Part shown: positions 1 to 64,000 of the stretch, piece by piece | Layout of the letters: every line of letters starts with the position of its first letter | Position numbering within the stretch: position 1 is the stretch's first letter | DNA from: Anaerolineae bacterium | Lineage (GTDB): Bacteria; Chloroflexota; Anaerolineae; Aggregatilineales; UBA2796 | Direction: 5' to 3' | Assembly (NCBI GenBank): GCA_019637555.1 | Contig: JAHBVK010000022.1 | Span: 1-64,000 of the forward strand | Length of the DNA: 64,000 nt | The notes under the pieces: model-generated | The model's input: the letters and a program-made list of their open reading frames with translations, nothing else | Told to the model about the DNA's origin: nothing | The model's database searches: none | Position numbers and translations under genes: made by a program

Positions 1-920
1 AAAGTAGGCAGTGATGTCGCCGTGATCAAGATCACGCGGTGCAGTGTACTAGTGCTAGTAACCGTCAGGGAAGGAGCAACTGTTATCGTTGCACTCGGTG
101 TCATGGTTGATGTTACGGTAGCTGTGGCTGTAAAGGTCGAGGCAGCGCTAGTCGGGCTGCCTGTCGGCGTGACGGACACCTGAACGGCAGTAGAAGTCGC
201 CGTCCCTACGGAAATCAAGGCTGTTGGCTGTGGAACTGGTGTGGAGATTGTGGACGCAACTGCAGTCGCATCGGTGACACCCTCAGAGGCGGCAAAAGCG
301 AACACTTGCTGCGCGCGATCATAAAGTAATCTGTTCTGCGCCGACTCTGGCTGCGCCGCAATTGCTTCATTGACGCTATGTGCAACGTCACGGAGCAGCG
401 CTACATCGACCCGGTGATCGCGCACTATCACCATGTTTAACTCATCGAGGCGCAATTCTGCCATTGATCGCAGCAAATCCGGTTTGGCAGCGGCACTAGC
501 AAACGATAATTCAGTACTTTCCACAAAACGCTTGTAGCCGTAGAGAGTATCCCCCGGTAACGCCGAACGCGACACACGCGCTAACCCGAGCAGCATGGCG
601 CTGATGACGACAATCAACGCCGCAGCGGTGGCTAACGGTCGCAAAACGCGCAGTGCTGTCGTCGCTGTTGATTTCTGTGACCAGCGCTGATCCATGACCT
701 GCAGCAATCGGCGCTCCAATGCCTGTTTACGGACATCCGGGAACGCTACCTGATCGCTTTCCACGTGACGCAGCGACAGTGCTATACGCAGCGACTCCGC
801 TAACCCGCTAACATCGGGATAGTGCGCTGCGCATTGTTCAACTGTCATCTCACCGGACTGGATTGCTTCCAGACACCGGGCGAGAATTTCGGCACGAGCA
901 AACTGATCAGGATGAGACAT
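1..920 (-). CDS. DUF5667 domain protein, 3' end cut by window edge
   Basis: The frame opens with ATG at 920 and runs off the left edge, so at least 306 residues exist and the C-terminus is unseen. Residues 1-80 are soluble and helical, 95-115 form one hydrophobic membrane segment, and 121-131 read LPGDTLYGYKR. That LPGDxLYxxKR block is the hallmark of DUF5667, a domain found beside ECF sigma factors in Chloroflexota and Actinobacteria. After about residue 225 the chain becomes Ser/Thr/Pro-rich, as in an extracytoplasmic linker. The sigma factor gene lies directly upstream on the same strand with a 90-base gap. The topology (cytoplasmic N-terminus, one membrane span, outer stalk) fits an anti-sigma-like partner. 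This role is inferred from layout and is not known for the family. Confidence 0.8.
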   Translation of the reverse strand, partial: MSHPDQFARAEILARCLEAIQSGEMTVEQCAAHYPDVSGLAESLRIALSLRHVESDQVAFPDVRKQALERRLLQVMDQRWSQKSTATTALRVLRPLATAAALIVVISAMLLGLARVSRSALPGDTLYGYKRFVESTELSFASAAAKPDLLRSMAELRLDELNMVIVRDHRVDVALLRDVAHSVNEAIAAQPESAQNRLLYDRAQQVFAFAASEGVTDATAVASTISTPVPQPTALISVGTATSTAVQVSVTPTGSPTSAASTFTATATVTSTMTPSATITVAPSLTVTSTSTLHRVILITATSLPT

Positions 921-1010
921 AAGCAACGTCGTCTAAATCTTCAACACAATTACCGTATCTGGAAAATAAAGGGAACGATCTTTATACGTTGTTCATGCGA
1001 TTGTTATATG

Positions 1011-1571
1011 TCACTCATGCGCACGGAATCCGCTATTCAGCAGCGCTTGGCGCAATGCCTGTAACGCTCGATATTGCAGCGCTTTAATCGAGTCCACATT
1101 TTTGTCCATCGCCCGCGCCGTCTGTTCTAGATTCAATCCATCTATGAAGCGCAGGATCAACACTCGCCGCTGACTCTCGGTCAGTGTTTTCAAGCCCTCC
1201 TTTAAGGCTTCGGCGGTGAATTCCAGTTCTATCGGCTCATCCATATCTTCATCAACGCCGGGATCAGCAGCATCAATGTCCTCGGTGGCATCCGCGTGCT
1301 TACTGCGGCGGTAATGATCGACCAGACGGGCGTGGGCGATGCGATACAACCACGCCAGCAGCGGCACACCTTGATCCTGATAGTTGGGTAAGCCTTCTAA
1401 CATGCGGAGGAACACATCAGCAGTCAGGTCTTCAGCAGTTTCAACAGCGTCCACACGGAAAGACAGATAACGGTACACCGCATCAACATGGGCGCGATAC
1501 AACGCCGCGAACGCTTTTTTGTCGCCGCGCTGCGCTTTTGTGATCAATTGCTGTTCACGCTTGCGATCCAC
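1011..1571 (-). CDS. ECF-type RNA polymerase sigma-70 factor
   Basis: This 186-residue protein has the two-domain ECF layout. Region 2 spans about 20-90: core-binding ALYRAHVDAVYRYL, then EDLTADVFLRML, then the -10 recognition stretch AWLYRIAHARLVDHYRR. An acidic linker covers about 93-118. Region 4 spans about 122-178, with a helix-turn-helix at SQRRVLILRFIDGLNLEQTA. It would direct polymerase to a small regulon. The downstream DUF5667 membrane protein on the same strand suggests an envelope-linked sigma/regulator pair. The MOSC gene upstream is divergent. The family is secure, but the regulon and signal cannot be read from the sequence. Confidence 0.92.
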   Translation of the reverse strand: MDRKREQQLITKAQRGDKKAFAALYRAHVDAVYRYLSFRVDAVETAEDLTADVFLRMLEGLPNYQDQGVPLLAWLYRIAHARLVDHYRRSKHADATEDIDAADPGVDEDMDEPIELEFTAEALKEGLKTLTESQRRVLILRFIDGLNLEQTARAMDKNVDSIKALQYRALQALRQALLNSGFRAHE

Positions 1572-1671
1572 CGCTGCTCCGCTGCTGCAACCGTAGCCTC
1601 AATTTAGCTGATAAACTCTAAGGCTGGCTGCATGAGTGTACAAAGAATTAGCGAAAGGTACAGCAACGTAC

Positions 1672-2508
1672 ATGCATCTTCATCTCTCTGGATTGTACTA
1701 TTACCCCATCAAGTCATGTGCCGGTACGTCGGTTGATCGCGCACAAACCGACGAACGCGGCGTAATCGGGGATCGGGAATATATGGTGGTCGATAGTGAT
1801 GGTCACTTCATCACGCAGCGCGAATATCCGGGCATGGCATTGATCCAACCGCAGCGTGATGATACTGGCATACTACGCATTAGCGCACCAGAGATATCCA
1901 CGCTGACCGTCGATCCGCTGGAGGGTGAGGAACATCGGCAGATCACCGTCTGGCGCTACACAGGTCCAGCTATCGATATGGGTAATCAAGCAGCACAATG
2001 GTTCAGTGATTATCTGGGAACACCCGCGAGGTTGGTGAGGCAAGATCACAGCCACAAACGGGCTGTGAATCCACAGTATGCGCTAAGCGATAGGGATGAA
2101 ACAAGCTTTTCTGACGCCTATCCATTCTTGATCATCTCGCAGGCATCTCTGGACGATCTTAATTCGCGGCTGGACTCAGCGCTTCCGATGAATCGATTCC
2201 GTCCTAATCTGGTGGTCGCAGGTTCCAATCCATTTGCTGAAGATACATGGACGCGGATTCGCATCGGTAGCTTGTCACTGGCGATAGTGAAACCGTGCGC
2301 CCGCTGTGTGACTACGACGGTAGATCAGTCGACAGGCAAAAAGGGAGTCGAGCCATTACGCACGCTGGCGAAGTTCCGGCAGACCACGGCGACGAATGAT
2401 GTAATGTTCGGGCAAAATGTGATCTACGCTGATCCCAGCAGCCAACCGCGCGGCGGGATGCTGTGTATTGGCGATCCTGTGGAAGTGCTGGCAACTAAAA
2501 GTCAGTAA
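1672..2508 (+). CDS. MOSC domain protein (YcbX/MOCS C-terminal type)
   Basis: The 278-residue product begins MHLHLSGLYYYPIKSC, the usual opening of the MOSC N-terminal beta-barrel. The ATG at 1672 was preferred over an in-frame GTG at 1636 because the extra 12 residues match nothing typical and an AAAGG lies about 13 bases upstream of the ATG. The C-terminal MOSC domain carries KPCARCVTTTVDQSTG, with Cys209 and Cys212 in the conserved sulfur-carrier position, followed by a conserved FGQN block. MOSC proteins move sulfur or reduce N-hydroxylated substrates using molybdenum cofactor. The substrate here is unknown. The gene stands alone between a divergent sigma gene and a convergent lipoprotein gene. 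Confidence 0.88.
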   Translation: MHLHLSGLYYYPIKSCAGTSVDRAQTDERGVIGDREYMVVDSDGHFITQREYPGMALIQPQRDDTGILRISAPEISTLTVDPLEGEEHRQITVWRYTGPAIDMGNQAAQWFSDYLGTPARLVRQDHSHKRAVNPQYALSDRDETSFSDAYPFLIISQASLDDLNSRLDSALPMNRFRPNLVVAGSNPFAEDTWTRIRIGSLSLAIVKPCARCVTTTVDQSTGKKGVEPLRTLAKFRQTTATNDVMFGQNVIYADPSSQPRGGMLCIGDPVEVLATKSQ

Positions 2509-2523
2509 GGCGACGCCGCTACC

Positions 2524-3774
2524 TTATCCGGGTACCCCATAAATATATAAGCCGCCTGATCCATCGGCAAGGATGATGCGTTTACCATCCGGCGTCCATA
2601 CGCCTGTGTAAACGCCATTGCCTTGCTTATTGAAGTTCTTGCCCTGCACCGTCGGGTCGGTATCCGTGAATGAGGCAACCGACCACAGAAACGATCCAGC
2701 ATCACCTTTGAGTAGGGTATCGAGCAGGAAAGAACCGTTGGGGGCAAAAGACAGCGATGAGCCGACACCTTGCTGTTCCGCCAATCCGATCACTTCCTTG
2801 CCCGTTTCGGTAGACCATACTACCAAGTTATCGCCGTTGGTTCCAGCAGCTAGCAGCTTACCATCCGGTGAGAGCGCTAACCCGTTATCAGTGGATAGAT
2901 TAGCCGCCACGAATTGAAAGCGACGCGCGTATTCAGTAGTGTTATAGAGATAAATGTTGTCGTTATTCGCTGCGACCACAAAACTACCATCAGATGCATA
3001 GATCAAGCTACGGACTGAGGAGCCATATTCACGGATCGATTTCAGCCGCTCGCCGCTGCTCGCGTTATAAAAATGCAGTGCCAGATCGCTTGTGCCTACG
3101 GCGATCACACTGCCATCAGGCGAAAATGCCAACCCGCTGATGCGAGGAGCAGCGTCGATAGTCAATCGTCGTGCCATACCCCGCGTTTCCAGATTCCAGA
3201 TTTGCACATCACCCTGAGCACCGCCAGTAGCTAGTAACTTGCGATCTGCCGAGATCGCTACTGCTGTGATACCACCGTTGTTCGCCAGTACGCTGGCAAG
3301 GACCTTGCCATCATTTGTAGTAGTGAAATATAGTCGGTTATCGGTGGAAACTGAGAGAATTTGTGAAGCGTCGGCATTGAAATAGGCAAAGAGTGTATCC
3401 TGCACACTGACAGCAAAGCGCGATAGTCCGCTTTCCAAGTCCCACAGTATCGCAGTCCCCACACCGTCAACGGTCAACATTAAGCGACTGTCGGCAGTGA
3501 AATCGAAGCGGTTGACAGTAGCACTGTGTTCAATCAATGTGCCTAGAAGATCAATCGACGCCCCATTGTTATGATCGATTACCGCGCCTGCACTACGCCA
3601 AGTCACGGGAATAATTGTGGGTAATCCGCTGCGTCCGCCGACATCAGCAACCAGTGGGGTGCGCGTTGGCAGCGTGTTGTCGTTCGTGCAACCGCCAATC
3701 AATATCAAAACCGCCAGCAGCGCAAGCAGTGACCATCTACGCAATGTGATCTCCCAAGGTATCCTAGGAACCAA
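2524..3774 (-). CDS. WD40-repeat lipoprotein
   Basis: The protein has 416 residues. The N-terminus is basic, then hydrophobic LLALLAVLILIGGC, a clear lipobox that makes Cys29 the probable lipidated residue on the outer face of the membrane. The rest is repeated WD40-like blades with motifs such as AVAISADRKLLATGG followed by VQIWNLE, then GLAFSPDGSVIAVG and LALSPDGKLLAAG followed by LVVWSTETGKE. About seven blades fit the length, so one complete propeller is likely. WD40 propellers are binding platforms without catalytic activity. The gene runs convergent to the MOSC gene, with a 15-base gap between the two stops. The partner is unknown. Confidence 0.85.
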   Translation of the reverse strand: MVPRIPWEITLRRWSLLALLAVLILIGGCTNDNTLPTRTPLVADVGGRSGLPTIIPVTWRSAGAVIDHNNGASIDLLGTLIEHSATVNRFDFTADSRLMLTVDGVGTAILWDLESGLSRFAVSVQDTLFAYFNADASQILSVSTDNRLYFTTTNDGKVLASVLANNGGITAVAISADRKLLATGGAQGDVQIWNLETRGMARRLTIDAAPRISGLAFSPDGSVIAVGTSDLALHFYNASSGERLKSIREYGSSVRSLIYASDGSFVVAANNDNIYLYNTTEYARRFQFVAANLSTDNGLALSPDGKLLAAGTNGDNLVVWSTETGKEVIGLAEQQGVGSSLSFAPNGSFLLDTLLKGDAGSFLWSVASFTDTDPTVQGKNFNKQGNGVYTGVWTPDGKRIILADGSGGLYIYGVPG

Positions 3775-3839
3775 GCATCAGCATTTCCAGCCCATTCTAT
3801 CACGCCGCGTTCTCTGCCTATCTCACGATCACGATCTGG

Positions 3840-3845
3840 TATAAT
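3840..3845 (+). promoter_or_regulatory. Extended -10 promoter element of the MurA-like operon
   Basis: TATAAT preceded by TGG gives an extended -10 (TGGTATAAT), 26 bases before the ATG at 3872. No convincing -35 is visible, as is common for extended -10 promoters. GAGGAG follows as ribosome-binding site. Confidence 0.6.
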
Positions 3846-3871
3846 CGCGCCGTTTTGTTCGAGGAGCAAGA

Positions 3872-5170
3872 ATGCGGATCAAGATTGAAGGTCGTCAACC
3901 ACTACGAGGTACCTATCGAGTAGCGGGCAGCAGCAATAGTGCTATGTCGCTAATTGCGGCTTCGCTGTTGACGGATGCGCCCGTCACGCTGACCAATGTT
4001 CCTGATACCGTCAGCGTCGGCGTAATGCTGGAAGTGGGTGCGTCGCTCGGCTTGAAGATAGATGAAGGCGCGGACGGACGCGGTGGCGATGTGAAGCTGG
4101 ATGCCTCCAAAGTGTTCGGGCGGGCACTAGAGCGTGAGCATACCGATGCGCTCAGCGGCACCATCTTGTTCCTCGCTCCGATCTTGGCGCGCCGACGCCA
4201 TGCCCGCATGACTATTGACTATGCCATCAGCCGCATTCACCCCCATCTGACGGCGCTTCGCGATCTCGGCGTCAACGTCAAAGTTGATGATGGCGTAATC
4301 GATCTGGATGCTCAGCCTTGGGAAAATGCGGAAATAGTGCTGACACAAACCAGCGTGACGGCGACGGCGCTGGTTTGTATGCTGGCGGCGGCACTGGGCA
4401 AGGAAACCACCATCATCAATGCCGCCTCTGAGCCGCACATTGTCGAGCTTCAGCAGTTTTTAAGCTGGCTTGGTGTCACTGTTCGCGGCATGGGATCAAA
4501 TCTGATCACGGTAGAAGGCATGGGCGGTAGAGAAAATGCGCTCAAACCGCAGTCCAAAACACCGATCCCGATTTCGCCGGATTATGTAGAAGCTGCAAGC
4601 GTAGCGGCGATGGCGGCTTTGACAGGTGGTAGATTAACGATTGAAGGTGTGCGTCGCCGCGACCTCCGTTTGATCGCTAAAGTTTATGAGCGTCTCGGAT
4701 TACACATCAGCCTTGATGACGATGCGTTGGTAGTACCCAAGCATGAACGCTTCGAGATTTCCAGCCGCGAGGAAGATGTCGATGTTTCGATAGAGTCGTC
4801 GCCATGGCCCGGCTTCCCCTCCGATTTGATCCCGCTGACGACGGTGATCGCTACGCAAGCGCGCGGCACGGTGCTGATCCATGAGAAGCTGTACAGCAAT
4901 CGACTGCTGCTGGTAGATCGCCTGAATGCCATGAACGCGCAGATCATCCATTGCGATCCGCACCGCGCAATCGTCATCGGTTCGACGCCGCTTCAAGGCA
5001 TTTACATCGACAATCCCGATGTGCGCACCGGACTGGCGATGCTGACGGCGGCGCTGTGTGCAGAAGGCGAAACCACTATCGACGCAGCAGAGACGTTTGA
5101 TCGCTATTTCGCGCATGTGCCTGATAAGCTGACCGCACTAGGAGCGAAGATCAAACGGAGCGAAGCATGA
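3872..5170 (+). CDS. MurA-family enolpyruvyltransferase paralogue, active site degenerate
   Basis: The 432-residue chain aligns end to end with MurA, which transfers enolpyruvate from PEP to UDP-GlcNAc. Shared features include the two-lobe repeat, EPHIVELQQFL, FPSD with Asp318 at the general-base position (E. coli Asp305), and DVRTG with Arg385. Several key positions differ. GSSN replaces GAKN (Ser21 for Lys22). The segment LSGTILFLAP lacks the arginine equivalent to Arg91. The flexible loop, normally GGCTIGARP with Cys115 and Arg120, reads MTIDYAISRIHPHL and has no cysteine. The fold is secure, but normal MurA catalysis is doubtful. It may be a paralogue with another substrate or a non-catalytic partner. 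It heads a run of four tightly spaced or overlapping genes; the next start overlaps its stop by 4 bases. Confidence 0.85.
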   Translation: MRIKIEGRQPLRGTYRVAGSSNSAMSLIAASLLTDAPVTLTNVPDTVSVGVMLEVGASLGLKIDEGADGRGGDVKLDASKVFGRALEREHTDALSGTILFLAPILARRRHARMTIDYAISRIHPHLTALRDLGVNVKVDDGVIDLDAQPWENAEIVLTQTSVTATALVCMLAAALGKETTIINAASEPHIVELQQFLSWLGVTVRGMGSNLITVEGMGGRENALKPQSKTPIPISPDYVEAASVAAMAALTGGRLTIEGVRRRDLRLIAKVYERLGLHISLDDDALVVPKHERFEISSREEDVDVSIESSPWPGFPSDLIPLTTVIATQARGTVLIHEKLYSNRLLLVDRLNAMNAQIIHCDPHRAIVIGSTPLQGIYIDNPDVRTGLAMLTAALCAEGETTIDAAETFDRYFAHVPDKLTALGAKIKRSEA

Positions 5171-5943
5171 CCACGACGATCAGCGATCTTGGTAAGGTGA
5201 AGATCTGTAGCGAGATTAGCGGCTCCGAAGAAGCGACAACAACCATATTGCTGCTGCACGGCTGGGGCGTCGGACTGAAGGGAATGCAGGGCGTCGCGCA
5301 GGGACTCGTATCGCGCGGCTATCGCGTGCACAACCTCGATCTGCCCGGTTTCGGTGAGAGCGATCCTCCACCGCAAGGAGAGGCATGGAGTGTAGGTGAC
5401 TACGCTGACTGCGTGGCGACCTATTTGCACCAGCAGCGACTCAGCCGCGTCAGCGTGATCGGGCATTCCTTCGGCGGTAGGATCGCCATCGTGTTAGGCG
5501 CGAAGTATGCACATTACATTGAGCGCCTCGTCCTCACCGATAGCGCGGGTGTGCTGCCACCAAAGTCGATGCGTGACCAGTTGGTGGGCATCAGCAAGCA
5601 GTTATTCAAACTGCCGGGGTTGAATGCCCTCGAAAAACAAGCGAAGGAATGGGCAAAGCAGCAGTTGGGTTCTGAAGATTACAAAAATGCTGGCATCTTA
5701 GAGCCAACATTCCGCAAGGTGATTGCAGAAGACTTGCTGCCACTCGCCCCTGCCATCAACGCACCAACACTATTGATCTGGGGCGATGCCGATCAGGATA
5801 CGCCGCTGTGGCAGGCGAAAGAGCTGGAAAAAGCGATCCCCGATGCCGGTTTAGTAGTGTTTAACGGCGCTGGTCATTACGCCTATCTGGAACGGTTGCC
5901 TGATTTTCTAAGAATTGTGGATACCTTCTTCAAGGGGTCATGA
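5167..5943 (+). CDS. Alpha/beta-fold hydrolase
   Basis: This is a 258-residue single-domain alpha/beta hydrolase. The oxyanion strand reads LLLHGWGVG and the nucleophile elbow GHSFGG contains Ser101. WGDADQD supplies the acid (Asp209 most likely) and GAGHYAYLE supplies His237, so the triad is complete. A helical cap covers about 130-195. There is no signal peptide, so it is cytoplasmic. The ATG overlaps the preceding stop (ATGA), and the next gene starts directly after this stop, so translation is probably coupled. Sitting between two Mur-family genes it may act on a cell-wall precursor or ester, but this is only inferred from context. Confidence 0.9.
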   Translation: MTTTISDLGKVKICSEISGSEEATTTILLLHGWGVGLKGMQGVAQGLVSRGYRVHNLDLPGFGESDPPPQGEAWSVGDYADCVATYLHQQRLSRVSVIGHSFGGRIAIVLGAKYAHYIERLVLTDSAGVLPPKSMRDQLVGISKQLFKLPGLNALEKQAKEWAKQQLGSEDYKNAGILEPTFRKVIAEDLLPLAPAINAPTLLIWGDADQDTPLWQAKELEKAIPDAGLVVFNGAGHYAYLERLPDFLRIVDTFFKGS

Positions 5944-7584
5944 ATGTCCGCATCGGATTCTTTGCTGCTGCTCTTAGCAATTGCCAGCGCCCTGATCTGG
6001 CTTATCTGTACTTGTCTACATGTCTATCATTTGATCCGCTTCTTCCAGATCGAGGAATACAAGAGCAACCGCTTTCTGGCGGTATTGTGGCGACTGCATC
6101 CTGAACGACGCTTTATCCTGATCGTTCTTGCCGTTGTCATCCTGCTGCTGTTATTGCTTATTCCACTCTCAACACAAACAAATGAGTCTACCTTTTCGCC
6201 GCTGCCGTTAATTATTAGCGTTATCGCGGCGATCTTGATGCTAACGTTGCGTCCGCGCGACATGGATGTGAAGCGCCCGTTCAATCCTACACATCGCGCC
6301 CGCCGACTGCTAATCGTGGCGCTGGCGCTTCCGGTTCTACTGACCATCATTGCCTTGATCCCGTTTCCGATCATCATCTTCTTTGTGCATTTGGCAGGTG
6401 CATTGATTCTGCTGTTTGCCCCTCTGTATCTACCTCTCGCTAACTTGATCCTCTTTCCTTACGAGGAAGCGGTGCGGCGCTATTACTTGCGCCTAGCACA
6501 GCGGAATTTGGAGCGCAGTGGTGCAACGGTGATCGCGCTGACAGGCAGTTACGGCAAGACTAGTACCAAGCACTACCTGCAACACATCCTCAGTGGCAAA
6601 TTCAACACACTGATGACACCTAAAAGTTACAACACGCTACTCGGTATCTCCCGCGTGATCAATGAGATCATGGCGGGGGACATGCAGTACGACTATTTCC
6701 TCGTCGAAGCTGGTGCTTATATCCCCGGCGAAATCGCCCGTATTTGCAAGCTGGTCAATCCGCAGATCAGCATCGTGGTTGCGGTCGGACCGATGCACCT
6801 TGAACGCTTCGGTAGCCTCGAAAATGTAGTCAAAGCGAAGTACGAGATCATCGAAGCACTGCCACAGGATGGCGTTGGCGTTTTCAACGCGGATGATCCT
6901 AACGTCTTAAGCATGGCGAAACGCGGCTACCCGCAGACTCGTCTGCTGATCACGCAGCAGAATGCTGATGGTGCGCGATTGAGCGCCTCGAACGTGCAGA
7001 TGACCGCCGAAGGCATGAACTTCACCGTCCGCGATAACGCCACCAATGAATCGCGCGATTTCAGTATCCCACTGTACGGAGAACACAATGTCACTAATGT
7101 GCTGCTGGCGATAGCAGTGGCGCGGCAGTTGGGTATGACCTTTAACGAGATCGCGCCGCAGCTTGTCTCCCTGCGTCCAGCAGAACATCGGTTGGTGCGT
7201 ACCATTCTGCCCAATGGCATCATCCTGATCGATGACGCTTATAGCGCTAATCCCGTCGGCACACAGATGGCGTTGCGGGCATTAGCAGCACAGGGCAGCA
7301 CCAATCGCGTTGTCGTATCTTCAGGTATGTTCGAACTGGGCGCACTACATGAGTCGGAAAACCACAAACTCGGAGAACGAATCGCCGCGGTAGCCACTGA
7401 CGTGATCTTGATCGGAAGTGCGCAGACAATACCGGTCAAAGACGGTCTCCTCAGCGCAAGTTTTCCAACGGATCACTTGCACGTAGTTGATAACCTTAAC
7501 GATGCCATTGCGATTTACCAGCAGATACTGCATCCCGGCGATACGCTGCTGCTGCTCACGGATTTACCAGATACCTATGCCTAG
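5944..7584 (+). CDS. Membrane-anchored Mur ligase family protein (MurF-like)
   Basis: The 546-residue protein has an unusual N-terminal membrane domain of about 170 residues, with hydrophobic segments near 3-28, 56-75, 87-103, 121-145 and 146-170. A full Mur ligase follows. The ATP loop is TGSYGKTST (200-208), then a TPKSYNT substrate motif, EAGAYIPGEI, a central domain with VGPMHLERFGS and FNADDP, and the C-terminal domain with LPNGIILIDDAYSANP, as in MurF. Mur ligases join an amino acid or peptide to a carboxylate using ATP. MurF itself is soluble and adds D-Ala-D-Ala, so the membrane domain points to a lipid-linked substrate or envelope site. The start abuts the hydrolase stop, and the last 8 bases overlap the GNAT gene. 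Confidence 0.87.
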   Translation: MSASDSLLLLLAIASALIWLICTCLHVYHLIRFFQIEEYKSNRFLAVLWRLHPERRFILIVLAVVILLLLLLIPLSTQTNESTFSPLPLIISVIAAILMLTLRPRDMDVKRPFNPTHRARRLLIVALALPVLLTIIALIPFPIIIFFVHLAGALILLFAPLYLPLANLILFPYEEAVRRYYLRLAQRNLERSGATVIALTGSYGKTSTKHYLQHILSGKFNTLMTPKSYNTLLGISRVINEIMAGDMQYDYFLVEAGAYIPGEIARICKLVNPQISIVVAVGPMHLERFGSLENVVKAKYEIIEALPQDGVGVFNADDPNVLSMAKRGYPQTRLLITQQNADGARLSASNVQMTAEGMNFTVRDNATNESRDFSIPLYGEHNVTNVLLAIAVARQLGMTFNEIAPQLVSLRPAEHRLVRTILPNGIILIDDAYSANPVGTQMALRALAAQGSTNRVVVSSGMFELGALHESENHKLGERIAAVATDVILIGSAQTIPVKDGLLSASFPTDHLHVVDNLNDAIAIYQQILHPGDTLLLLTDLPDTYA

Positions 7585-8170
7585 TTATTTCTTCCCACCA
7601 CAACGATTGGAAACACCAGAGTTCACCCTGCGGATATTTGAACAGGGCGATGGCAAGCTGCTAGCGGAAGCAGTACGCAGTTCCTATGATCATCTTCACG
7701 AGTTCATTTCGTGGGCGACTCCCGACTACAGCGATGATCGTGGTGAAGCGGATGCTCGCCGTTTTCTGGGGAAGTATCTGCTGAACGAGGATTTCGTGCT
7801 GGCGATCACGCCACCTGATAACAGCCGGATACTGGGCACGACGGGCTATCGACTGTTCGGCTATCCGTGGGACAATCTTGGGGTAGAGATCAGCATGTGG
7901 TTGTGCGGTGATGTCGCGGGTAAAGGGTTGGGCACCCGTGTACTCAGGGAAATGCTGCGTTGGGGCTTCACCGACTGGCCATGGGTACGCATCATGTGGC
8001 TGTGCGAGTCACAAAATCTTGCCAGCGCCAGAGTAGCGGCGAAGGCAGGAATGCATTTGGAGGGTAAATTCCGCAACTACACCTTCACAGCTAGTCATCA
8101 CGCTGATGCACTTCAATTCGCTTTAGTGCGCGACGAATTTGAGCCAGTAAAGCTGGAAGGCAAGCCATAA
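7577..8170 (+). CDS. GNAT acetyltransferase (RimJ/RimL type)
   Basis: This is a 197-residue GNAT protein. It opens with RLETPEFTLRIFEQGDGKLL, has the conserved strand ILGTTGYRLF, and then EISMWLCGDVAGKGLGTRVL, whose GKGLGT is the acetyl-CoA pyrophosphate loop. It ends with the SARVAAKAGMHLEGKFRN block typical of RimJ/RimL-type N-acetyltransferases. The ATG at 7577 was chosen because the family alignment begins there and it overlaps the Mur ligase stop by 8 bases. An upstream in-frame ATG at 7487 would add a Cys-rich, unfamily-like stretch inside the ligase gene. The acceptor is unknown. Position suggests it acts in the same pathway as the Mur ligase. Confidence 0.88.
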   Translation: MPSYFFPPQRLETPEFTLRIFEQGDGKLLAEAVRSSYDHLHEFISWATPDYSDDRGEADARRFLGKYLLNEDFVLAITPPDNSRILGTTGYRLFGYPWDNLGVEISMWLCGDVAGKGLGTRVLREMLRWGFTDWPWVRIMWLCESQNLASARVAAKAGMHLEGKFRNYTFTASHHADALQFALVRDEFEPVKLEGKP

Positions 8171-8207
8171 GGTTTCAGGGTAAAATCGTGCCCAAGAAAG
8201 GCATGAC

Positions 8208-9044
8208 ATGAGTTCTTCTGAAATAATCGACAAGCTCGACAATATCATCAATCACACGCGCCAATCGTCCAAAGTGCGTAACGACTCGGAAGCGTTTGTG
8301 CGTGAGGTGCTGCGGAAGGCGAAAGAAGCGCGTATCCACGAAGTGCTGCCCAGCGAACATATTGAGGCGTTAGGGGCGGAGGCTTATCTGAAGCCGCTGG
8401 CACGCGGGCGCAGCGATTATCCCATGAACATCATCGAAGTAGCGGCGCAGCGGCGCAATCACAAACTGATCCTCAAACTACTGCGTCACCCTGATGACAA
8501 CGTGCGCATCTTCGCGGCAGAAAACTTCCAGATGTTGTTTCCGATGCTGGATGGCTATTACGATGAAGCCTCCGCGCTGATCAACACCACACTGCTGATC
8601 CCGACGGAAATCCCGCCCGTCAAGTATGCACTGCTGCGCGATCTTGGGCGTACGCCAAAACGGCGTCTGCCACGTGAAATTGCCGATACTGCCCGCCGCC
8701 TGATTCATGATCCTGACGAAGGTGTGTCCTATAATGCGCTGCGCGTTCTTTCCTACCTAACGGATGTGCGCGACTGGAAAACAGTGCTAGATCGGATGCT
8801 TTCACTAGTTGGTGAAGAGAGTGATGTAGCCCAGTATTTTCTGGCAGCGGGAGTTGAGTACCTTAGCCCGATTGCTGAATTCGAGCCACAAATCGTTGAG
8901 TGGATGAAGTCGCTGGTCGAAACTTATCCGCCAGATCACATGAGTGTGCAGGCAGTCGGCGTATTTGTCCATCGAGAGCCGGATGTCGCCCTCAGTGGCG
9001 GCTTAATCGGACGCAAAGAATATCGTGAAATTAAGGGGGAATAA
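8208..9044 (+). CDS. HEAT-repeat protein, unknown function
   Basis: The 278-residue protein is soluble and mostly alpha-helical. Paired-helix repeats are visible as NHKLILKLLRHPDDNVRIFA (near 84-105) and IADTARRLIHDPDEGVSYNA (near 160-180). Both end in the [ND]xxVR/SxxA pattern typical of HEAT repeats. No enzyme motif is present. Such solenoids usually bind proteins. It sits 37 bases after the GNAT gene and 47 bases before the first sulfotransferase, so it may share transcription with either. I do not recognise the gene. A second unrelated HEAT protein is encoded at 16747. Confidence 0.7.
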   Translation: MSSSEIIDKLDNIINHTRQSSKVRNDSEAFVREVLRKAKEARIHEVLPSEHIEALGAEAYLKPLARGRSDYPMNIIEVAAQRRNHKLILKLLRHPDDNVRIFAAENFQMLFPMLDGYYDEASALINTTLLIPTEIPPVKYALLRDLGRTPKRRLPREIADTARRLIHDPDEGVSYNALRVLSYLTDVRDWKTVLDRMLSLVGEESDVAQYFLAAGVEYLSPIAEFEPQIVEWMKSLVETYPPDHMSVQAVGVFVHREPDVALSGGLIGRKEYREIKGE

Positions 9045-9091
9045 AGAATCACTATGAGCACCCAGCATTGTTATCTCACGGAGGGCGCAGG

Positions 9092-9790
9092 ATGATCCTT
9101 TGGTTAGCATCCTATCCTCGTTCAGGGAACACCTTCTTCCGAACATTACTTAAACACGTCTACGACATCAACTCGCTCACCATATACGATCAACTTCCAC
9201 AGACAACATGGACTGCCGCTCCAGAATATTTCACCATGCATCCACACAAGATTCCTACTTTCGAGGACATGGTGGCAGCGGATGAGTGGTATGTCATGAA
9301 AACCCATGATCTGCCAAAAGAAGATCATCCTGCGATTTATATAGTGCGGGATGGGCGCGATGCCCTTATCTCACACGCCCATTTTGTGCTGGAATATGAC
9401 TGGAAGCTGCCTCTCGAAGAACGCCAGGCTCGCTATTATGATACGCTCCGAATGTTGATCGAAACGGACGTCTCCTTTGGTGGTTGGGGTAAAAATGTTC
9501 TGGCGTGGACATTACGACAAACACCAACTATTGTGGTGAAATTTGAACAGCTAATCATTAACCCTTTTGAAACGCTTGCTGCTGCTCTCACAGAGATTGG
9601 CTATCAACCTCCAGAAGCGCGCTCATCTGATACACCTCTAAACTTTGAACATCTGCACAAGCTGAACCCGCAGTTCTTTCGCAAGGGTCGAGTCGGCGCA
9701 TGGCGAGAAGAGATGCCTACTGATCTGCAGGAGTTGTTCTGGCAGCGGCATGGTGCCGTGATGGATAAAATGACTTATAGTCGTGATTAA
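9092..9790 (+). CDS. Sulfotransferase domain protein, tandem copy 1
   Basis: This 232-residue protein opens with ILWLASYPRSGNTFF, the 5'-phosphosulfate loop of PAPS-dependent sulfotransferases. VRDGRDALISHAHFVL follows, carrying the 3'-phosphate-binding Arg and Ser. A C-terminal RKGRVGAWREEM block matches the RKGxxGdW nucleotide motif. It would move sulfate from PAPS to an unknown acceptor. The ATG at 9092 has GGAGGG six bases upstream and begins at the conserved motif, so it beats the earlier in-frame ATG at 9068. The neighbouring gene is a close paralogue. The family is sure, the acceptor unknown. Confidence 0.9.
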   Translation: MILWLASYPRSGNTFFRTLLKHVYDINSLTIYDQLPQTTWTAAPEYFTMHPHKIPTFEDMVAADEWYVMKTHDLPKEDHPAIYIVRDGRDALISHAHFVLEYDWKLPLEERQARYYDTLRMLIETDVSFGGWGKNVLAWTLRQTPTIVVKFEQLIINPFETLAAALTEIGYQPPEARSSDTPLNFEHLHKLNPQFFRKGRVGAWREEMPTDLQELFWQRHGAVMDKMTYSRD

Positions 9791-9859
9791 TTGGCTTGCT
9801 CGTTGCCCTTGCGTAGGGAACTACCGAATGAACTGCAATCAACAATCGGAAGGTGTCTT

Positions 9860-10561
9860 GTGATTCTATGGTTGGCGTCCTATCCTCGTTCAGGCAATAC
9901 CTTCTTCCGAGCTGTACTCAAACACGTCTATGACATTCCTACAGAGACCATCTATGACCTTGATCAGATGGAGATGGCGACATGGCAAAGGATGAAGAAG
10001 GTTGTAGATTTCCAGCCGGAAAACACAACACCACTGGCAGAACTAATCGCCTCCAAGCAGGTTCATATCGTTAAAACACACGACATGCCGAAAGAAGATC
10101 ATCCGGCTGTGTATCTAGTGCGCGATGGTCGAGATGCTCTGGTATCACACGCTCACTATGTTCTTCAGTATGACTGGAAACTGCCAGCAGAAGAGCGTCC
10201 AGCACGTTTCTACGAAGCGCTACGGATGCTGGTAGAAACCGATGTCTCATTCGGCGGTTGGAGCGGCAACGTGCTGGCATGGTTGGCACGCACTACGCCT
10301 ACCGCCGTACTGAAGTTCGAGGATCTGATCCGGTATCCATTGGAGTGTGTTGAGCAAGCGCTTAACGAAGTGGACTATCATCCTCCGCAGCGCCACGCGG
10401 ATCGACCGCCAACTTTCGAGGAATTGCGCGAAGCTGAACCACAGTTCTTCCGCAAAGGGCGTGTCGGCGCGTGGCGGGATGAAATGCCAAACGATCTTCA
10501 CGACCTATTCTGGCAGCGTCACGCTGAAGCAATGGATCGGATGGGTTACAGTCGAGATTAA
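9860..10561 (+). CDS. Sulfotransferase domain protein, tandem copy 2
   Basis: This is a 233-residue paralogue of the preceding gene. The same opening motif (ILWLASYPRSGNTFFR), VRDGRDALVSHAH, ETDVSFGGW, PQFFRKGRVGAWR and final YSRD are present, so a tandem duplication is clear. The region between about 25 and 75 has diverged in sequence and length. In this class the early segment often shapes the acceptor site, so the two copies may sulfate different substrates. The start is GTG at 9860, with GGAAGG six bases upstream. An ATG inside the intergenic stretch was not used because the paralogue begins at the same motif. Confidence 0.9.
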   Translation: MILWLASYPRSGNTFFRAVLKHVYDIPTETIYDLDQMEMATWQRMKKVVDFQPENTTPLAELIASKQVHIVKTHDMPKEDHPAVYLVRDGRDALVSHAHYVLQYDWKLPAEERPARFYEALRMLVETDVSFGGWSGNVLAWLARTTPTAVLKFEDLIRYPLECVEQALNEVDYHPPQRHADRPPTFEELREAEPQFFRKGRVGAWRDEMPNDLHDLFWQRHAEAMDRMGYSRD

Positions 10562-10589
10562 CCATGTAGTAGTGTTATGTGGAGGATGT

Positions 10590-11228
10590 ATGAAAAGATA
10601 CGCGATCGATAAGCCAGCATTGTTGATCCTACTACTTATGCTGGTCAGCGCTTGTGGAAGTCCGGGACAATCGCTACTCGGTTCAACACCACAACCTGTG
10701 AAGCTAGATGAGATTGCCACCGATTATAAATCGCTGGTCAAAGTCACCGAGCAACCGCATCGCTTCTCTTCTATCTATGTAATGCTGCTGTGTCGTTTGC
10801 CAACTGAACTAGAACGGCAAATGGCAGAAAGTCCACACGGTGCCCCATCCAAAGAAGCGACCGATGAGGAATTTGGTCACGTATTGCTTAACGTATACGT
10901 CAGCGCTCCCGCAGAAGCGATCTTTCGGCAGTTAGGCAAGGATCAAACGCCCGATCAGTTCCCTGTTGGTACGGTTATCGTAAAAGAAAAGATCGCAGAA
11001 GAGGATATGTCTCTCGACGCCCTCGGCATCATGATCAAGCACGAATCGGGCTTTAATCCTGCGGGCGGCGATTGGGAATATGCTTATTGGGAAGCGGGCA
11101 AACTGACGCGTGATACCTCGCTGCTGCAAAACTGCCAGTCTTGCCATTCTCGCCAGACACAAACCGATTCCGTATTTGGCTTGGATAAGTACGGTGGTGA
11201 ATATCCCTACGACAAAGCAGAAAGTTGA
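10590..11228 (+). CDS. Cytochrome P460-like lipoprotein with one c-type heme site
   Basis: The 212-residue product starts MKRYAIDKPALLILLLMLVS and continues ACGS, a lipobox, so it is an anchored outer-face lipoprotein. GGAGG precedes the ATG by four bases. The body shows a P460-like fold signature, with VLLNVYVSAPAEAIF, FPVGTVIVKEKI and EYAYWEAGK. It ends with CQSCH, the covalent heme-c site, near residue 190. P460-family proteins bind heme through CxxCH and sometimes a lysine cross-link. I cannot tell whether this one is an enzyme or an electron carrier. It follows the two sulfotransferases closely on the same strand. Confidence 0.72.
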   Translation: MKRYAIDKPALLILLLMLVSACGSPGQSLLGSTPQPVKLDEIATDYKSLVKVTEQPHRFSSIYVMLLCRLPTELERQMAESPHGAPSKEATDEEFGHVLLNVYVSAPAEAIFRQLGKDQTPDQFPVGTVIVKEKIAEEDMSLDALGIMIKHESGFNPAGGDWEYAYWEAGKLTRDTSLLQNCQSCHSRQTQTDSVFGLDKYGGEYPYDKAES

Positions 11229-11321
11229 GATGAAATACCTTGAAGTGAATTTGCAGCAACGGCGGTAAACTCAATCTGAGCCTATGATTTGACTTCTTCT
11301 AATTGCTTGTCAGGATTGTCT

Positions 11322-12191
11322 GTGAACATACCCAACTCTCCTTACGTTTATACATGGCGTTTCAAGGCGCGCACCTATGAACTTGATGTTAATGGTGTGG
11401 TCAAGCCTGCAGTCTACCTCAATTACATGGAAGAAGTGGCAACACAGGCAAGTGCTGCGCTCGGCTGGGATTTTAATTGGTACGCGACCAATAAGCGGCT
11501 GTGGGTGGCGCGCAAACATGTGATTCGCATTCTCGATACCATCGGGCGTGGAGAGGAACTGGAGGCGGTTACATGGATTGCAGACTCGCGGCGAGTGCAA
11601 TCCAACCGCGAGTACGTCATCCGCAGAATCAGCGATGAGCAGCCAGTTTTACATGCCCGCACCAATTGGGTCTTTCTCAACGAAGAAACGATGCGCCCGG
11701 AGCGTATTCCCGCAGATGTAGATCACTTCATCGCAGGCGTCGGTGAAGCCGATCTCGACACGGGTGTTAATGAGGCAATCAACGTAGAGAAAGCCTTTGT
11801 CTATACCGAAAACCGCCGTGTGGAATATCACGAGGTGGACTCAGCAGGTCACGTCAACAACGCTGTTTATGTGACGTGGGCAGAAGAATCGATCCACAAT
11901 ATGTTGAGCGCCTGCGGCTGGACACCGGATCACCTAAAAGCTGCCGATTTCCAGATGCGGTCACATGCCCGTGAGATCGAATACTTCCGTAGCGCTATGT
12001 ACGACGAGTCAGTCCAGATAACCACGCGATTGGCACAGATCGGCAAGGATCGGGCAGCGTGGATCACTGAGATGTACAAGCTCGGTACAGAGGAATTGTT
12101 GGTCAAAGATATCTGCGTGCGGACCTTCACCGACGCTGCGGGTTCTCGCTCTATTCCTGACGAGATGCTGTTGTCGCTGAAGGAGCAGTGA
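11322..12191 (+). CDS. Double-hotdog acyl-ACP thioesterase-like protein
   Basis: The product is about 289 residues with two hotdog domains. The first has RTYELDVNGVVKPAVYLNYMEE and the second YHEVDSAGHVNNAVYVTWAEE. Both have the Asp/Glu-x-x-G-H/V-V-N-N-x-x-Y helix of acyl thioesterases. The arrangement and length fit the FatA-like acyl-ACP thioesterase family, which releases fatty acids from carrier protein. The GTG at 11322 has AGGA about six bases upstream. An in-frame TTG at 11289 would add 11 residues without family match. The second repeat keeps the HVNN motif while the first reads GVVKP, so the C-terminal half probably holds the active site. Confidence 0.8.
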   Translation: MNIPNSPYVYTWRFKARTYELDVNGVVKPAVYLNYMEEVATQASAALGWDFNWYATNKRLWVARKHVIRILDTIGRGEELEAVTWIADSRRVQSNREYVIRRISDEQPVLHARTNWVFLNEETMRPERIPADVDHFIAGVGEADLDTGVNEAINVEKAFVYTENRRVEYHEVDSAGHVNNAVYVTWAEESIHNMLSACGWTPDHLKAADFQMRSHAREIEYFRSAMYDESVQITTRLAQIGKDRAAWITEMYKLGTEELLVKDICVRTFTDAAGSRSIPDEMLLSLKEQ

Positions 12192-12433
12192 AAATATGCA
12201 GGTTGTTTATCCCGAAGCAGCTAGGGAAATTACGCAGTAACACAATTTGGAATACCAGACTAGTCACTTCCATAATTGACATTCAGCAGTTTGATTGGGG
12301 ACAGACATCACTGGTGAATCGAGCGCTTTTCCTGCAAACTGGCGCAGTACTAACAGTGAAATGGAATTGAACGATGTCTATTCCTGTGGCTTTACCGAAA
12401 ACGATTAGCCGTTCCACGCGGAAAGGAGCGCGA

Positions 12434-14533
12434 ATGCTGGAATCATTCTTCCAACCGAAATCCGTCGCCATCATCGGGGCGAGTCCGAACCCCGATAAAC
12501 TCGGTCATGCGGTACTTAAGAATGCCGTCGAGAGTGGCTACAAAGGCAACCTGTACCCGATCAATCCTAAAGCCGATGAAATTCTCGGCTGGAAAGCATA
12601 TAAGGATGTACAGGATGTGCCCGAGGTCCCCGATCTCGCTGTCGTGGTGATCCCCTATCCCTATGTTCCGGAGGCGATTGAAGACTGCGGCAAAAAGGGT
12701 GTCCCCGCCGTCGTTGTCATTAGCGCTGGCTTCCGCGAGGCAGGTATGGAGGGGATGCAGCGCGAAGTCGATATGCTCAAGCTGGCGAAGAAGTACAACA
12801 TTCGCCTAATCGGACCTAACTGTCTTGGTCTGATCGACGCCTTCACGCCACTAAACGTCACCTTCGCCGCCGGTTCGCCCCCCAGTGGACCAATCGCGTT
12901 TATGTCGCAGTCAGGAGCGTTAGGTACTGCGATCCTCGACTGGAGCATGGCAGGATCGCGCATCGGCTTTAGCAAATTCGTCAGCCTTGGTAACAAAGCG
13001 GATATCTCCGAAATCGATCTGATGCAGGCGTGGGCGGAGGATGACAAGACGAAGGTGATCCTGTCGTACAGCGAAGGGTTGCCCGATGGTCAGAAGTTCA
13101 TGCAAGTAGCACGCGAAGTTAGCCGCAAAAAACCGATTGTCATGGTCAAAAGTGGCGTCACTGCTGCCGGATCACGCGCGGTCTCAAGCCATACCGGATC
13201 GCTGGCTGGATCGGAACAGGCATATGCGGCAGCGTTCCGCCAAGCTGGCGTTCTGCGCGCCGAATCGATGCAAGATTTGTTCGATTATGCGCTTGGCTTT
13301 GCTTATCAGCCGCTGCTCAAATCGGATCGCATCGCGATCATCACCAACGCTGGTGGTCCCGGCATCCTGTGCACCGATGCGCTGGAACGCGCTGGCATGG
13401 GGTTAGCCCGTTTAGAGCCAGAAACTACCAAGAAGCTAACCGAATTTCTACCTAATGCCGCCAGCGCTGCGAATCCGGTGGACGTGCTCGGTGATGCGCT
13501 AGCAGATCGCTACCGCTACGCACTCGAACACACGGTCAGCGATCCTAATGTCGATGGCGTGATCGTGATCGTCACCCCTCAGGCGATGACTGAGATCGAA
13601 GCGACGGCGCACGCGGTAGGAGAAATCTCTAAAAAGACGAGCAAACCCGTGCTCGGCTGCTTCATGGGCGAATTTCGCATAAACGCCGCGATTGATATTC
13701 TGGCGGAACAGTATGGCGTGCCCAATTTCCCCTTCCCCGAACGCGCCGCGCGAGTTTTCTCCGCCATGCGTGACTACCGCGAACTGCGTGACGCTCCTTC
13801 AACATTGATCGAGCGATTCCCATCGGATAATGCAAAGGTGCAGGCGGTCTTTGCCAAAGCTAAATCCGAAGGACGTGTCACAGTAGGCGATGCGGAGAGT
13901 CGGGAAATTCTCAAGGCATACAATCTGCGTATTCCGCAAGCAGAACTGGCTGCTACTGCTGAGGAAGCAGTGACTATCGCTGACAAAATCGGCTATCCGG
14001 TGGTGCTCAAGATCGCCAGCCCGGACATTCTGCATAAAACCGATGTCGGCGGTGTGAAAGTCAATATTCAGAACGCCAGCGAAGTGCGCGACGCCTTCGA
14101 CCTGATCGTCTATCGGGCGCAGCGTTATGTACCCGGTGCACTGATCTGGGGCTGCTTAGTACAGGAAATGCTGCCCAAAGGCGGACTTGAAATCCTCGTG
14201 GGCATGAACCGCGATCCGCAGTTTGGTCCGCTAGTGACCTTTGGTATGGGTGGCATCTATGTAGAAGTGCTCAAGGATGTGACCTTCCGTGTCGCTCCCT
14301 TTGATCGCAAAGCAGCAATGGAGATGCTCAGCGAGATTCGCGCTCATGCCTTGATCGACGGTGTGCGCGGGCAGAAACCCTACGACAAAGAGGCGATTGT
14401 CGATGCGCTTCTCAAGATCAGCCAACTGGTTACCGATTTCCCCAACATCGTGGAGATGGATATCAATCCGCTGATGGTTTATGAACAAGGCGCAGTGGCG
14501 CTCGATATGCGACTCGTATTGGATGCGAAATAA
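12434..14533 (+). CDS. ADP-forming acyl-CoA synthetase (acetate-CoA ligase type), alpha-beta fusion
   Basis: This 699-residue enzyme would interconvert acyl-CoA, ADP and phosphate with acid, CoA and ATP. The order is a CoA-binding Rossmann domain (about 1-135, VAIIGASPNPDKLGHAVL), succinyl-CoA ligase-like flavodoxin domains (about 145-450) with SSHTGSLAGSEQAY holding the catalytic phospho-histidine, then an ATP-grasp domain (about 475-699) with ILHKTDVGGVKVN, which carries the second histidine. The two subunits separate in archaea are fused here, as in many bacteria. The ATG at 12434 has AAAGGAG five bases upstream. An earlier in-frame ATG at 12374 adds a short non-conserved leader. The next gene is a usual partner of this family. 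Confidence 0.93.
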   Translation: MLESFFQPKSVAIIGASPNPDKLGHAVLKNAVESGYKGNLYPINPKADEILGWKAYKDVQDVPEVPDLAVVVIPYPYVPEAIEDCGKKGVPAVVVISAGFREAGMEGMQREVDMLKLAKKYNIRLIGPNCLGLIDAFTPLNVTFAAGSPPSGPIAFMSQSGALGTAILDWSMAGSRIGFSKFVSLGNKADISEIDLMQAWAEDDKTKVILSYSEGLPDGQKFMQVAREVSRKKPIVMVKSGVTAAGSRAVSSHTGSLAGSEQAYAAAFRQAGVLRAESMQDLFDYALGFAYQPLLKSDRIAIITNAGGPGILCTDALERAGMGLARLEPETTKKLTEFLPNAASAANPVDVLGDALADRYRYALEHTVSDPNVDGVIVIVTPQAMTEIEATAHAVGEISKKTSKPVLGCFMGEFRINAAIDILAEQYGVPNFPFPERAARVFSAMRDYRELRDAPSTLIERFPSDNAKVQAVFAKAKSEGRVTVGDAESREILKAYNLRIPQAELAATAEEAVTIADKIGYPVVLKIASPDILHKTDVGGVKVNIQNASEVRDAFDLIVYRAQRYVPGALIWGCLVQEMLPKGGLEILVGMNRDPQFGPLVTFGMGGIYVEVLKDVTFRVAPFDRKAAMEMLSEIRAHALIDGVRGQKPYDKEAIVDALLKISQLVTDFPNIVEMDINPLMVYEQGAVALDMRLVLDAK

Positions 14534-14557
14534 GGCATGGCTACGAAAGGTACACAC

Positions 14558-15625
14558 ATGAAACCTTTATACATTACCGCGGTTGTCACCTTCTCCGGCA
14601 AGACGGCGCTGTTGTGCGGCATCGGACTGAAACTGCACCAGTTGGGCAAGAATGTCGGTTACTTCAAACCCGTCAGCACCCAGCCCTTCATGAGTGGCGG
14701 CAAAGTGGTTGATGAAGATGCGGAATTCGTTCGCCGCGTACTGGCGGTTTCTAACCCCGCGTCTGAACTCTCTCCGGTGATCATTGATGATCGTCTGTTC
14801 GAACGTCTCATTCAGGGCAAAGAAGAGCGTGACTTCCAGCAGGAGATCAAGGATAGCTACGCCAAGTTGAGTGAAGGGCGTGACGTACTGCTGATCGAAG
14901 GCGGTGCGAGTATGCGCGAAGGCTACACCGTCGGTGTCAATGTCACCTCGCTGGTAGAGACGTTCGATCTACCGACGCTCGGTGTAGTGCGCTACCGCGA
15001 CGGTCTGATGCTCTTGGATGACGTATTAGCGCTGTCTACACGTTTGGGCAAGCGTTTACTCGGTGTGGTGATCAACAGCGTGCCAACGGAGGCAATGGAT
15101 CGCATTCGCAGTCAAGTGGTGCCTTATCTGGAGAAGCGAGGCATCAAAGTGTATGGTGTGCTGCCATTAGAGCAAGCATTGATGTCACTGACGGTTGGCG
15201 AACTGAAGCAGGTATTACATGCTGACTCGCTGACTGGTGATAGTCACATGGACGCGCTAGTAGAAACGTTGAGTGTGGGCGCGATGAGTGGTGAGCAGGC
15301 ACTGCCGCGCTTCCGCCGTCAGCTCAACAAAGCCGTGATCACTGGTGGGGATCGCGCTGATATTCAAGCAGCAGCGCTGGAAACTTCCACGACGGCGCTG
15401 GTGCTGACGGGTAACATCCCGCCCTCAACCAGCATCATCGAACGCGCTAAAGAGATGGGTGTCGCCGTCCTGACGACGGGTAGAAGCACTATCGAAACGG
15501 TGGAAGCAGTGGAGAAAGTTTTCGGCAAGACGCGCCTCGCGCAGCCGGAGAAACTCAGCCGCTACCGTCAACTGCTGGATCAGCATTTCGATTTCGGGCG
15601 CTTGTTCGTTGATATGGGACTGTAA
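14558..15625 (+). CDS. Phosphotransacetylase-like BioD/DRTGG-domain protein
   Basis: This 355-residue protein has an N-terminal P-loop fold of BioD type (ITAVVTFSGKTALLCGIGL, residues 5-23) with the first glycine of the usual GxxxxGKT replaced. A C-terminal DRTGG-like region follows (about 215-330, with KAVITGGDRADIQAAAL and ALVLTGNIPPS). The same pair of domains forms the N-terminal part of long phosphotransacetylases, but the catalytic PTA domain is absent. Free-standing copies often sit beside ADP-forming acyl-CoA synthetases, as here 24 bases downstream. They are thought to be regulatory. The ATG at 14558 has AAAGG seven bases upstream; the ATG at 14537 is too close to its nearest purine stretch. 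Confidence 0.8.
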   Translation: MKPLYITAVVTFSGKTALLCGIGLKLHQLGKNVGYFKPVSTQPFMSGGKVVDEDAEFVRRVLAVSNPASELSPVIIDDRLFERLIQGKEERDFQQEIKDSYAKLSEGRDVLLIEGGASMREGYTVGVNVTSLVETFDLPTLGVVRYRDGLMLLDDVLALSTRLGKRLLGVVINSVPTEAMDRIRSQVVPYLEKRGIKVYGVLPLEQALMSLTVGELKQVLHADSLTGDSHMDALVETLSVGAMSGEQALPRFRRQLNKAVITGGDRADIQAAALETSTTALVLTGNIPPSTSIIERAKEMGVAVLTTGRSTIETVEAVEKVFGKTRLAQPEKLSRYRQLLDQHFDFGRLFVDMGL

Positions 15626-15630
15626 AGAGT

Positions 15631-15659
15631 TTGAGGGTGGTGTTCATGACCACCCTCAA
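15631..15659 (+). terminator. Hairpin after the phosphotransacetylase-like gene
   Basis: An 11-bp perfect stem (TTGAGGGTGGT with ACCACCCTCAA) and 7-base loop lie 6 bases after the stop at 15625. There is no U-run, so it may be a processing or weak termination site. Confidence 0.5.
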
Positions 15660-15755
15660 CACATGTCTATCTGTTGGACGAAAACAGGCAATTCCGTATA
15701 AAGATAGTCCATTATTACACTTCGTTTCTTCAATACTTGTGGGGATTAGCGACAA

Positions 15756-16742
15756 ATGACAGACAAAATTCGCTGGGGTATCCTCAGCACGGCGCGCATC
15801 GCTGAAAATCAGGTGATCCCGGCGATCCATGATTCTAGTAATGGAGTGGTTGCTGCGGTGGGCAGCCGCGATCTAGAAAAGGGCAAACGCTACGCAGAGC
15901 GCAACAAGATTCCGCAGGTCTACGGCAGCTACGAAGAGTTGATCGCTGCTCCCGACATCGACGCCATCTATATCCCTTTGCCCAACGGTTTACATGCCGA
16001 GTGGAGTATCAAATGCGCTGAAGGTGGTAAGCATGTTCTGTGCGAAAAACCGCTGGCGAACGATGCCCCACAAGCACAGCACATGGCGGATGTGTTCAAA
16101 CAGCGCGATTTGCTGCTTGCCGAAGCCTTCATGTATCGCTTTCATCCGCAAATTCAGAAGGTTAAGCAGATGATCGCTGAGGGGGCATTGGGCACGGTGA
16201 ACATGGCACAGGCGACCTTCAGCTTTCCGATTGGCAATGAGGACGATGTGCGACTGAACAAGGAACTAGCTGGCGGTGCTCTGATGGACATCGGCTGCTA
16301 CTGCGTCAGCATTACTCGCTACCTATTTGGCGAAGAGCCAGCCGAAGTTGAAGCCTTCGCGGAGTTCGGCGCACGATCCGGCGTCGATGAGCGTATGGTA
16401 GGGATCATGCGCTTCCCGTCTGGCGCAATGTCGCACTTCGATTGCAGCTTCCGCACACATTTTGCGCAAACCTTTGAGCTTCGCGGTACGCAAGGGCGCA
16501 TCTACCTCGAACGCGCCTATGTGCCATTGCGGCAGGATGCCAACGCAGATACCTATGTCCGCTACTGGAAAGGCAACGACTATCAGGAAATCAAAGTGGA
16601 TAAAGTCAACCACTACGTGTTGATGGTCGAAGATTTCGCGGATTCTCTGCTGAACAAACGCGCACCGAAATTCCCTATCGAGGAGTCGATTGCCCAGATG
16701 CATACCATTGACATGCTCTACGCATCGGTAGGAAGGCAATAA
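15756..16742 (+). CDS. Gfo/Idh/MocA family NAD(P)-dependent oxidoreductase
   Basis: The 328-residue protein starts RWGILSTARIAENQVIPA, the Rossmann dinucleotide loop in the form seen in this subgroup. CEKPLA follows (Lys98 being the usual catalytic lysine), then the C-terminal alpha/beta domain with EAFMYRFHPQIQKV and GGALMDIGCYCVS. Members oxidise or reduce sugars, inositols and trans-dihydrodiols. The close match to the EAFMYRxHP type suggests a sugar or diol substrate, but the exact one cannot be named. The gene follows an intergenic hairpin and precedes a HEAT protein gene by 4 bases, so those two are probably co-transcribed. Confidence 0.9.
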   Translation: MTDKIRWGILSTARIAENQVIPAIHDSSNGVVAAVGSRDLEKGKRYAERNKIPQVYGSYEELIAAPDIDAIYIPLPNGLHAEWSIKCAEGGKHVLCEKPLANDAPQAQHMADVFKQRDLLLAEAFMYRFHPQIQKVKQMIAEGALGTVNMAQATFSFPIGNEDDVRLNKELAGGALMDIGCYCVSITRYLFGEEPAEVEAFAEFGARSGVDERMVGIMRFPSGAMSHFDCSFRTHFAQTFELRGTQGRIYLERAYVPLRQDANADTYVRYWKGNDYQEIKVDKVNHYVLMVEDFADSLLNKRAPKFPIEESIAQMHTIDMLYASVGRQ

Positions 16743-16746
16743 GTCA

Positions 16747-17904
16747 GTGGGTAAGTTGATTCGGGATGTTCTAGAGAGTGTTGATGCCTACAATTGGGCT
16801 GCGCTTGGCAATCACATCTATGCATCAGCATCTCTCATTCCCGAACACTTTCACAAACTACTCTCAGAGGATCGGCTCAATCAACGTGATGCACGTCGAT
16901 ACCTCTGTGGTGAAGGTCAAGATTGGGGCAGCATCACGAGGGCGACACCTTGGCTGGTAGCGTTAATCGCTACCATGCTGCCGGATCAGGATTTACCCTC
17001 CCGCGGGACACTGTTTGAGTGGTTATCGGCAGTGGCTGGAACGTCTGTTAAAAACAGCTTCTACTCGCGCCAGAACTGGCTCAGCCAAGCACTAACTTAC
17101 GAACAACTAAGCAAATATATATCCACCTATCTCGATTTCCTCAGCGATAGTAACGCCCGAATGAGGTTAACCGCGGCGCGACTTCTCGGCTTCATGGCGA
17201 CAGAAAGCGCCCAACTGCTGCCCATATTAGTCAAAAGCTATGAAAATGAGCCGGAAGATAAAACGCGGATACAGATCGTGGAAGCAGTGGGCAACTTACT
17301 AGGAAATGACGACCTTGCAGCCTATCAATCCAATGAGGAATTCAGGGTTTTTCTGGAAACGGCAACTGTCAACGAAAGTTCGGCTGATGTGCGCTTCGCG
17401 CTAGCACTAGCGGCATTCGAGGCAGTACCGACGACTTTCAAACGCACAACCAGAGTCAAACCCTTTTTTCTACAAATCATGGTCGAAACTTTTCCTCTCA
17501 AAGCCAGAGTGCCATGGGAACAGGAACGCATTGTGCATTTACTGGCTACTCAGGGCGCTGATACTATCCTGCCGCTCCTGCAGTTGCCTGATATTGACAT
17601 CAAAACAGCGCATCTTCTGGTGCAGGGCTTGGTTTTCGGGATTTTCCGCACTGGACTCGAAAAGGTGGTCTGGCGAGAGAACGGCATTGGCTCTAAACAA
17701 CCAGAGCAATATCGCTTTTTTGCGCCGAATCCACAGCACTCCTTGCTATATACAAAGGAAAACATTGGCATCCTGACTCACATCACGGAATTCGATCCAT
17801 TTTGGGAGCGTCCGCTGAATTTATTGTCTTTTTTTGCCGGATTGCCAGACTCGCGCGAAGAGTTGCGTGCGCTAGTTCGTGAACGATCACAGCAATTGTC
17901 GTAG
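16747..17904 (+). CDS. HEAT-like repeat protein, unknown function
   Basis: The 385-residue protein is soluble and helical with a GTG start 4 bases after the oxidoreductase stop. A solenoid-like part spans about 125-235, with repeats such as YLDFLSDSNARMRLTAARLL and LVKSYENEPEDKTRIQIVEA. The remainder has long amphipathic helices and no recognisable catalytic residues. It may be a scaffold linked to the oxidoreductase through the shared transcript. I do not recognise the family beyond the HEAT-like pattern. Confidence 0.65.
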   Translation: MGKLIRDVLESVDAYNWAALGNHIYASASLIPEHFHKLLSEDRLNQRDARRYLCGEGQDWGSITRATPWLVALIATMLPDQDLPSRGTLFEWLSAVAGTSVKNSFYSRQNWLSQALTYEQLSKYISTYLDFLSDSNARMRLTAARLLGFMATESAQLLPILVKSYENEPEDKTRIQIVEAVGNLLGNDDLAAYQSNEEFRVFLETATVNESSADVRFALALAAFEAVPTTFKRTTRVKPFFLQIMVETFPLKARVPWEQERIVHLLATQGADTILPLLQLPDIDIKTAHLLVQGLVFGIFRTGLEKVVWRENGIGSKQPEQYRFFAPNPQHSLLYTKENIGILTHITEFDPFWERPLNLLSFFAGLPDSREELRALVRERSQQLS

Positions 17905-17989
17905 CGGGTCACATTGTTAAGCGTATCTGCTGGTGGGAGCGCTCTCTCGGCGTTATAGTTGATGGCTCAACAGCTAAAAAATTCTTTGA

Positions 17990-19312
<1,323 letters not shown>

Positions 19313-19331
19313 GCCGAATCTGCGTATGATC

Positions 19332-19391
19332 AACCCTTGATCGTCTCTGCATTGCATCGAAGCGATGGAGATGGTCAGGGGTTTTATTATT
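19332..19391 (+). terminator. Enolase terminator hairpin
   Basis: AACCCTTGA (19332-19340) pairs with TCAGGGGTT (19375-19383) with one G-U, and inner TCTC/GAGA adds pairing. TTATTATT follows. Position 20 bases after the enolase stop supports an intrinsic terminator. Confidence 0.65.
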
Positions 19392-19547
19392 CAACTAGCC
19401 GAAAGCAATAAGTGATGTGTACTGAGGATTGAGAAAAATCGATAATACTTTAGGCACAGCGCCTTAAAGTCACTGCCGTTACGCATTTGCCACTCTATGA
19501 TTGATCCTCATGGCATTTTAGGCACGACGGCAGTAGGCACTTTATCT

Positions 19548-19578
19548 CAGCACTACAGCACCTAGCACTTTAGCACTT
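19548..19578 (+). repeat. Short tandem AGCAC repeats before pyruvate kinase
   Basis: Four near-tandem 7-8 base units carry AGCAC: CAGCACTA, CAGCACC, TAGCACTT, TAGCACTT. Related TTTAGGCAC words lie nearby at 19450-19540. The array ends about 20 bases before the probable start of the pyruvate kinase gene. Confidence 0.6.
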
Positions 19579-19597
19579 GTCTTTTGTGGGGGTTCCT

Positions 19598-21088
19598 TTG
19601 GTCAAGAAATTTGATAAGAAGCGCACCAAGATTGTCTGTACGATTGGTCCGGCTTCCTCCAACGAAGTTACGATCCGGGCGATGATCCGCGCGGGTATGG
19701 ATGTAGCGCGTATCAACTTCAGTCACGGCGATCACGAATTTCACCGCAAGAATATCGAAACGGTGCGCCGCCTAGCGGAAGAAGAAGGCGCAGTTGTCGC
19801 TGTGATGGCTGACTTGCAAGGACCCAAAATCCGCTTGGGCAAGATCGCCAATGAACCAGCCTTGATTAAGGAAGGCGACCATCTGACGCTGACGACACGC
19901 GCCGATGCCGACGGCACGGATATGATCTTCCCGCTGCCGCACCCTGAATTCGTCAAAGACGTGCGCCCCGGGAATACTGTGCTGGTCGATGATGGCACGC
20001 TCGAATTCAAAGTGATCAGTCGGCAGGCAAATGATCTCGTGTGTGAGGTCGTAGTTGGCGGCGAATTACTTTCGCGCAAGGGCGTTAGTGCGCCCGACGC
20101 CAAGCTGACTCTTTCCGCTATTACCGATAAAGACCGCGAAGATGCTAAATTCGCGCTGGACATGAAGCTCGACTACATCGCCATGTCCTTCGTCCGCAGC
20201 GCCAAAGATATCGATCAACTGCGCTACCTGTGCAGTTTTCATGGCTACAACGATGTCGCCATCGTGTCCAAAATCGAAAAGCGTGAGGCAATTGACGCCT
20301 TCGATGAAATCCTTGCTGCTACCGATGCTGTGATGGTGGCGCGTGGTGATCTCGGTGTGGAGACTCCGGCAGAAGAAGTGCCTATCCACCAGAAGATGAT
20401 CATTCGCAAGTGCAATGAAGTGGGCAAAGCGGTGATTACGGCGACGCAAATGTTGCAGTCGATGGTCAACAATCCGCGTCCCACGCGCGCCGAAGCCAGC
20501 GACGTTGCCAACGCTATCTTTGACGGTACGGATGCGGTCATGCTCTCCGGCGAAACTGCATCCGGCAAGTATCCGGTGGAAGCAGTGGAAACGATGGCTA
20601 CCATCGCCGTCATCGCTGAACAACATCTGGTAGAAAATCTGCGCATCACCGCCCGTGATGTTTACCGCAAAACCCCGATGCCTACCGTGCGCGGCTTCGA
20701 GTACATCTCCGATGCCACCAGTCACGCTGCCAGCGACATTGCCGACCAACTAGATGCTAAGGCAATCGTGACGGCGACATGGACAGGTTACACTGCCAGA
20801 CAGGCGGCTCGCGGACGCCCCCACACGCCAATCCTCTGCGTCACGCCGAAGGAAGAAGTTTATCACCGCATGGCGCTGGTCTGGGGCGTGCTGCCGATGT
20901 TGGTCGAAGAATTCCATACCGTTGACGAAATGGTGCACAATATCGTCAAGAAAGCACATGAACAGGGCATCCTCAAATATGGCGACCTACTCGTCATGAT
21001 CGCAGGCATCCCCTTCGGGGCTAGCAGTTCCACCAATTTCCTTAAAGTACACAAGGTTGGTGAACAGGGAGAGGTGCCAGAACGGTAA
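19598..21088 (+). CDS. pyk: Pyruvate kinase
   Basis: About 496 residues. It makes pyruvate and ATP from PEP and ADP. Visible landmarks are RTKIVCTIGPASS, GMDVARINFSHGDHEFH, MADLQGPKIRLG, the B-domain, then the catalytic helix IVSKIEKREAIDAFDEI, MVARGDLGVE, TATQMLQSM and AEASDVANAIFDGTDAVMLSGETASG. The C-terminal allosteric domain (about 355-490) is present without the extra PEP-utiliser domain seen in some Firmicutes. The start is uncertain. TTG at 19598 has GGGGG five bases before it; another TTG at 19577 is in frame but has no ribosome site. A run of AGCAC words precedes it. Confidence 0.95.
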   Translation: MVKKFDKKRTKIVCTIGPASSNEVTIRAMIRAGMDVARINFSHGDHEFHRKNIETVRRLAEEEGAVVAVMADLQGPKIRLGKIANEPALIKEGDHLTLTTRADADGTDMIFPLPHPEFVKDVRPGNTVLVDDGTLEFKVISRQANDLVCEVVVGGELLSRKGVSAPDAKLTLSAITDKDREDAKFALDMKLDYIAMSFVRSAKDIDQLRYLCSFHGYNDVAIVSKIEKREAIDAFDEILAATDAVMVARGDLGVETPAEEVPIHQKMIIRKCNEVGKAVITATQMLQSMVNNPRPTRAEASDVANAIFDGTDAVMLSGETASGKYPVEAVETMATIAVIAEQHLVENLRITARDVYRKTPMPTVRGFEYISDATSHAASDIADQLDAKAIVTATWTGYTARQAARGRPHTPILCVTPKEEVYHRMALVWGVLPMLVEEFHTVDEMVHNIVKKAHEQGILKYGDLLVMIAGIPFGASSSTNFLKVHKVGEQGEVPER

Positions 21089-21119
21089 GCTTCTGCCCGG
21101 TCTTTCCTCTTTCTTGAAA

Positions 21120-21184
21120 TACCTCCGTAACGATTTGCCACAGTATTTGCACTATACTACAGTCTGTGGATCGTTACGGAGGTA
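21120..21184 (+). promoter_or_regulatory. 15-bp perfect inverted repeat covering the P450 ribosome-binding site
   Basis: TACCTCCGTAACGAT (21120-21134) is exactly complementary to ATCGTTACGGAGGTA (21170-21184). The 3' arm contains GGAGGT, the ribosome-binding site of the P450 gene that starts at 21189. The 35-base middle contains a TATACT-like -10. As RNA it would hide the ribosome site; as DNA it would give two operator half-sites around a promoter. Confidence 0.7.
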
Positions 21185-21188
21185 CGCC

Positions 21189-22559
21189 ATGACCAATACC
21201 ACAACTGCAGCGTCTGATCTTTCGTTAAGCAAATTCAATGCTTCAGCCTTTACCACCGCCCGTTTGATGCGTGAAGACCCCTTGGCGTTGTTTCGCCGTG
21301 TTCAGCGCGAAAATGGCGATTATGTAGTCACGGTGGCGCTGCCGGGGTTGCGTACCATCATCGTCAGTGATCCCGATATGGTGCACGAAATTCTGGTCAG
21401 GCGTAGCGATGAATTTGTGAAACCCGAACTCGGTAAAAAGATGCTGCAATCTGCCTTTGGTAATGGCATCTTTTTCAGTGAAGGGGATTTCTGGAAGCGA
21501 CAGCGCAAACTCGCCCAACCAGCTTTCCATCATATGCGTATCGGCAAGTACGCGACTGATATGGTGGCACACACGCAAAAGCAGTTGCAGTCATGGGCTA
21601 ATCAGAAAAGTATCCTGATCGATAAAGAAACCCATGCACTCACGCTTAAGATCGTAGTCGATGCGCTGTTCAAAACCGATGTCACTGAACATGTCGAACT
21701 TATCGGTAAATCCATGCACGCGCTTAGCACGGCGGTTGGAGATCAATCTAAATCTATCGTCCAGGCGCAGCTCCCCAACTGGCTGCCCACCTCAATCAAT
21801 CGTCGTAAAAAACTAGCCGCCGATCAGATGAATCCGTTGATCCGCCAGATGATCGCTGACCGCCGTGCCAGCGCTGAGGATCGCGGCGACTTGCTGTCGA
21901 TGTTCTTACAGGTGCAAGATGCGGACACAGGCGAGCGCATGTCCGATCAGCAAGTGCGCGATGAACTGATGACTATGTTCATCGCAGGACACGAGACAAG
22001 CGCGTTGGCATTAGCATGGTCGCTAGTGGAACTGGCGCGACATCCTGAAGTGGAAGCAAAACTGCACGCTGAGATTGACTCGGTGCTCGGTGATCGCGCT
22101 GCCACACTTGACGATCTCCCCAAGCTGACTTATACACAAGCAGTGATCAAAGAAATTTTGCGCTTTTATCCGCCTGCACCGTTTCTAACCCGCAGTCCAG
22201 CGCAGCCAATGCTATTTCATGGCGGGCAGTTGCGCACCAGCGATTTGCTCATGGTGTTGGCTTACACCATCCATCACGATGCCCGTTGGTATGCTGATTC
22301 TGAGTCGTTTATACCGGAGCGTTGGCTAGATGGAGAGTTAGAAAAGCGCTTACCCAAATGCGCTTATCTCCCCTTTGGCACTGGTCCACGGGTTTGCATT
22401 GGTAATGGTTTCGCGCAAATGGAAATGGCACTCGTGCTGGCGACTATTGCACAGCACTACAAGCTGCGGTTTCCTAACGGCATAGACAAGGTTGAAGTGA
22501 TGCTTAACCTCACTTTAAGCATGAAGCCTCCAGTGGAGATGGAACTGATACAACGTTGA
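21189..22559 (+). CDS. Cytochrome P450
   Basis: This 456-residue soluble heme monooxygenase has all the core motifs: I-helix AGHETSALALAW (oxygen activation threonine), ExxR as KEILRF, FIPERWLDG, and the heme loop FGTGPRVCIGNGFAQME with Cys403 as the iron ligand. There is no N-terminal membrane anchor, as is usual in bacteria. It resembles the CYP102/CYP4-like group by the YPPAPFLTRSP and CIGNGFA segments, though the substrate is unknown. The ATG at 21189 follows GGAGGT by five bases. No ferredoxin or reductase gene is adjacent, so electrons must come from elsewhere. The ribosome site is inside an inverted repeat, suggesting controlled expression. Confidence 0.95.
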   Translation: MTNTTTAASDLSLSKFNASAFTTARLMREDPLALFRRVQRENGDYVVTVALPGLRTIIVSDPDMVHEILVRRSDEFVKPELGKKMLQSAFGNGIFFSEGDFWKRQRKLAQPAFHHMRIGKYATDMVAHTQKQLQSWANQKSILIDKETHALTLKIVVDALFKTDVTEHVELIGKSMHALSTAVGDQSKSIVQAQLPNWLPTSINRRKKLAADQMNPLIRQMIADRRASAEDRGDLLSMFLQVQDADTGERMSDQQVRDELMTMFIAGHETSALALAWSLVELARHPEVEAKLHAEIDSVLGDRAATLDDLPKLTYTQAVIKEILRFYPPAPFLTRSPAQPMLFHGGQLRTSDLLMVLAYTIHHDARWYADSESFIPERWLDGELEKRLPKCAYLPFGTGPRVCIGNGFAQMEMALVLATIAQHYKLRFPNGIDKVEVMLNLTLSMKPPVEMELIQR

Positions 22560-22656
22560 GCGCCAAGTCATAAGCCTAATGCGGCTTTGCATAAGAAGAA
22601 TAATAGAAACTGTATAAGGCTTAATCTAGGCTCATCTGAGGGCTAGACGCCTGTGG

Positions 22657-22662
22657 TATAAT
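22657..22662 (+). promoter_or_regulatory. Extended -10 element of secA
   Basis: TGGTATAAT (extended -10, TATAAT at 22657-22662) lies 51 bases before the secA ATG. No strong -35 is seen. Confidence 0.55.
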
Positions 22663-22713
22663 TGACCGCATTGTCTGCTAGACACATAAACTGAGCGATA
22701 GAGGCGGGCGTCG

Positions 22714-25700
22714 ATGGTATTTCGTAACCTGGTAAAAAAGGTCTTCGGTGACCCTAACGAGCGCGATCTCAAGCATTACCGCGAGATCGTTGATGAGATC
22801 AATGATCTGGAACCGCAGATGAAGGCGTTGACCGACGATGCCCTACGGCGCAAGACCGATGAATTTAAGCAGCGGTTGACTTCCGGCGAAGAACTGGAAG
22901 ATATCCTCCCGGAAGCTTTTGCTGTGGTGAGAGAGGCATCGCGACGCAGCATTGGCAAGCGCCATTTTGATGTTCAGCTCATCGGCGGTATGGTGCTGCA
23001 CGATGGCAAGATCGCTGAAATGAAGACGGGCGAGGGTAAAACCCTCGTCGCTACACTGCCGCTGTACCTTAATGCGCTAATGGGTGAAGGCGCGCATCTA
23101 GTCACACCCAACGACTACCTTAGTAAATTCGGTTTGCAATCAATGGGACCGATTTATCACGCGCTTGGTTTAACGGCGGCGGTGATCCAGAATGCGGCGG
23201 CGGATCCGACACGCGGCTCGTTCCTCTTTGATCCAAGCTTTGGCAGCGAGGATGAGCGTTACCAGAACCTGCGTCCTATCACGCGCCGCGAAGCGTACCA
23301 AGCCGATATAACCTACGGCACGAACAACGAGTTCGGCTTCGACTATCTGCGCGATAACATGGTTCGCAGCCTTGAGGAAACGGTGCAGCGCGGACACGTC
23401 TACGCCATTGTAGACGAGGTGGACAACATCCTCATCGATGAAGCACGTACCCCGTTGATCATCTCCGGTACTGCCGACAAGCCGAGCGATTATTACGGCG
23501 TTTTCGCCAAGCTCGTGCGCGGGCTGAAGCCTAGCAAACATGATCTGGCAAAGGACGAGGAACCAGACGGCGATTACGTTGAAGATTTGCAGTCTCGTTC
23601 CGTCTACCTCAGCGAATCGGGTATCGAGAAAATCGAGCGCGGGCTGCGTAACGCGGGCTTGCTCAAGGGCGATAACCTCTACAGTCCCGAAAACTCCGAA
23701 ATGATCCCCTACCTCGACAACAGCTTGCGTGCCAGCGTCACCTTCCAGCGTGATAAAGACTACATGGTTGAAAAAGGTCAGGTGATCATCGTTGACGAGT
23801 TTACCGGACGCGCCATGTATGGTCGCCGTTTCAGTGAAGGTTTGCATCAGGCGATTGAGGCGAAGGAAGGTGTCGAGATTCAGCGCGAAAACCTGACGCT
23901 GGCAACGATCACTTTCCAGAATTATTTCCGCCTCTACGACAAGCTGGCAGGCATGACCGGTACTGCCATGACCGAAGCAGATGAGTTCCTTGAAATCTAC
24001 AAGCTGGACGTGGTAGCGATCCCCACGCATATGGAAGTGCGCCGCGAGGACTTTGAAGACCTCGTATTCATGACTGAGCGCGCCAAATGGAACGCTATTG
24101 TGACTCACATCAAGGAACGTCATCTAGCCAAGCAGCCCATTCTCATCGGCACGGTGGCAATCGAAACGAGTGAGCGCCTCAGCAAATTGCTGGAGAAGGC
24201 GAACATTCCTCACAAGGTCTTGAATGCCAAGCAGCACGAACGCGAAGCTACCATCATCGCGCAAGCAGGTCGTCCCGGCTCGGTTACGATTGCCACTAAC
24301 ATGGCAGGTCGTGGTGTTGACATTCTGCTCGGCGGCAACCCCGAAGGTATCGCCCGTGAAAAGCTGCGCGAACAAAAGATCGATGTAACTACCGCCACGC
24401 CTGAGCAGTGGAAAGCTGCGCTGAAAGAAGCCGAGGTCGAATGCGCTCGTGATCGTGAGATCGTGGTGGCGGCAGGTGGCTTGCTGGTCGTTGGTACAGA
24501 GCGCCACGAAGCCCGCCGCATCGATAATCAGTTGCGTGGTCGTTCTGGTCGTCAGGGCGATCCCGGTGCATCGCAGTTCTACCTTTCGATGGAAGACGAT
24601 TTGATGAAGCGCTTCGGCGGAGATCGAGTCAAGGGCTTGATGCAAACGCTGCGGATGCCCGAAGACGAGCCGATCCGTCACAACTTGATCACCAAGTCGA
24701 TCCAGCAGGCGCAAACACGTGTTGAAGGCTTTAATTTCGACATACGTAAGCGCGTGCTCGAATACGACGATGTGGTCAACAAACAGCGTACTGTGATCTA
24801 CGATCAGCGCCACCAGATTATCCAATCAGACAATCTTCGTGAGCGGCTGGAGAAGATGATCGCGGACGAAATCGCCGCACTCGTCGAAGAACATATGCCC
24901 GAACCCGTCAAGAACAATAATGGCGAAGAGGCAGATTGGGATCCACAGGAGTTGTATCGCGCGGCACTGGCGCTCTATCCTGTACCCGAATCTATCAAGC
25001 CCGAACACTGGGAAGCTGACGAGGTCGAGGACGATGCGATCACACTTGAGCTAACCAAAGGTGCCCTCGAAGCTTATCAAAAGGTCGAGGACAGGATCAC
25101 GCCGCCGATTATGCGTCTCGCGGAACGAGAAGTACTGCTGCGCACAATGGATCAGTACTGGATTCGCCACCTCACCGATCTCGATATTCTGCGTGAAGGT
25201 ATCGGCTTGATGGCTTACGCGCAGCGCGATCCACTGGTTGAATATAAGCGCGAGGCTTATCTGACATGGGAAGCCATGCAAGATCAGATTAAGCAGCAAG
25301 TTGTGCGCACCATCTATCGCGTTGAAGTTGCTCCGCAAGTCACCGTTCGTCAGCCAGCAGTAGCCGGTCAAGTAGCAGCCCCTGCTAACGGCGCAGCCGC
25401 TTCCGATGGTACCAACGGCAACGGCGCAAAAACTGCGGCAACGGCTGGTGCAGTCGCTCCGGTGATCAAAGGCTTAATGGGCAATGTCCGCAACGTTCGC
25501 AGCGGGTTCGCTAACAGCAGCGCCTTCATGCCTGCGGGCAGTGAAAACGCGCCAACGCCAAATCCGGTTAAGGATACGGCGGCGGAACCTGCCAAAGCGG
25601 ATGTTTGGAGCAAAGTCGGGCGCAACGATCCTTGCCCTTGTGGTAGCGGTAAAAAGTTCAAGAATTGCCACTATCCGATCCTGCGCGAGCAGCAGCAGAC

Positions 25701-25716
25701 GCAGAATAAGCGCTAA
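22714..25716 (+). CDS. secA: SecA preprotein translocase ATPase
   Basis: This 1000-residue motor drives Sec-dependent export through SecYEG. Nucleotide domain 1 has the ATP loop KTGEGKT (104-110) and YAIVDEVDNILIDEAR. The preprotein crosslinking domain contains GRRFSEGLHQAIEAKEGV. Nucleotide domain 2 has NMAGRGVDILLGGNP and RRIDNQLRGRSGRQGDPG. The helical scaffold follows, then a disordered Ala/Asn/Gly-rich stretch (about 890-960). The C-terminal zinc tail reads CPCGSGKKFKNCH with Cys974, Cys976, Cys985 and His986. It is longer than E. coli SecA (901), mostly through inserts near 290-330 and 735-770. Two small membrane protein genes follow closely. Confidence 0.98.
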   Translation: MVFRNLVKKVFGDPNERDLKHYREIVDEINDLEPQMKALTDDALRRKTDEFKQRLTSGEELEDILPEAFAVVREASRRSIGKRHFDVQLIGGMVLHDGKIAEMKTGEGKTLVATLPLYLNALMGEGAHLVTPNDYLSKFGLQSMGPIYHALGLTAAVIQNAAADPTRGSFLFDPSFGSEDERYQNLRPITRREAYQADITYGTNNEFGFDYLRDNMVRSLEETVQRGHVYAIVDEVDNILIDEARTPLIISGTADKPSDYYGVFAKLVRGLKPSKHDLAKDEEPDGDYVEDLQSRSVYLSESGIEKIERGLRNAGLLKGDNLYSPENSEMIPYLDNSLRASVTFQRDKDYMVEKGQVIIVDEFTGRAMYGRRFSEGLHQAIEAKEGVEIQRENLTLATITFQNYFRLYDKLAGMTGTAMTEADEFLEIYKLDVVAIPTHMEVRREDFEDLVFMTERAKWNAIVTHIKERHLAKQPILIGTVAIETSERLSKLLEKANIPHKVLNAKQHEREATIIAQAGRPGSVTIATNMAGRGVDILLGGNPEGIAREKLREQKIDVTTATPEQWKAALKEAEVECARDREIVVAAGGLLVVGTERHEARRIDNQLRGRSGRQGDPGASQFYLSMEDDLMKRFGGDRVKGLMQTLRMPEDEPIRHNLITKSIQQAQTRVEGFNFDIRKRVLEYDDVVNKQRTVIYDQRHQIIQSDNLRERLEKMIADEIAALVEEHMPEPVKNNNGEEADWDPQELYRAALALYPVPESIKPEHWEADEVEDDAITLELTKGALEAYQKVEDRITPPIMRLAEREVLLRTMDQYWIRHLTDLDILREGIGLMAYAQRDPLVEYKREAYLTWEAMQDQIKQQVVRTIYRVEVAPQVTVRQPAVAGQVAAPANGAAASDGTNGNGAKTAATAGAVAPVIKGLMGNVRNVRSGFANSSAFMPAGSENAPTPNPVKDTAAEPAKADVWSKVGRNDPCPCGSGKKFKNCHYPILREQQQTQNKR

Positions 25717-25761
25717 TCAAATTGCACTAGGCATCTGTCAACACCTGACGCCAAATCATAG

Positions 25762-26097
25762 ATGACAGCATTGACCGCGCACCAGCTCCTCACAGTGATC
25801 GCCTGGTTCCTGATGGCGATCCTGATTGGATTCGTGGTCTTGATCGCCCGCTTCTATGAGGACGTGTCAGGTGAACGTACCTACTATCCTGTCTTTTTCG
25901 TCTCCATCCTTTGCTTCGCTGGCGCATCAGCGCGTTCCGCTTTCACCAACGCGATTGATGATGATCTCCTCGCTACCGGACTATGGATCATTGGGGCGGT
26001 GTCACTAGCGGTTTTGAGCCTCTACCTCTACAATTTGATGACCTCAAAGCGGGTAGGTACACCAGAGTCGGAAGATCGCAGTGATGCTCACCGTTAA
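25762..26097 (+). CDS. Small membrane protein, three predicted spans
   Basis: A 111-residue protein begins 45 bases after secA. Hydrophobic segments near 8-28, 42-56 and 70-92 suggest three membrane spans. The tail is short and charged. No family is recognised. The next gene starts inside its last 14 bases, so the two membrane proteins are translationally coupled and may form a pair. Being just downstream of secA does not by itself show a role in export. Confidence 0.6.
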   Translation: MTALTAHQLLTVIAWFLMAILIGFVVLIARFYEDVSGERTYYPVFFVSILCFAGASARSAFTNAIDDDLLATGLWIIGAVSLAVLSLYLYNLMTSKRVGTPESEDRSDAHR

Positions 26098-26467
26098 TCT
26101 TGGCTCGTTTCTCAGCCTCAGCGCTCCACTGGCAATGGTGGTACTGCTGATCGTGCTGGCGTTGTTCAGCAAGCGCTTGGGAGCAGTCACGCGGCGTCCG
26201 CCTGTATATCGTTGGTTCTTCCTCAGTGCTGTGATTATCGTTGTAGCGATCCTCCTACGCCTATTTGCTACCTTTAGCGACGGCGCGTTAGGATCGCAGC
26301 GAGCGCTGTTGTACGATGTGCCCTTAATTGTCGGCTTGCTGATCGCCGTGATCACTACATGGCGTTATTGGGGTTGGTTGTTGGGGGAACGTGGAGTCGA
26401 GCGCGGTCGGCAAGTCTCTCAATCTCAGCCGTCGCCCTCCGCTTCGCGCGTTCCTTTTAAACGCTAA
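26084..26467 (+). CDS. Small membrane protein overlapping its upstream partner
   Basis: The ATG at 26084 lies inside the preceding gene, giving 127 residues (an in-frame GTG sits one codon earlier). Hydrophobic spans occur near 11-29, 44-62 and 76-92. The C-terminal 30 residues are basic and Ser/Pro-rich, probably cytoplasmic. No family was recognised. The 14-base overlap indicates coupled translation with the 111-residue protein. The adenosine deaminase gene follows 27 bases later. Confidence 0.6.
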   Translation: MLTVNLGSFLSLSAPLAMVVLLIVLALFSKRLGAVTRRPPVYRWFFLSAVIIVVAILLRLFATFSDGALGSQRALLYDVPLIVGLLIAVITTWRYWGWLLGERGVERGRQVSQSQPSPSASRVPFKR

Positions 26468-26494
26468 CACACTCTGAAAGGCACGGTTTTCGCG

Positions 26495-27556
26495 TTGAGC
26501 GCCTCCGATTCCCTTCACGCTGCTGTTGCGGCTTTGCCCAAGATCGAGCTACACCGCCATTTAGAAGGTTCTCTACGCTTATCTACGCTGCGGGATGTCG
26601 CGCAGGAGTTTCAACTTTCCGTACCGCGCGAACTGGATTCGCTTCGACCATTAGCACAGATCACCGCTGAGTCGCCCTACACCATTGAGCATTTTCTCTC
26701 TAAATTCGATTTTCTGCGTCAATTCTACTGCTCTCCGGAAGTGATCCAGCGTGTCGTGCGAGAAGCGATTGAAGATGCTGCCGCTGACAATATCCGTTAC
26801 ATGGAATTGCGTTTCACTCCAAAGGCATTAGCGAAACAACGAGGCTTCGCCTTCGCGGATGTCGTGCGATGGGTGACCGAAACGACGGCAGAGGCGCAGC
26901 GGGCAAACAATATCCGCGTCAATCTGATCGCCTCTGTGAATCGCCATGAGAGCGTAGCTGAAGCCGCAGCGGTATTGGAAGCGGTGGCGCCCTATCGTGA
27001 TCGAGGTGTCGTTGCTTTCGATCTGGCGGGACAGGAAGCGGGCTATACCAATGCGCCGTTTTACGATCTATTTAGCAAGGCTCGTAACTATGGCTTTTTC
27101 GTCACCGTTCATGCGGGCGAATGGGCAGGCGCCACTAACATTTACGACGCTATCACCTACATGCAAGCGGCACGAATCGGACATGGTGTGCGCATCGTCG
27201 AGGACATCCAGATCGTCGAACTAGCCCGTCAGGCAGGGGCAACCTTTGAAGTCTGTCTCAGTAGCAATGTGCACAGCGGTGTGGTCAAGTCGGTGAGTGT
27301 GCATCCCTTACCGCGAATGATGGAACTAGGACTATCGACTGCGATCTGCACCGATGATCCCTCTGTCAGCGCTATCACGCTAACCGATGAAATCAATCGC
27401 GCCATTACTGATCTAGGGCTAACGCCGGAACAGGTGAAAACGCTCATTTTGGCGGCGGCACGCAGTTCCTTCTTGCCAGCCAATGAGCGCGATGCACTGA
27501 TCGCGGACTTCACGCAGCAGCTATCAACCATCACAAAATTGGAAAGTGAGCAGTAA
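26495..27556 (+). CDS. add: Adenosine deaminase family protein
   Basis: This 353-residue amidohydrolase carries the complete metal and catalytic set: KIELHRHLEGSLR (zinc ligands His20 and His22), FVTVHAGEWAG (zinc histidine and substrate contact), ARIGHGVRI (catalytic histidine), ATFEVCLSSNVHSG and ICTDDPSVS (metal aspartate). It would convert adenosine to inosine and ammonia in purine salvage; adenine deaminase of the same family is the main alternative. The start is TTG at 26495 with GAAAGG about 13 bases upstream, and no better start exists. Its stop overlaps the next ATG by one base, so it is coupled to the hydrolase gene that follows. Confidence 0.9.
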   Translation: MSASDSLHAAVAALPKIELHRHLEGSLRLSTLRDVAQEFQLSVPRELDSLRPLAQITAESPYTIEHFLSKFDFLRQFYCSPEVIQRVVREAIEDAAADNIRYMELRFTPKALAKQRGFAFADVVRWVTETTAEAQRANNIRVNLIASVNRHESVAEAAAVLEAVAPYRDRGVVAFDLAGQEAGYTNAPFYDLFSKARNYGFFVTVHAGEWAGATNIYDAITYMQAARIGHGVRIVEDIQIVELARQAGATFEVCLSSNVHSGVVKSVSVHPLPRMMELGLSTAICTDDPSVSAITLTDEINRAITDLGLTPEQVKTLILAAARSSFLPANERDALIADFTQQLSTITKLESEQ

Positions 27557-28428
27557 TGGGGTCGGACGTTTTCCAGATCGGCGATATTCAGATCGCCCCC
27601 GTGACCGATGGTACAGTTCATGTCGATGCAGGTGGACCCTTTGGCTTAACTCCTCGCGCCCTTTACCGCAGTTATCTGGAACCCGACGCCAACAACCTGA
27701 TCCCGATGGAACTCAACTGCTTGCTCGTTCGCGCAGCGGGCAAAACCATTGTGATAGACACCGGACTCGGTGAAAAACTGGATGAACGGGCACGGCGCAA
27801 CTGGGCGCTGAATCGAGATCGTGGCAACCTGCTAGATAACTTAGCGCGTCACGGTGTCCGACCCGAAGATGTCGATCTGGTGATCGATACGCATCTGCAC
27901 GCTGATCACTGCGCGGGCAATACTCGCTTCGACTCCGACGGTAAAATGGTGCTGCCCGTCTTTCCGAACGCCGAATACGTCACACAGCGGCGCGAATATG
28001 AAGACGCCTCACATCCTAACGAACGCACACGCGGCACGTATTATGCTGTCAACTTTGAGCCGCTAGTTCAATCGGGGCAGATGCGTTTGCTAGATGGCGA
28101 CACCCAAATCGTGCCCGGAATTCGCGGCGTGATCACGCCCGGACACACACCCGCACACATGGCGATTATGTTCGAGAGTCAGGGGCAATATGGACTCTAT
28201 GTTGCCGATCTCGCCAGTTACGCTATTCACTTTGAGCGTCTCGCGTGGATGACCGCCTACGATGTCGAACCGCTGATCACGCTGGAATCTAAACGCCAAT
28301 GGCAGCAGTGGGCACTAGATCACGACGCCATTTTGATCTTTGAGCACGATCCCAAGATGATCACTGGCAAGTACACCCAACAGGGCGATAAGCGCATCAT
28401 TGAGCCGATTTTGAGGATGAATGCGTAA
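27556..28428 (+). CDS. Metallo-beta-lactamase-fold hydrolase
   Basis: The 290-residue protein has the dinuclear metal site DTHLHADHCAGN (His113, His115, Asp117, His118), then PGHTPAHMAIM, ADLASYAIHF with the bridging acid, and a late FEHDPKM histidine. It lacks a signal peptide, so it is cytoplasmic. The family hydrolyses lactones, thioesters and phosphoesters. This one looks most like the AttM/lactonase-type group by its early GTVHVDAGGPFGLTP segment, but that is a loose call. The ATG shares its A with the stop of the adenosine deaminase gene, so the two are translationally coupled. Confidence 0.88.
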   Translation: MGSDVFQIGDIQIAPVTDGTVHVDAGGPFGLTPRALYRSYLEPDANNLIPMELNCLLVRAAGKTIVIDTGLGEKLDERARRNWALNRDRGNLLDNLARHGVRPEDVDLVIDTHLHADHCAGNTRFDSDGKMVLPVFPNAEYVTQRREYEDASHPNERTRGTYYAVNFEPLVQSGQMRLLDGDTQIVPGIRGVITPGHTPAHMAIMFESQGQYGLYVADLASYAIHFERLAWMTAYDVEPLITLESKRQWQQWALDHDAILIFEHDPKMITGKYTQQGDKRIIEPILRMNA

Positions 28429-28516
28429 TATTGTTCTATATGGGCGACCTTACCATAAGTATAAAACACACTCTTGAATATGAGATCAGAGAATAGAACA
28501 TTAGTTCTGTATCTGG

Positions 28517-28522
28517 TATAAT
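28517..28522 (+). promoter_or_regulatory. Extended -10 element of ftsK
   Basis: TGGTATAAT again gives an extended -10, 46 bases before the FtsK ATG at 28569. The -35 region is weak (TAGAAC at 28494). Confidence 0.55.
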
Positions 28523-28568
28523 GAGTAGATACCTGTCCGTAGAACTGAGTTGTGCTTAGGTTGATCTG

Positions 28569-31500
28569 ATGACGAACCGTAATTCCCCTAAAGCGACAAC
28601 AAAAGATAAAGCCGCACCGCTGAAGACACCGACGGCAAAACCGGCTGACACTGCCAAGAAACCGGCACTTGGCGCAGCAAAACCTGCCTCGCCTGCCCGT
28701 AAATCGGCTGCGCCGCGCAGCGAACCCAAGCCGATGAACATCCCTGCGCCACGTGAGCGCCGCAAACCTTCCTATGCCATCAAGGTCGTAGATCGACCTG
28801 TCAAATCGCCCGACGGCAAGACGTTCTGGCAGCGTCTGACCGAGAATCCTGAGGAATTCGGCAAGATTCTCTATGATCATCCCTCGTGGATCGACGAGTT
28901 TTTTGCCATCGCGCTGTTCGTATTTGGCTTGGTGATGCTCTTTGCCATCCTTAACTCCTCGCCGGAAGCCACGCTCACCGGACAATGGTCGGATATTTTG
29001 CGACAGTTGCTCGGTTATGTAGGCGCGGTGATTTTCGCTGTTATGATCATCGCTGCGGGCGGCATCCTGATTTTGCGTAAGCTCAATCTCGACATCGAAG
29101 TGCGTTTCCGCCGCATCCTGTGGATCGAAGTTGCCTTTTTCGCCTTTCTAGCGCTCTATCACACCTTCCTCAACGATCCTGAACCACGTGCCCTCGCGCG
29201 CAGCGGCGGTGGCGGCGGCTACATAGGTTGGGCGCTCAGTCAGGTGATGATCAGCCTGTTCGGCTCCGTAGTAACCACGTTATTTTTCGGCGCCTTGATG
29301 GTCTTTGCGCTGGGTGTAGCAGTAGGGATCAATCGGCACAAGGTGCGGGGTGCGGTTGGCAGTACCGCTAAAGGGATGCTCACTACGGCGGATAAACTGC
29401 GCCAAGTCAAAGCGCCTAAGCTCCCGCAACTGCCTAAGCTCCAATTGCCGCGCAGTAGCGGCGCAGGACATGTTCGTCGTGCCGCCTTAGCCGCTGGCGA
29501 AGCCGACGGCGCGACCACCGAATCAGAAACGACGCTCTATGATGAGCCAGTCGAGACGCCAGCGATTGCAACGCCAGCGCCAGTTCTCCGCCCCCTGCGT
29601 CCCGGCAGACGAATGCTCGACGCAGCAGAGGCTGCGCCGACACCGGATCAGGGTGTTGCTGTAACGCAGTCACCTGTGACACCGACGCCTGCACCCGCGC
29701 CTGCCGCAGCCGTGATTCCGCCCTTGAAAGTGGCGACCGCAAAGACGCCCGATGTTGCAGCCGAGCAGAAAGCAACATCGCCGGAACCTGCTGTGGCTCC
29801 TACACCTACACCGCTAAGACCGATCCTCTCACCCGCCGCGTCTGCAAAATCTGCCGCCCCCCAGTCGCCGGATGACGCTGACGAACTGGATACGCTGACC
29901 GCACCCAAACCAGTACCCATCGGCAAGCCCGAAACCGCACCAGCTATCCGTAAATCGACACCAGTACGCGCTGCGACGCCCGAACCTGTGCCCGTGCAGC
30001 CGCGCGTTCGTCGCCATTTCACCGTAGCTGATTTTGACGAGGTGCGTAAACCTCTCCGCCGCGATGGACTGCCGCCAGTTGCGTTGCTCAGTGATACCGA
30101 ACTCAACCGTCCGACTGAGGATGAGATCAACAATAATGCCCGCATTATCGAAGATACCCTATTGGAATTTGACATCGATGTTGAAGTGGTTGATGTCAAT
30201 GTCGGTCCAAGCGTGACGCAGTATGCAGTGCAACCCTTCCGCGAAGTCAGGGACGGTGAAGGTAATGTCACCACCCAGCGCGTCCGCGTACAAAAGATCG
30301 CGGGATTGAGCAATGACTTGGCATTGGCGTTGTCCGCCAAACGCCTGCGTATTCAGCCCTTCGTCCCCGGTCACACCTATATGGGCATCGAAGTACCCAA
30401 CAAACAGCCCGGTGTCGTCGCGCTGCGACCTGTACTGGAATCGGAGGCGTTCGCCCATGCCTTCCGTAAATCCGATCCTGAAGCCCCCAACGGTGTGCGT
30501 GAAATACCCTTAGCGGTTCCCTTGGGGCGTGATGTCTCTGGCGATTCCGTAGTTGTAGACATCGCTACGATGCCACACTTGCTGATCGCGGGTACGACTG
30601 GCTCCGGCAAGTCCGTCGCCATCACCGCCATGATCGTCTCGCTGTTAATGAACAACACACCGGAACGCTTGCGGATGGTACTGCTCGACCCTAAGATGGT
30701 CGAACTCTCGCGCTTCAACGGCGTTCCCCATCTGCTCGGTCCCGTCGAAACCGATGGTGAGCGTATTGTCGGTGTGCTGCGCTGGGCTACACGCGAAATG
30801 GAACGGCGCTATAAACTATTGGAAGCGGAAGGCACACGCAATATCGAAACCTTTAACCGTGCGCTCGGCACAGCCCGCCAAGCGGAACAGTTGCCCTACA
30901 TCGTCATCGTCGTCGATGAAATCGGCGACTTGATGCTCTCTCGCCCTGAAGAAACCGAGCGAACTGTCACCCGTTTGGCGCAGATGGCGCGCGCGGTGGG
31001 CATGCACTTGGTCATTGCCACGCAGCGTCCTAGCGTAGACATTATCACTGGTTTGATCAAAGCAAACTTTCCGGCACGTATCTCTTTCGCCGTCGCCTCC
31101 GGCACGGATTCCCGCGTGATCCTCGATTCGATGGGTGCGGAAACGCTGATGGGACGCGGCGATATGCTCTACTTCGCTTCTGATGCTGCCGCGCCGCGCC
31201 GTGTACAGGGCTGCTACGTCTCCGACGCCGAGATTGACGAAGTGGTCAACTACTGGAAGAAATGGGATGCAGCGCAGCCACTGGAACTACAGGCGAAAGA
31301 ACGCGAGGATTGGTCGCCATGGGAACGTGCCATGACTCGCCGCGAGGAACTTTCGCAAAACGATCCGCTGTTGGAAGAAGCGATCACCTTGGTGGTCAAC
31401 GCTGGCGAAGCCTCAACCTCGCAGATTCAGCGGCAGTTGAATATTCCCTATCCGCGTGCCGCTAACCTGATGGATTTAATGACTACTCTGGGTATTCTCG

Positions 31501-31592
31501 GCGCATCTAAAGAAGGCGGACGCTACCGCGAAGTGTTGATCAAACCCGGTACCGATCCGTACCGCAAGCTGATGAGCAAAATCAAAAAGTAG
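28569..31592 (+). CDS. ftsK: FtsK/SpoIIIE-type DNA translocase
   Basis: The 1007-residue protein pumps chromosomal DNA during division. The N-terminal 80 residues are Lys/Ala/Pro-rich. Four hydrophobic spans lie near 110-130, 145-175, 180-200 and 215-255. A long Pro/Ala/Thr linker covers about 310-485. The motor follows with Walker A GTTGSGKS (675-682), LLDPKMVELS, and VIVVDEIGDLML (Walker B). The C-terminal winged helix (about 930-990) has SQIQRQLNIPYPRAANLMD, matching the gamma domain that reads polar DNA sequences. The next gene follows with no gap. Confidence 0.96.
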   Translation: MTNRNSPKATTKDKAAPLKTPTAKPADTAKKPALGAAKPASPARKSAAPRSEPKPMNIPAPRERRKPSYAIKVVDRPVKSPDGKTFWQRLTENPEEFGKILYDHPSWIDEFFAIALFVFGLVMLFAILNSSPEATLTGQWSDILRQLLGYVGAVIFAVMIIAAGGILILRKLNLDIEVRFRRILWIEVAFFAFLALYHTFLNDPEPRALARSGGGGGYIGWALSQVMISLFGSVVTTLFFGALMVFALGVAVGINRHKVRGAVGSTAKGMLTTADKLRQVKAPKLPQLPKLQLPRSSGAGHVRRAALAAGEADGATTESETTLYDEPVETPAIATPAPVLRPLRPGRRMLDAAEAAPTPDQGVAVTQSPVTPTPAPAPAAAVIPPLKVATAKTPDVAAEQKATSPEPAVAPTPTPLRPILSPAASAKSAAPQSPDDADELDTLTAPKPVPIGKPETAPAIRKSTPVRAATPEPVPVQPRVRRHFTVADFDEVRKPLRRDGLPPVALLSDTELNRPTEDEINNNARIIEDTLLEFDIDVEVVDVNVGPSVTQYAVQPFREVRDGEGNVTTQRVRVQKIAGLSNDLALALSAKRLRIQPFVPGHTYMGIEVPNKQPGVVALRPVLESEAFAHAFRKSDPEAPNGVREIPLAVPLGRDVSGDSVVVDIATMPHLLIAGTTGSGKSVAITAMIVSLLMNNTPERLRMVLLDPKMVELSRFNGVPHLLGPVETDGERIVGVLRWATREMERRYKLLEAEGTRNIETFNRALGTARQAEQLPYIVIVVDEIGDLMLSRPEETERTVTRLAQMARAVGMHLVIATQRPSVDIITGLIKANFPARISFAVASGTDSRVILDSMGAETLMGRGDMLYFASDAAAPRRVQGCYVSDAEIDEVVNYWKKWDAAQPLELQAKEREDWSPWERAMTRREELSQNDPLLEEAITLVVNAGEASTSQIQRQLNIPYPRAANLMDLMTTLGILGASKEGGRYREVLIKPGTDPYRKLMSKIKK

Positions 31593-32690
31593 GTGAGGGT
31601 GTCTTTCGCAAGCCGATCAATTCTCACGGTGATTCTAGCGGCGGTATTGCTCTGTGTTGCAGCGATGCCGCCGTCCACTGTCACCGCGCAAGAAACGCCA
31701 ACAGCAGCAGTGAACTTTTCTGTATCGGGTACGGTCAGCAGTGGCACCGCAGGCACGACGCTGCCCGCCAATCTCACGCTGACGCTTAATCTCGTCACAC
31801 CTGATTCCTCTGGCGCATTGAAGGTGCAGACACAAACCGCACCGTTAGCATCCGATAGCACCTACCATTTCGAGAACGTCACTGCCGCCGTGGGATCGTC
31901 TGTTTTCGTCACCGTCAACTATCTAGGTGCCACACAAGGCAGTCTAATCGCGCAGCTACAAGCTGGTCAAACGAGCCTCGATCTGCCGATCACGCTCTAT
32001 GCGCCGACCAGCGAACCATCGGTGGTTACGCTGCTACGCGCGCAGTATATCCTCGATTTCCTGCCCGGCAATCTGATGCAGGTGCTGGCGACTTATTACT
32101 ACAGCGTTAGCGGAGATCGCTTCTTCATCTCGCGGGATCGGGATGCACAGGGAGAACCAATCTCCGTGCAGATTCCGCTGCCTGTCGGGGCGCAGTCAAT
32201 TGCCTTCACCAACAACGTCAATAATCGTTACGCGGTTGGTGGTGACGCCATCGCACCCGTGATACTCGACTCCCGTCCAATCTTGCCCCAGCAGTCTCAT
32301 GAGCTTGTGTTTTCCTACCAGATCCCTTACGACAAGGGTGCACCCATCGATCAGGATTACCCCTTCGCCACACAGATGATCGAAGTGCTCATTCCCAACG
32401 ATGCCGGAGTCAAGCTGACGGGCGACTTCAACGCTAATCCCAATCTGACCATTAACGCGCAGCGCCCCTACACGCAGTACAACCTCAAAGCGCCCCTAGC
32501 TGCCGGATCGCGTCTGATCTATACGCTGGATGGCATTCCGCCGGTTCAAGTGGCAACACCAGCGCGGGCAGGGACGAGAGTCATCCCCGAAACCAATTTC
32601 GTGCCGCTGATCCTCGCGCTGATCGTCTTGATCGTCGTTATCGCGTTGATCGCCACGAGTCTCTTGCGTCCACGTCGGAAGCAATCATGA
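31593..32690 (+). CDS. Signal-anchored beta-rich protein with C-terminal membrane span
   Basis: The 365-residue product begins with a GTG directly after the FtsK stop. Residues 9-25 form a signal sequence ending near AMPPSTVTAQ. The middle (about 35-320) is beta-rich and Ser/Thr/Gly-rich, and residues 335-357 form a single membrane span followed by RPRRKQS on the inside. So the bulk faces outward. No known domain was recognised. Its ATGA overlap with the following ATPase gene at 32687 suggests both serve the same transporter or cytochrome-maturation process. Confidence 0.65.
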   Translation: MRVSFASRSILTVILAAVLLCVAAMPPSTVTAQETPTAAVNFSVSGTVSSGTAGTTLPANLTLTLNLVTPDSSGALKVQTQTAPLASDSTYHFENVTAAVGSSVFVTVNYLGATQGSLIAQLQAGQTSLDLPITLYAPTSEPSVVTLLRAQYILDFLPGNLMQVLATYYYSVSGDRFFISRDRDAQGEPISVQIPLPVGAQSIAFTNNVNNRYAVGGDAIAPVILDSRPILPQQSHELVFSYQIPYDKGAPIDQDYPFATQMIEVLIPNDAGVKLTGDFNANPNLTINAQRPYTQYNLKAPLAAGSRLIYTLDGIPPVQVATPARAGTRVIPETNFVPLILALIVLIVVIALIATSLLRPRRKQS

Positions 32691-33382
32691 GCGATGCACT
32701 GATCGTCGCCAACAAACTGACTAAGACTTTCGGCTTTCGTGTTGTCCTGCGTGGACTCGATTTCAGCATCACGCGCGGATCGACGGTGGCACTGCTTGGC
32801 ACGAATGGGTCAGGCAAAACTACGCTGCTGCGTATCCTTGCCGCCTTAAGCAAACCATCATCGGGGGTGCTGACCATTGGGGGCTGGAACTTGCCACAGG
32901 AAGCTGCCAACATCCGCGCACAGCTAGGGGTGGTGATGCATTTGCCGCTGCTTTACGATGATCTTTCGGCGCAGGAAAACCTACAATTCTTCGCCCGCCT
33001 CTACGATCTGACGAATGCCGATCAACGCATCGCCGCTACGCTAGATCGCGTCGGTTTGGGCAAGCGCGGACGCGATCTGGTGCGTACTTTCAGTCGGGGG
33101 ATGCAGCAGCGATTAGCAATTGCCCGCGCCCTGATCCACGATCCAGCGGTGCTGCTGCTCGATGAACCGTACACCGGACTCGATGTTAACGGCGCACAGC
33201 TTCTCGATGAACTCTTTGCTGAGTGGAAGCAGCAAGGCAAAACGGTGATCGCCTCGCTGCACGAACTTCATCGCGCCGCCTCACTCAGCGATCACACCAT
33301 CATCCTCAACGCCGGACAACTCGCCTACAACGCCGCGACTCCCGATTTTGAGGCACTATCTAGCTACTTCCAGCCAGCCTAA
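32687..33382 (+). CDS. ABC transporter ATPase, CcmA-like
   Basis: This 231-residue ATPase has all ABC motifs: Walker A GTNGSGKTT (38-46), signature FSRGMQQRLAIARAL, Walker B VLLLDEPYTGLD and a switch histidine near LHELHRA. Size and the compact helical domain fit CcmA, the ATPase of heme exporter CcmABCD used in cytochrome c maturation. No CcmB, CcmC or CcmD gene follows, because the next gene is convergent, so the membrane partner must lie elsewhere. A general ABC-2 exporter ATPase is the alternative. It overlaps the preceding signal-anchored gene by four bases. Confidence 0.8.
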   Translation: MSDALIVANKLTKTFGFRVVLRGLDFSITRGSTVALLGTNGSGKTTLLRILAALSKPSSGVLTIGGWNLPQEAANIRAQLGVVMHLPLLYDDLSAQENLQFFARLYDLTNADQRIAATLDRVGLGKRGRDLVRTFSRGMQQRLAIARALIHDPAVLLLDEPYTGLDVNGAQLLDELFAEWKQQGKTVIASLHELHRAASLSDHTIILNAGQLAYNAATPDFEALSSYFQPA

Positions 33383-33392
33383 TTTCCTGAGG

Positions 33393-33436
33393 CCCGCAGG
33401 GAATTCGTTCGTTCAGCCCGGTAATATATTGCCGGG
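33393..33436. repeat. 44-bp double-hairpin repeat, copy A
   Basis: The element begins CCCGCAGGGA, has TTCGTTCGTTCAG in the middle and ends in a stem CCCGGTAAT/ATTGCCGGG with a 2-base tip. Copy B at 47184 is identical at 40 of 44 positions. It fills the gap between two convergent genes, so it probably stops transcription from both sides. Confidence 0.75.
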
Positions 33437-33438
33437 TC

Positions 33439-34464
33439 TTAATATCCCCGCTTCCGATCCACGCGGTTGATCAAATCCTTGTTTGCCAGATAGCGTTCTA
33501 GGTTATCCACAAAGATTTCTACCGCCAGATCGTGATAACGCGAGGTGTTACCAGCAATGTGCGGACTGATCAGCACATTGTCCAGCTTCCACAGCGGACT
33601 AGTCGGTGGCAATGGCTCTTGTGTAAACACATCCAAACCTGCACCCGCGATTTGTCCCCCTTGCAGCGCCTTGATCATTGCCTCTTCATCGACCACCGCG
33701 CCGCGTGCCATATTGATCAGCACCGCGCTCTTTTTCATGGCAGAGAGAATATCGGCGTCAACGAATTTGGTCGTTTCTGGCGTCACAGGTAGCAAGATCA
33801 CCACGAAATCACACAACGTCACCATCGAACGCGTTGCTTCTGGCGGATACAAGCGATCCACCAGCGTGCCATCTGGGTCGCCCGTACCATCCGGCGTAAA
33901 TTCGCCCGCCTCTAACGGCTGCTTGACGTTGCGCTTGGTTGCCAGCACATCCATCCCAAACGCCTTGGCAATCCTCGCGATCTCCCGTCCGATACTGCCA
34001 TAACCGAGGATTCCCAGAGTCGATCCGCGCAGTTCGGTAGGCATCAACACCTGCACACGATCTGCTGCCCACTCCGCTTTCTGCTGATACTTCAACATTT
34101 GCGGCAGTTTACGCGCGAAGTAAAAGATCATGGCGAAGGTCAGTTCTGCCATCGTCGTCGCGTGCATACCGCTGGTCGTAGTCAGAATAATATCCTCTGC
34201 CGCCATGATCGGCTGCGACAGCACACCCTCTACGCCCGCTGAAAGGCTCTGAATCCAGCGCAGCCGCGGCACGGCTGCAGGTTCCGGCAGCGGGATCGTG
34301 TAAGTGAATAAAATATCCGTGGTCGCCCACACATCAGCGGGAACGTCTGCCGCCGTTTTAGCGATCTTGCGCGTGACCTTGAGACGCGGCGAGACTTGCT
34401 TCAACTTATCGAGCAGCGCATCGCTGATGTCTGCCGTCACCAGAACGTTGAGTGTTTCTTCCAC
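33439..34464 (-). CDS. D-2-hydroxyacid dehydrogenase (NAD-dependent)
   Basis: This 341-residue enzyme would reduce a 2-keto acid to a D-2-hydroxy acid. The NAD loop is GYGSIG (154-159) and the catalytic triad is Arg254 (NMARGAVV), Glu283 (FTQEPLP) and His302 (ISPHIAGNT). It resembles the glyoxylate/phosphoglycerate dehydrogenase branch, with a somewhat extended loop around 185-210 rich in Gly and Asp. Substrate cannot be fixed. The gene stands alone on the minus strand, convergent with the ABC ATPase gene, and its stop lies two bases from repeat copy A. Confidence 0.9.
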   Translation of the reverse strand: MEETLNVLVTADISDALLDKLKQVSPRLKVTRKIAKTAADVPADVWATTDILFTYTIPLPEPAAVPRLRWIQSLSAGVEGVLSQPIMAAEDIILTTTSGMHATTMAELTFAMIFYFARKLPQMLKYQQKAEWAADRVQVLMPTELRGSTLGILGYGSIGREIARIAKAFGMDVLATKRNVKQPLEAGEFTPDGTGDPDGTLVDRLYPPEATRSMVTLCDFVVILLPVTPETTKFVDADILSAMKKSAVLINMARGAVVDEEAMIKALQGGQIAGAGLDVFTQEPLPPTSPLWKLDNVLISPHIAGNTSRYHDLAVEIFVDNLERYLANKDLINRVDRKRGY

Positions 34465-34544
34465 TTTTCTTCTCTCTAACTAAGGCTAAAAAAGGTTGCT
34501 GCTAAGGATTTGGGTGTGATTGATTATAACCGCTTGTAAGCGCG

Positions 34545-36080
34545 TTATCGCGTAGCGGCACTGATTCGCTGCATAAAGCTGGAGAGCCAGCCGCCGATCA
34601 AGGGGAGGGAGCCGAACACATTCGCCGCCAATGCCCAATGCTCCGGCGCGAATGCCCGCAGCAGCAAGATCGCCGCCACATAAACCACCGCACCGATGAT
34701 CCCCGCTACAAATAGATTGGCGTTTTGCAGCAGCAGAATTGCACCTGCCATCACCGCGCCAGCCGCGAATATCCGCAAGTATCGCCCACCGAATCGCTGG
34801 ATCATGCTATCCAACTGATGATCCCGCAGCATCAGCGCCAGCACCACGATCTGTGCGCCGAGCGACGCGATTGCCGCGCCGCGTGCGCCCTGTATCTGCG
34901 GTAACAAGATCGCGTTCAGGATCACGTTGGTCAGGATGCCTACCACGCGGATCAAGAAAACCGCGTTCTGCTTACCTTGCACCGTCATTGACTGGCTGTA
35001 AATGTCGCTGATCATCGACGCCACACCCTGCCAGATCATCACCTCTAAGATCGCCGCCGTACCGACGAATCCCGGAAACAACAGCGCCGAAAGGTTGCCT
35101 GCCAGCAATGAGATCGCCACCCCTAAGGGCAGCGCCAGCGCCACCGTCAGGAACGAGAAGTTATCCACCAACGCCCGCAGTTGCTCCCGATTGCCGCTTG
35201 CCAGCCGCGACATCAACGGCGATAGCGCCACCAGCACCGTCGAACTGCTCAACTCAATGATCCCGAACACAATCGTGAACGCCGCGCCGAAATAACCGTT
35301 TTCTTTGTTGCCCAACACCGATGCCACGATCAACGTGTTCACGTAGCGATAGGTGAACAGCAGCAGCAATCCCATTCCCACCGACCAGCTTTCGCGCAGC
35401 ATGTAGCGCACCATCTGGCGCGAGATAGGAAACACTGGCTTGATCTGGAACCGTCGCAGTGCCCACCAGTACATCAGTGCGCGGATCACACCCGCGAGGA
35501 TCGTCACCTCGTACACTTGCAGCAAACTACCACCGAGCAGCAGCGCGATCAATGCCAGTGCCACCACCAGCAAGCGGTAAACTACCGTGATCGCACTCAT
35601 GATAGTCATGCGCTCGACGGCGAGGAGCTGGTTATGCGCCATCGTGCCGAACGTATCCACGATCAGCGTGAGCGATGCCACGAATAGCAGTGTTCGCGAT
35701 GCCGCATCATTGTTGAGGAACAAGCCGACTACGTTCAGCGCGAGCACTGCGATCACGCCCAGAATCGGTTGCAGGATCAGCGTGGCGCTCAGGTAACGCC
35801 CCCCTTGATCAGGGCGCTGCGCCACATCGCGCAGGACGATCAGATTACTGCTGAACTCTGGTATCGCGGCGGCAATGCCGACGAACGCGGCGATCTTGCT
35901 CCACACGCCGAACGTCTCATCACCAACGATCCGCGCCAGCACGATGATCCACAGGAATTGCACTCCATTAGCGATCAGCGTGGAGAGGGCAACAGCGGCA
36001 AAGTTGCGCGTGGTATGGGCGATCCGCGATTTCGTTTCATCTGCGCCCGCTGCTTCTTCTTGTATGCTGTTGCTGGTCAT
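34545..36080 (-). CDS. Polysaccharide flippase (Wzx/RfbX-type, MATE-like fold)
   Basis: The 511-residue protein starts at 36080 by an ATGA overlap with the upstream gene's stop. An in-frame ATG at 36101 would lie inside that gene. It contains about 14 hydrophobic spans beginning near residue 28, with no soluble domain, and the FAAVALSTLIANGVQFLWII opening typical of the polysaccharide flippase family (Polysacc_synt). Such proteins move lipid-linked glycans across the cytoplasmic membrane. The sugar substrate is unknown. The coupled upstream gene is a DUF2085 membrane protein, so the pair may act together. No glycosyltransferases are adjacent. Confidence 0.86.
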   Translation of the reverse strand: MTSNSIQEEAAGADETKSRIAHTTRNFAAVALSTLIANGVQFLWIIVLARIVGDETFGVWSKIAAFVGIAAAIPEFSSNLIVLRDVAQRPDQGGRYLSATLILQPILGVIAVLALNVVGLFLNNDAASRTLLFVASLTLIVDTFGTMAHNQLLAVERMTIMSAITVVYRLLVVALALIALLLGGSLLQVYEVTILAGVIRALMYWWALRRFQIKPVFPISRQMVRYMLRESWSVGMGLLLLFTYRYVNTLIVASVLGNKENGYFGAAFTIVFGIIELSSSTVLVALSPLMSRLASGNREQLRALVDNFSFLTVALALPLGVAISLLAGNLSALLFPGFVGTAAILEVMIWQGVASMISDIYSQSMTVQGKQNAVFLIRVVGILTNVILNAILLPQIQGARGAAIASLGAQIVVLALMLRDHQLDSMIQRFGGRYLRIFAAGAVMAGAILLLQNANLFVAGIIGAVVYVAAILLLRAFAPEHWALAANVFGSLPLIGGWLSSFMQRISAATR

Positions 36081-36922
36081 CCGAGGTTGAATCCGTTCCA
36101 CGTGCCCGTTAGTGCCAGTCGCAGCAGATCAATCGCGCCGACTTCGATCAAGGCGATGGTGAACCCCGCCAGCAGTGGGATCAGCAGATCGCGTCCTGTG
36201 CTGGCGATACGTAGTTTACGGACCGTGCTCAAAAACAACACGGTGCCGATCAACGTTAGCATCAGCATCACGCCGATTGTACTAAGGACGCCGAGTACCC
36301 ATTCAAACACCGGACGTTCGCTGATCACCAGCAAGATCACAATGCCTGCCACTGCGCATAAACCCGCCAATTCTTTCAAATTAGTCAGCGCCTGCTGTTC
36401 CTCTGGCTGCCGCCACACGATGCCATTGAACACCGGATAAACGATGTGGAACATCGCTAATCCGCACAACATTCCGGTGATCAAGCGTAAATCGTTGTGC
36501 GGCTGGTAAGGACCAACATAACCGGGGAAAAAGTTCAAGTAACTGTTCACACCGTCAATGCCCATCAGCACTACAAACAGCCCCAGCGCGATCAGCACAT
36601 TGCGCGGTGGCAGCCAGCTTGCTCGTCCTCTCCCTGCCGCGTGTGTGATCAAAAAGCTGATCATTACACCGAGATAGATTCCGGTGCAGCGCGCGCACAG
36701 CGGCATCGGCAGCTCATCTATGTTGAAGGATCGGGCGGGGATACGGTGGCAGATGGCGTAACCGATGGCATCCGCCTTACCTAGGATGCCCGGTGGTGTA
36801 CCCAACGTCCACACCACGATCACCACGACGGCAGCGATGATCACTATGAGCGCAGTTCGGCGCGAGATCGGCGGTGGGGCATTGGCGGCAAAGTCAAAAA
36901 TATGGGGCGCGGTATCGTCCAT
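36077..36922 (-). CDS. DUF2085 multi-span membrane protein
   Basis: This 281-residue protein has about seven hydrophobic spans. It carries the DUF2085 signature AICHRIPARSFNI followed by PLCARCTGIYLG, in which the His and the Cys-x-x-Cys could bind metal or a cofactor. The function of DUF2085 is unknown. Its stop overlaps the start of the flippase gene by 4 bases, so they are translated together. The N-terminal tail of about 22 residues is soluble and Pro-rich. The divergent neighbour is secG, with a 95-base shared promoter region. Confidence 0.8.
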   Translation of the reverse strand: MDDTAPHIFDFAANAPPPISRRTALIVIIAAVVVIVVWTLGTPPGILGKADAIGYAICHRIPARSFNIDELPMPLCARCTGIYLGVMISFLITHAAGRGRASWLPPRNVLIALGLFVVLMGIDGVNSYLNFFPGYVGPYQPHNDLRLITGMLCGLAMFHIVYPVFNGIVWRQPEEQQALTNLKELAGLCAVAGIVILLVISERPVFEWVLGVLSTIGVMLMLTLIGTVLFLSTVRKLRIASTGRDLLIPLLAGFTIALIEVGAIDLLRLALTGTWNGFNLG

Positions 36923-36959
36923 CTTCCCTCAGCGGTTGGCTTACACCGCCGATTATACC

Positions 36960-36987
36960 TTGAATTCATCTTGCTCCGTGCTATAAT
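36960..36987 (+). promoter_or_regulatory. secG promoter
   Basis: TTGAAT (36960-36965), a 16-base spacer and TATAAT (36982-36987), the latter with an upstream TG (TGC-TATAAT). The start codon of secG is at 37018. This is one of the clearest promoters in the window. Confidence 0.75.
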
Positions 36988-37017
36988 CGCGGCGCTAAAC
37001 TCGTCAGAGAAGGTTTT

Positions 37018-37260
37018 ATGAACACCACACTTGGTACTGCGCTGCAAATCATCCTGATCATCGTATCGACGGCACTAGTCGCCTCGATCATCCTGCAAGC
37101 GAAGGGCAGCGGTTTAGGCAATCTATTCGGCGGCGGCGACTCCACCTTTGGCTTGACCAAAACCCGTCGCGGCTTGGAAAAGACTTTGTTTCAGATCACC
37201 ATTATGCTTTCAGCGGCATTTCTGATTACCTCACTGCTGCTGTTGATGGTACAAAGCTGA
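37018..37260 (+). CDS. secG: SecG, protein translocase subunit
   Basis: The 80-residue protein has two membrane spans (about 8-27 and 56-77) separated by the conserved loop LQAKGSGLGNLFGGGDSTFG and TRRGLEKTL, the SecG fingerprint. SecG is the small accessory subunit of the SecYEG channel. It has its own strong promoter and is far from secE and secA, which are also in this window. A hairpin-rich intergenic stretch separates it from the next gene. Confidence 0.95.
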   Translation: MNTTLGTALQIILIIVSTALVASIILQAKGSGLGNLFGGGDSTFGLTKTRRGLEKTLFQITIMLSAAFLITSLLLLMVQS

Positions 37261-37316
37261 TCTAAGTTAGCTGTTGATACTGGCAGGCATAGACTAAACC
37301 ATTTATCCCCTCGGTT

Positions 37317-37353
37317 CCCCCTCTCCTAATCTGTACTCGGATTGGAGAGGGGG
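37317..37353. repeat. C-rich/G-rich palindromic element after secG
   Basis: CCCCCTCTCC (37317-37326) pairs with GGAGAGGGGG (37344-37353), extended by AATC/GATT with one bulged T. It is followed by TCAGGGGGTGAGG. Elements of this form are common intergenic repeats in Chloroflexota and cyanobacteria from general experience. There is no U-run after it. Confidence 0.6.
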
Positions 37354-37419
37354 TCAGGGGGTGAGGCTAAATCGGGCGATTGCTCAACCGCCGTCTGACA
37401 ATTCGTGGGCGTTTTACAG

Positions 37420-37466
37420 GGAGGGGGTATTTACGGTACATAATCCGCCGTAAGTTCCCTCCTTTT
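37420..37466 (+). terminator. Attenuator-like hairpin before the substrate-binding protein
   Basis: GGAGGG (37420-37425) pairs with CCCTCC (37457-37462), and TTACGG (37431-37436) with CCGTAA (37448-37453). TTTT follows directly. It lies just upstream of AAGGAG and the ATG at 37489, so it could end upstream transcripts or act in the leader. Confidence 0.5.
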
Positions 37467-37488
37467 GCGTTAAGGAGAAAAGTTAGGG

Positions 37489-39282
37489 ATGCTAAAAGGT
37501 TATCGCGGCTCGCTGTTGGCGCTGGCTGCTTCTCTTTTGCTGCTCCTCGCGGTGTTCCTCACCCGACCAGCAGATACAACAACGACGACAACTCCCGCCA
37601 CCAGTACCAGTGTCCCCGTCCCGCCGACGGAAACCGCTGCTCCTACGCTGACTCCCGCACCCACGATCCCTTTTCAACAGGTCGATACGGCGACGCTGAA
37701 CGAAGCCTTGATTGGACCTGAGTGCGTCACCAAGCTGAATCCGCTGCTGGCAGGCTATAATCGTGCTGACCGAGACATCACCTCGCTGATCTTCGAGGGC
37801 TTAATGACCACTGACCAGCGCGGTGCGATTATCCCTCGCCTCGCGGCAGCGCAGCCGAACGTCTCGCAAGATGGCTTGCTATACGTCTTTAAGCTGCGTA
37901 CCGATGTGAAGTGGCAGGATGGCGTCCAATTCAGCAGCGACGATGTGCTGTTCACCATCCACTTGATGCAAGAAGATGACTTCCCCGGACCTGCCGATCT
38001 GCGCAAGTTCTGGCAAACGGTGGAAGTGGATGCGCTGGATGCCCAAACCATACGCTTCAAGCTGGCGCAGCCGCTGGCAACCTTCACCGATTATCTGCGC
38101 GTAGGTATCGTGCCTGAACATGCGCTGCGAAACACCGCTGGCGAAGCCCTAAGCACACATCCCTTCAATCTGTCGCCTATCGGCACCGGACCGTATCAGT
38201 TCGCGGGCTTGATCGGTGATGGCAGCCGCGCGACGGGTGTGCGCCTACAATTTGCCGCCAGCTACGCCGAGCGCCCTGAAGGTCAAAGTGGCTACGACAT
38301 CAAGCAGATCGTCTTTCACTGCCTGCCCACCTTCAACGACGCTATCGCCGCCTTCCAGCGTAGCGAAATCAACACGCTCAACTTCGTGCCAGCCGATTCA
38401 CTGACCGAGATCGCCGCGCTGCCGATCAACCCGCTGCCAGCCTATCGTCCCTCGCTTGGGGCGGTGATCTACAACTGGCGCAGCGATGCAGTGCAGTTCT
38501 TCCGTGATCTAAGGATGCGTCAGGCACTCGTCAGCGCCGTCAACCGCGATCAACTGGTCGCTCAGTACTTACCGGATCGTGCCATCGTCGCCAACAGCCC
38601 GATTCTGCCCTCCTCATGGGCGTTCAATCCGCAGGCGCAGTGTCTACCATTTGACCCCGAAAAGGCGAAATCCGATCTCGGTCTGGTGCAGCTACTGCCG
38701 CCAACGCCTGCGCCGACAGCTACCGACGCCACGCCCGATCCCAATGCCTCGCCCGTACCGCCGGATTCTGGCGGCAAGATCGCCTTTCAGGTGCTGACCA
38801 GCAACGATCCTTCGCTTGCGCCGATGGCAGAGGCAATTGTCGCCCAGTGGAAAGAGATACTTGGGCTGGATGTGACGCTGGTGGTGGTGGACAAATCTAC
38901 CTTCCGCGAACGCTTGGTGGCGGGCAACTTCGACTCGGCATTGGTGGAACTGAACCTTGAGCCGCTTGCCGATCCCGATCCCTACAGTCTGTGGCGTCAG
39001 GTGCCGCAGGATGGTGGACTCAACTTCGGCGGGCTGAATGACCGTCTCCTCAGCGAGATCATGGAGTCGGCACGCCGCGAACCCAACGGCATCGCCCGCG
39101 CTGCGCTCTATCAACGCTTTCAGGAATCGTTCTGCTCCCGTGCGGCAGCTATCCCACTGTTCTATCCGGCATACTTCTACGGCGTGGATCGGCGGCTTTC
39201 CGGCGTGCAAATCGGCTTCATGAGCGATGCCAGTGATCGCTTCCGCACCATCAGCGACTGGAAGTTCGTCAGCAACAACTGA
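37489..39282 (+). CDS. Peptide/nickel-type ABC transporter substrate-binding protein (SBP_bac_5)
   Basis: The 597-residue protein starts with a hydrophobic signal-anchor (10-25, LLALAASLLLLLAVFL) and no lipobox cysteine. A Thr/Pro-rich stalk (28-65) follows. The binding domain carries family-5 landmarks: TSLIFEGLMTTDQRG, VKWQDGVQFSSDDVLFTIHLM, HPFNLSPIGTGPYQF, and FRDLRMRQALVSAVNRDQLV. It would capture an oligopeptide or similar ligand outside the cell. No permease or ATPase gene is adjacent, which is unusual for this family. An insert rich in Pro/Thr near 405-425 splits the C-terminal lobe. Confidence 0.88.
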   Translation: MLKGYRGSLLALAASLLLLLAVFLTRPADTTTTTTPATSTSVPVPPTETAAPTLTPAPTIPFQQVDTATLNEALIGPECVTKLNPLLAGYNRADRDITSLIFEGLMTTDQRGAIIPRLAAAQPNVSQDGLLYVFKLRTDVKWQDGVQFSSDDVLFTIHLMQEDDFPGPADLRKFWQTVEVDALDAQTIRFKLAQPLATFTDYLRVGIVPEHALRNTAGEALSTHPFNLSPIGTGPYQFAGLIGDGSRATGVRLQFAASYAERPEGQSGYDIKQIVFHCLPTFNDAIAAFQRSEINTLNFVPADSLTEIAALPINPLPAYRPSLGAVIYNWRSDAVQFFRDLRMRQALVSAVNRDQLVAQYLPDRAIVANSPILPSSWAFNPQAQCLPFDPEKAKSDLGLVQLLPPTPAPTATDATPDPNASPVPPDSGGKIAFQVLTSNDPSLAPMAEAIVAQWKEILGLDVTLVVVDKSTFRERLVAGNFDSALVELNLEPLADPDPYSLWRQVPQDGGLNFGGLNDRLLSEIMESARREPNGIARAALYQRFQESFCSRAAAIPLFYPAYFYGVDRRLSGVQIGFMSDASDRFRTISDWKFVSNN

Positions 39283-39287
39283 TTTTT

Positions 39288-39319
39288 AGCCCCTGATATT
39301 AACTGGAATAACAGGGGCT
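39288..39319. terminator. Hairpin between convergent genes (SBP and MurJ)
   Basis: AGCCCCTG (39288-39295) pairs with CAGGGGCT (39312-39319) just after the SBP stop. A second short stem TCCCTG/CAGGGA lies at about 39443-39461 near the murJ stop. Neither has a strong U-run on the plus strand. Confidence 0.4.
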
Positions 39320-39472
39320 GGATCAGGAATTTGGTTTCTGTAACTTGGAAAAGGGTTAGCTTAGGGTTTCACCGCAGATCGTTGGAATCCGCAATCTGAT
39401 TCCCGACCAAACAGCAACAAAGCGCCTGAAAGCGCCCTGTATTCCCTGCGAACTTCAGGGACTAAATTTACC

Positions 39473-41089
39473 TCAATCGCCCGTCGCCGCAGGCGCAGCC
39501 GCACGCCGCTTGAGGATCAACGCGGGCAATTGGTAGACTTCCTCTACCCGTAGGATCAACGTCGCCAGCAGATAGGTGACGCCGCCGATAGCGACCAGCA
39601 ACCCGCCGTGCAGCAGCAGCACGAGGCGTTGATTATCAAACGGGACAAACGACTCAACCAGCGGCGTGACTAGCACCATCACAATGCCCATGAGCACCGT
39701 CGCCACCAACGTCTTGCCGATAGTCACCAGCAGCGCCGACTCATTGATCCCGTTCCAGCGCCGCCGCAAGATAGCGGTCAGGATCAGTAGTTCCACACCG
39801 ACGGCGAGGCTGTTCGCCAGCGCCAAGCCGCCCACACCCAATGGCGGAACCAGCAGCAGCGCCAGCACTACATAGACGATTGCCTCGACCACGCCCACGA
39901 TCAGCGGCGTGATCATGTCCTTATCCGCGAAGAAGCTGCGTGCCACGATCTCCAGACAGCTATGCGTCACGATGCCCAACGCCCAGAATTGCAGCACCGA
40001 AAAGACGCGGCTCGCGCCTTCCGAATCGAACTGCCCGCCTTCCAGCACGCCCACTAGCGGACGTCCCGCCAGTACCATCGCCGTTGCCGCCGGAATCGAG
40101 GCGAGGATGATGAAGCGCAGCGCCCCACTCATCGCCGCCCGTTTGCCCTTCAGATCGCCGGATGCATTGAGCGCCGCCAGCGTCGGGAAGATGACGATGC
40201 CCATCGCTGTACCGATCAACGTTTCCGGTAGCTGCATCAACGTCCAACCGCGATCCAGCGCCGCCGTCGATCCCTCACCTAAGCGCGAGGCGATGTTGTA
40301 CGCCATCAGCAAATTGAGATTGGCAAGTACCAGCGCCAGCGAACGCGGGATCATCAGCCGGATCACTTCCCGCAGCGAGGGATCGCGCCAGTCGAGGATC
40401 GGACGCCACCTAAAGCGGAAACGGATCAGTCCCGGCACTTGAATCAGTAAGTGCAAGCATGAGCCGATCACCGCGCCAATCGCCGCGCCGTAGATGCCGA
40501 ACCAGCGGTACAAGAGAACCACGCCGATCAGATTGCCCACGTCATACATAATCGGAGCGAGTGCGGGCAGCAGAAAGTGTTGATGCGTGTACAGGATGCC
40601 GCTGATCAAGCCGCTGACGGAGAACACGACGGTGCTGAATAGCAGAATACGCATCAAGGCGGCGCTTTTTTCGATCTGCTCAGGACTAAACCCCGGTGAG
40701 ATCAACGTACCGATGAGCTGCGGCGCGAAGATAAACGCCGTTCCCGCCACCACTACCGCCGCCAGAAAGATTGTATTGAGGACGTTGGAAGCTAATTTCC
40801 ACGCCTTTTCTTTATCGCCTGCTGTCAGGAAGGCGCTGAACACGGGAATGAAGGCGAATGCCAGCGCCCCACCAGCGATCAGTGTGAATAACTGCTCTGG
40901 TAGCTTATTGGCAGCCGCGAAGGCGTCCCAATCCGGTCCGATGCCGAAACGATCCAGTCCGATCCACTTCTCGGACAGGCTGAATAGCTTGGCGAACGCC
41001 AGCACGCCGATCATCAGTGCCGCCGAACGTGCCACCTGCGACCCCGTCGGCGTCTGCATAGGTTGAGATTGTGCGTCAGTTTGGCTCAT
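39473..41089 (-). CDS. murJ: MurJ lipid II flippase
   Basis: This 538-residue protein moves lipid II to the outer face of the membrane. It has about 14 hydrophobic spans and the MurJ fingerprint: FGIGPDWDAFAAANKLPEQLFTLI-type opening (split here across 45-65), ALAFAFIPVFSAFLT and SGILYTHQHFLLPALAPIMYDVGNLIG. It belongs to the same superfamily as the flippase at 34545 but is clearly of the MurJ branch. The C39-like peptidase gene lies upstream on the same strand with an 86-base gap. Confidence 0.94.
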   Translation of the reverse strand: MSQTDAQSQPMQTPTGSQVARSAALMIGVLAFAKLFSLSEKWIGLDRFGIGPDWDAFAAANKLPEQLFTLIAGGALAFAFIPVFSAFLTAGDKEKAWKLASNVLNTIFLAAVVVAGTAFIFAPQLIGTLISPGFSPEQIEKSAALMRILLFSTVVFSVSGLISGILYTHQHFLLPALAPIMYDVGNLIGVVLLYRWFGIYGAAIGAVIGSCLHLLIQVPGLIRFRFRWRPILDWRDPSLREVIRLMIPRSLALVLANLNLLMAYNIASRLGEGSTAALDRGWTLMQLPETLIGTAMGIVIFPTLAALNASGDLKGKRAAMSGALRFIILASIPAATAMVLAGRPLVGVLEGGQFDSEGASRVFSVLQFWALGIVTHSCLEIVARSFFADKDMITPLIVGVVEAIVYVVLALLLVPPLGVGGLALANSLAVGVELLILTAILRRRWNGINESALLVTIGKTLVATVLMGIVMVLVTPLVESFVPFDNQRLVLLLHGGLLVAIGGVTYLLATLILRVEEVYQLPALILKRRAAAPAATGD

Positions 41090-41175
41090 TGAATGGTAAA
41101 TCCCAATCTAAGACAGTAACGAGTGAACGCTTAGAAATGATGCGTTACTCATCGACTTCAGCTTGTTGCTTGCGA

Positions 41176-42789
41176 TCAATTGCTCTGCGCGACCTGTGGT
41201 GGCTTGAAGGAGCCGTTCTGGACTTGCGCTAGATACTCCGCTGCTGGATAGAAGTTCTTGTTCCAATCCAGCGCCGTCTCAAACTCTTTGCTGGCGTCAT
41301 CATTCTGACCTTCTGCCGCAAAGACCATGCCACGCCAATAGTGCTGTTCTTCCAGACCGATGCCACGCCCATCGCTGGCGGATTGCAGCGTCACCTGCGT
41401 TAGCTCTAGGATGTCGTTAAGGCGTCCGCTGTTGTAGTAGGCATCGTAGATTTCAAACTGATACCAGAAGAAGCGGAAATCCAGCCCGATCTGCCGTGCC
41501 TTATCGAACGCGATAGCGGCGTCCGAGTACTTGCCTTGCAGCGTCAGTGCCGATCCCAGATTGAACCACACATACGGGTTCGCGCCACCAGTAGCCGAGG
41601 CTTCTTGCTTGGCAGTATTGTAAGCCGCTTGGATCGCCCATGAGTCATCGATGTAACCGCCGAGCAGCGTGGCGAGTTCAGCCTCCCGCGAGGTCGGATA
41701 GATCACGATGAAGACGCGGTTAAACTGCTGCCAGCGGCGATCTAGTTCGTCGTAGGGGAAAGCAGTACCGTTGCCGTTCGGTCCCGGTCCGGCGTTGGTA
41801 TCCATCCCGTAGAAGGCGCGGGCGGAGTCATCATAGCCTTGCATGGTCAGATAGTGCCCCATCCAACCCTGACCGACGATGATGTGTCCCTTCTCGATGA
41901 TCAAGCCGAAGTCGTTGGCGATCAAGGTCTTGAGCAGTTGAGTAGTGCCACCAACGCGATAAATCGCCCGCAGTCCGAACTGCTCGGAGTTGTTATTGAC
42001 GAAGTTGACCATCTGCCACGGACTGACGTTCTTATCTTCACGCCATGGCTTGAGGTATGCCGCCGCATCCGCCTGTGTGCCTGTCCAGCCATATTTATGC
42101 AACACCTGAGTCATGTTGGCGGGACCGCAGTTGTTCCATTCTTGCTGCACGAACTTGATCCCCGTCACGAACGCGGAGGAGGGGATCGGGATTTGCGTTG
42201 GCGCTAAGGTGGGCAGCGCGGCGGTTGCCGTCGGTGGCAGAGTCGCCGTTGCGGGCAGCGTTTCCGTTGGGATAGCGGTAGCGATCACGGGAGTATTGGT
42301 CGCCAGTACCGAAGTCGGCTTTGGAGTACCTAACGTCGGCGTGAGGGTTGGCAGCGCCGTCGGTGTGGAGACTAGCGCGATCTCTGCCGAACTCACGGCA
42401 GCGCCACCGCTGCCATCGCCAGACTGTGAACCACCATCGAGTAATGCCATCGCCGCATCTTCGTTGACGACGGCGGTTGGCAGTTTATCTTCTTGATAAA
42501 TGCGCGTCGGTTTGAACGCCTGCAGGAAAGGCAGTCGATGCGCCCATGCTTCCTGTTGTTCCGGCAGCAGATTGCGGAATACTACAGGCGTCAGGATCAG
42601 AGCAAACATCGCGCTGACAGTGAACAGCACCATCAGTACGCCCGTGCAGCCCAAGCCCCACTTCACATAGTTGATCGGGGCGCGGTAGGTCTCCGCCTCG
42701 ACTTCTACTCCCGGCGCGTATGTCGGCGGTCTGCTGATCGACTGCGCCGGAATGTTCCATTGTTCAACTTTGCCTTGCTGCTCCGACAT
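41176..42789 (-). CDS. Membrane-anchored C39-like peptidase with TPR domain
   Basis: This 537-residue protein has one membrane span (about 44-71), a Pro/Thr-rich linker (about 140-205), a C39-like papain-fold domain (about 210-350) and TPR-like helices (about 380-530). In the peptidase, NNCGPANMTQVL holds Cys221, GHYLTMQGYD holds His312 and YGMDTNAG holds Asp330, a complete triad. The papain domain and TPRs face outside. The start at 42789 was chosen because the family-like soluble N-terminus begins there; an ATG at 42834 is also in frame but has no ribosome site. Its position next to murJ suggests an envelope role. Confidence 0.82.
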   Translation of the reverse strand: MSEQQGKVEQWNIPAQSISRPPTYAPGVEVEAETYRAPINYVKWGLGCTGVLMVLFTVSAMFALILTPVVFRNLLPEQQEAWAHRLPFLQAFKPTRIYQEDKLPTAVVNEDAAMALLDGGSQSGDGSGGAAVSSAEIALVSTPTALPTLTPTLGTPKPTSVLATNTPVIATAIPTETLPATATLPPTATAALPTLAPTQIPIPSSAFVTGIKFVQQEWNNCGPANMTQVLHKYGWTGTQADAAAYLKPWREDKNVSPWQMVNFVNNNSEQFGLRAIYRVGGTTQLLKTLIANDFGLIIEKGHIIVGQGWMGHYLTMQGYDDSARAFYGMDTNAGPGPNGNGTAFPYDELDRRWQQFNRVFIVIYPTSREAELATLLGGYIDDSWAIQAAYNTAKQEASATGGANPYVWFNLGSALTLQGKYSDAAIAFDKARQIGLDFRFFWYQFEIYDAYYNSGRLNDILELTQVTLQSASDGRGIGLEEQHYWRGMVFAAEGQNDDASKEFETALDWNKNFYPAAEYLAQVQNGSFKPPQVAQSN

Positions 42790-43003
42790 ACACTTACAAC
42801 CCTTGCCTAGACCGACGATCATGTTCACTTGCATAGCAATAGTAGCGCGGCGGGATCATAGCGCAGTCGTGGTGGATTGAAAACTCAAGTAGCCGAATCG
42901 TAGGCATAACGAGATAGAAAGGGAATAGGAAAACTCGTGCGGCAAGTGTAGACTCAAAGCACTATCCCTATCATGTCACAGTCAGGACAGTGAGGGAACA
43001 CTC

Positions 43004-43501
43004 GTGGCAATCTCAGGATACCTTCGCAATCTTCGTGCAAAGATCGGTCACGATCTTGTTTTTATGCCCGGCGTCGCCGGCGTCGTTTTCAACGATGAGA
43101 ATCAAATTCTATTACAGCGCAGCCGCGATAGCGGTCTGTGGGGCATCATCGGCGGTTCGCCGGAGCCGGGAGAAACCCCTGCCGAAGCTATCGTGCGTGA
43201 GATCGAAGAAGAGACGAACATCAAGGCAGTAGTTGAGCACCTTGTAGGTGTTTTCACCGAAGTACCAACCCACTATCCCAATCACGATGTCGTGCAGTAC
43301 GTCGGCATCGTCTTTGTCTGCAAAGCGATCAGCGGCGAGCCTCTGATCAACGATGATGAATCACTCGCCGTCGGCTACTTCGATCCCAACGACATGCCGG
43401 ACGATCTGCTGGCGCGACACCGCAATTACATTGATCTCGCCGTGCGTAACCGACCTTATAGCTATTTCATTTTCGATGGCAAGCTGAATCGGGAGCGATG
43501 A
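43004..43501 (+). CDS. Nudix hydrolase, tandem copy 1
   Basis: The 165-residue protein has a Nudix box GSPEPGETPAEAIVREIEEE followed by TNI. The usual glycine after the EExT core is Asn here; the metal-binding glutamates are kept. Nudix enzymes cleave nucleoside diphosphates linked to another group. The N-terminal YLRNLRAKIGHDLVFMPGVA segment is shared with the next gene. The start is GTG at 43004 with GAGGGA seven bases upstream. It is divergent from the C39 peptidase gene and followed by its paralogue after 4 bases. Confidence 0.9.
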   Translation: MAISGYLRNLRAKIGHDLVFMPGVAGVVFNDENQILLQRSRDSGLWGIIGGSPEPGETPAEAIVREIEEETNIKAVVEHLVGVFTEVPTHYPNHDVVQYVGIVFVCKAISGEPLINDDESLAVGYFDPNDMPDDLLARHRNYIDLAVRNRPYSYFIFDGKLNRER

Positions 43502-43505
43502 CCCT

Positions 43506-44003
43506 ATGCCCATGTCGGAGTATTTTCACTCGCTGCGCGAACGCGTTGGTTCTGACCTGTTAATGTTGTGCGGCGCAAGCGGCGTGGTGATCAATGCTGA
43601 GGGAGAAGTGCTGCTGCAGCTTCGCAGCGATAACGGCAACTGGGCGCTGCCCGGTGGTGCCCTCGACCCCGGTGAGCAGCCTGCCGACGCAGTAGTCCGC
43701 GAAATATTTGAGGAGACGGGCGTACATGTGTTGCCGGAACGCTTGACCGGTGTCTACAGTGGTCCCGATATGTTCTTCACCTATCCCGATGGCAATCAGG
43801 TTGCTGTCACCAGCATCTGTTTTCGCTGTCGTCCAATCAGCGGTGAACCGCAGGTCAATGACGACGAATCGCTGGAGGTACGCTACTTCCCACTGGATCA
43901 ACTGCCGGAGGGTTTGAATCAGATGCACCGTCAGCGCATCGAGCACGCGCTAAAGGATAGTCCTGTAGCGTTCTTCCAGAAGCCAGAAGATCAGAGTAGC
44001 TAG
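43506..44003 (+). CDS. Nudix hydrolase, tandem copy 2
   Basis: This is a paralogue of the preceding gene with the same length (165 residues) and shared blocks such as YFHSLRERVGSDLLML, CRPISGEPQVNDDESLEVRYF and the closing H-R-Q/R-I pattern. The Nudix box GALDPGEQPADAVVREIFEE is followed by TGV and is fully canonical. The ATG at 43506 lies 4 bases after the previous stop, so they form one unit. Substrates are unknown. The bL36 gene follows with its own promoter. Confidence 0.9.
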   Translation: MPMSEYFHSLRERVGSDLLMLCGASGVVINAEGEVLLQLRSDNGNWALPGGALDPGEQPADAVVREIFEETGVHVLPERLTGVYSGPDMFFTYPDGNQVAVTSICFRCRPISGEPQVNDDESLEVRYFPLDQLPEGLNQMHRQRIEHALKDSPVAFFQKPEDQSS

Positions 44004-44061
44004 TTCAGTTACCAGTTGTCGCGGATCAAAAACTGACCATAGGCAAGCATCTAACTTCGGC

Positions 44062-44067
44062 TATAAT
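44062..44067 (+). promoter_or_regulatory. -10 element of the bL36 gene
   Basis: TATAAT at 44062-44067, 26 bases before the ATG at 44094, with GAGGAGG as ribosome-binding site. The -35 is not obvious. Confidence 0.5.
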
Positions 44068-44093
44068 GGGTTCCTAATTTTGAGGAGGCAGCC

Positions 44094-44210
44094 ATGAAAG
44101 TACGTCCATCTGTGCGTAAGATTTGCGCGAAGTGTCGCTTCGTGCGTCGGCGCGGCTACCTGTATGTTATTTGCAGCGCTACGCCCAAGCACAAGCAGCG
44201 TCAGGGCTAG
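44094..44210 (+). CDS. rpmJ: Ribosomal protein bL36
   Basis: This 38-residue protein reads [19 protein letters not shown] and so on, ending KHKQRQG. Cys11, Cys14, Cys27 and His33 form the zinc site of bL36 (C-type). It belongs to the large ribosomal subunit. It is too short for most size filters but is unmistakable. It normally sits in the spc operon near infA. Here it stands alone with its own -10 and a strong terminator, between the Nudix pair and topA. Confidence 0.97.
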
Positions 44211-44256
44211 AATTTATCTATAGCTCTAGCGTCCGCGCTTCTAATACAACAGCAAG

Positions 44257-44283
44257 AAACGGGTAACTACAACCCGTTTTTTG
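44257..44283 (+). terminator. bL36 intrinsic terminator
   Basis: AAACGGGT (44257-44264) pairs with ACCCGTTT (44272-44279), with a 7-base loop. A run of T follows and the site is 47 bases after the bL36 stop. Confidence 0.85.
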
Positions 44284-44410
44284 TTGTACTTTTGTTTGTA
44301 CTTCCGCACAATTGAGACTTGTCATCCTGAGCCGCTTCCGTTACCTTTAGCTACAAGATTAGTACAACAACGAACTTGTGTTCAAGCCAATTAGAGTCAC
44401 AGGACTTGTG

Positions 44411-47098
44411 ATGACGCGATTAGTGATTGTCGAATCCCCTACCAAAGCAAAAACGATACGGGGCTTTCTGCCCAAGGGCTATCAGGTCGAGGCGAGCATG
44501 GGACATGTCCGCGATCTGCCTGAGTCTGCCAGCGAAATCCCTAAAGACTTGAAGGGCAAGGACTGGGCGCGGTTGGGCGTCAATACACAGTCGAACTTCG
44601 AGCCGTTGTACATCGTCCCTTCCAGCAAACGCAAAGTAGTCAACGAACTTAAGGATGCGCTCAAGGATGCCGAGGAACTGATCCTCGCTACCGACGAAGA
44701 CCGCGAAGGCGAGAGCATCGGTTGGCATCTGGTGCAGGTGCTCAAACCCAAAGTACCTGTCCGCCGAATGGTTTTTCACGAGATCACCAGAGAAGCGATA
44801 CAGGATGCACTCAAGCATCAGCGCGGCATCAATGAGGAATTGGTACGAGCGCAGGAAGCCCGCCGCATCTTGGATCGTCTCGTCGGCTACACGGTTTCTC
44901 CGCTGCTGTGGAAGAAGATCGCGCCGGGGCTTTCGGCGGGACGTGTGCAGTCTGTCGCCGTGCGCTTGATCGTCAATCGCGAGGAAGAACGCCGCGCCTT
45001 CGTATCCGGTCAGTATTGGGACTTGAAAGCGATCCTCTCGCCACTTGCTGATCTGAAAGTGCGCTTCGAGGCGACTCTGCAATCCGTCGGCGGCACGCGT
45101 GTGGCGACCAGCAAAGACTTTGATGAAACGACGGGCAAGATCACCAAGGGCAAAAAAGTGCTGCAGCTGGATGAGAAATCCGCTGTCGCGCTGAAAGATC
45201 GCTTGATCAACGCCGCGTGGCGTGTCAGTGAAGTCTCCGAACGTACACAAATTCGCAAACCCGCGCCTCCATTCACTACCAGTACCTTGCAGCAGGAGGC
45301 AAACCGCAAGCTGCGGATGACCTCCCGCCGAACAATGGATGTAGCTCAGAACCTCTATGAGCACGGCTACATCACCTACATGCGTACCGACTCAGTGAAT
45401 CTGTCGTCGGAAGCGATCTCGGCAGCGCGGCGGGCAGTGGAATCGCGCTACGGCAAAGAATATCTCAACCCGACGGCGCGGCGCTATGCCACCACCAGCA
45501 AGAGCGCACAGGAAGCGCACGAAGCGATCCGTCCCGCTGGCACGCAGATGCGTACCGCGGATGAACTACGCTTGTCCGGTCAGGAAGCTGCACTCTATGA
45601 CATGATCTGGAAGCGCACTATCGCCACGCAGATGGCGGACGCGCAGCTTACGCTGGTGACGGCAGCCATCCGCGTCGAGGATGCTGAATTTCAGGCAACG
45701 GGCAAACGGATCGATTTCCCCGGCTACTTCCGCGCTTACGTCGAAGGCTCGGATGATCCTGACGCAGCGCTGGAAGATCAGGAAGTGATCTTACCGCCGC
45801 TGAAAGAAGGCGATCCCCTGAAGTGCCGCCAACTTGATCCGATTGGACACGAGACACAGCCGCCTAACCGCTACACCGAAGCCTCATTGATCCAGACATT
45901 GGAGCGCGAAGGCGTCGGACGTCCCAGCACTTACGCCACCATCATCGGCACGATTCAGGATCGCGGCTATGTCAGCAAAGTCAGCAATCAGCTTGTGCCG
46001 ACGTTCACGGCGATGGCAGTCAATCGTCTGCTGGAAAAGCATTTTCCCGATCTGGTGGATACGCAGTTCACCGCCCGCATGGAGCAATCACTCGACGATA
46101 TTGCCGACGGCGAAGTGGACTCACTGAAGTACCTGCGCGGCTTCTATCAGGGCGATAAAGGGCTAGAAACGCAGGTCGATCAGAAAACCCAAAGCATCGA
46201 TCCGCGCGAGATTTATGCGCTGGAACTCGATGATAAAGACTTACGCGCCCGCGTCCGCATCGGCAGGTTTGGTCCCTACTTGGAAAATCAGGTGAGCGAA
46301 GCGGACGATCCGATCCGCGTCTCGCTGCCGCCCGATCTAGCGCCTGCGGAACTCGTGCCTACTACCGCACGTAAGCTGCTGGAACAGAAAAGCGAAGGAC
46401 CGGAATCGCTCGGTATCGATCCGAAATCGGGCGAACCCGTGTACGTCCTCAGCGGGCGTTATGGTCCTTATGTGCAGCTTGGTAGCGCCGAGAGTAACGG
46501 TGGCAAACCCAAACGTGCCTCGCTGCTGCGCGGGATGAAGCCGGAGCAGTTGACGCTGGATACCGCATTGGCGCTGCTCTCGCTGCCGCGTCCGCTAGGC
46601 TTCCATCCGCAGACGATGACACTGATTGAGGCGGGAGTCGGGCGCTTCGGTCCCTTCATCAAGAACGGTAGCGAGTTCCGATCTCTGACCGCCAGCGACA
46701 ACGTATTGACGGTGACTTTAGATCGGGCGCTTGAGCTGCTCAGTCAGCCGAAGGGCAACCGCGCCGCGCCAGCCGCACCGATCCGCGAAGTTGGCGCACA
46801 TCCGACGGACGGTCAGCCGATCACGCTGATGTCGGGGCGCTTCGGTCCTTACGTGAAGCACGGCGCGATCAACGCCACACTGCCGAAGGGCACGAATCCT
46901 GCCAGACTAACTCTGGAGGACGCGGTTAAGTTGATCGCCGCCAAGCAAGCGCAGCCACCCTCGAAGCGACCAGCACGACGCGCTAAATCAGCAGTGGCAG
47001 CCGCCAAGAAAACGACCACTAGCAAAGCGACCAAGACGACTAAAGCGCGGAAACCAGCCACCAAGTCAGCGCGTAAGGGTAAGAAAAAAGCCAGCTAA
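44411..47098 (+). CDS. topA: DNA topoisomerase I (type IA)
   Basis: This 895-residue enzyme relaxes negative supercoils. The Toprim domain opens [19 protein letters not shown] and contains [15 protein letters not shown]. The active-site tyrosine lies in [13 protein letters not shown] (Tyr323). The C-terminal half carries three GRFGPYxxxG-type repeats (for example [22 protein letters not shown] and [11 protein letters not shown]) in place of tetra-cysteine zinc fingers. A Lys/Ala/Thr-rich tail covers the last 45 residues and probably binds DNA. The ATG at 44411 has AGGA seven bases upstream; an earlier ATG at 44378 adds an unlikely leader. Confidence 0.97.
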
Positions 47099-47113
47099 CG
47101 GCGCGCATAAAAG

Positions 47114-47136
47114 GAGCCACTCTGAACAAGTGGCTC
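47114..47136 (+). terminator. Hairpin after topA
   Basis: GAGCCACT (47114-47121) pairs with AGTGGCTC (47129-47136), 15 bases after the topA stop. The U-run is weak. Repeat copy B follows downstream. Confidence 0.5.
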
Positions 47137-47183
47137 TCGTATTAGCAAATTCGAGGGATCTTTAGCAATGAGGAGAGTTGAGT

Positions 47184-47227
47184 CCCGCAGGGACTTCGTT
47201 CGTTCAGCCCGGCAATGAATTGCCGGG
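47184..47227. repeat. 44-bp double-hairpin repeat, copy B
   Basis: Forty of 44 bases match copy A at 33393. The first stem is AGTCCC-GCA-GGGACT (47181-47195) and the second CCCGGCAAT/ATTGCCGGG (47208-47227). It lies between topA and a convergent small gene, the same setting as copy A. Confidence 0.75.
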
Positions 47228-47235
47228 AATCTGGT

Positions 47236-47634
47236 TTAGTTGACCAACGTTTTCAGCACTTCCATCAGCTTATCGATCTGAGCGCTGCGTCGCGGGCGCG
47301 GATCAAAAACCACTACGCGGGCGCTCTGTCCATCGACGTTCACCGTCCAGATTGCTGTACCGGGATCATCCTTGCAGTAGTTGATCAACAGTCTTGGTTC
47401 AAGATTAAAGAAACCGGACGATGTGATCGCCTCTTTCAGCGATTGTACTTGCCCTGCCTCTAAGTGCCCTACGGTTTGCCAGTTCACCGCCCGATCCAGA
47501 TCGAGACGTTCTGTTTCAGAAGGCAGCGCATTATCTTCCGCTGGTCGCTGCACCGTTCCATCAGCCAGAACACGCTGTCCCACTGGCATCTGACCACGCT
47601 CATTGATCACGTACTGGAGCAAAACCTCCGCCAT
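47236..47634 (-). CDS. Hypothetical protein, 132 residues
   Basis: The product is soluble and starts MAEVLLQYVINERGQMPVG. The ATG at 47634 has AGGGG eight bases upstream; another ATG at 47667 would add 11 residues. No known domain was recognised. The C-terminal half has IWTVNVDGQSARVVVFDPRPR, a beta-rich stretch. It lies 77 bases downstream of the HtrA gene stop on the same strand, so it may be co-transcribed with that protease, although nothing else links them. Confidence 0.55.
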   Translation of the reverse strand: MAEVLLQYVINERGQMPVGQRVLADGTVQRPAEDNALPSETERLDLDRAVNWQTVGHLEAGQVQSLKEAITSSGFFNLEPRLLINYCKDDPGTAIWTVNVDGQSARVVVFDPRPRRSAQIDKLMEVLKTLVN

Positions 47635-47744
47635 ATCAATTCCCCTAACTTGCGAGTAGAAATACAAATCGAGCCACCTAGGTTACTGCGGCTCGATTTG
47701 ATTTGCGAATATGAAATTGTTGACTTTGCCTAATCGCTCAGCGA

Positions 47745-48911
47745 TTAGTTTCTGGGACGGATGCCAAGCTGCACATCGACACTAACAGTTTCGCCATCGC
47801 GGTAGATTTGCAGGGTGACAGTTTGTCCCGGATCCGTCTTGACGAATAGATATGCCAGCAAGTCATCGAAACTGCGTACTGTCACATCATCAATGCCAGT
47901 GATGATGTCACCACCGAGCACTACGGGGATTTCATCGATGGTCACATCCTTCGTGCCGGAGCGTAGACCAGCTTTATCGGCTGGAGTTCCCGGATCAACC
48001 TGCTGGATCAGCACACCCTTGAACTTGGGATCGAGTCCCAGTTCCTGATTGATCTCAACGGTCAGGCTGCGCCCCTGAATACCCATATAGGAGTGCTCCA
48101 TCTTGCCCGTTTCGATAATCTGATCTGCCACCTTGTGGATGATATTAGAGGGCACCGCATAACCCACACCAGACGACTGGCGCACGCGCGACCAGATTGC
48201 CGTTGTGATGCCGACCACTTCACCATTCACGTTCAGTAGAGGACCGCCAGAGTTACCGGGGTTGATCGCCGCATCGGTCTGGATTACCAGCGGGATGGTG
48301 AAGCGCGAATCACCCAGTTGGCGTCCGACCAGCGAACGTCCCAAGGCGCTGATGATGCCCTGCGTCATCGAGCCGGGATTATTGAATGGGTTGCCGATAG
48401 CAATGGCGCGTTGACCAACTTCTATGGCATCAGAATTCGCCAGTGTCAGCGCCTGTGGCCAATCGACGAGGCTAGTATCAACCTTCAACACCGCCAGATC
48501 GCTGTCTTCGTCCGCGCCCACGACTTCAGCAGAGACAACGGAACCATCAGCGAACTGAACATTGATCACGGTGGCGTTCGCCACGACATGCGCATTGGTA
48601 ATGATATGCCCTGTATCGTCGTAAACGAAGCCAGAACCAGCCGCACGCACTAATGGTGCACCTTCATCGTTAGGATCGACGGGCAGTAGATCGAGGTTCT
48701 CGGCATCCGCCGGAATGCGAACATCAATCGACACAACGGACGGATTTACTTGCTTGTATAAGGCTTGCAGAATCTGCGACTGTTGATCGACAAAATCTTG
48801 CCCCTGTACACGGAGGAGGGAACTGCTGGTTGTCACCGTACCGAGGATAACCCCAAAACTTAAGGTGACCACGAGCAGCATTAACAACCCCAAACGGCTT
48901 AAGCGTAGCAT
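47745..48911 (-). CDS. HtrA/DegP-type serine protease
   Basis: This 388-residue protease is membrane-anchored by one N-terminal hydrophobic segment (about 7-26) with the catalytic part outside. The trypsin-like domain has His108 (ITNAHVV), Asp138 (EDSDLAVLKVD) and Ser221 (NPGNSGGPLLN). A C-terminal PDZ domain (about 295-380) includes GVLIQQVDPGTPADKAGL and GDIITGIDD. HtrA proteins degrade or refold damaged envelope proteins. There is one PDZ domain, as in DegS-type proteins. The flanking genes offer no partner. The annotation is secure as a family, not as a specific orthologue. Confidence 0.94.
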   Translation of the reverse strand: MLRLSRLGLLMLLVVTLSFGVILGTVTTSSSLLRVQGQDFVDQQSQILQALYKQVNPSVVSIDVRIPADAENLDLLPVDPNDEGAPLVRAAGSGFVYDDTGHIITNAHVVANATVINVQFADGSVVSAEVVGADEDSDLAVLKVDTSLVDWPQALTLANSDAIEVGQRAIAIGNPFNNPGSMTQGIISALGRSLVGRQLGDSRFTIPLVIQTDAAINPGNSGGPLLNVNGEVVGITTAIWSRVRQSSGVGYAVPSNIIHKVADQIIETGKMEHSYMGIQGRSLTVEINQELGLDPKFKGVLIQQVDPGTPADKAGLRSGTKDVTIDEIPVVLGGDIITGIDDVTVRSFDDLLAYLFVKTDPGQTVTLQIYRDGETVSVDVQLGIRPRN

Positions 48912-49033
48912 AGCGCTAGTCCTTTGCTTTGCATTTGCTGTGTGCTAAATCTCATGCGGATAGTCAACAGCTTACGACTGTCGCCTATATTAATCAAGAG
49001 GAATCACTTAGGATTTGATGTGACTTTTAATCT

Positions 49034-49888
49034 TCATTTCTTAGATGTACTTAAGATCAAATTGTCGATTAAGCGCGTCTTGCCGATCCGTACCGCCAGC
49101 GACAACAGCAGTGCCTGATCTGTAGGGACGTTTAATTCCACCAATGTTGCGGCATTAGCGACGCTGACGTAATCGACTTGCGCCTGTGGCTCTCGATTCA
49201 ATACCGCTAGCATCGTCCGGCGCAGCAGTTCAGGATCGCGCACGCCCATCGTATACTGCTGCTGTGCAGCCTCCAACGCGCGAAAAAGTACCGGTGCAGC
49301 GGCGCGTTGATCAGGGGTTAGGTAACTGTTACGCGAGCTGAGCGCCAAACCATCTTCCGCCCGGATAGTGGGCACGACTACTATCTCCACTGCTAACGCC
49401 AGATCGCTGACCATGCGCTTGATGACCGCGACTTGCTGCGCGTCTTTCTGCCCGAAGTAAGCGCGCTCCGGTGCGATGATATTGAACAGTTTGGTCACCA
49501 CCGTCGCCACGCCACGAAAATGCCCCGGACGGCGCTCCCCTTCTAGTCCCTGCGAAACACCTGTCACTTCCACATAAGTTTGAAACCCCTCAGGATATAT
49601 CTCACTGACGGCGGGCATGAAAACCACATCAACATTGGCACGTTGCAACAGTGCTAGATCGTGTTCTTGATCACGAGGGTAGCTGTTGAAGTCTTCGTTG
49701 GCATTGAACTGCGTTGGATTGACGAAAATAGACACTGCTACGCGATCATTCTCGGTACGGGCGCGTTGCACTAAGGCAAGATGCCCTTCATGCAGATACC
49801 CCATCGTCGGCACTAGCCCTAACGTCGTCTCATGACCGAACGCATGATGTATCGCGCGAAACTCAGAGATCGTAGTAACGACCTGCAT
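49034..49888 (-). CDS. panC: Pantothenate synthetase (pantoate-beta-alanine ligase)
   Basis: The 284-residue enzyme joins pantoate and beta-alanine with ATP to make pantothenate, the precursor of CoA. The nucleotidyl-transfer motif PTMGYLHEGHL (27-37) opens the protein. VSIFVNPTQFNANEDFNSYPR, GVATVVTKLFNI and PERAYFGQKDAQQ follow, then LALSSRNSYL. All are standard for PanC. Length is typical. The usual neighbours panB and panD are not present in this window. Confidence 0.97.
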   Translation of the reverse strand: MQVVTTISEFRAIHHAFGHETTLGLVPTMGYLHEGHLALVQRARTENDRVAVSIFVNPTQFNANEDFNSYPRDQEHDLALLQRANVDVVFMPAVSEIYPEGFQTYVEVTGVSQGLEGERRPGHFRGVATVVTKLFNIIAPERAYFGQKDAQQVAVIKRMVSDLALAVEIVVVPTIRAEDGLALSSRNSYLTPDQRAAAPVLFRALEAAQQQYTMGVRDPELLRRTMLAVLNREPQAQVDYVSVANAATLVELNVPTDQALLLSLAVRIGKTRLIDNLILSTSKK

Positions 49889-50030
49889 TTACCCTCCGAA
49901 TGAGCGAAAGTTTAACGTGGGTGAAAATTGGATCAAAAGTCACAGAAATTCTCGAATCGTTCGACTATAGTTCTAGCATATCCCGAAACGGGAATCTGTT
50001 AGATCGCTATTTGAGCTGGAGAACCTAGCA

Positions 50031-50378
50031 ATGACCCACATTATTACCAGTCTGTGTCTCCGTGACGGTGCCTGCGTGGAAGTTTGTCCGGTGGAATGCA
50101 TCGTACCCGGCATCCCCGAAGCCGAATGGCCCTGGTACTTCATTGATCCCGACACCTGCATCGACTGCGGCGCTTGCATCCCCGAATGCCCCTATGAAGC
50201 GATTTTCCCTGAGGACGAAGTGCCGCAGGCATACGAACTGGCAGACGATCAGGAACGCTATCCCTTTGGTAGTGCGCGCTACAAGAATCCCGGTGAGATC
50301 GTTGACCTGACGACCGACATTCAGCCCAACTACGACTTCTTCCAGAAGGGTCCCGGCTACAAGGCGCTCAACAAATAA
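50031..50378 (+). CDS. Ferredoxin with two iron-sulfur sites
   Basis: The 115-residue protein has eight cysteines: Cys9, Cys15, Cys19 and Cys23 (CLRDGACVEVCPVECI), and Cys43, Cys46, Cys49 and Cys53 (CIDCGACIPECP). This is the layout of short-chain bacterial ferredoxins of the FdxA kind, with a C-terminal extension rich in acidic and aromatic residues (about 55-115). It carries electrons in the cytoplasm. It could serve the P450 at 21189, but there is no linkage. A strong terminator follows. Confidence 0.92.
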   Translation: MTHIITSLCLRDGACVEVCPVECIVPGIPEAEWPWYFIDPDTCIDCGACIPECPYEAIFPEDEVPQAYELADDQERYPFGSARYKNPGEIVDLTTDIQPNYDFFQKGPGYKALNK

Positions 50379-50420
50379 CTGAAACGCCAGCACGCTGACG
50401 TATCACTAAACGTAGATGAG

Positions 50421-50449
50421 GGCAGAAGGAGTAAACCTTCTGCCTTTTT
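50421..50449 (+). terminator. Ferredoxin terminator
   Basis: A perfect 9-bp stem (GGCAGAAGG with CCTTCTGCC), a 6-base loop and TTTTT form a textbook intrinsic terminator 43 bases after the ferredoxin stop. The T-run ends beside TATAAT (50458-50463), the -10 of the next gene. Confidence 0.92.
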
Positions 50450-50488
50450 ATTTTCGATATAATCTTAGTAGCAGATGATGTTGGCTAA

Positions 50489-51151
50489 ATGACTATGCTC
50501 GAACGACATTCCACAACTGAGAATCCTATAGAGACAGCCTTCCTGTTCACGCAGGACGACTTAAAGCAAAACCGTCAGGGACGCTTATCTCCCGCACAGA
50601 TCGCCCAGTTGCGACGCAAAGCGGCACGCCTATCCTTGCCCATTCTGGCGATCATCGCGGCGCTCGGTGTGCTAACTATTCTAAGCGTACCTGCGGCGGG
50701 CGATGAGTTTCTGATGCTGTTGTTGTGCTTGGGGGTTCCGGCACTGGTCACGCTAACGCTAACGATAGGCATGACAGAAGCTGCTGTTGGTCCCTCGTTG
50801 GTCACCAAGATCAGTGGAGAGGCACACTTTGCCTATGGCATCTTCGGCTATGATCCGCCGCTTGGTGAGCAGCAAATACGACGCTTGAAACGGCAGTATT
50901 CTGCTTACTTCGGCTACTATGGCTCTTATCGTATGGTAGTAGGCGAGATGGAATTTCAACTCAGCCGCGATGAGTTTCAGGCGCTTGGGGTTGGTTTCTA
51001 CAATATCTATTTCGTACCGACGATTCGCAAAATAGTCAGCGTGGAAAAACTTGATCTCGATCCTTCGCTGCCTAAAGCCGCGCCGATTAGACCAGCGGAG
51101 TTGGTCGATCCGGCGATGGATGCCATCGGGGATGAAGAACTGCGGGCGTAG
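50489..51151 (+). CDS. Hypothetical protein with two membrane spans
   Basis: The 220-residue product has a soluble N-terminal 45 residues, two hydrophobic spans near 48-68 and 75-97, then a soluble C-terminal domain (about 105-220) rich in Tyr and Phe. TATAAT at 50458 gives a close -10 upstream. No known family was recognised. It is convergent with the ComEA-like gene. Confidence 0.6.
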   Translation: MTMLERHSTTENPIETAFLFTQDDLKQNRQGRLSPAQIAQLRRKAARLSLPILAIIAALGVLTILSVPAAGDEFLMLLLCLGVPALVTLTLTIGMTEAAVGPSLVTKISGEAHFAYGIFGYDPPLGEQQIRRLKRQYSAYFGYYGSYRMVVGEMEFQLSRDEFQALGVGFYNIYFVPTIRKIVSVEKLDLDPSLPKAAPIRPAELVDPAMDAIGDEELRA

Positions 51152-51163
51152 CGTAGTTCTGGT

Positions 51164-51712
51164 TTAACCGAAAACGATCCGCCCCTGCCAACTTTCTAAG
51201 GTCTTGGGACCAACACCCGATACTTTATCTAAATCGTCCATTGAGCGGAATGGTCCATTCTGTGCGCGATAGTCAATGATCGCCTGCGCCAGACTTGCGC
51301 TGCAATTGGGCAGTGTTTGCAGTTCCGCTGCCGACGCCGTGTTGACGTTGACTGGTTGGCTGGTCAGAGTCAATGGCGTGGGGTCAGTCGCGCCTACTTC
51401 CAGCACGTGTACCTGTTCACCATCTTGCAGCACACGGGCGATATTCACGCTCAACCGGTCCGCGTTTGCCGTGAATCCACCTGCGGCATTGACCGCATCC
51501 TGAACGCGACTGCCTAACGCTAGATCATACATGTTCGGGGCAACTACCGCGCCAGTCACATACACCTTGATCGGTGCGGGTGTACCAGTCGGCAGCGGAG
51601 GATTAATGGTGATTACAACAGGAGTCGGGCGGTAAGTCACCAGCGCGATCACCCCAACGAGGATCGCCACCGCCACTGCCGCTAGAATCGGGTACTTAAA
51701 TCGCTCCAACAT
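51164..51712 (-). CDS. ComEA-type helix-hairpin-helix DNA-binding protein
   Basis: This 182-residue protein has an N-terminal membrane anchor (about 7-26), an SLBB-like beta domain (about 45-105, KVYVTGAVVAPNMYDLALGS) and a C-terminal helix-hairpin-helix pair (about 118-182, VNVNTASAAELQTLPNCSAS and LDKVSGVGPKTLE). ComEA proteins capture DNA at the cell surface for natural transformation. The anchor and domains match. It follows a large TPR membrane protein on the same strand by 6 bases, so the two are one unit. No comEC or pilus genes lie nearby. Confidence 0.85.
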   Translation of the reverse strand: MLERFKYPILAAVAVAILVGVIALVTYRPTPVVITINPPLPTGTPAPIKVYVTGAVVAPNMYDLALGSRVQDAVNAAGGFTANADRLSVNIARVLQDGEQVHVLEVGATDPTPLTLTSQPVNVNTASAAELQTLPNCSASLAQAIIDYRAQNGPFRSMDDLDKVSGVGPKTLESWQGRIVFG

Positions 51713-51718
51713 ATGACA

Positions 51719-54049
51719 CTACCCCACGCCGGGACATTGAGTCAGTGGTTCAACGGTAGTCGAAAGAACATAGCCCTGCACGGTTCCCTCGCCGCGTTTG
51801 AAAGTGACGAAATACCACACCCGACCATCACTTCCTACGGTGATTCGCAGCACATCTAGGCGATCCTGAAAACGTACCGTCGTGATCGGGGAACCGTTGG
51901 AAGCTGGTGTTTCCCGCACATAAGTCGAATTGAACGTCACTACAATCACGCATAAGATTTCCGGCGTCGGCGTGATCGATGGCGTCAACGTATAGGTTGG
52001 CGTCGGCGTGATCGTCGGCGTATCGGTGAACGTCGGCGTCAGCGACGGAGTTAGCGTGAACGTTGGCGTAAAGGTATCCGTTGGCGTATGTGACGGTGTA
52101 AAGGTAAAGGTTGGCGTGAAGGTATCCGTCGGTGTTGCCGTATCCGTTGGCGTTGGCGTGATCGACGGCGTGAACGTTGGCACTGGCGTATCCGTCGCGG
52201 TGTTGGTTGCCGTCGCGGTAGGCGGATTGAGCAGCAGATTCAGCGGCGGACCCCAGGTGCCCCGCGTCAGGAAGGCAATGCCAAGCACAATGATGCCGAG
52301 AACACCGAGCAGCGTCCCTGTCCGCATGGTACGTCCGCGTTGAATATTGCGGATTTCTTCTTCCAGTTGCAGCAGTTCACTTCGCCGTCCCAATAAACGG
52401 AATGGTTCATCTTTCGCCAGCGCCAACCAGCGCTCGGCAGTGGGAACATCGCGGGCGTCGATTGCTGCTTCGATCCGTTCCATATGCCGCGACATCAGAT
52501 CCGCCACGATCATGCGGTAGCGCGGGTCTTGCGCGAAGTTGCGTAAACCAGCAAGCATTGTGCGTGCCTGCGCCAACTCGTTATCGAAGTTCTGGGCGAT
52601 CAGCGCTGATGCCCGCTCGATGATCTGGCGTGCTTCTGAAGTCTGCGCTTCCACCTGCCGCGCATTCTGCAGAACGGCACTGGTCTCGGTATCACCCGGA
52701 TCAATGGCGGCAGCCCCTTCCAGCAGTTTGACCGCTTCGGCGATCAGGCGCGCCTTCTCGTCCAGCACCGTCACGCCATCAACGCGTGCAAAGACACCTT
52801 TGCCTTGTTCCAGTAGTTGTCCCTTGATCGCGTGTAGCCGTTTTTCGCCTTCTTGTACCATGCTCTGCAACTTGGCGCTTCCCGGCAGTGTTTGCCGCAG
52901 CATTGCCAGCGTATTCAGCACATTTTGCAGATTGGTCACACGCTCCGTCAGCGAACCGGACATCATGTTCATCTGCACGGAGGCTTTATCGAACTGCTCT
53001 TGCACACGCTTAACTAGATCGATGCGCTCCTGCGACACGGGATCGCTCGGCACGACGCGCAGCGCTCCTTCATACTTGCGGATCGCGTTCGTCCAATCGT
53101 CGCCTGCCAACAGGCGATCTCCATCCGCCAGCAGTTCACGCGCTAATGCTAAATCTTGAATCTCTAGCAGCGCTTGCTCAGCATCTTTCCAACTACTAAT
53201 CCCGGCGCGTTCGGCAATATCACGTGCTTCGCGGTAGAGACGTTCTGCTTCCTCATAATTACCAGCGCGTACCAGCGAATTAGCGCGGTTGTAGGCGACG
53301 CGAGCATCGAAGGGAATGCGATGATCAGGCACCACGCCACGCACAAGATTATCTTCTGACTTCTGGCGGTAATCGAGCGCAGCGGCATTATCCGGTTGTT
53401 GCGCTAGAACACGGTTAGCAATATCAAGTGTGCGCTGATAGTCGCCCGCGTAATATGCTTGCGCCAGCTCGGTCAACAGTGCCTCTACTGATCCGGGCGT
53501 TGCTGAAGATGTACTGGTTGGTGTAGCCAGCGGAGCAGTGGGCGGCACAATGATTTCTGTAGTGCTCTCGGCTTGATCGGGGGTACTGGGCGTCGTCACT
53601 AGTGATCCCGAAGGGACTTGCGGCAAATCAAGGCTCAGGTTGTAACGCTTCAGCAGATCACGCACTCTGGCGGCATGCTGTTCGCTGCGTCCTGCTGCCT
53701 GCCGCAATAATGCTAACGCTTCCGTATTGGTGGGGTCTTGCTCGATTGCTTCGGCAAGGATATCTATCGCCTCATCAAAATCGTCGTCCCCTGCTGCCAT
53801 CTCCATGCGGATGCGGGCACGACGCAAGATACTGCGCTGCGGATTGGCATCACTGACAGGTTTGGCGCTGCGCTTAGCGATCTCGGCAAAGAGGGTACGC
53901 GCTTCATCTTCATAGGCAGTATTTTTCGTTGCTGCCAGCAGATTGCGCGCATCGGCTTCTAACGGGGTGATCTCGGCGGCACGGGCATCAGCAGGTAGGT
54001 TTTGCAGACGACGGCGCAGATCGGCGATTTGCTGTTGCAGAGTAGCCAT
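51719..54049 (-). CDS. TPR protein with membrane span, Thr/Pro repeats and SH3-like domain
   Basis: The 776-residue protein has a long helical TPR-like N-terminal part (about 1-560) with repeats such as [20 protein letters not shown] and [18 protein letters not shown]. One membrane span follows (about 577-597, [20 protein letters not shown]). Next is a Thr/Pro/Ser repeat region (about 605-690) with units like [16 protein letters not shown]. The C-terminal SH3b-like domain (about 695-776) contains [18 protein letters not shown]. So the TPRs are inside and the SH3b outside. It is coupled to the ComEA-like gene. Confidence 0.78.
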
Positions 54050-54182
54050 CAGCTAGTCCTTGCGCTGTGAAGGTTCAGAGATCATTCATGAACCGAAGCA
54101 AAAAGTTATCCAGTCGCATTCAAGCATGAATGTTGTGAATAACAGTGTTGTAGTGAAATACGCTCGAATACTGATTTTGCCA

Positions 54183-54188
54183 TATAAT
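54183..54188 (+). promoter_or_regulatory. -10-like element before the V4R gene
   Basis: TATAAT at 54183-54188 lies 107 bases before the ATG. No good -35 is seen. A 14-bp palindrome lies downstream at 54253. Confidence 0.4.
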
Positions 54189-54252
54189 GAACAGGCACGG
54201 CACGTCATTGTACCCATAATTAGCCTTTATGCCAGTTTGCCAGCCTTGTTCC

Positions 54253-54266
54253 TGAGAGCGCTCTCA
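54253..54266. promoter_or_regulatory. 14-bp perfect palindrome before the V4R gene
   Basis: TGAGAGCGCTCTCA is its own reverse complement and lies 28 bases before the ATG at 54295. Its place downstream of a -10-like TATAAT fits an operator for a dimeric regulator. A GGGAGCGCTCTC relative occurs at 17935, before enolase. Confidence 0.45.
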
Positions 54267-54294
54267 TCTGAATTACTGAAGGAGGCGCTAGTTA

Positions 54295-54921
54295 ATGAGC
54301 GCAAATTCGCAGTTCTATTATCCCAACCGCATGGGCAGGATCATTATTCATGCGCTCAGAGAAGTCGTGGGCATAGAGAATACCAAGATTGTCTTGAATG
54401 CTGCTGGACTCGACATTTACAGTGAACAGCTACCACCCGCCGACCTTGAACTCAGCTTTCCTTTCGAGTATGTATCCGCGTTGCAAGCTGCCTCCGAAAG
54501 CGTATTCGGAGTCACTGATGGGCAGGACATTAACCGCCGTGTCGGGCGCGCTTGCTTGACCAGCGGCTTGCAGGAGTTTAATCCTCTGATCGGCATCGCG
54601 GATTTGCCAGTCCGTGCCATGCCCCTTGGCTTGAAACTGCACGTCGGCTTCGATATGTTTGCGATGGTCTTCAATCGCTTCACTGACCAAGTTGTGCGGA
54701 TTGGTGAGGAGAACAGCCATTATCTGTGGATCATCGAACGCTGTCCGGTTTGTTGGGGTCGCCATGTAGACTCACCAAGTTGCCAGCTTGCTGTTGGTAT
54801 TCTCGAAGAATCGCTGGCGTGGGCGACGGGCGGACGTTCCTTCGATGTGACGCAAGTGAGCTGCATCGCCGCTGGTGATCCAACCTGCACCATCCGCATA
54901 AACAAACGCCCCGTGAAATAA
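54295..54921 (+). CDS. V4R-domain small-molecule-binding protein
   Basis: This 208-residue protein matches the V4R/4VR fold (vinyl-4-reductase type, also in XylR and BchJ). Its C-terminal half contains ERCPVCWGRHVDSPSCQLAVGILE, then FDVTQVSCIAAGDPTCTI. The closing C-x6-C with Gly-Asp is the V4R mark. Such domains bind hydrocarbons, heme precursors or other hydrophobic ligands. Many act as ligand sensors. There is no DNA-binding domain, so it would need a partner. The next gene starts 7 bases later and resembles a kinase dimerisation module. Confidence 0.8.
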   Translation: MSANSQFYYPNRMGRIIIHALREVVGIENTKIVLNAAGLDIYSEQLPPADLELSFPFEYVSALQAASESVFGVTDGQDINRRVGRACLTSGLQEFNPLIGIADLPVRAMPLGLKLHVGFDMFAMVFNRFTDQVVRIGEENSHYLWIIERCPVCWGRHVDSPSCQLAVGILEESLAWATGGRSFDVTQVSCIAAGDPTCTIRINKRPVK

Positions 54922-54927
54922 CCGCCT

Positions 54928-55245
54928 GTGAGCCAAGATTTCAGTGCTGAGACATACTTTGAATGGCTACGCTCGTCGTATTCTCAAGTGCCCGCAGCAG
55001 AATGTCTGGAGTTCTTCCGATCTTTTCTTGGCATAGTCACCAACGATATGCGCGGAGTATCTAGTACAGTTGTAACGTGCTTTGAATTACTGCGTGAAGT
55101 TCCAGATGGCTTTTTGCAGACTGAGGATGCAAAGCGAATTATTGAGGCAGGACATCTAGCGGCTTCCAAACTGAACGCATTTATTCTTGGATGTTTGCTT
55201 TACTGGAGATATATGGAAGATCAAGAGCGCGACAATGGACAATAG
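54928..55245 (+). CDS. Small HisKA-like dimerisation protein lacking the histidine
   Basis: This 105-residue protein consists of a short head and a helical hairpin. SFLGIVTNDMRGVSSTVVTCFELL (split: 32-55) lines up with the histidine-kinase H-box pattern FLxxxSHELRTPLxxIxxxxELL, with Asn39 where the phospho-acceptor histidine should be. A second helix (about 65-95) fits the second HisKA helix. No ATPase domain follows. The GTG start lies 7 bases after the V4R stop, so the two are co-expressed. It might be a dimerisation adaptor or an inhibitor of a kinase. The likeness is by pattern only. Confidence 0.5.
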   Translation: MSQDFSAETYFEWLRSSYSQVPAAECLEFFRSFLGIVTNDMRGVSSTVVTCFELLREVPDGFLQTEDAKRIIEAGHLAASKLNAFILGCLLYWRYMEDQERDNGQ

Positions 55246-55263
55246 TCAGCATCCAAAATGAGA

Positions 55264-55290
55264 AATGGGATCACAAGCTGTGATCCCATT
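55264..55290. terminator. Shared hairpin between convergent genes
   Basis: A perfect 12-bp stem (AATGGGATCACA with TGTGATCCCATT) with a 3-base AGC loop lies between the HisKA-like gene and the PRC-barrel gene. On the minus strand TTTT follows a few bases later. Confidence 0.7.
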
Positions 55291-55328
55291 CCTGCACCTC
55301 TACACACCGCTTGATGAAATCGCGGGAA

Positions 55329-56030
55329 TTAGCTATTTGCGTATTCCGGCAGATGCTCCAGCATCGACGTATTTACGCTGAGGTGAATCTCGTCCTCAGT
55401 CACTTTGGCGATCCACGATACAGGGATCAATCGCTGCGTCGGGAACAACAAGCCCTGCGAGATCACCAGATGGGTCACGCGGTCACTCGCCGGATCGGTG
55501 AATACGCGCTCCATGTTGCCGACGTGATCGCCGTTCGCGCTGGTGATCCGTTCTCCTTCTCTCAGCGCCACCGCGTCATCAGGTATATTGCGTACCGTTT
55601 CGACTTTTCCCGGTGCTTGTGCTGCGGCAGCAGTAGCATAGTATGGTGCGTACGGCGCAAGTCCATAACTCATAGTGCTCATCATGCTGGTGGGCGGATA
55701 CCACAGATATTCCTCGGCATATTCCGCTTCCAGATCGCGCAAGTCGCGGTTAGGATCGTTCGGATTGTTTTTGTCATAGGCAACAAAATGCGTTTCCTCG
55801 AACGGTGGTAGATCGGGCATCCGTTCCGCATCCGTCCGCAGCATCACATTGTCTTCATTTGCGGAAGCGACTAGATCGATGGGGATGACCTTATCGTCGG
55901 TGAACAGGAAGCCCTTACGCACAACGATATGAGATACCTCTTTCGAGTGCGGATCGACCACTACGCGATCAATGCGCCCAACATCTTGACCATCAGAGGT
56001 AGTGACCTTCGTTCCTTTTTTGTACTGCAT
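55329..56030 (-). CDS. PRC-barrel protein, copy 1
   Basis: The 233-residue protein has two PRC-barrel beta domains: residues 1-75 (GTKVTTSDGQDVGRIDRVVVDP, then SHIVVRKGFLF) and about 150-230 (GERITSANGDHVGNMERVFTDP, then THLVISQGLLF). A Tyr-rich linker containing YGLAPYAPYYA joins them. PRC barrels bind other proteins, as in RimM and photosynthetic reaction centre H subunit. The ATG at 56030 has AAGGAG about nine bases upstream; an in-frame ATG at 56138 would add an unlike 36 residues. A paralogue lies upstream on the same strand. Confidence 0.85.
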   Translation of the reverse strand: MQYKKGTKVTTSDGQDVGRIDRVVVDPHSKEVSHIVVRKGFLFTDDKVIPIDLVASANEDNVMLRTDAERMPDLPPFEETHFVAYDKNNPNDPNRDLRDLEAEYAEEYLWYPPTSMMSTMSYGLAPYAPYYATAAAAQAPGKVETVRNIPDDAVALREGERITSANGDHVGNMERVFTDPASDRVTHLVISQGLLFPTQRLIPVSWIAKVTEDEIHLSVNTSMLEHLPEYANS

Positions 56031-56354
56031 CCCTCGAACTCCTTCCAGTACATTTATTACAGTCCTACTGCTAAGGTAGTTCAGGTGAGATAAAAAAGTT
56101 CTGAACGGGCTATTAGAAGTACACCAGAATGTGCGCAAAGATGATTGCTTGTTGAACTCGGAGGCGCTAAAAACAATGCGTATAAGTGCAAACAGGCGCG
56201 AATTGTGGCATCCAGCAGTTGGTGAGGCGAGTTTTGCCTTCTGTGGCAGCGACTAGGCGCTTCTTGAGACGGCACAGCGCAGATGAGTGATAGTACTGCT
56301 GGCGATTCTGGCTAAGCCAAGAGCATCAACAAGCGCCCGATGAGCAAGAGATAA
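56031..56354. other. Intergenic region between PRC-barrel paralogues
   Basis: These 324 bases hold the ribosome-binding site of copy 1 at the left end. No open frame with a ribosome site or family match is seen. The only short stem noted is CTGGCTAAGCCAAG-like near 56309. I see no RNA gene or repeat. Confidence 0.5.
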
Positions 56355-57041
56355 CTAGTCATTAACATAGTCGGGTAGTCGTTCCAACATCTGATTGTCT
56401 ACGCTTAGATGAATCTCATCCTCGCACACGTCGCACACCCACCAGAAAGGTATCAATTTTCGAACGGTTAATAGCAACCCGTGCGAAACTAGCAGATGGG
56501 TGACTCGACCACTGGTCGAATCGGTAAAAATCTCTATGACATGTCCAAGCCTATGTCCATTTGCGCCAAATACATGTGCTCCTTCCTTTAATACAACGGC
56601 GGCGTCCGGAATGTTATGTACGATCTCCGGTTTGCCTACGGATTGAGTAGGATAGGCGTAGTAAGGCTCATATGGGGCAAGACCGTAATTGAGACTACTT
56701 ACCGTACTAACTGGCGGATTCCAGAGATACTGCTCCGCATACTGCGCTTCGAGGTTTCGATTAGGCGCTTCAGGATGTCTCTCATCATAAGCGACGAAGT
56801 GTTTTTCCTCGAAGGGCACCAGATCAGGTAACTCGGTAGATTTATTCTTCAGCAAAATGCTCTCATCGGTGGCTGATGCAACCAGAGCGATGGGAATGAG
56901 CTTATCGTGCGTGAAAAAAATCCCTTGCCGTACGATGAGATGGGAAACCTCTTTCGTGCAGGGATCGATCACCACACTATCCACATGACCAATGACGTGA
57001 TCGTCGAAGGTCATAATTCTGGCTCCTTGTTTGTATTGCAA
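56355..57041 (-). CDS. PRC-barrel protein, copy 2, TTG start
   Basis: This 228-residue paralogue of the previous gene has the same two-barrel layout and linker (LNYGLAPYEPYYAYP). Both open with QYK and end with MLExLPxY. The start is TTG at 57041, with AGGAGG six bases upstream on the minus strand, and it aligns exactly with the ATG of copy 1, so it is real. It differs by an added Cys pair (VCDVCEDEIHLSV) in the second barrel and loss of some linker residues. The likely -10 on the minus strand is TATAAT (complement at 57091-57096). Confidence 0.83.
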   Translation of the reverse strand: MQYKQGARIMTFDDHVIGHVDSVVIDPCTKEVSHLIVRQGIFFTHDKLIPIALVASATDESILLKNKSTELPDLVPFEEKHFVAYDERHPEAPNRNLEAQYAEQYLWNPPVSTVSSLNYGLAPYEPYYAYPTQSVGKPEIVHNIPDAAVVLKEGAHVFGANGHRLGHVIEIFTDSTSGRVTHLLVSHGLLLTVRKLIPFWWVCDVCEDEIHLSVDNQMLERLPDYVND

Positions 57042-57156
57042 CGCTCGCCTCCTCTCAATCTACAAACAATTCGCCAGCAGCCCTGATCGTATTATAAGGT
57101 ATACTTTATATAAGGTTTGTACTAATCCCGTTAGAAATATATAAAATCGTGCGATG

Positions 57157-58617
57157 CTACTCAGTTTTAGGGGTGATTAGCTCTTTGTAGAGTTCCACCT
57201 GACGCTCTCTTGCTAACCGCAATGAGCCAGCGCGCGCAGCATCTGGTGCAATTTCACGGACGCTAGGCAATGAATACTCGGTCAAGGAAGCATGTTTGAG
57301 CGCACTCCAGATCAGAACGGACACCCCTCGAGCGGTGCTTTCGCTCGTATCCACTATCAACAGGCGACGGTTCAAGGCATCCGCTAAGATTTGCGTCCAT
57401 GCGGGTGATGCTTCCAGCGCCCCGCCGCCAGCCATAATCGCGCTATCCGGATCAGCCAGCGGTGCTAGCTGGTCAAGGATTAGCGATAAGCGCAGCGCCA
57501 CACCTTCAAGAGCGGCTTGCAGAATATCCAGAGCGTTTGTCCCTAACCTCAAGCCGATGATGCTGCCCCTCGCCTGTGCCGCCCAGCCCGGACTGCGTTC
57601 GCCTGCCAGCAGTGGTAGAAAAGTTAGCCCATGCGAATCCGGCTGTGCCTCTGCCAGATGTCGCTCTACCTCATCCGAAGGCGTCAAGCCGAAGGTACTG
57701 GCAACCCATTGGAAGATATTGCCACCTTCACTGGTAGCGCCCCCGATCAACTGCCATGTCGAGTGATTGCGATAGCACCACAGACCATCCGGAACTGGAT
57801 CGACAGGTGGCGTGACTAGACGCAGTGCAGCGGTAGTGCCAACCGTCAATCCGATGTGAGCGCTGTCAATCGCTCCTATTCCGATGTTAGCCGCAGCACC
57901 ATCGCCGATAGGAAGAAAGAACGGCACATCGCGTAGAGCACTCCAACGCTGTTGATAAGTCGTCGTCAGTCCCCGAATCGGCTGATCATAATCCGCTAGT
58001 CGTGGCAGTTGATCGACTCGCACACCAAGTTGATCCAGCCACTGTACGTCCCACGCCAACTGCTGCCGATTGAGCAAGCCGCTCCACGCTGCGATGGAAT
58101 AGCTGCACACCATCTCGCCCGTCCAACAACGATAGAGATAGGTCCCGATATCCATCCATTCGTAAACGTGATCAAAGAGTTCGCGCTCTGTTTCCTTCAG
58201 CCACATCAGCCGCGCTGGATGATACGCCGCATGGATCGGGCAGCCTGTGCGCTGCAAAACCGCCTGCACGTCATGATGCTGTCTCAAGCCATCGACCTGC
58301 TGACTACAGCGGGTATCCGCATAGGTGTACACAGGCGTGATTGGCACATTGTGCTCATCCACGCCCAGCACATTACCCACGAAGGTCGCCATCCCTACCG
58401 CGTCGATCTGCCGCGCTTCCAGATGCTGAAGCGTCGAGTCGATGCAAAGTTCAGCGAATTCGCGCAGCATGGCAGGGTCAATAGTTGCCGCACCTAACGG
58501 TGTTGTGGTCAGGCTATAACTGCGCTGCGCCAGCGAACTAGAGATGGAGTGTCCTTGCTCGTCAAATAGCAATGTACGAAGTGATGAACTGCCAATATCA
58601 ATGACCAGTACAGCCAT
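57157..58617 (-). CDS. FGGY-family carbohydrate kinase (gluconokinase/xylulokinase type)
   Basis: The 486-residue kinase has the FGGY two-domain fold. The N-terminus VLVIDIGSSSLRTLLFD is the ATP phosphate loop. Domain 2 contains IGLTVGTTAALRLVT and GGATSEGGNIFQWV, and late AIMAGGGALEASPAWTQILAD is the adenosine motif. It would phosphorylate a sugar or sugar acid. The GGATSEGGN block resembles gluconokinases, but the substrate remains open. The gene stands alone; the tRNA-Thr/tuf unit is divergent from it. Confidence 0.9.
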   Translation of the reverse strand: MAVLVIDIGSSSLRTLLFDEQGHSISSSLAQRSYSLTTTPLGAATIDPAMLREFAELCIDSTLQHLEARQIDAVGMATFVGNVLGVDEHNVPITPVYTYADTRCSQQVDGLRQHHDVQAVLQRTGCPIHAAYHPARLMWLKETERELFDHVYEWMDIGTYLYRCWTGEMVCSYSIAAWSGLLNRQQLAWDVQWLDQLGVRVDQLPRLADYDQPIRGLTTTYQQRWSALRDVPFFLPIGDGAAANIGIGAIDSAHIGLTVGTTAALRLVTPPVDPVPDGLWCYRNHSTWQLIGGATSEGGNIFQWVASTFGLTPSDEVERHLAEAQPDSHGLTFLPLLAGERSPGWAAQARGSIIGLRLGTNALDILQAALEGVALRLSLILDQLAPLADPDSAIMAGGGALEASPAWTQILADALNRRLLIVDTSESTARGVSVLIWSALKHASLTEYSLPSVREIAPDAARAGSLRLARERQVELYKELITPKTE

Positions 58618-58721
58618 AAGTTCAGCCTTGCCAGCATATCAATTAACGAAAATCAGAGGAAAGTTACCGCACTTCGGCTGCGCTAGGTAAATAGATCTCG
58701 ACCAAAAATCACGGTTGACCA

Positions 58722-58751
58722 TTGACAAGGGGTTTTTCGCTCCGCTAGAAT
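58722..58751 (+). promoter_or_regulatory. Upstream promoter P1 of the tRNA-Thr/tuf unit
   Basis: TTGACA (58722-58727), an 18-base spacer and TAGAAT (58746-58751). Confidence 0.65.
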
Positions 58752-58789
58752 GTGCCTTAATTACAGGTCTGAGGCGCGCAATTCCAACC

Positions 58790-58818
58790 TTGAGTCGGAA
58801 TTTTGCCCGTGATATAAT
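58790..58818 (+). promoter_or_regulatory. Downstream promoter P2 of the tRNA-Thr/tuf unit
   Basis: TTGAGT (58790-58795), a 17-base spacer and TATAAT (58813-58818) with an upstream TG. The tRNA starts 14 bases after the -10. Confidence 0.8.
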
Positions 58819-58831
58819 GTCACCCGCATGC

Positions 58832-58904
58832 GCCGGTGTAGCTCAGTTGGTAGAGCGCCATACTTGTAATATGGATGTCACGGGTTCAATTCCTGTCACC
58901 GGCT
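58832..58904 (+). tRNA. tRNA-Thr(UGU)
   Basis: A full cloverleaf: acceptor GCCGGTG/CACCGGC, D-arm GCTC/GAGC, anticodon loop CTTGTAA with anticodon TGT, T-arm ACGGG/CCTGT around TTCAATT. CCA is not encoded. The discriminator base is T, whereas many bacterial tRNA-Thr have A. Confidence 0.97.
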
Positions 58905-59007
58905 CTGAATACTTAATACTGAAGATTATTAATTATTGGGAAGGCAAGAGGCGCAGTAGCTAGATACGACGCCGAAGCCACAAGCGAATACGGTGAAGCA
59001 AGCAATT

Positions 59008-59080
59008 GCCTAAGTAGCTCAGTCGGTAGAGCACACCCTTGGTAAGGGTGAGGTCATGGGTTCAAATCCCATCTTAGGCT
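59008..59080 (+). tRNA. tRNA-Thr(GGU)
   Basis: A full cloverleaf: acceptor GCCTAAG/CTTAGGC, D-arm GCTC/GAGC, anticodon arm CACCC-TTGGTAA-GGGTG with anticodon GGT, T-arm ATGGG/CCCAT. CCA is not encoded. The discriminator is again T. tRNA-Thr before tuf is also seen in E. coli (tufB locus). Confidence 0.97.
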
Positions 59081-59142
59081 CTTTACTCTGTATTCGTCCC
59101 GAATACGCTAGCTTCATTTCGAGGGTTAACTGGGAGCATTCG

Positions 59143-60336
<1,194 letters not shown>

Positions 60337-60418
60337 CTTCCGGGATAAGGGCTGGTATTTCCACAGGGGCGTAGCCATACACTATGCCCCTGTGTTGTGA
60401 AGTTTAAGGAATTCAGTC

Positions 60419-60583
60419 ATGGCAAAAAAAGATGTTCGCATGATCATGTACCTCCAATGCACTGAGTGCAAGGAGCGTAATTACACGAGCGAGAAGAATA
60501 AGCGCAACGATCCCAACCGTCTGGAGTTCCAGAAATATTGCAGTCGCTGCCGCAAACATACCTTGCATCGTGAAACAAAGTAA
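60419..60583 (+). CDS. rpmG: Ribosomal protein bL33
   Basis: The 54-residue protein reads [20 protein letters not shown] and so on, ending [10 protein letters not shown]. Cys14, Cys17, Cys41 and Cys44 form the zinc ribbon of the C+ form of bL33. It sits in the standard order tuf, rpmG, tRNA-Trp, secE, nusG. The gap after tuf is 82 bases with a hairpin (ACAGGGGC and GCCCCTGT). The ribosome site is AAGG-like, about 7 bases before the ATG. Confidence 0.97.
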
Positions 60584-60627
60584 GGCATAATTAGCCCAAT
60601 CTCGTCTCGTGGCGGGGTCGATCATGT

Positions 60628-60703
60628 AGGGGAGTAGCTCAATTGGCAGAGTAGCGGTCTCCAAAACCGTTGGTTGCAGGTTCGAGTCCTGTCTCCCCTG
60701 CCA
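60628..60703 (+). tRNA. tRNA-Trp(CCA), CCA tail encoded
   Basis: Acceptor AGGGGAG/CTCCCCT with discriminator G, D-arm GCTC/GAGT, anticodon arm GCGGT-CTCCAAA-ACCGT with anticodon CCA, T-arm GCAGG/CCTGT. The 3' CCA is encoded, unlike the two tRNA-Thr genes. Its place between rpmG and secE is a conserved bacterial order. Confidence 0.98.
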
Positions 60704-60768
60704 GATTTAGCGAAAGCACAGACACCGTCCTTAGTGACGGTGTTTGCTTCATAGGAGAATTTTTAATC

Positions 60769-61299
60769 ATGGCACGAACCGCAACCCGCCCTGCGGATGA
60801 ACAAGAAGATGAATTGATCGAGGAATTAGCGGAGGAAGCCGAAGAGTCTGCCTCTGCTGCTCCGGTTGTTAGCGACAGCCGCCGCCGTCGCATGCTCAAG
60901 CGCGGCGAAACGCTGCCAGAAGCCAACGTCTCGGCTCCTGTCCGCAAAGATAAAGTAGCGACTCGCGAAGTCTCCACTTCAGATGGGAATTTCCTTACTC
61001 GCGCTGTTCGTGGACTGACCACCTACTTCCGCGATACCATCGCCGAATTACGCAAAGTCTCTTGGCCCACGCGCGAAGAAACGTTGCGCCTGACGTGGAT
61101 TGTCATCATCGTCACGGTGATCACGGCGATTGTTCTCGGTATCATCAGCTTCGTGTTTAGTCTGCTCACGGCGCAGGTCGCTAACCCCGATAATGCAACG
61201 CTCTTTGGGATCATTTCAATCGGCTTGATCGCCGTAGTCGCGGTGCTGTGGCTGTTCCGCGAACGGCTGCCCGGTGGTGGTAATAGCAGCGGCATCTAG
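60769..61299 (+). CDS. secE: SecE with long acidic N-terminal extension
   Basis: The 176-residue protein carries the SecE core FFRDTIAELRKVSWPTREE-like segment (here YFRDTIAELRKVSWPTREET) followed by a membrane span (about 112-137). SecE clamps SecY in the Sec channel. Two features are odd. The first 80 residues form an acidic, Arg-patched extension absent from minimal SecE (about 60 residues). A second hydrophobic span (about 149-165) follows the core one. The ATG at 60769 has AGGAG upstream at about 11 bases. Order with nusG is conserved. Confidence 0.93.
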   Translation: MARTATRPADEQEDELIEELAEEAEESASAAPVVSDSRRRRMLKRGETLPEANVSAPVRKDKVATREVSTSDGNFLTRAVRGLTTYFRDTIAELRKVSWPTREETLRLTWIVIIVTVITAIVLGIISFVFSLLTAQVANPDNATLFGIISIGLIAVVAVLWLFRERLPGGGNSSGI

Positions 61300-61332
61300 T
61301 AGCTTAACTGTAGTTTTGAGATGAGGTGAGCG

Positions 61333-62094
61333 ATGCCAAAGAAGAATCGCCGTTTAGATGACGATCTCGACAATGACTCTGTAGATTACGATCCCGATCC
61401 CGTCTATATGGACGAGGAGCAGGATGGCAATTACGACGCTGTCGAGCGTGCCAAAGATCGCATCGAGAGTGATCCACTGCTGCCCAGTCAGCGTGCCGAG
61501 CGCATCGGACCAGTACGCACGTTCACCAGCGGTAGCGATGATGGCGAACTGATTGAGATTGCTGTCGATACCGAGAAGCAGTGGTACGTGATCCACTGCT
61601 ATTCTGGTTACGAGAATAAGGTGCGCCACGCCATCGAGCAGCGCATTGAGACGATGGGAATGCAGGACAAGATTTTCGATGTCGTCGTTCCCACTGAAGA
61701 AGAAATTGAAGTTCATGAAGGCAAGCGCAAAACGGTAGAGCGCCGTGTCTTCCCCGGCTACATCCTCGTGCAGATGAAAATGGACGAAGATAGCTGGTAC
61801 GTAGTACGCAATACGCCGGGTGTGACTGGTTTCGTAGGTATGGGCAACGAACCAACACCGCTGCGTCCAGAAGAAGTCAACCAGATCATGCGGCGCATGG
61901 AAGCCGAAGCGCCGAAGGTCAAAGTTACCTTCAAACCCGGTCAAAAAGTCCGCATCATCGACGGACCCTTCAACGATTTCGTCGGCACCGTCGGCGACAT
62001 CGACATGGAAAAGTCGAAGGTACGCGTGATGGTCTCGTTCTTCGGACGCGAGACGCCCGTAGAACTCGACTTCTTGCAGGTCGAGAAGTCCTAA
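61333..62094 (+). CDS. nusG: Transcription factor NusG
   Basis: This 253-residue protein is NusG with an acidic N-terminal extension of about 75 residues (DDDLDNDSVDYDPDPVYMDE). The NGN domain (about 78-185) has KQWYVIHCYSGYENKVRHAI and VERRVFPGYILVQM. The KOW domain (about 197-250) has FKPGQKVRIIDGPFNDFVGTV. NusG binds RNA polymerase and affects pausing, termination and coupling to ribosomes. It lies between secE and rplK as usual. Confidence 0.97.
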   Translation: MPKKNRRLDDDLDNDSVDYDPDPVYMDEEQDGNYDAVERAKDRIESDPLLPSQRAERIGPVRTFTSGSDDGELIEIAVDTEKQWYVIHCYSGYENKVRHAIEQRIETMGMQDKIFDVVVPTEEEIEVHEGKRKTVERRVFPGYILVQMKMDEDSWYVVRNTPGVTGFVGMGNEPTPLRPEEVNQIMRRMEAEAPKVKVTFKPGQKVRIIDGPFNDFVGTVGDIDMEKSKVRVMVSFFGRETPVELDFLQVEKS

Positions 62095-62110
62095 TTCGGG
62101 CAACATACTT

Positions 62111-62195
62111 TGTGATGGAGGGGGCGCAATGTCGCTGCCCCTGATTGAACATCCGTGAAGGCGACCCGGCATGAACATGAACGTCATCGGGTCGC
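62111..62195 (+). promoter_or_regulatory. Structured leader before rplK, possible L1 control site
   Basis: Two hairpins: GGGGC/GCCCC (62121-62125 with 62137-62141) and GCGACCCG/CGGGTCGC (62161-62168 with 62188-62195). The second resembles the GACCCG/CGGGTT stem of the 23S rRNA L1 site. L1 is known to repress the L11-L1 operon in other bacteria. The link here is inference. Confidence 0.4.
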
Positions 62196-62221
62196 TCATC
62201 ATGTAGGAAGAAGGAAATAGA

Positions 62222-62650
62222 ATGGCAAAGAAAGTCAAAGCCGTCGTCACACTGGCGCTACCAGCAGGCAAAGCTAATCCTGCTCCTCCAGTAGGTCCTG
62301 CCTTGGCGCAGCACGGCATCAACCTGATGGGCTTCTGCAAGGAATATAACGCCCGTACCGCCAACCGCGTCGGCGAGATCATTCCGGCGGAAATCACCAT
62401 TTTTACCGATGGTTCCTTCCGCTTCATCCTTAAGTCTCCTCCTACCGCCTTCCTGATCATGCGGGCGGCAGGTGTGGAGAAGGGTTCTGGCACGCCGAAC
62501 AAAGAAAAGGTCGGCAAGATCACCCGCAAGCAGGTACGTGAGATCGCCGAGATCAAGATGCCTGACCTCAACGCCGTCGATATCGAAGGCGCGATGCGTC
62601 AGATCGAAGGCACCGCCCGCAATATGGGTGTCACTGTCGAAGATAAGTAA
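62222..62650 (+). CDS. rplK: Ribosomal protein uL11
   Basis: This 142-residue protein binds the GTPase centre of 23S rRNA. The N-terminal domain has [25 protein letters not shown] (split by proline-rich helix), and the C-terminal RNA-binding domain has [10 protein letters not shown] and [19 protein letters not shown]. Length is standard. It is followed by rplA after 51 bases. A structured leader precedes it. Confidence 0.98.
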
Positions 62651-62701
62651 TCAGTGGGAGAGCCGCCTTTACGCGGTTCGTCTGTACCACCGGAGGATAC
62701 T

Positions 62702-63421
62702 ATGGGAAAACACGGTAAGAAATATCTAGAAGCGGTCAAGAAGGTCACTCCCGGCAAGGAATATAGCATTCCCGAAGCCGTCAAACTGGTCAAAGAAGCC
62801 AGCTATGTCAAGTTCAACGAGACAGTTGAACTGCACGCTCGTCTGGGCATCGATCCTCGCCAATCCGATCAGCAGGTGCGTACTACGGTAGTGCTGCCCG
62901 CAGGTCTGGGCAAGACGGTGCGCGTGCTGGTCTTTGCTGAAGGTGAAGCCGCCCGCTATGCTGAAGCCGCTGGAGCGGACTACGTTGCTGGCGACGAGAT
63001 GATCAACAAGATTCGCACTGAGGAATGGACGGAGTTCGATATTACCATCGCCGTTCCCGACATGATGCGTAAAGTATCGCCACTCGGTAAGGTACTTGGT
63101 CGTAAGGGTTTGATGCCGAATCCCAAGGCGGGTACGGTGGTTAATCCTGAAGACTTAGAACGCGCCGTGAGCGAAGCCCGCGCTGGTCGCGTGGAATTCC
63201 GCAACGATAAGACCGGTAATCTGCACATCCCTCTTGGCAAAATACAGTTCACCGAAGATCAGATCACGCAGAATCTGACGGCGGTACTGGATGCGGTACG
63301 CCGCGCCAAGCCGTCCGGTGTTAAGGGTATTTACGTCCGCCGTCTGGTGCTGACCTCAACCATGGGACCATCCATCAAGCTGGACGCCAACGCAGCGGTC
63401 AATACCGCGCCAACTGAGTAA
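62702..63421 (+). CDS. rplA: Ribosomal protein uL1
   Basis: The 239-residue protein forms the L1 stalk and can repress its own operon. Visible landmarks are VKFNETVELHARLGIDPRQSD, VLPAGLGKTVRV, LGKVLGRKGLMPNPKAGTV, and the closing VRRLVLTSTMGPSIKLDAN. The ATG at 62702 has GGAGG five bases upstream. The operon ends here at a shared terminator, so rplJ and rplL, which often follow, are not adjacent. Confidence 0.98.
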   Translation: MGKHGKKYLEAVKKVTPGKEYSIPEAVKLVKEASYVKFNETVELHARLGIDPRQSDQQVRTTVVLPAGLGKTVRVLVFAEGEAARYAEAAGADYVAGDEMINKIRTEEWTEFDITIAVPDMMRKVSPLGKVLGRKGLMPNPKAGTVVNPEDLERAVSEARAGRVEFRNDKTGNLHIPLGKIQFTEDQITQNLTAVLDAVRRAKPSGVKGIYVRRLVLTSTMGPSIKLDANAAVNTAPTE

Positions 63422-63449
63422 TTCAGGCTCAGAACTGGACTACCATGCG

Positions 63450-63484
63450 ATCCCTCACATTCACTAGGATGTGGGGGATTTTTT
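63450..63484. terminator. Bidirectional terminator between rplA and benE-like gene
   Basis: ATCCCTCACAT (63450-63460) pairs with ATGTGGGGGAT (63469-63479) with one G-U, and TTTTTT follows on the plus strand. The right arm lies inside the last codons of the transporter gene on the minus strand. Confidence 0.85.
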
Positions 63485-64000
63485 ATTCCAGCGCATGATC
63501 AAATTGACTGCTACACCGACCACCAGCCCCCAGAATGGTGCGCCAATGCCGAACAAGGTGAAGTTTGCAGCAGTACACAGGATCGCCGCCAATGCGCCTT
63601 CACGTCCTTCTGACTCCATCATCGCCGCACTGATCGATCCCATCAGTGCCGGGAAAATCCCCAAGCCCGAAATCGCCGCGATCAACGCACTCGGCAGCGC
63701 AGTGAACAGCGACACCACCGTCGCGCCAAAAACGCCAAACACGATGTAGAAAACGCCTGCCGCGACGGCTGCCGCATAGCGTTTATCCTTATCGGGATGC
63801 GCTTCGGGGTTGGTCACCATCGCCGCCGTGATTGCTGCCAACGTCAAACCATGTCCACCAAGTGGAGCAGTGACGGCAGAAGCCACGCCCGTCATCACCA
63901 GCGCCTGATCGATATTAGTGTCGTAGCCAGCGGATCGCAGCACCGCTAATCCCGGCGCATCCTGCGACGTTACCGCTAAAGCGAACAGTGGTAGTGCCAG
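63464..64000 (-). CDS. BenE-type benzoate/proton symporter, 5' end cut by window edge
   Basis: The visible 178 residues are the C-terminal part; the gene continues past 64000. LPLFALAVTSQDAPGLAVLRSAGY, read on the minus strand up to the edge (split at the edge), and LGGHGLTLAAITAAMVTNPEAHPD are marks of BenE-family transporters of the NCS2-like fold. Four to five spans are seen. BenE imports benzoate with protons in proteobacteria. The substrate here may differ. The final codons overlap the terminator arm shared with rplA. Confidence 0.83.
   Translation of the reverse strand: MALPLFALAVTSQDAPGLAVLRSAGYDTNIDQALVMTGVASAVTAPLGGHGLTLAAITAAMVTNPEAHPDKDKRYAAAVAAGVFYIVFGVFGATVVSLFTALPSALIAAISGLGIFPALMGSISAAMMESEGREGALAAILCTAANFTLFGIGAPFWGLVVGVAVNLIMRWNKKSPTS

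Follow-up and report, generated by a model that had tools for sequence, protein, structure and literature searches.

A putative membrane-anchored form of MurF, encoded with a degenerate MurA and an alpha/beta hydrolase in an Anaerolineae genome, that probably serves ordinary peptidoglycan synthesis

MurF completes the cell-wall building block by attaching its last two amino acids and, to our knowledge, it is regarded as soluble and universal, and as a drug target. In crystal structures, the pyrophosphate of the UDP-substrate is found at the boundary between the N-terminal and middle domains (PMC6113224). MurT lacks the N-terminal domain, and the MurT/GatD complex amidates lipid I and lipid II and no soluble precursor (PMC6085368); the authors of the MurT/GatD structure argued that, with lipid II as substrate, a domain for UDP binding would collide with the membrane (PMC6113224). 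A further variant, MurF2, is encoded beside vanHAX in glycopeptide producers (PMC4790382). Our searches of the open-access literature for a membrane MurF, for MurF paralogues, for MurF in Chloroflexota and for fusions of MurF with alanine racemase (MurF-Alr) in Chloroflexi returned no relevant account, and a description in a subscription journal is possible; within the open literature searched, the membrane protein described below is undescribed and would be a new form of MurF.

The window that we analyzed is a stretch of 64,000 nucleotides (positions 1 to 64,000 of contig JAHBVK010000022.1, assembly GCA_019637555.1) from an Anaerolineae bacterium of the order Aggregatilineales. It contains four consecutive genes on the + strand: a catalytically degenerate MurA paralogue of 432 aa with the EPSP_synthase fold (3872..5170), an alpha/beta hydrolase of 258 aa, hereafter ABH (5167..5943), a Mur ligase of the MurF clade of 546 aa with a predicted membrane anchor, hereafter TM-MurF (5944..7584), and a GNAT acetyltransferase (7577..8170). 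The Pfam and NCBIfam assignments are EPSP_synthase/MurA, Abhydrolase, Mur_ligase_M+C (best family MurF, 222 bits) and Acetyltransf_3, respectively. A sequence-only reading of the window had reported overlaps of 4, 0 and 8 bases in this set, and the ORF coordinates bear it out: the degenerate MurA and ABH genes overlap by 4 bases (ATGA), the ATG of TM-MurF comes right after the ABH stop, and TM-MurF and GNAT overlap by 8 bases. In 30 of 40 loci of the same order, the first three genes stand side by side, the 4-base overlap between the degenerate MurA and ABH recurring in 16 of them, and ABH adjoins TM-MurF in 34; the arrangement is therefore not due to chance. The linkage is strong across the order, yet it fails in some members of the family to which the window belongs: in G001, a member of the same genus, the pair of degenerate MurA and ABH lies on a different contig from the ligase, and in G002 and G006 the degenerate MurA lies by itself. 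Thus conservation of the gene order holds for the core across the order, while some scattering is seen among the nearest relatives. The GNAT gene was rejected as a component of the system and is a local addition outside the conserved core: among the 40 relatives' loci it follows the ligase gene only in two family members, G003 and G004. Downstream of the cluster, at 9068-10561 (+), lies a tandem duplicate of two adjacent, similar sulfotransferase-like ORFs with the motif SYPRSGNTFFR.

The most distinctive feature of TM-MurF is its N-terminal part. Residues 1-194 (5944..6525, +) form a membrane domain that takes the place of the UDP-binding domain and is predicted to cross the membrane five times, as judged from hydropathy and from conservation over 119 sequences. 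The hydropathy profile shows five peaks ahead of Walker A, and the same count was obtained for 93 of the 119 homologues, with four peaks in 22. In the AlphaFold2 model (mean pLDDT 87.5), helices span residues 3-36, 52-77, 87-102, 117-137 and 144-192, entering the ligase core at 195. No Pfam family matched the membrane domain above cut-off, a Foldseek search found no match for this domain alone and returned Mur ligase domains, and Pfam gave no match in TM-MurF to the Mur N-terminal UDP-MurNAc-binding domain; the match to the MurF profile begins at position 61 of 418. The membrane domain that the earlier reading had singled out as unusual on a Mur ligase is thus a real feature, with its five spans ahead of Walker A and the UDP-binding domain replaced. 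Six of its residues (Q35, Y39, T116, R118, R121 and P172) are invariant in the 119 sequences and, given five spans, the loops that carry invariant residues (about 32-43 and about 110-121) are placed on the side of the membrane that faces the catalytic domains.

Behind this domain, no catalytic position of the Mur ligases has been lost. Walker A (TGSYGKTST, residues 200-208) is encoded at 6541..6567 (+), and the stretch from H285 to K299, which holds the positions of the Mg-binding histidine and the carbamylated lysine as placed by conservation, at 6796..6840 (+). The catalytic set K205, E255, H285, K299, N385, R416 and D431 is present, together with a DDAYSANP motif; among the 119 TM-MurF sequences H285 is conserved in 100% and K299 in 92%. 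The canonical KGSR end of MurF is replaced by a C-terminal motif ENDLPD[TN][YF], here LTDLPDTYA (7555..7581, +), so that the donor or the acceptor of TM-MurF could differ from that of MurF.

A maximum-likelihood tree of the middle and C-terminal domains places 17 TM-MurF sequences from five phyla in a single clade (support 100/99), sister to a clade of 14 canonical MurF sequences (support 99/96), and the two together stand apart from MurC, MurD and MurE (support 100/99). MurF structures also rank first when the AlphaFold2 model of TM-MurF is searched with Foldseek. The NCBIfam score of 222-223 bits (TIGR01143) is below the curated MurF cut-off of 288.6, as are the scores of some true MurF-Alr proteins. 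On these comparisons of sequence and predicted fold, TM-MurF is a membrane-embedded sister form of MurF, and its predicted function, which is well supported, is to attach D-Ala-D-Ala to the stem peptide at the membrane: TM-MurF would use ATP to join D-Ala-D-Ala, made by the D-Ala-D-Ala ligase Ddl, to the muropeptide stem.

The gene neighborhoods of TM-MurF outside the window point in the same direction. A scan of named genomes gave upward of 580 related places, other Mur ligases possibly among them; the top 80 span Chloroflexota, Poribacteria, Bacillota, Bacteroidota and Planctomycetota. Clustering of the neighbors brings out a core operon that the window by itself does not reveal, ABH–TM-MurF–Ddl: in 79 named loci from five phyla, some of them cut by contig ends, ABH lies no more than two genes upstream in 69 and Ddl no more than two genes downstream in 60. 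Ddl is thus the usual fourth gene elsewhere, non-adjacent in the window genome, and GNAT is not conserved. The omega-loop tyrosine of the D-Ala-D-Ala type is present in all 74 Ddl sequences readable by pattern, with 20 further Ddl sequences not matching the pattern. The clearest arrangement is that of the Poribacteria chromosome OX638316.1, which reads ftsI-murE-ABH-TM-murF-ddl-mraY-murD-ftsW-murG when named by NCBIfam matches: TM-murF sits exactly in the murF slot of the dcw cluster, and there is no other MurF. Of 251 Chloroflexota genomes sampled, about a tenth encode TM-MurF, in scattered families. Two other observations were made in these loci. In Sporosalibacterium, Sedimentibacter and relatives (L118, L120, L121, L128 and L138), the ABH–TM-MurF–Ddl operon has large ORFs on its flanks that recur from locus to locus and fall into clusters of about 430, 670 and 700 aa. 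In Aquibacillus kalidii, the murF slot between murE and mraY is occupied by a 306-aa MurF remnant (L213:5551-6580, -) that resembles the UDP-binding part, without Walker A, and TM-MurF is found elsewhere, beside ABH and Ddl.

We searched for canonical MurF with a MurF model at an E value of 1e-3. Twelve genomes of the order, 91-100% complete, encode TM-MurF and the other Mur ligases with no canonical MurF at this threshold, and the same model found none in the sampled Poribacteria and in the sampled Bacillota, among them Dethiosulfatibacter, Pseudalkalibacillus, Marinococcus and Caldanaerobacter, all of which have TM-MurF. In the three of these four that were checked, the dcw cluster reads murE-mraY-murD, with no murF. 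Families of the order without TM-MurF (f3, f6 and f7) mostly retain a standalone MurF, and this complementary distribution suggests that TM-MurF and canonical MurF replace each other.

The window genome itself (G000; 94% complete, 116 contigs) is less simple. It encodes MurC, MurD, MurE, an 891-aa MurF-Alr fusion, a cyanophycin-synthetase-like protein, FolC, a normal MurA and EPSP synthase, along with MraY and many transpeptidases; by its gene content, the organism should be able to make peptidoglycan. No Ddl turned up in the assembly (best match 41 bits), and because all 19 other genomes tested carry it, its absence is probably an assembly gap. The true MurA (L009, G000:C54:20816-22042) has Asp at position 115, as do nine Chloroflexota MurA sequences read outside the order; Asp at this position goes with fosfomycin insensitivity.

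The presence of a second MurF-like gene raises the question of which one does the work. In the MurF half of the fusion (L003, G000:C25:46218-47513), the position of the Mg-binding histidine has changed to Tyr and that of the carbamylated lysine to His. The other ten MurF-Alr proteins read in the window's family (G001-G010) have all lost the lysine and retain the histidine only in G003 and G004, and the five from genus g5 have lost the Walker A lysine too. In contrast, both Mg-site residues are still present in most MurF-Alr proteins of family f8 and in all three from f4 that were read. Those two histidines aside, TM-MurF is the only MurF in the window's family with the histidine, and in the window genome it is the only one with the complete set of catalytic residues. 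Because neither Mg-binding residue is left in MurF-Alr, it is TM-MurF that appears to do the work of MurF in this genome, and the MurF half of the fusion is, judged from its residues, probably dead. The histidine loss is not proof of inactivity, because MurT also lacks the Mg-binding histidine and yet works (PMC6085368). Nor is the residue rule absolute: the position equivalent to K299 is Gln in the TM-MurF of some close relatives (L063, L068 and L069, genera g2 and g5), where no other intact MurF was seen. By gene count, then, TM-MurF is not the sole MurF of the window genome; in effect it probably is, given the loss of both Mg-binding residues in the fusion. Taken together, we consider it quite likely that the cluster carries the working MurF of the genome in membrane-anchored form, serving ordinary peptidoglycan synthesis, with the degenerate MurA and ABH as partners.

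The sequence-only reading had proposed something different, a dedicated pathway, apart from normal peptidoglycan synthesis, in which an amide bond is built or edited on a membrane-linked precursor. The separate MurF-Alr fusion and normal MurA of the genome, the altered end motif of the ligase and the dead MurA paralogue next to it speak for such a pathway. We reject it nonetheless and regard it as very improbable: TM-MurF is an enzyme of the MurF clade, its partner is a Ddl with the omega-loop tyrosine, it occupies the murF slot of the Poribacteria dcw cluster, it is the sole MurF in many near-complete genomes, and the MurF half of the fusion has decayed. One element of that proposal survives, in that formation of an amide bond at the membrane is the most likely chemistry.

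If TM-MurF adds D-Ala-D-Ala, its acceptor needs to be considered. The membrane domain occupies just the position of the UDP-binding domain that it replaces and has invariant polar residues; this, together with the MurT precedent and the placement of the invariant loops on the catalytic side, argues for a lipid-linked tripeptide. From the domain loss and the analogy we infer that the acceptor is probably the tripeptide of lipid I or lipid II, not UDP-MurNAc-tripeptide, and we put the case for it at about evenly balanced. Where TM-MurF is the only MurF, MraY would then transfer MurNAc-tripeptide, and lipid I or II would receive D-Ala-D-Ala afterward, so that the last cytoplasmic step would run in the opposite order to that of the textbooks; this consequence is tentative, its chance falling a little short of even. 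The main rival is that TM-MurF still uses soluble UDP-MurNAc-tripeptide and that the membrane domain serves to dock it by MraY for direct transfer of the pentapeptide. All of the support for a MurF function fits docking equally well, and UDP-pentapeptide is the normal substrate of MraY. However, the whole UDP-binding domain is gone, its replacement has invariant polar residues over five phyla, beyond the needs of an anchor, and the closest precedent without that domain, MurT, uses lipid-linked precursors only (PMC6085368). We consider docking possible but doubtful.

The hydrolase is a recurring partner of the ligase. ABH has a GHSFGG (GxSxG) motif and an intact Ser-Asp-His triad (S101, D209 and H237), which is conserved in all 101 homologues, from five phyla; its nearest named families are generic esterases. 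Within the module, ABH would act as a serine hydrolase, and a plausible task for it is to edit or recycle the stem peptide on which TM-MurF works. An alternative reading makes the pair a repair or recycling module besides bulk synthesis, in which ABH trims the stem (by ester or amide hydrolysis) and TM-MurF re-extends lipid-linked tripeptides. The full triad and the place of ABH beside TM-MurF in five phyla are consistent with such a module, but genomes whose sole MurF is TM-MurF need it for bulk synthesis, and the families nearest to ABH point to a generic esterase. On balance this reading is unlikely, and we retain bulk synthesis as the preferred role of TM-MurF.

The first gene of the cluster encodes a protein of a different kind. 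By alignment, S21-N22 (3932..3937, +) corresponds to the catalytic K22-N23 of E. coli MurA, and the loop at about residues 113-121 (4208..4234, +), which ends in DYAISR, is shortened, with C/D115 and R120 of MurA missing. In all, the window protein has K22 changed to S, a 4-residue deletion across the C115 loop, R120 changed to S and D123 changed to H, while the other MurA of the genome has K22, D115 and R120. An alignment of 30 relatives, one of which is a contig-edge fragment without the catalytic part, shows the same class of losses: K22 is S, P or T, R120 is mostly S or N, and R397 is often gone. The degenerate state of this MurA, flagged as unusual in the earlier reading, is therefore real. 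The equivalents of N23, D305, R331, D369 and R371 are kept, and the AlphaFold2 model superposes on MurA with a TM-score of about 0.89 (Foldseek E value 7e-43), as expected for the EPT fold. The Ka/Ks ratio between the window and G001 is 0.094 for this gene vs 0.099 for the true MurA; we therefore reject a decaying pseudogene and conclude from these sequence comparisons that it is a maintained protein, most likely a pseudoenzyme.

Such a protein, unable to carry out the MurA reaction, would be kept as a binding, scaffold or regulatory partner. An enolpyruvyl transferase can have another substrate, as NikO does, so we also considered that the degenerate MurA is still active, with a changed mechanism or substrate. 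The retained substrate-side residues and purifying selection as strong as that on MurA are compatible with activity, but K22, the C115 loop, R120 and often R397 are lost together, which takes away the PEP contacts known from MurA structures, and the fold matches place the protein with MurA, well ahead of NikO. Retained activity is thus improbable, and a pseudoenzyme is the better description. Its range is narrow: in the phylum-wide sample no protein outside the order scored alike, the nine best read being true MurA with K22/D115/R120, and TM-MurF loci in other phyla contain no such gene. The degenerate MurA was accordingly rejected as a general partner of TM-MurF; it is found only in the window's order.

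If this picture is correct, a membrane form stands in for MurF in lineages of Bacillota, Poribacteria and Chloroflexota, genomes taken to be without murF do have one, and many bacteria may assemble the precursor in a different order. Inhibitors of MurF built on the UDP site would miss organisms that rely on TM-MurF. Within the window's order, a strongly conserved dead MurA beside TM-MurF suggests that control may be exerted somewhere between the step that opens stem assembly and the one that closes it.

It is instructive to compare these proteins with the systems already described. The degenerate MurA shares the whole fold and several substrate-side residues with the enolpyruvyl transferases MurA and NikO, and differs from them in lacking K22, the C115 loop and R120. 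TM-MurF shares with MurF (TIGR01143; PDB 4QF5 and 4CVM) the middle and C-terminal domains, the catalytic residues, a DDxxNxNP-type motif, the partnership with Ddl and the dcw position (seen for TM-MurF in Poribacteria). In contrast to MurF, it has a five-span membrane domain for the N-terminal UDP-binding domain and ENDLPD[TN][YF] for KGSR, and it forms a separate, fully supported clade; its own score is 223 bits against the curated MurF cut-off of 288.6. The MurF-Alr fusion (PRK11930 type) has a MurF-like half and occurs in the same cell but, unlike TM-MurF, it is soluble and is fused to alanine racemase, and its representatives in the window's family lack the catalytic lysine and in many cases the histidine as well. 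MurF2 of glycopeptide producers, considered here from its published description, is likewise a second MurF adjoining a Ddl-type ligase; the partner ligase of TM-MurF has the D-Ala-D-Ala omega-loop tyrosine. MurT is, like TM-MurF, a Mur ligase without the UDP-binding domain, and it works on a lipid-linked precursor, as we propose for TM-MurF. However, MurT has no membrane domain, requires GatD and amidates D-Glu, whereas the recurring neighbors of TM-MurF among the annotated neighbor clusters are ABH and Ddl: TM-MurF pairs with these two and is closer in sequence to MurF.
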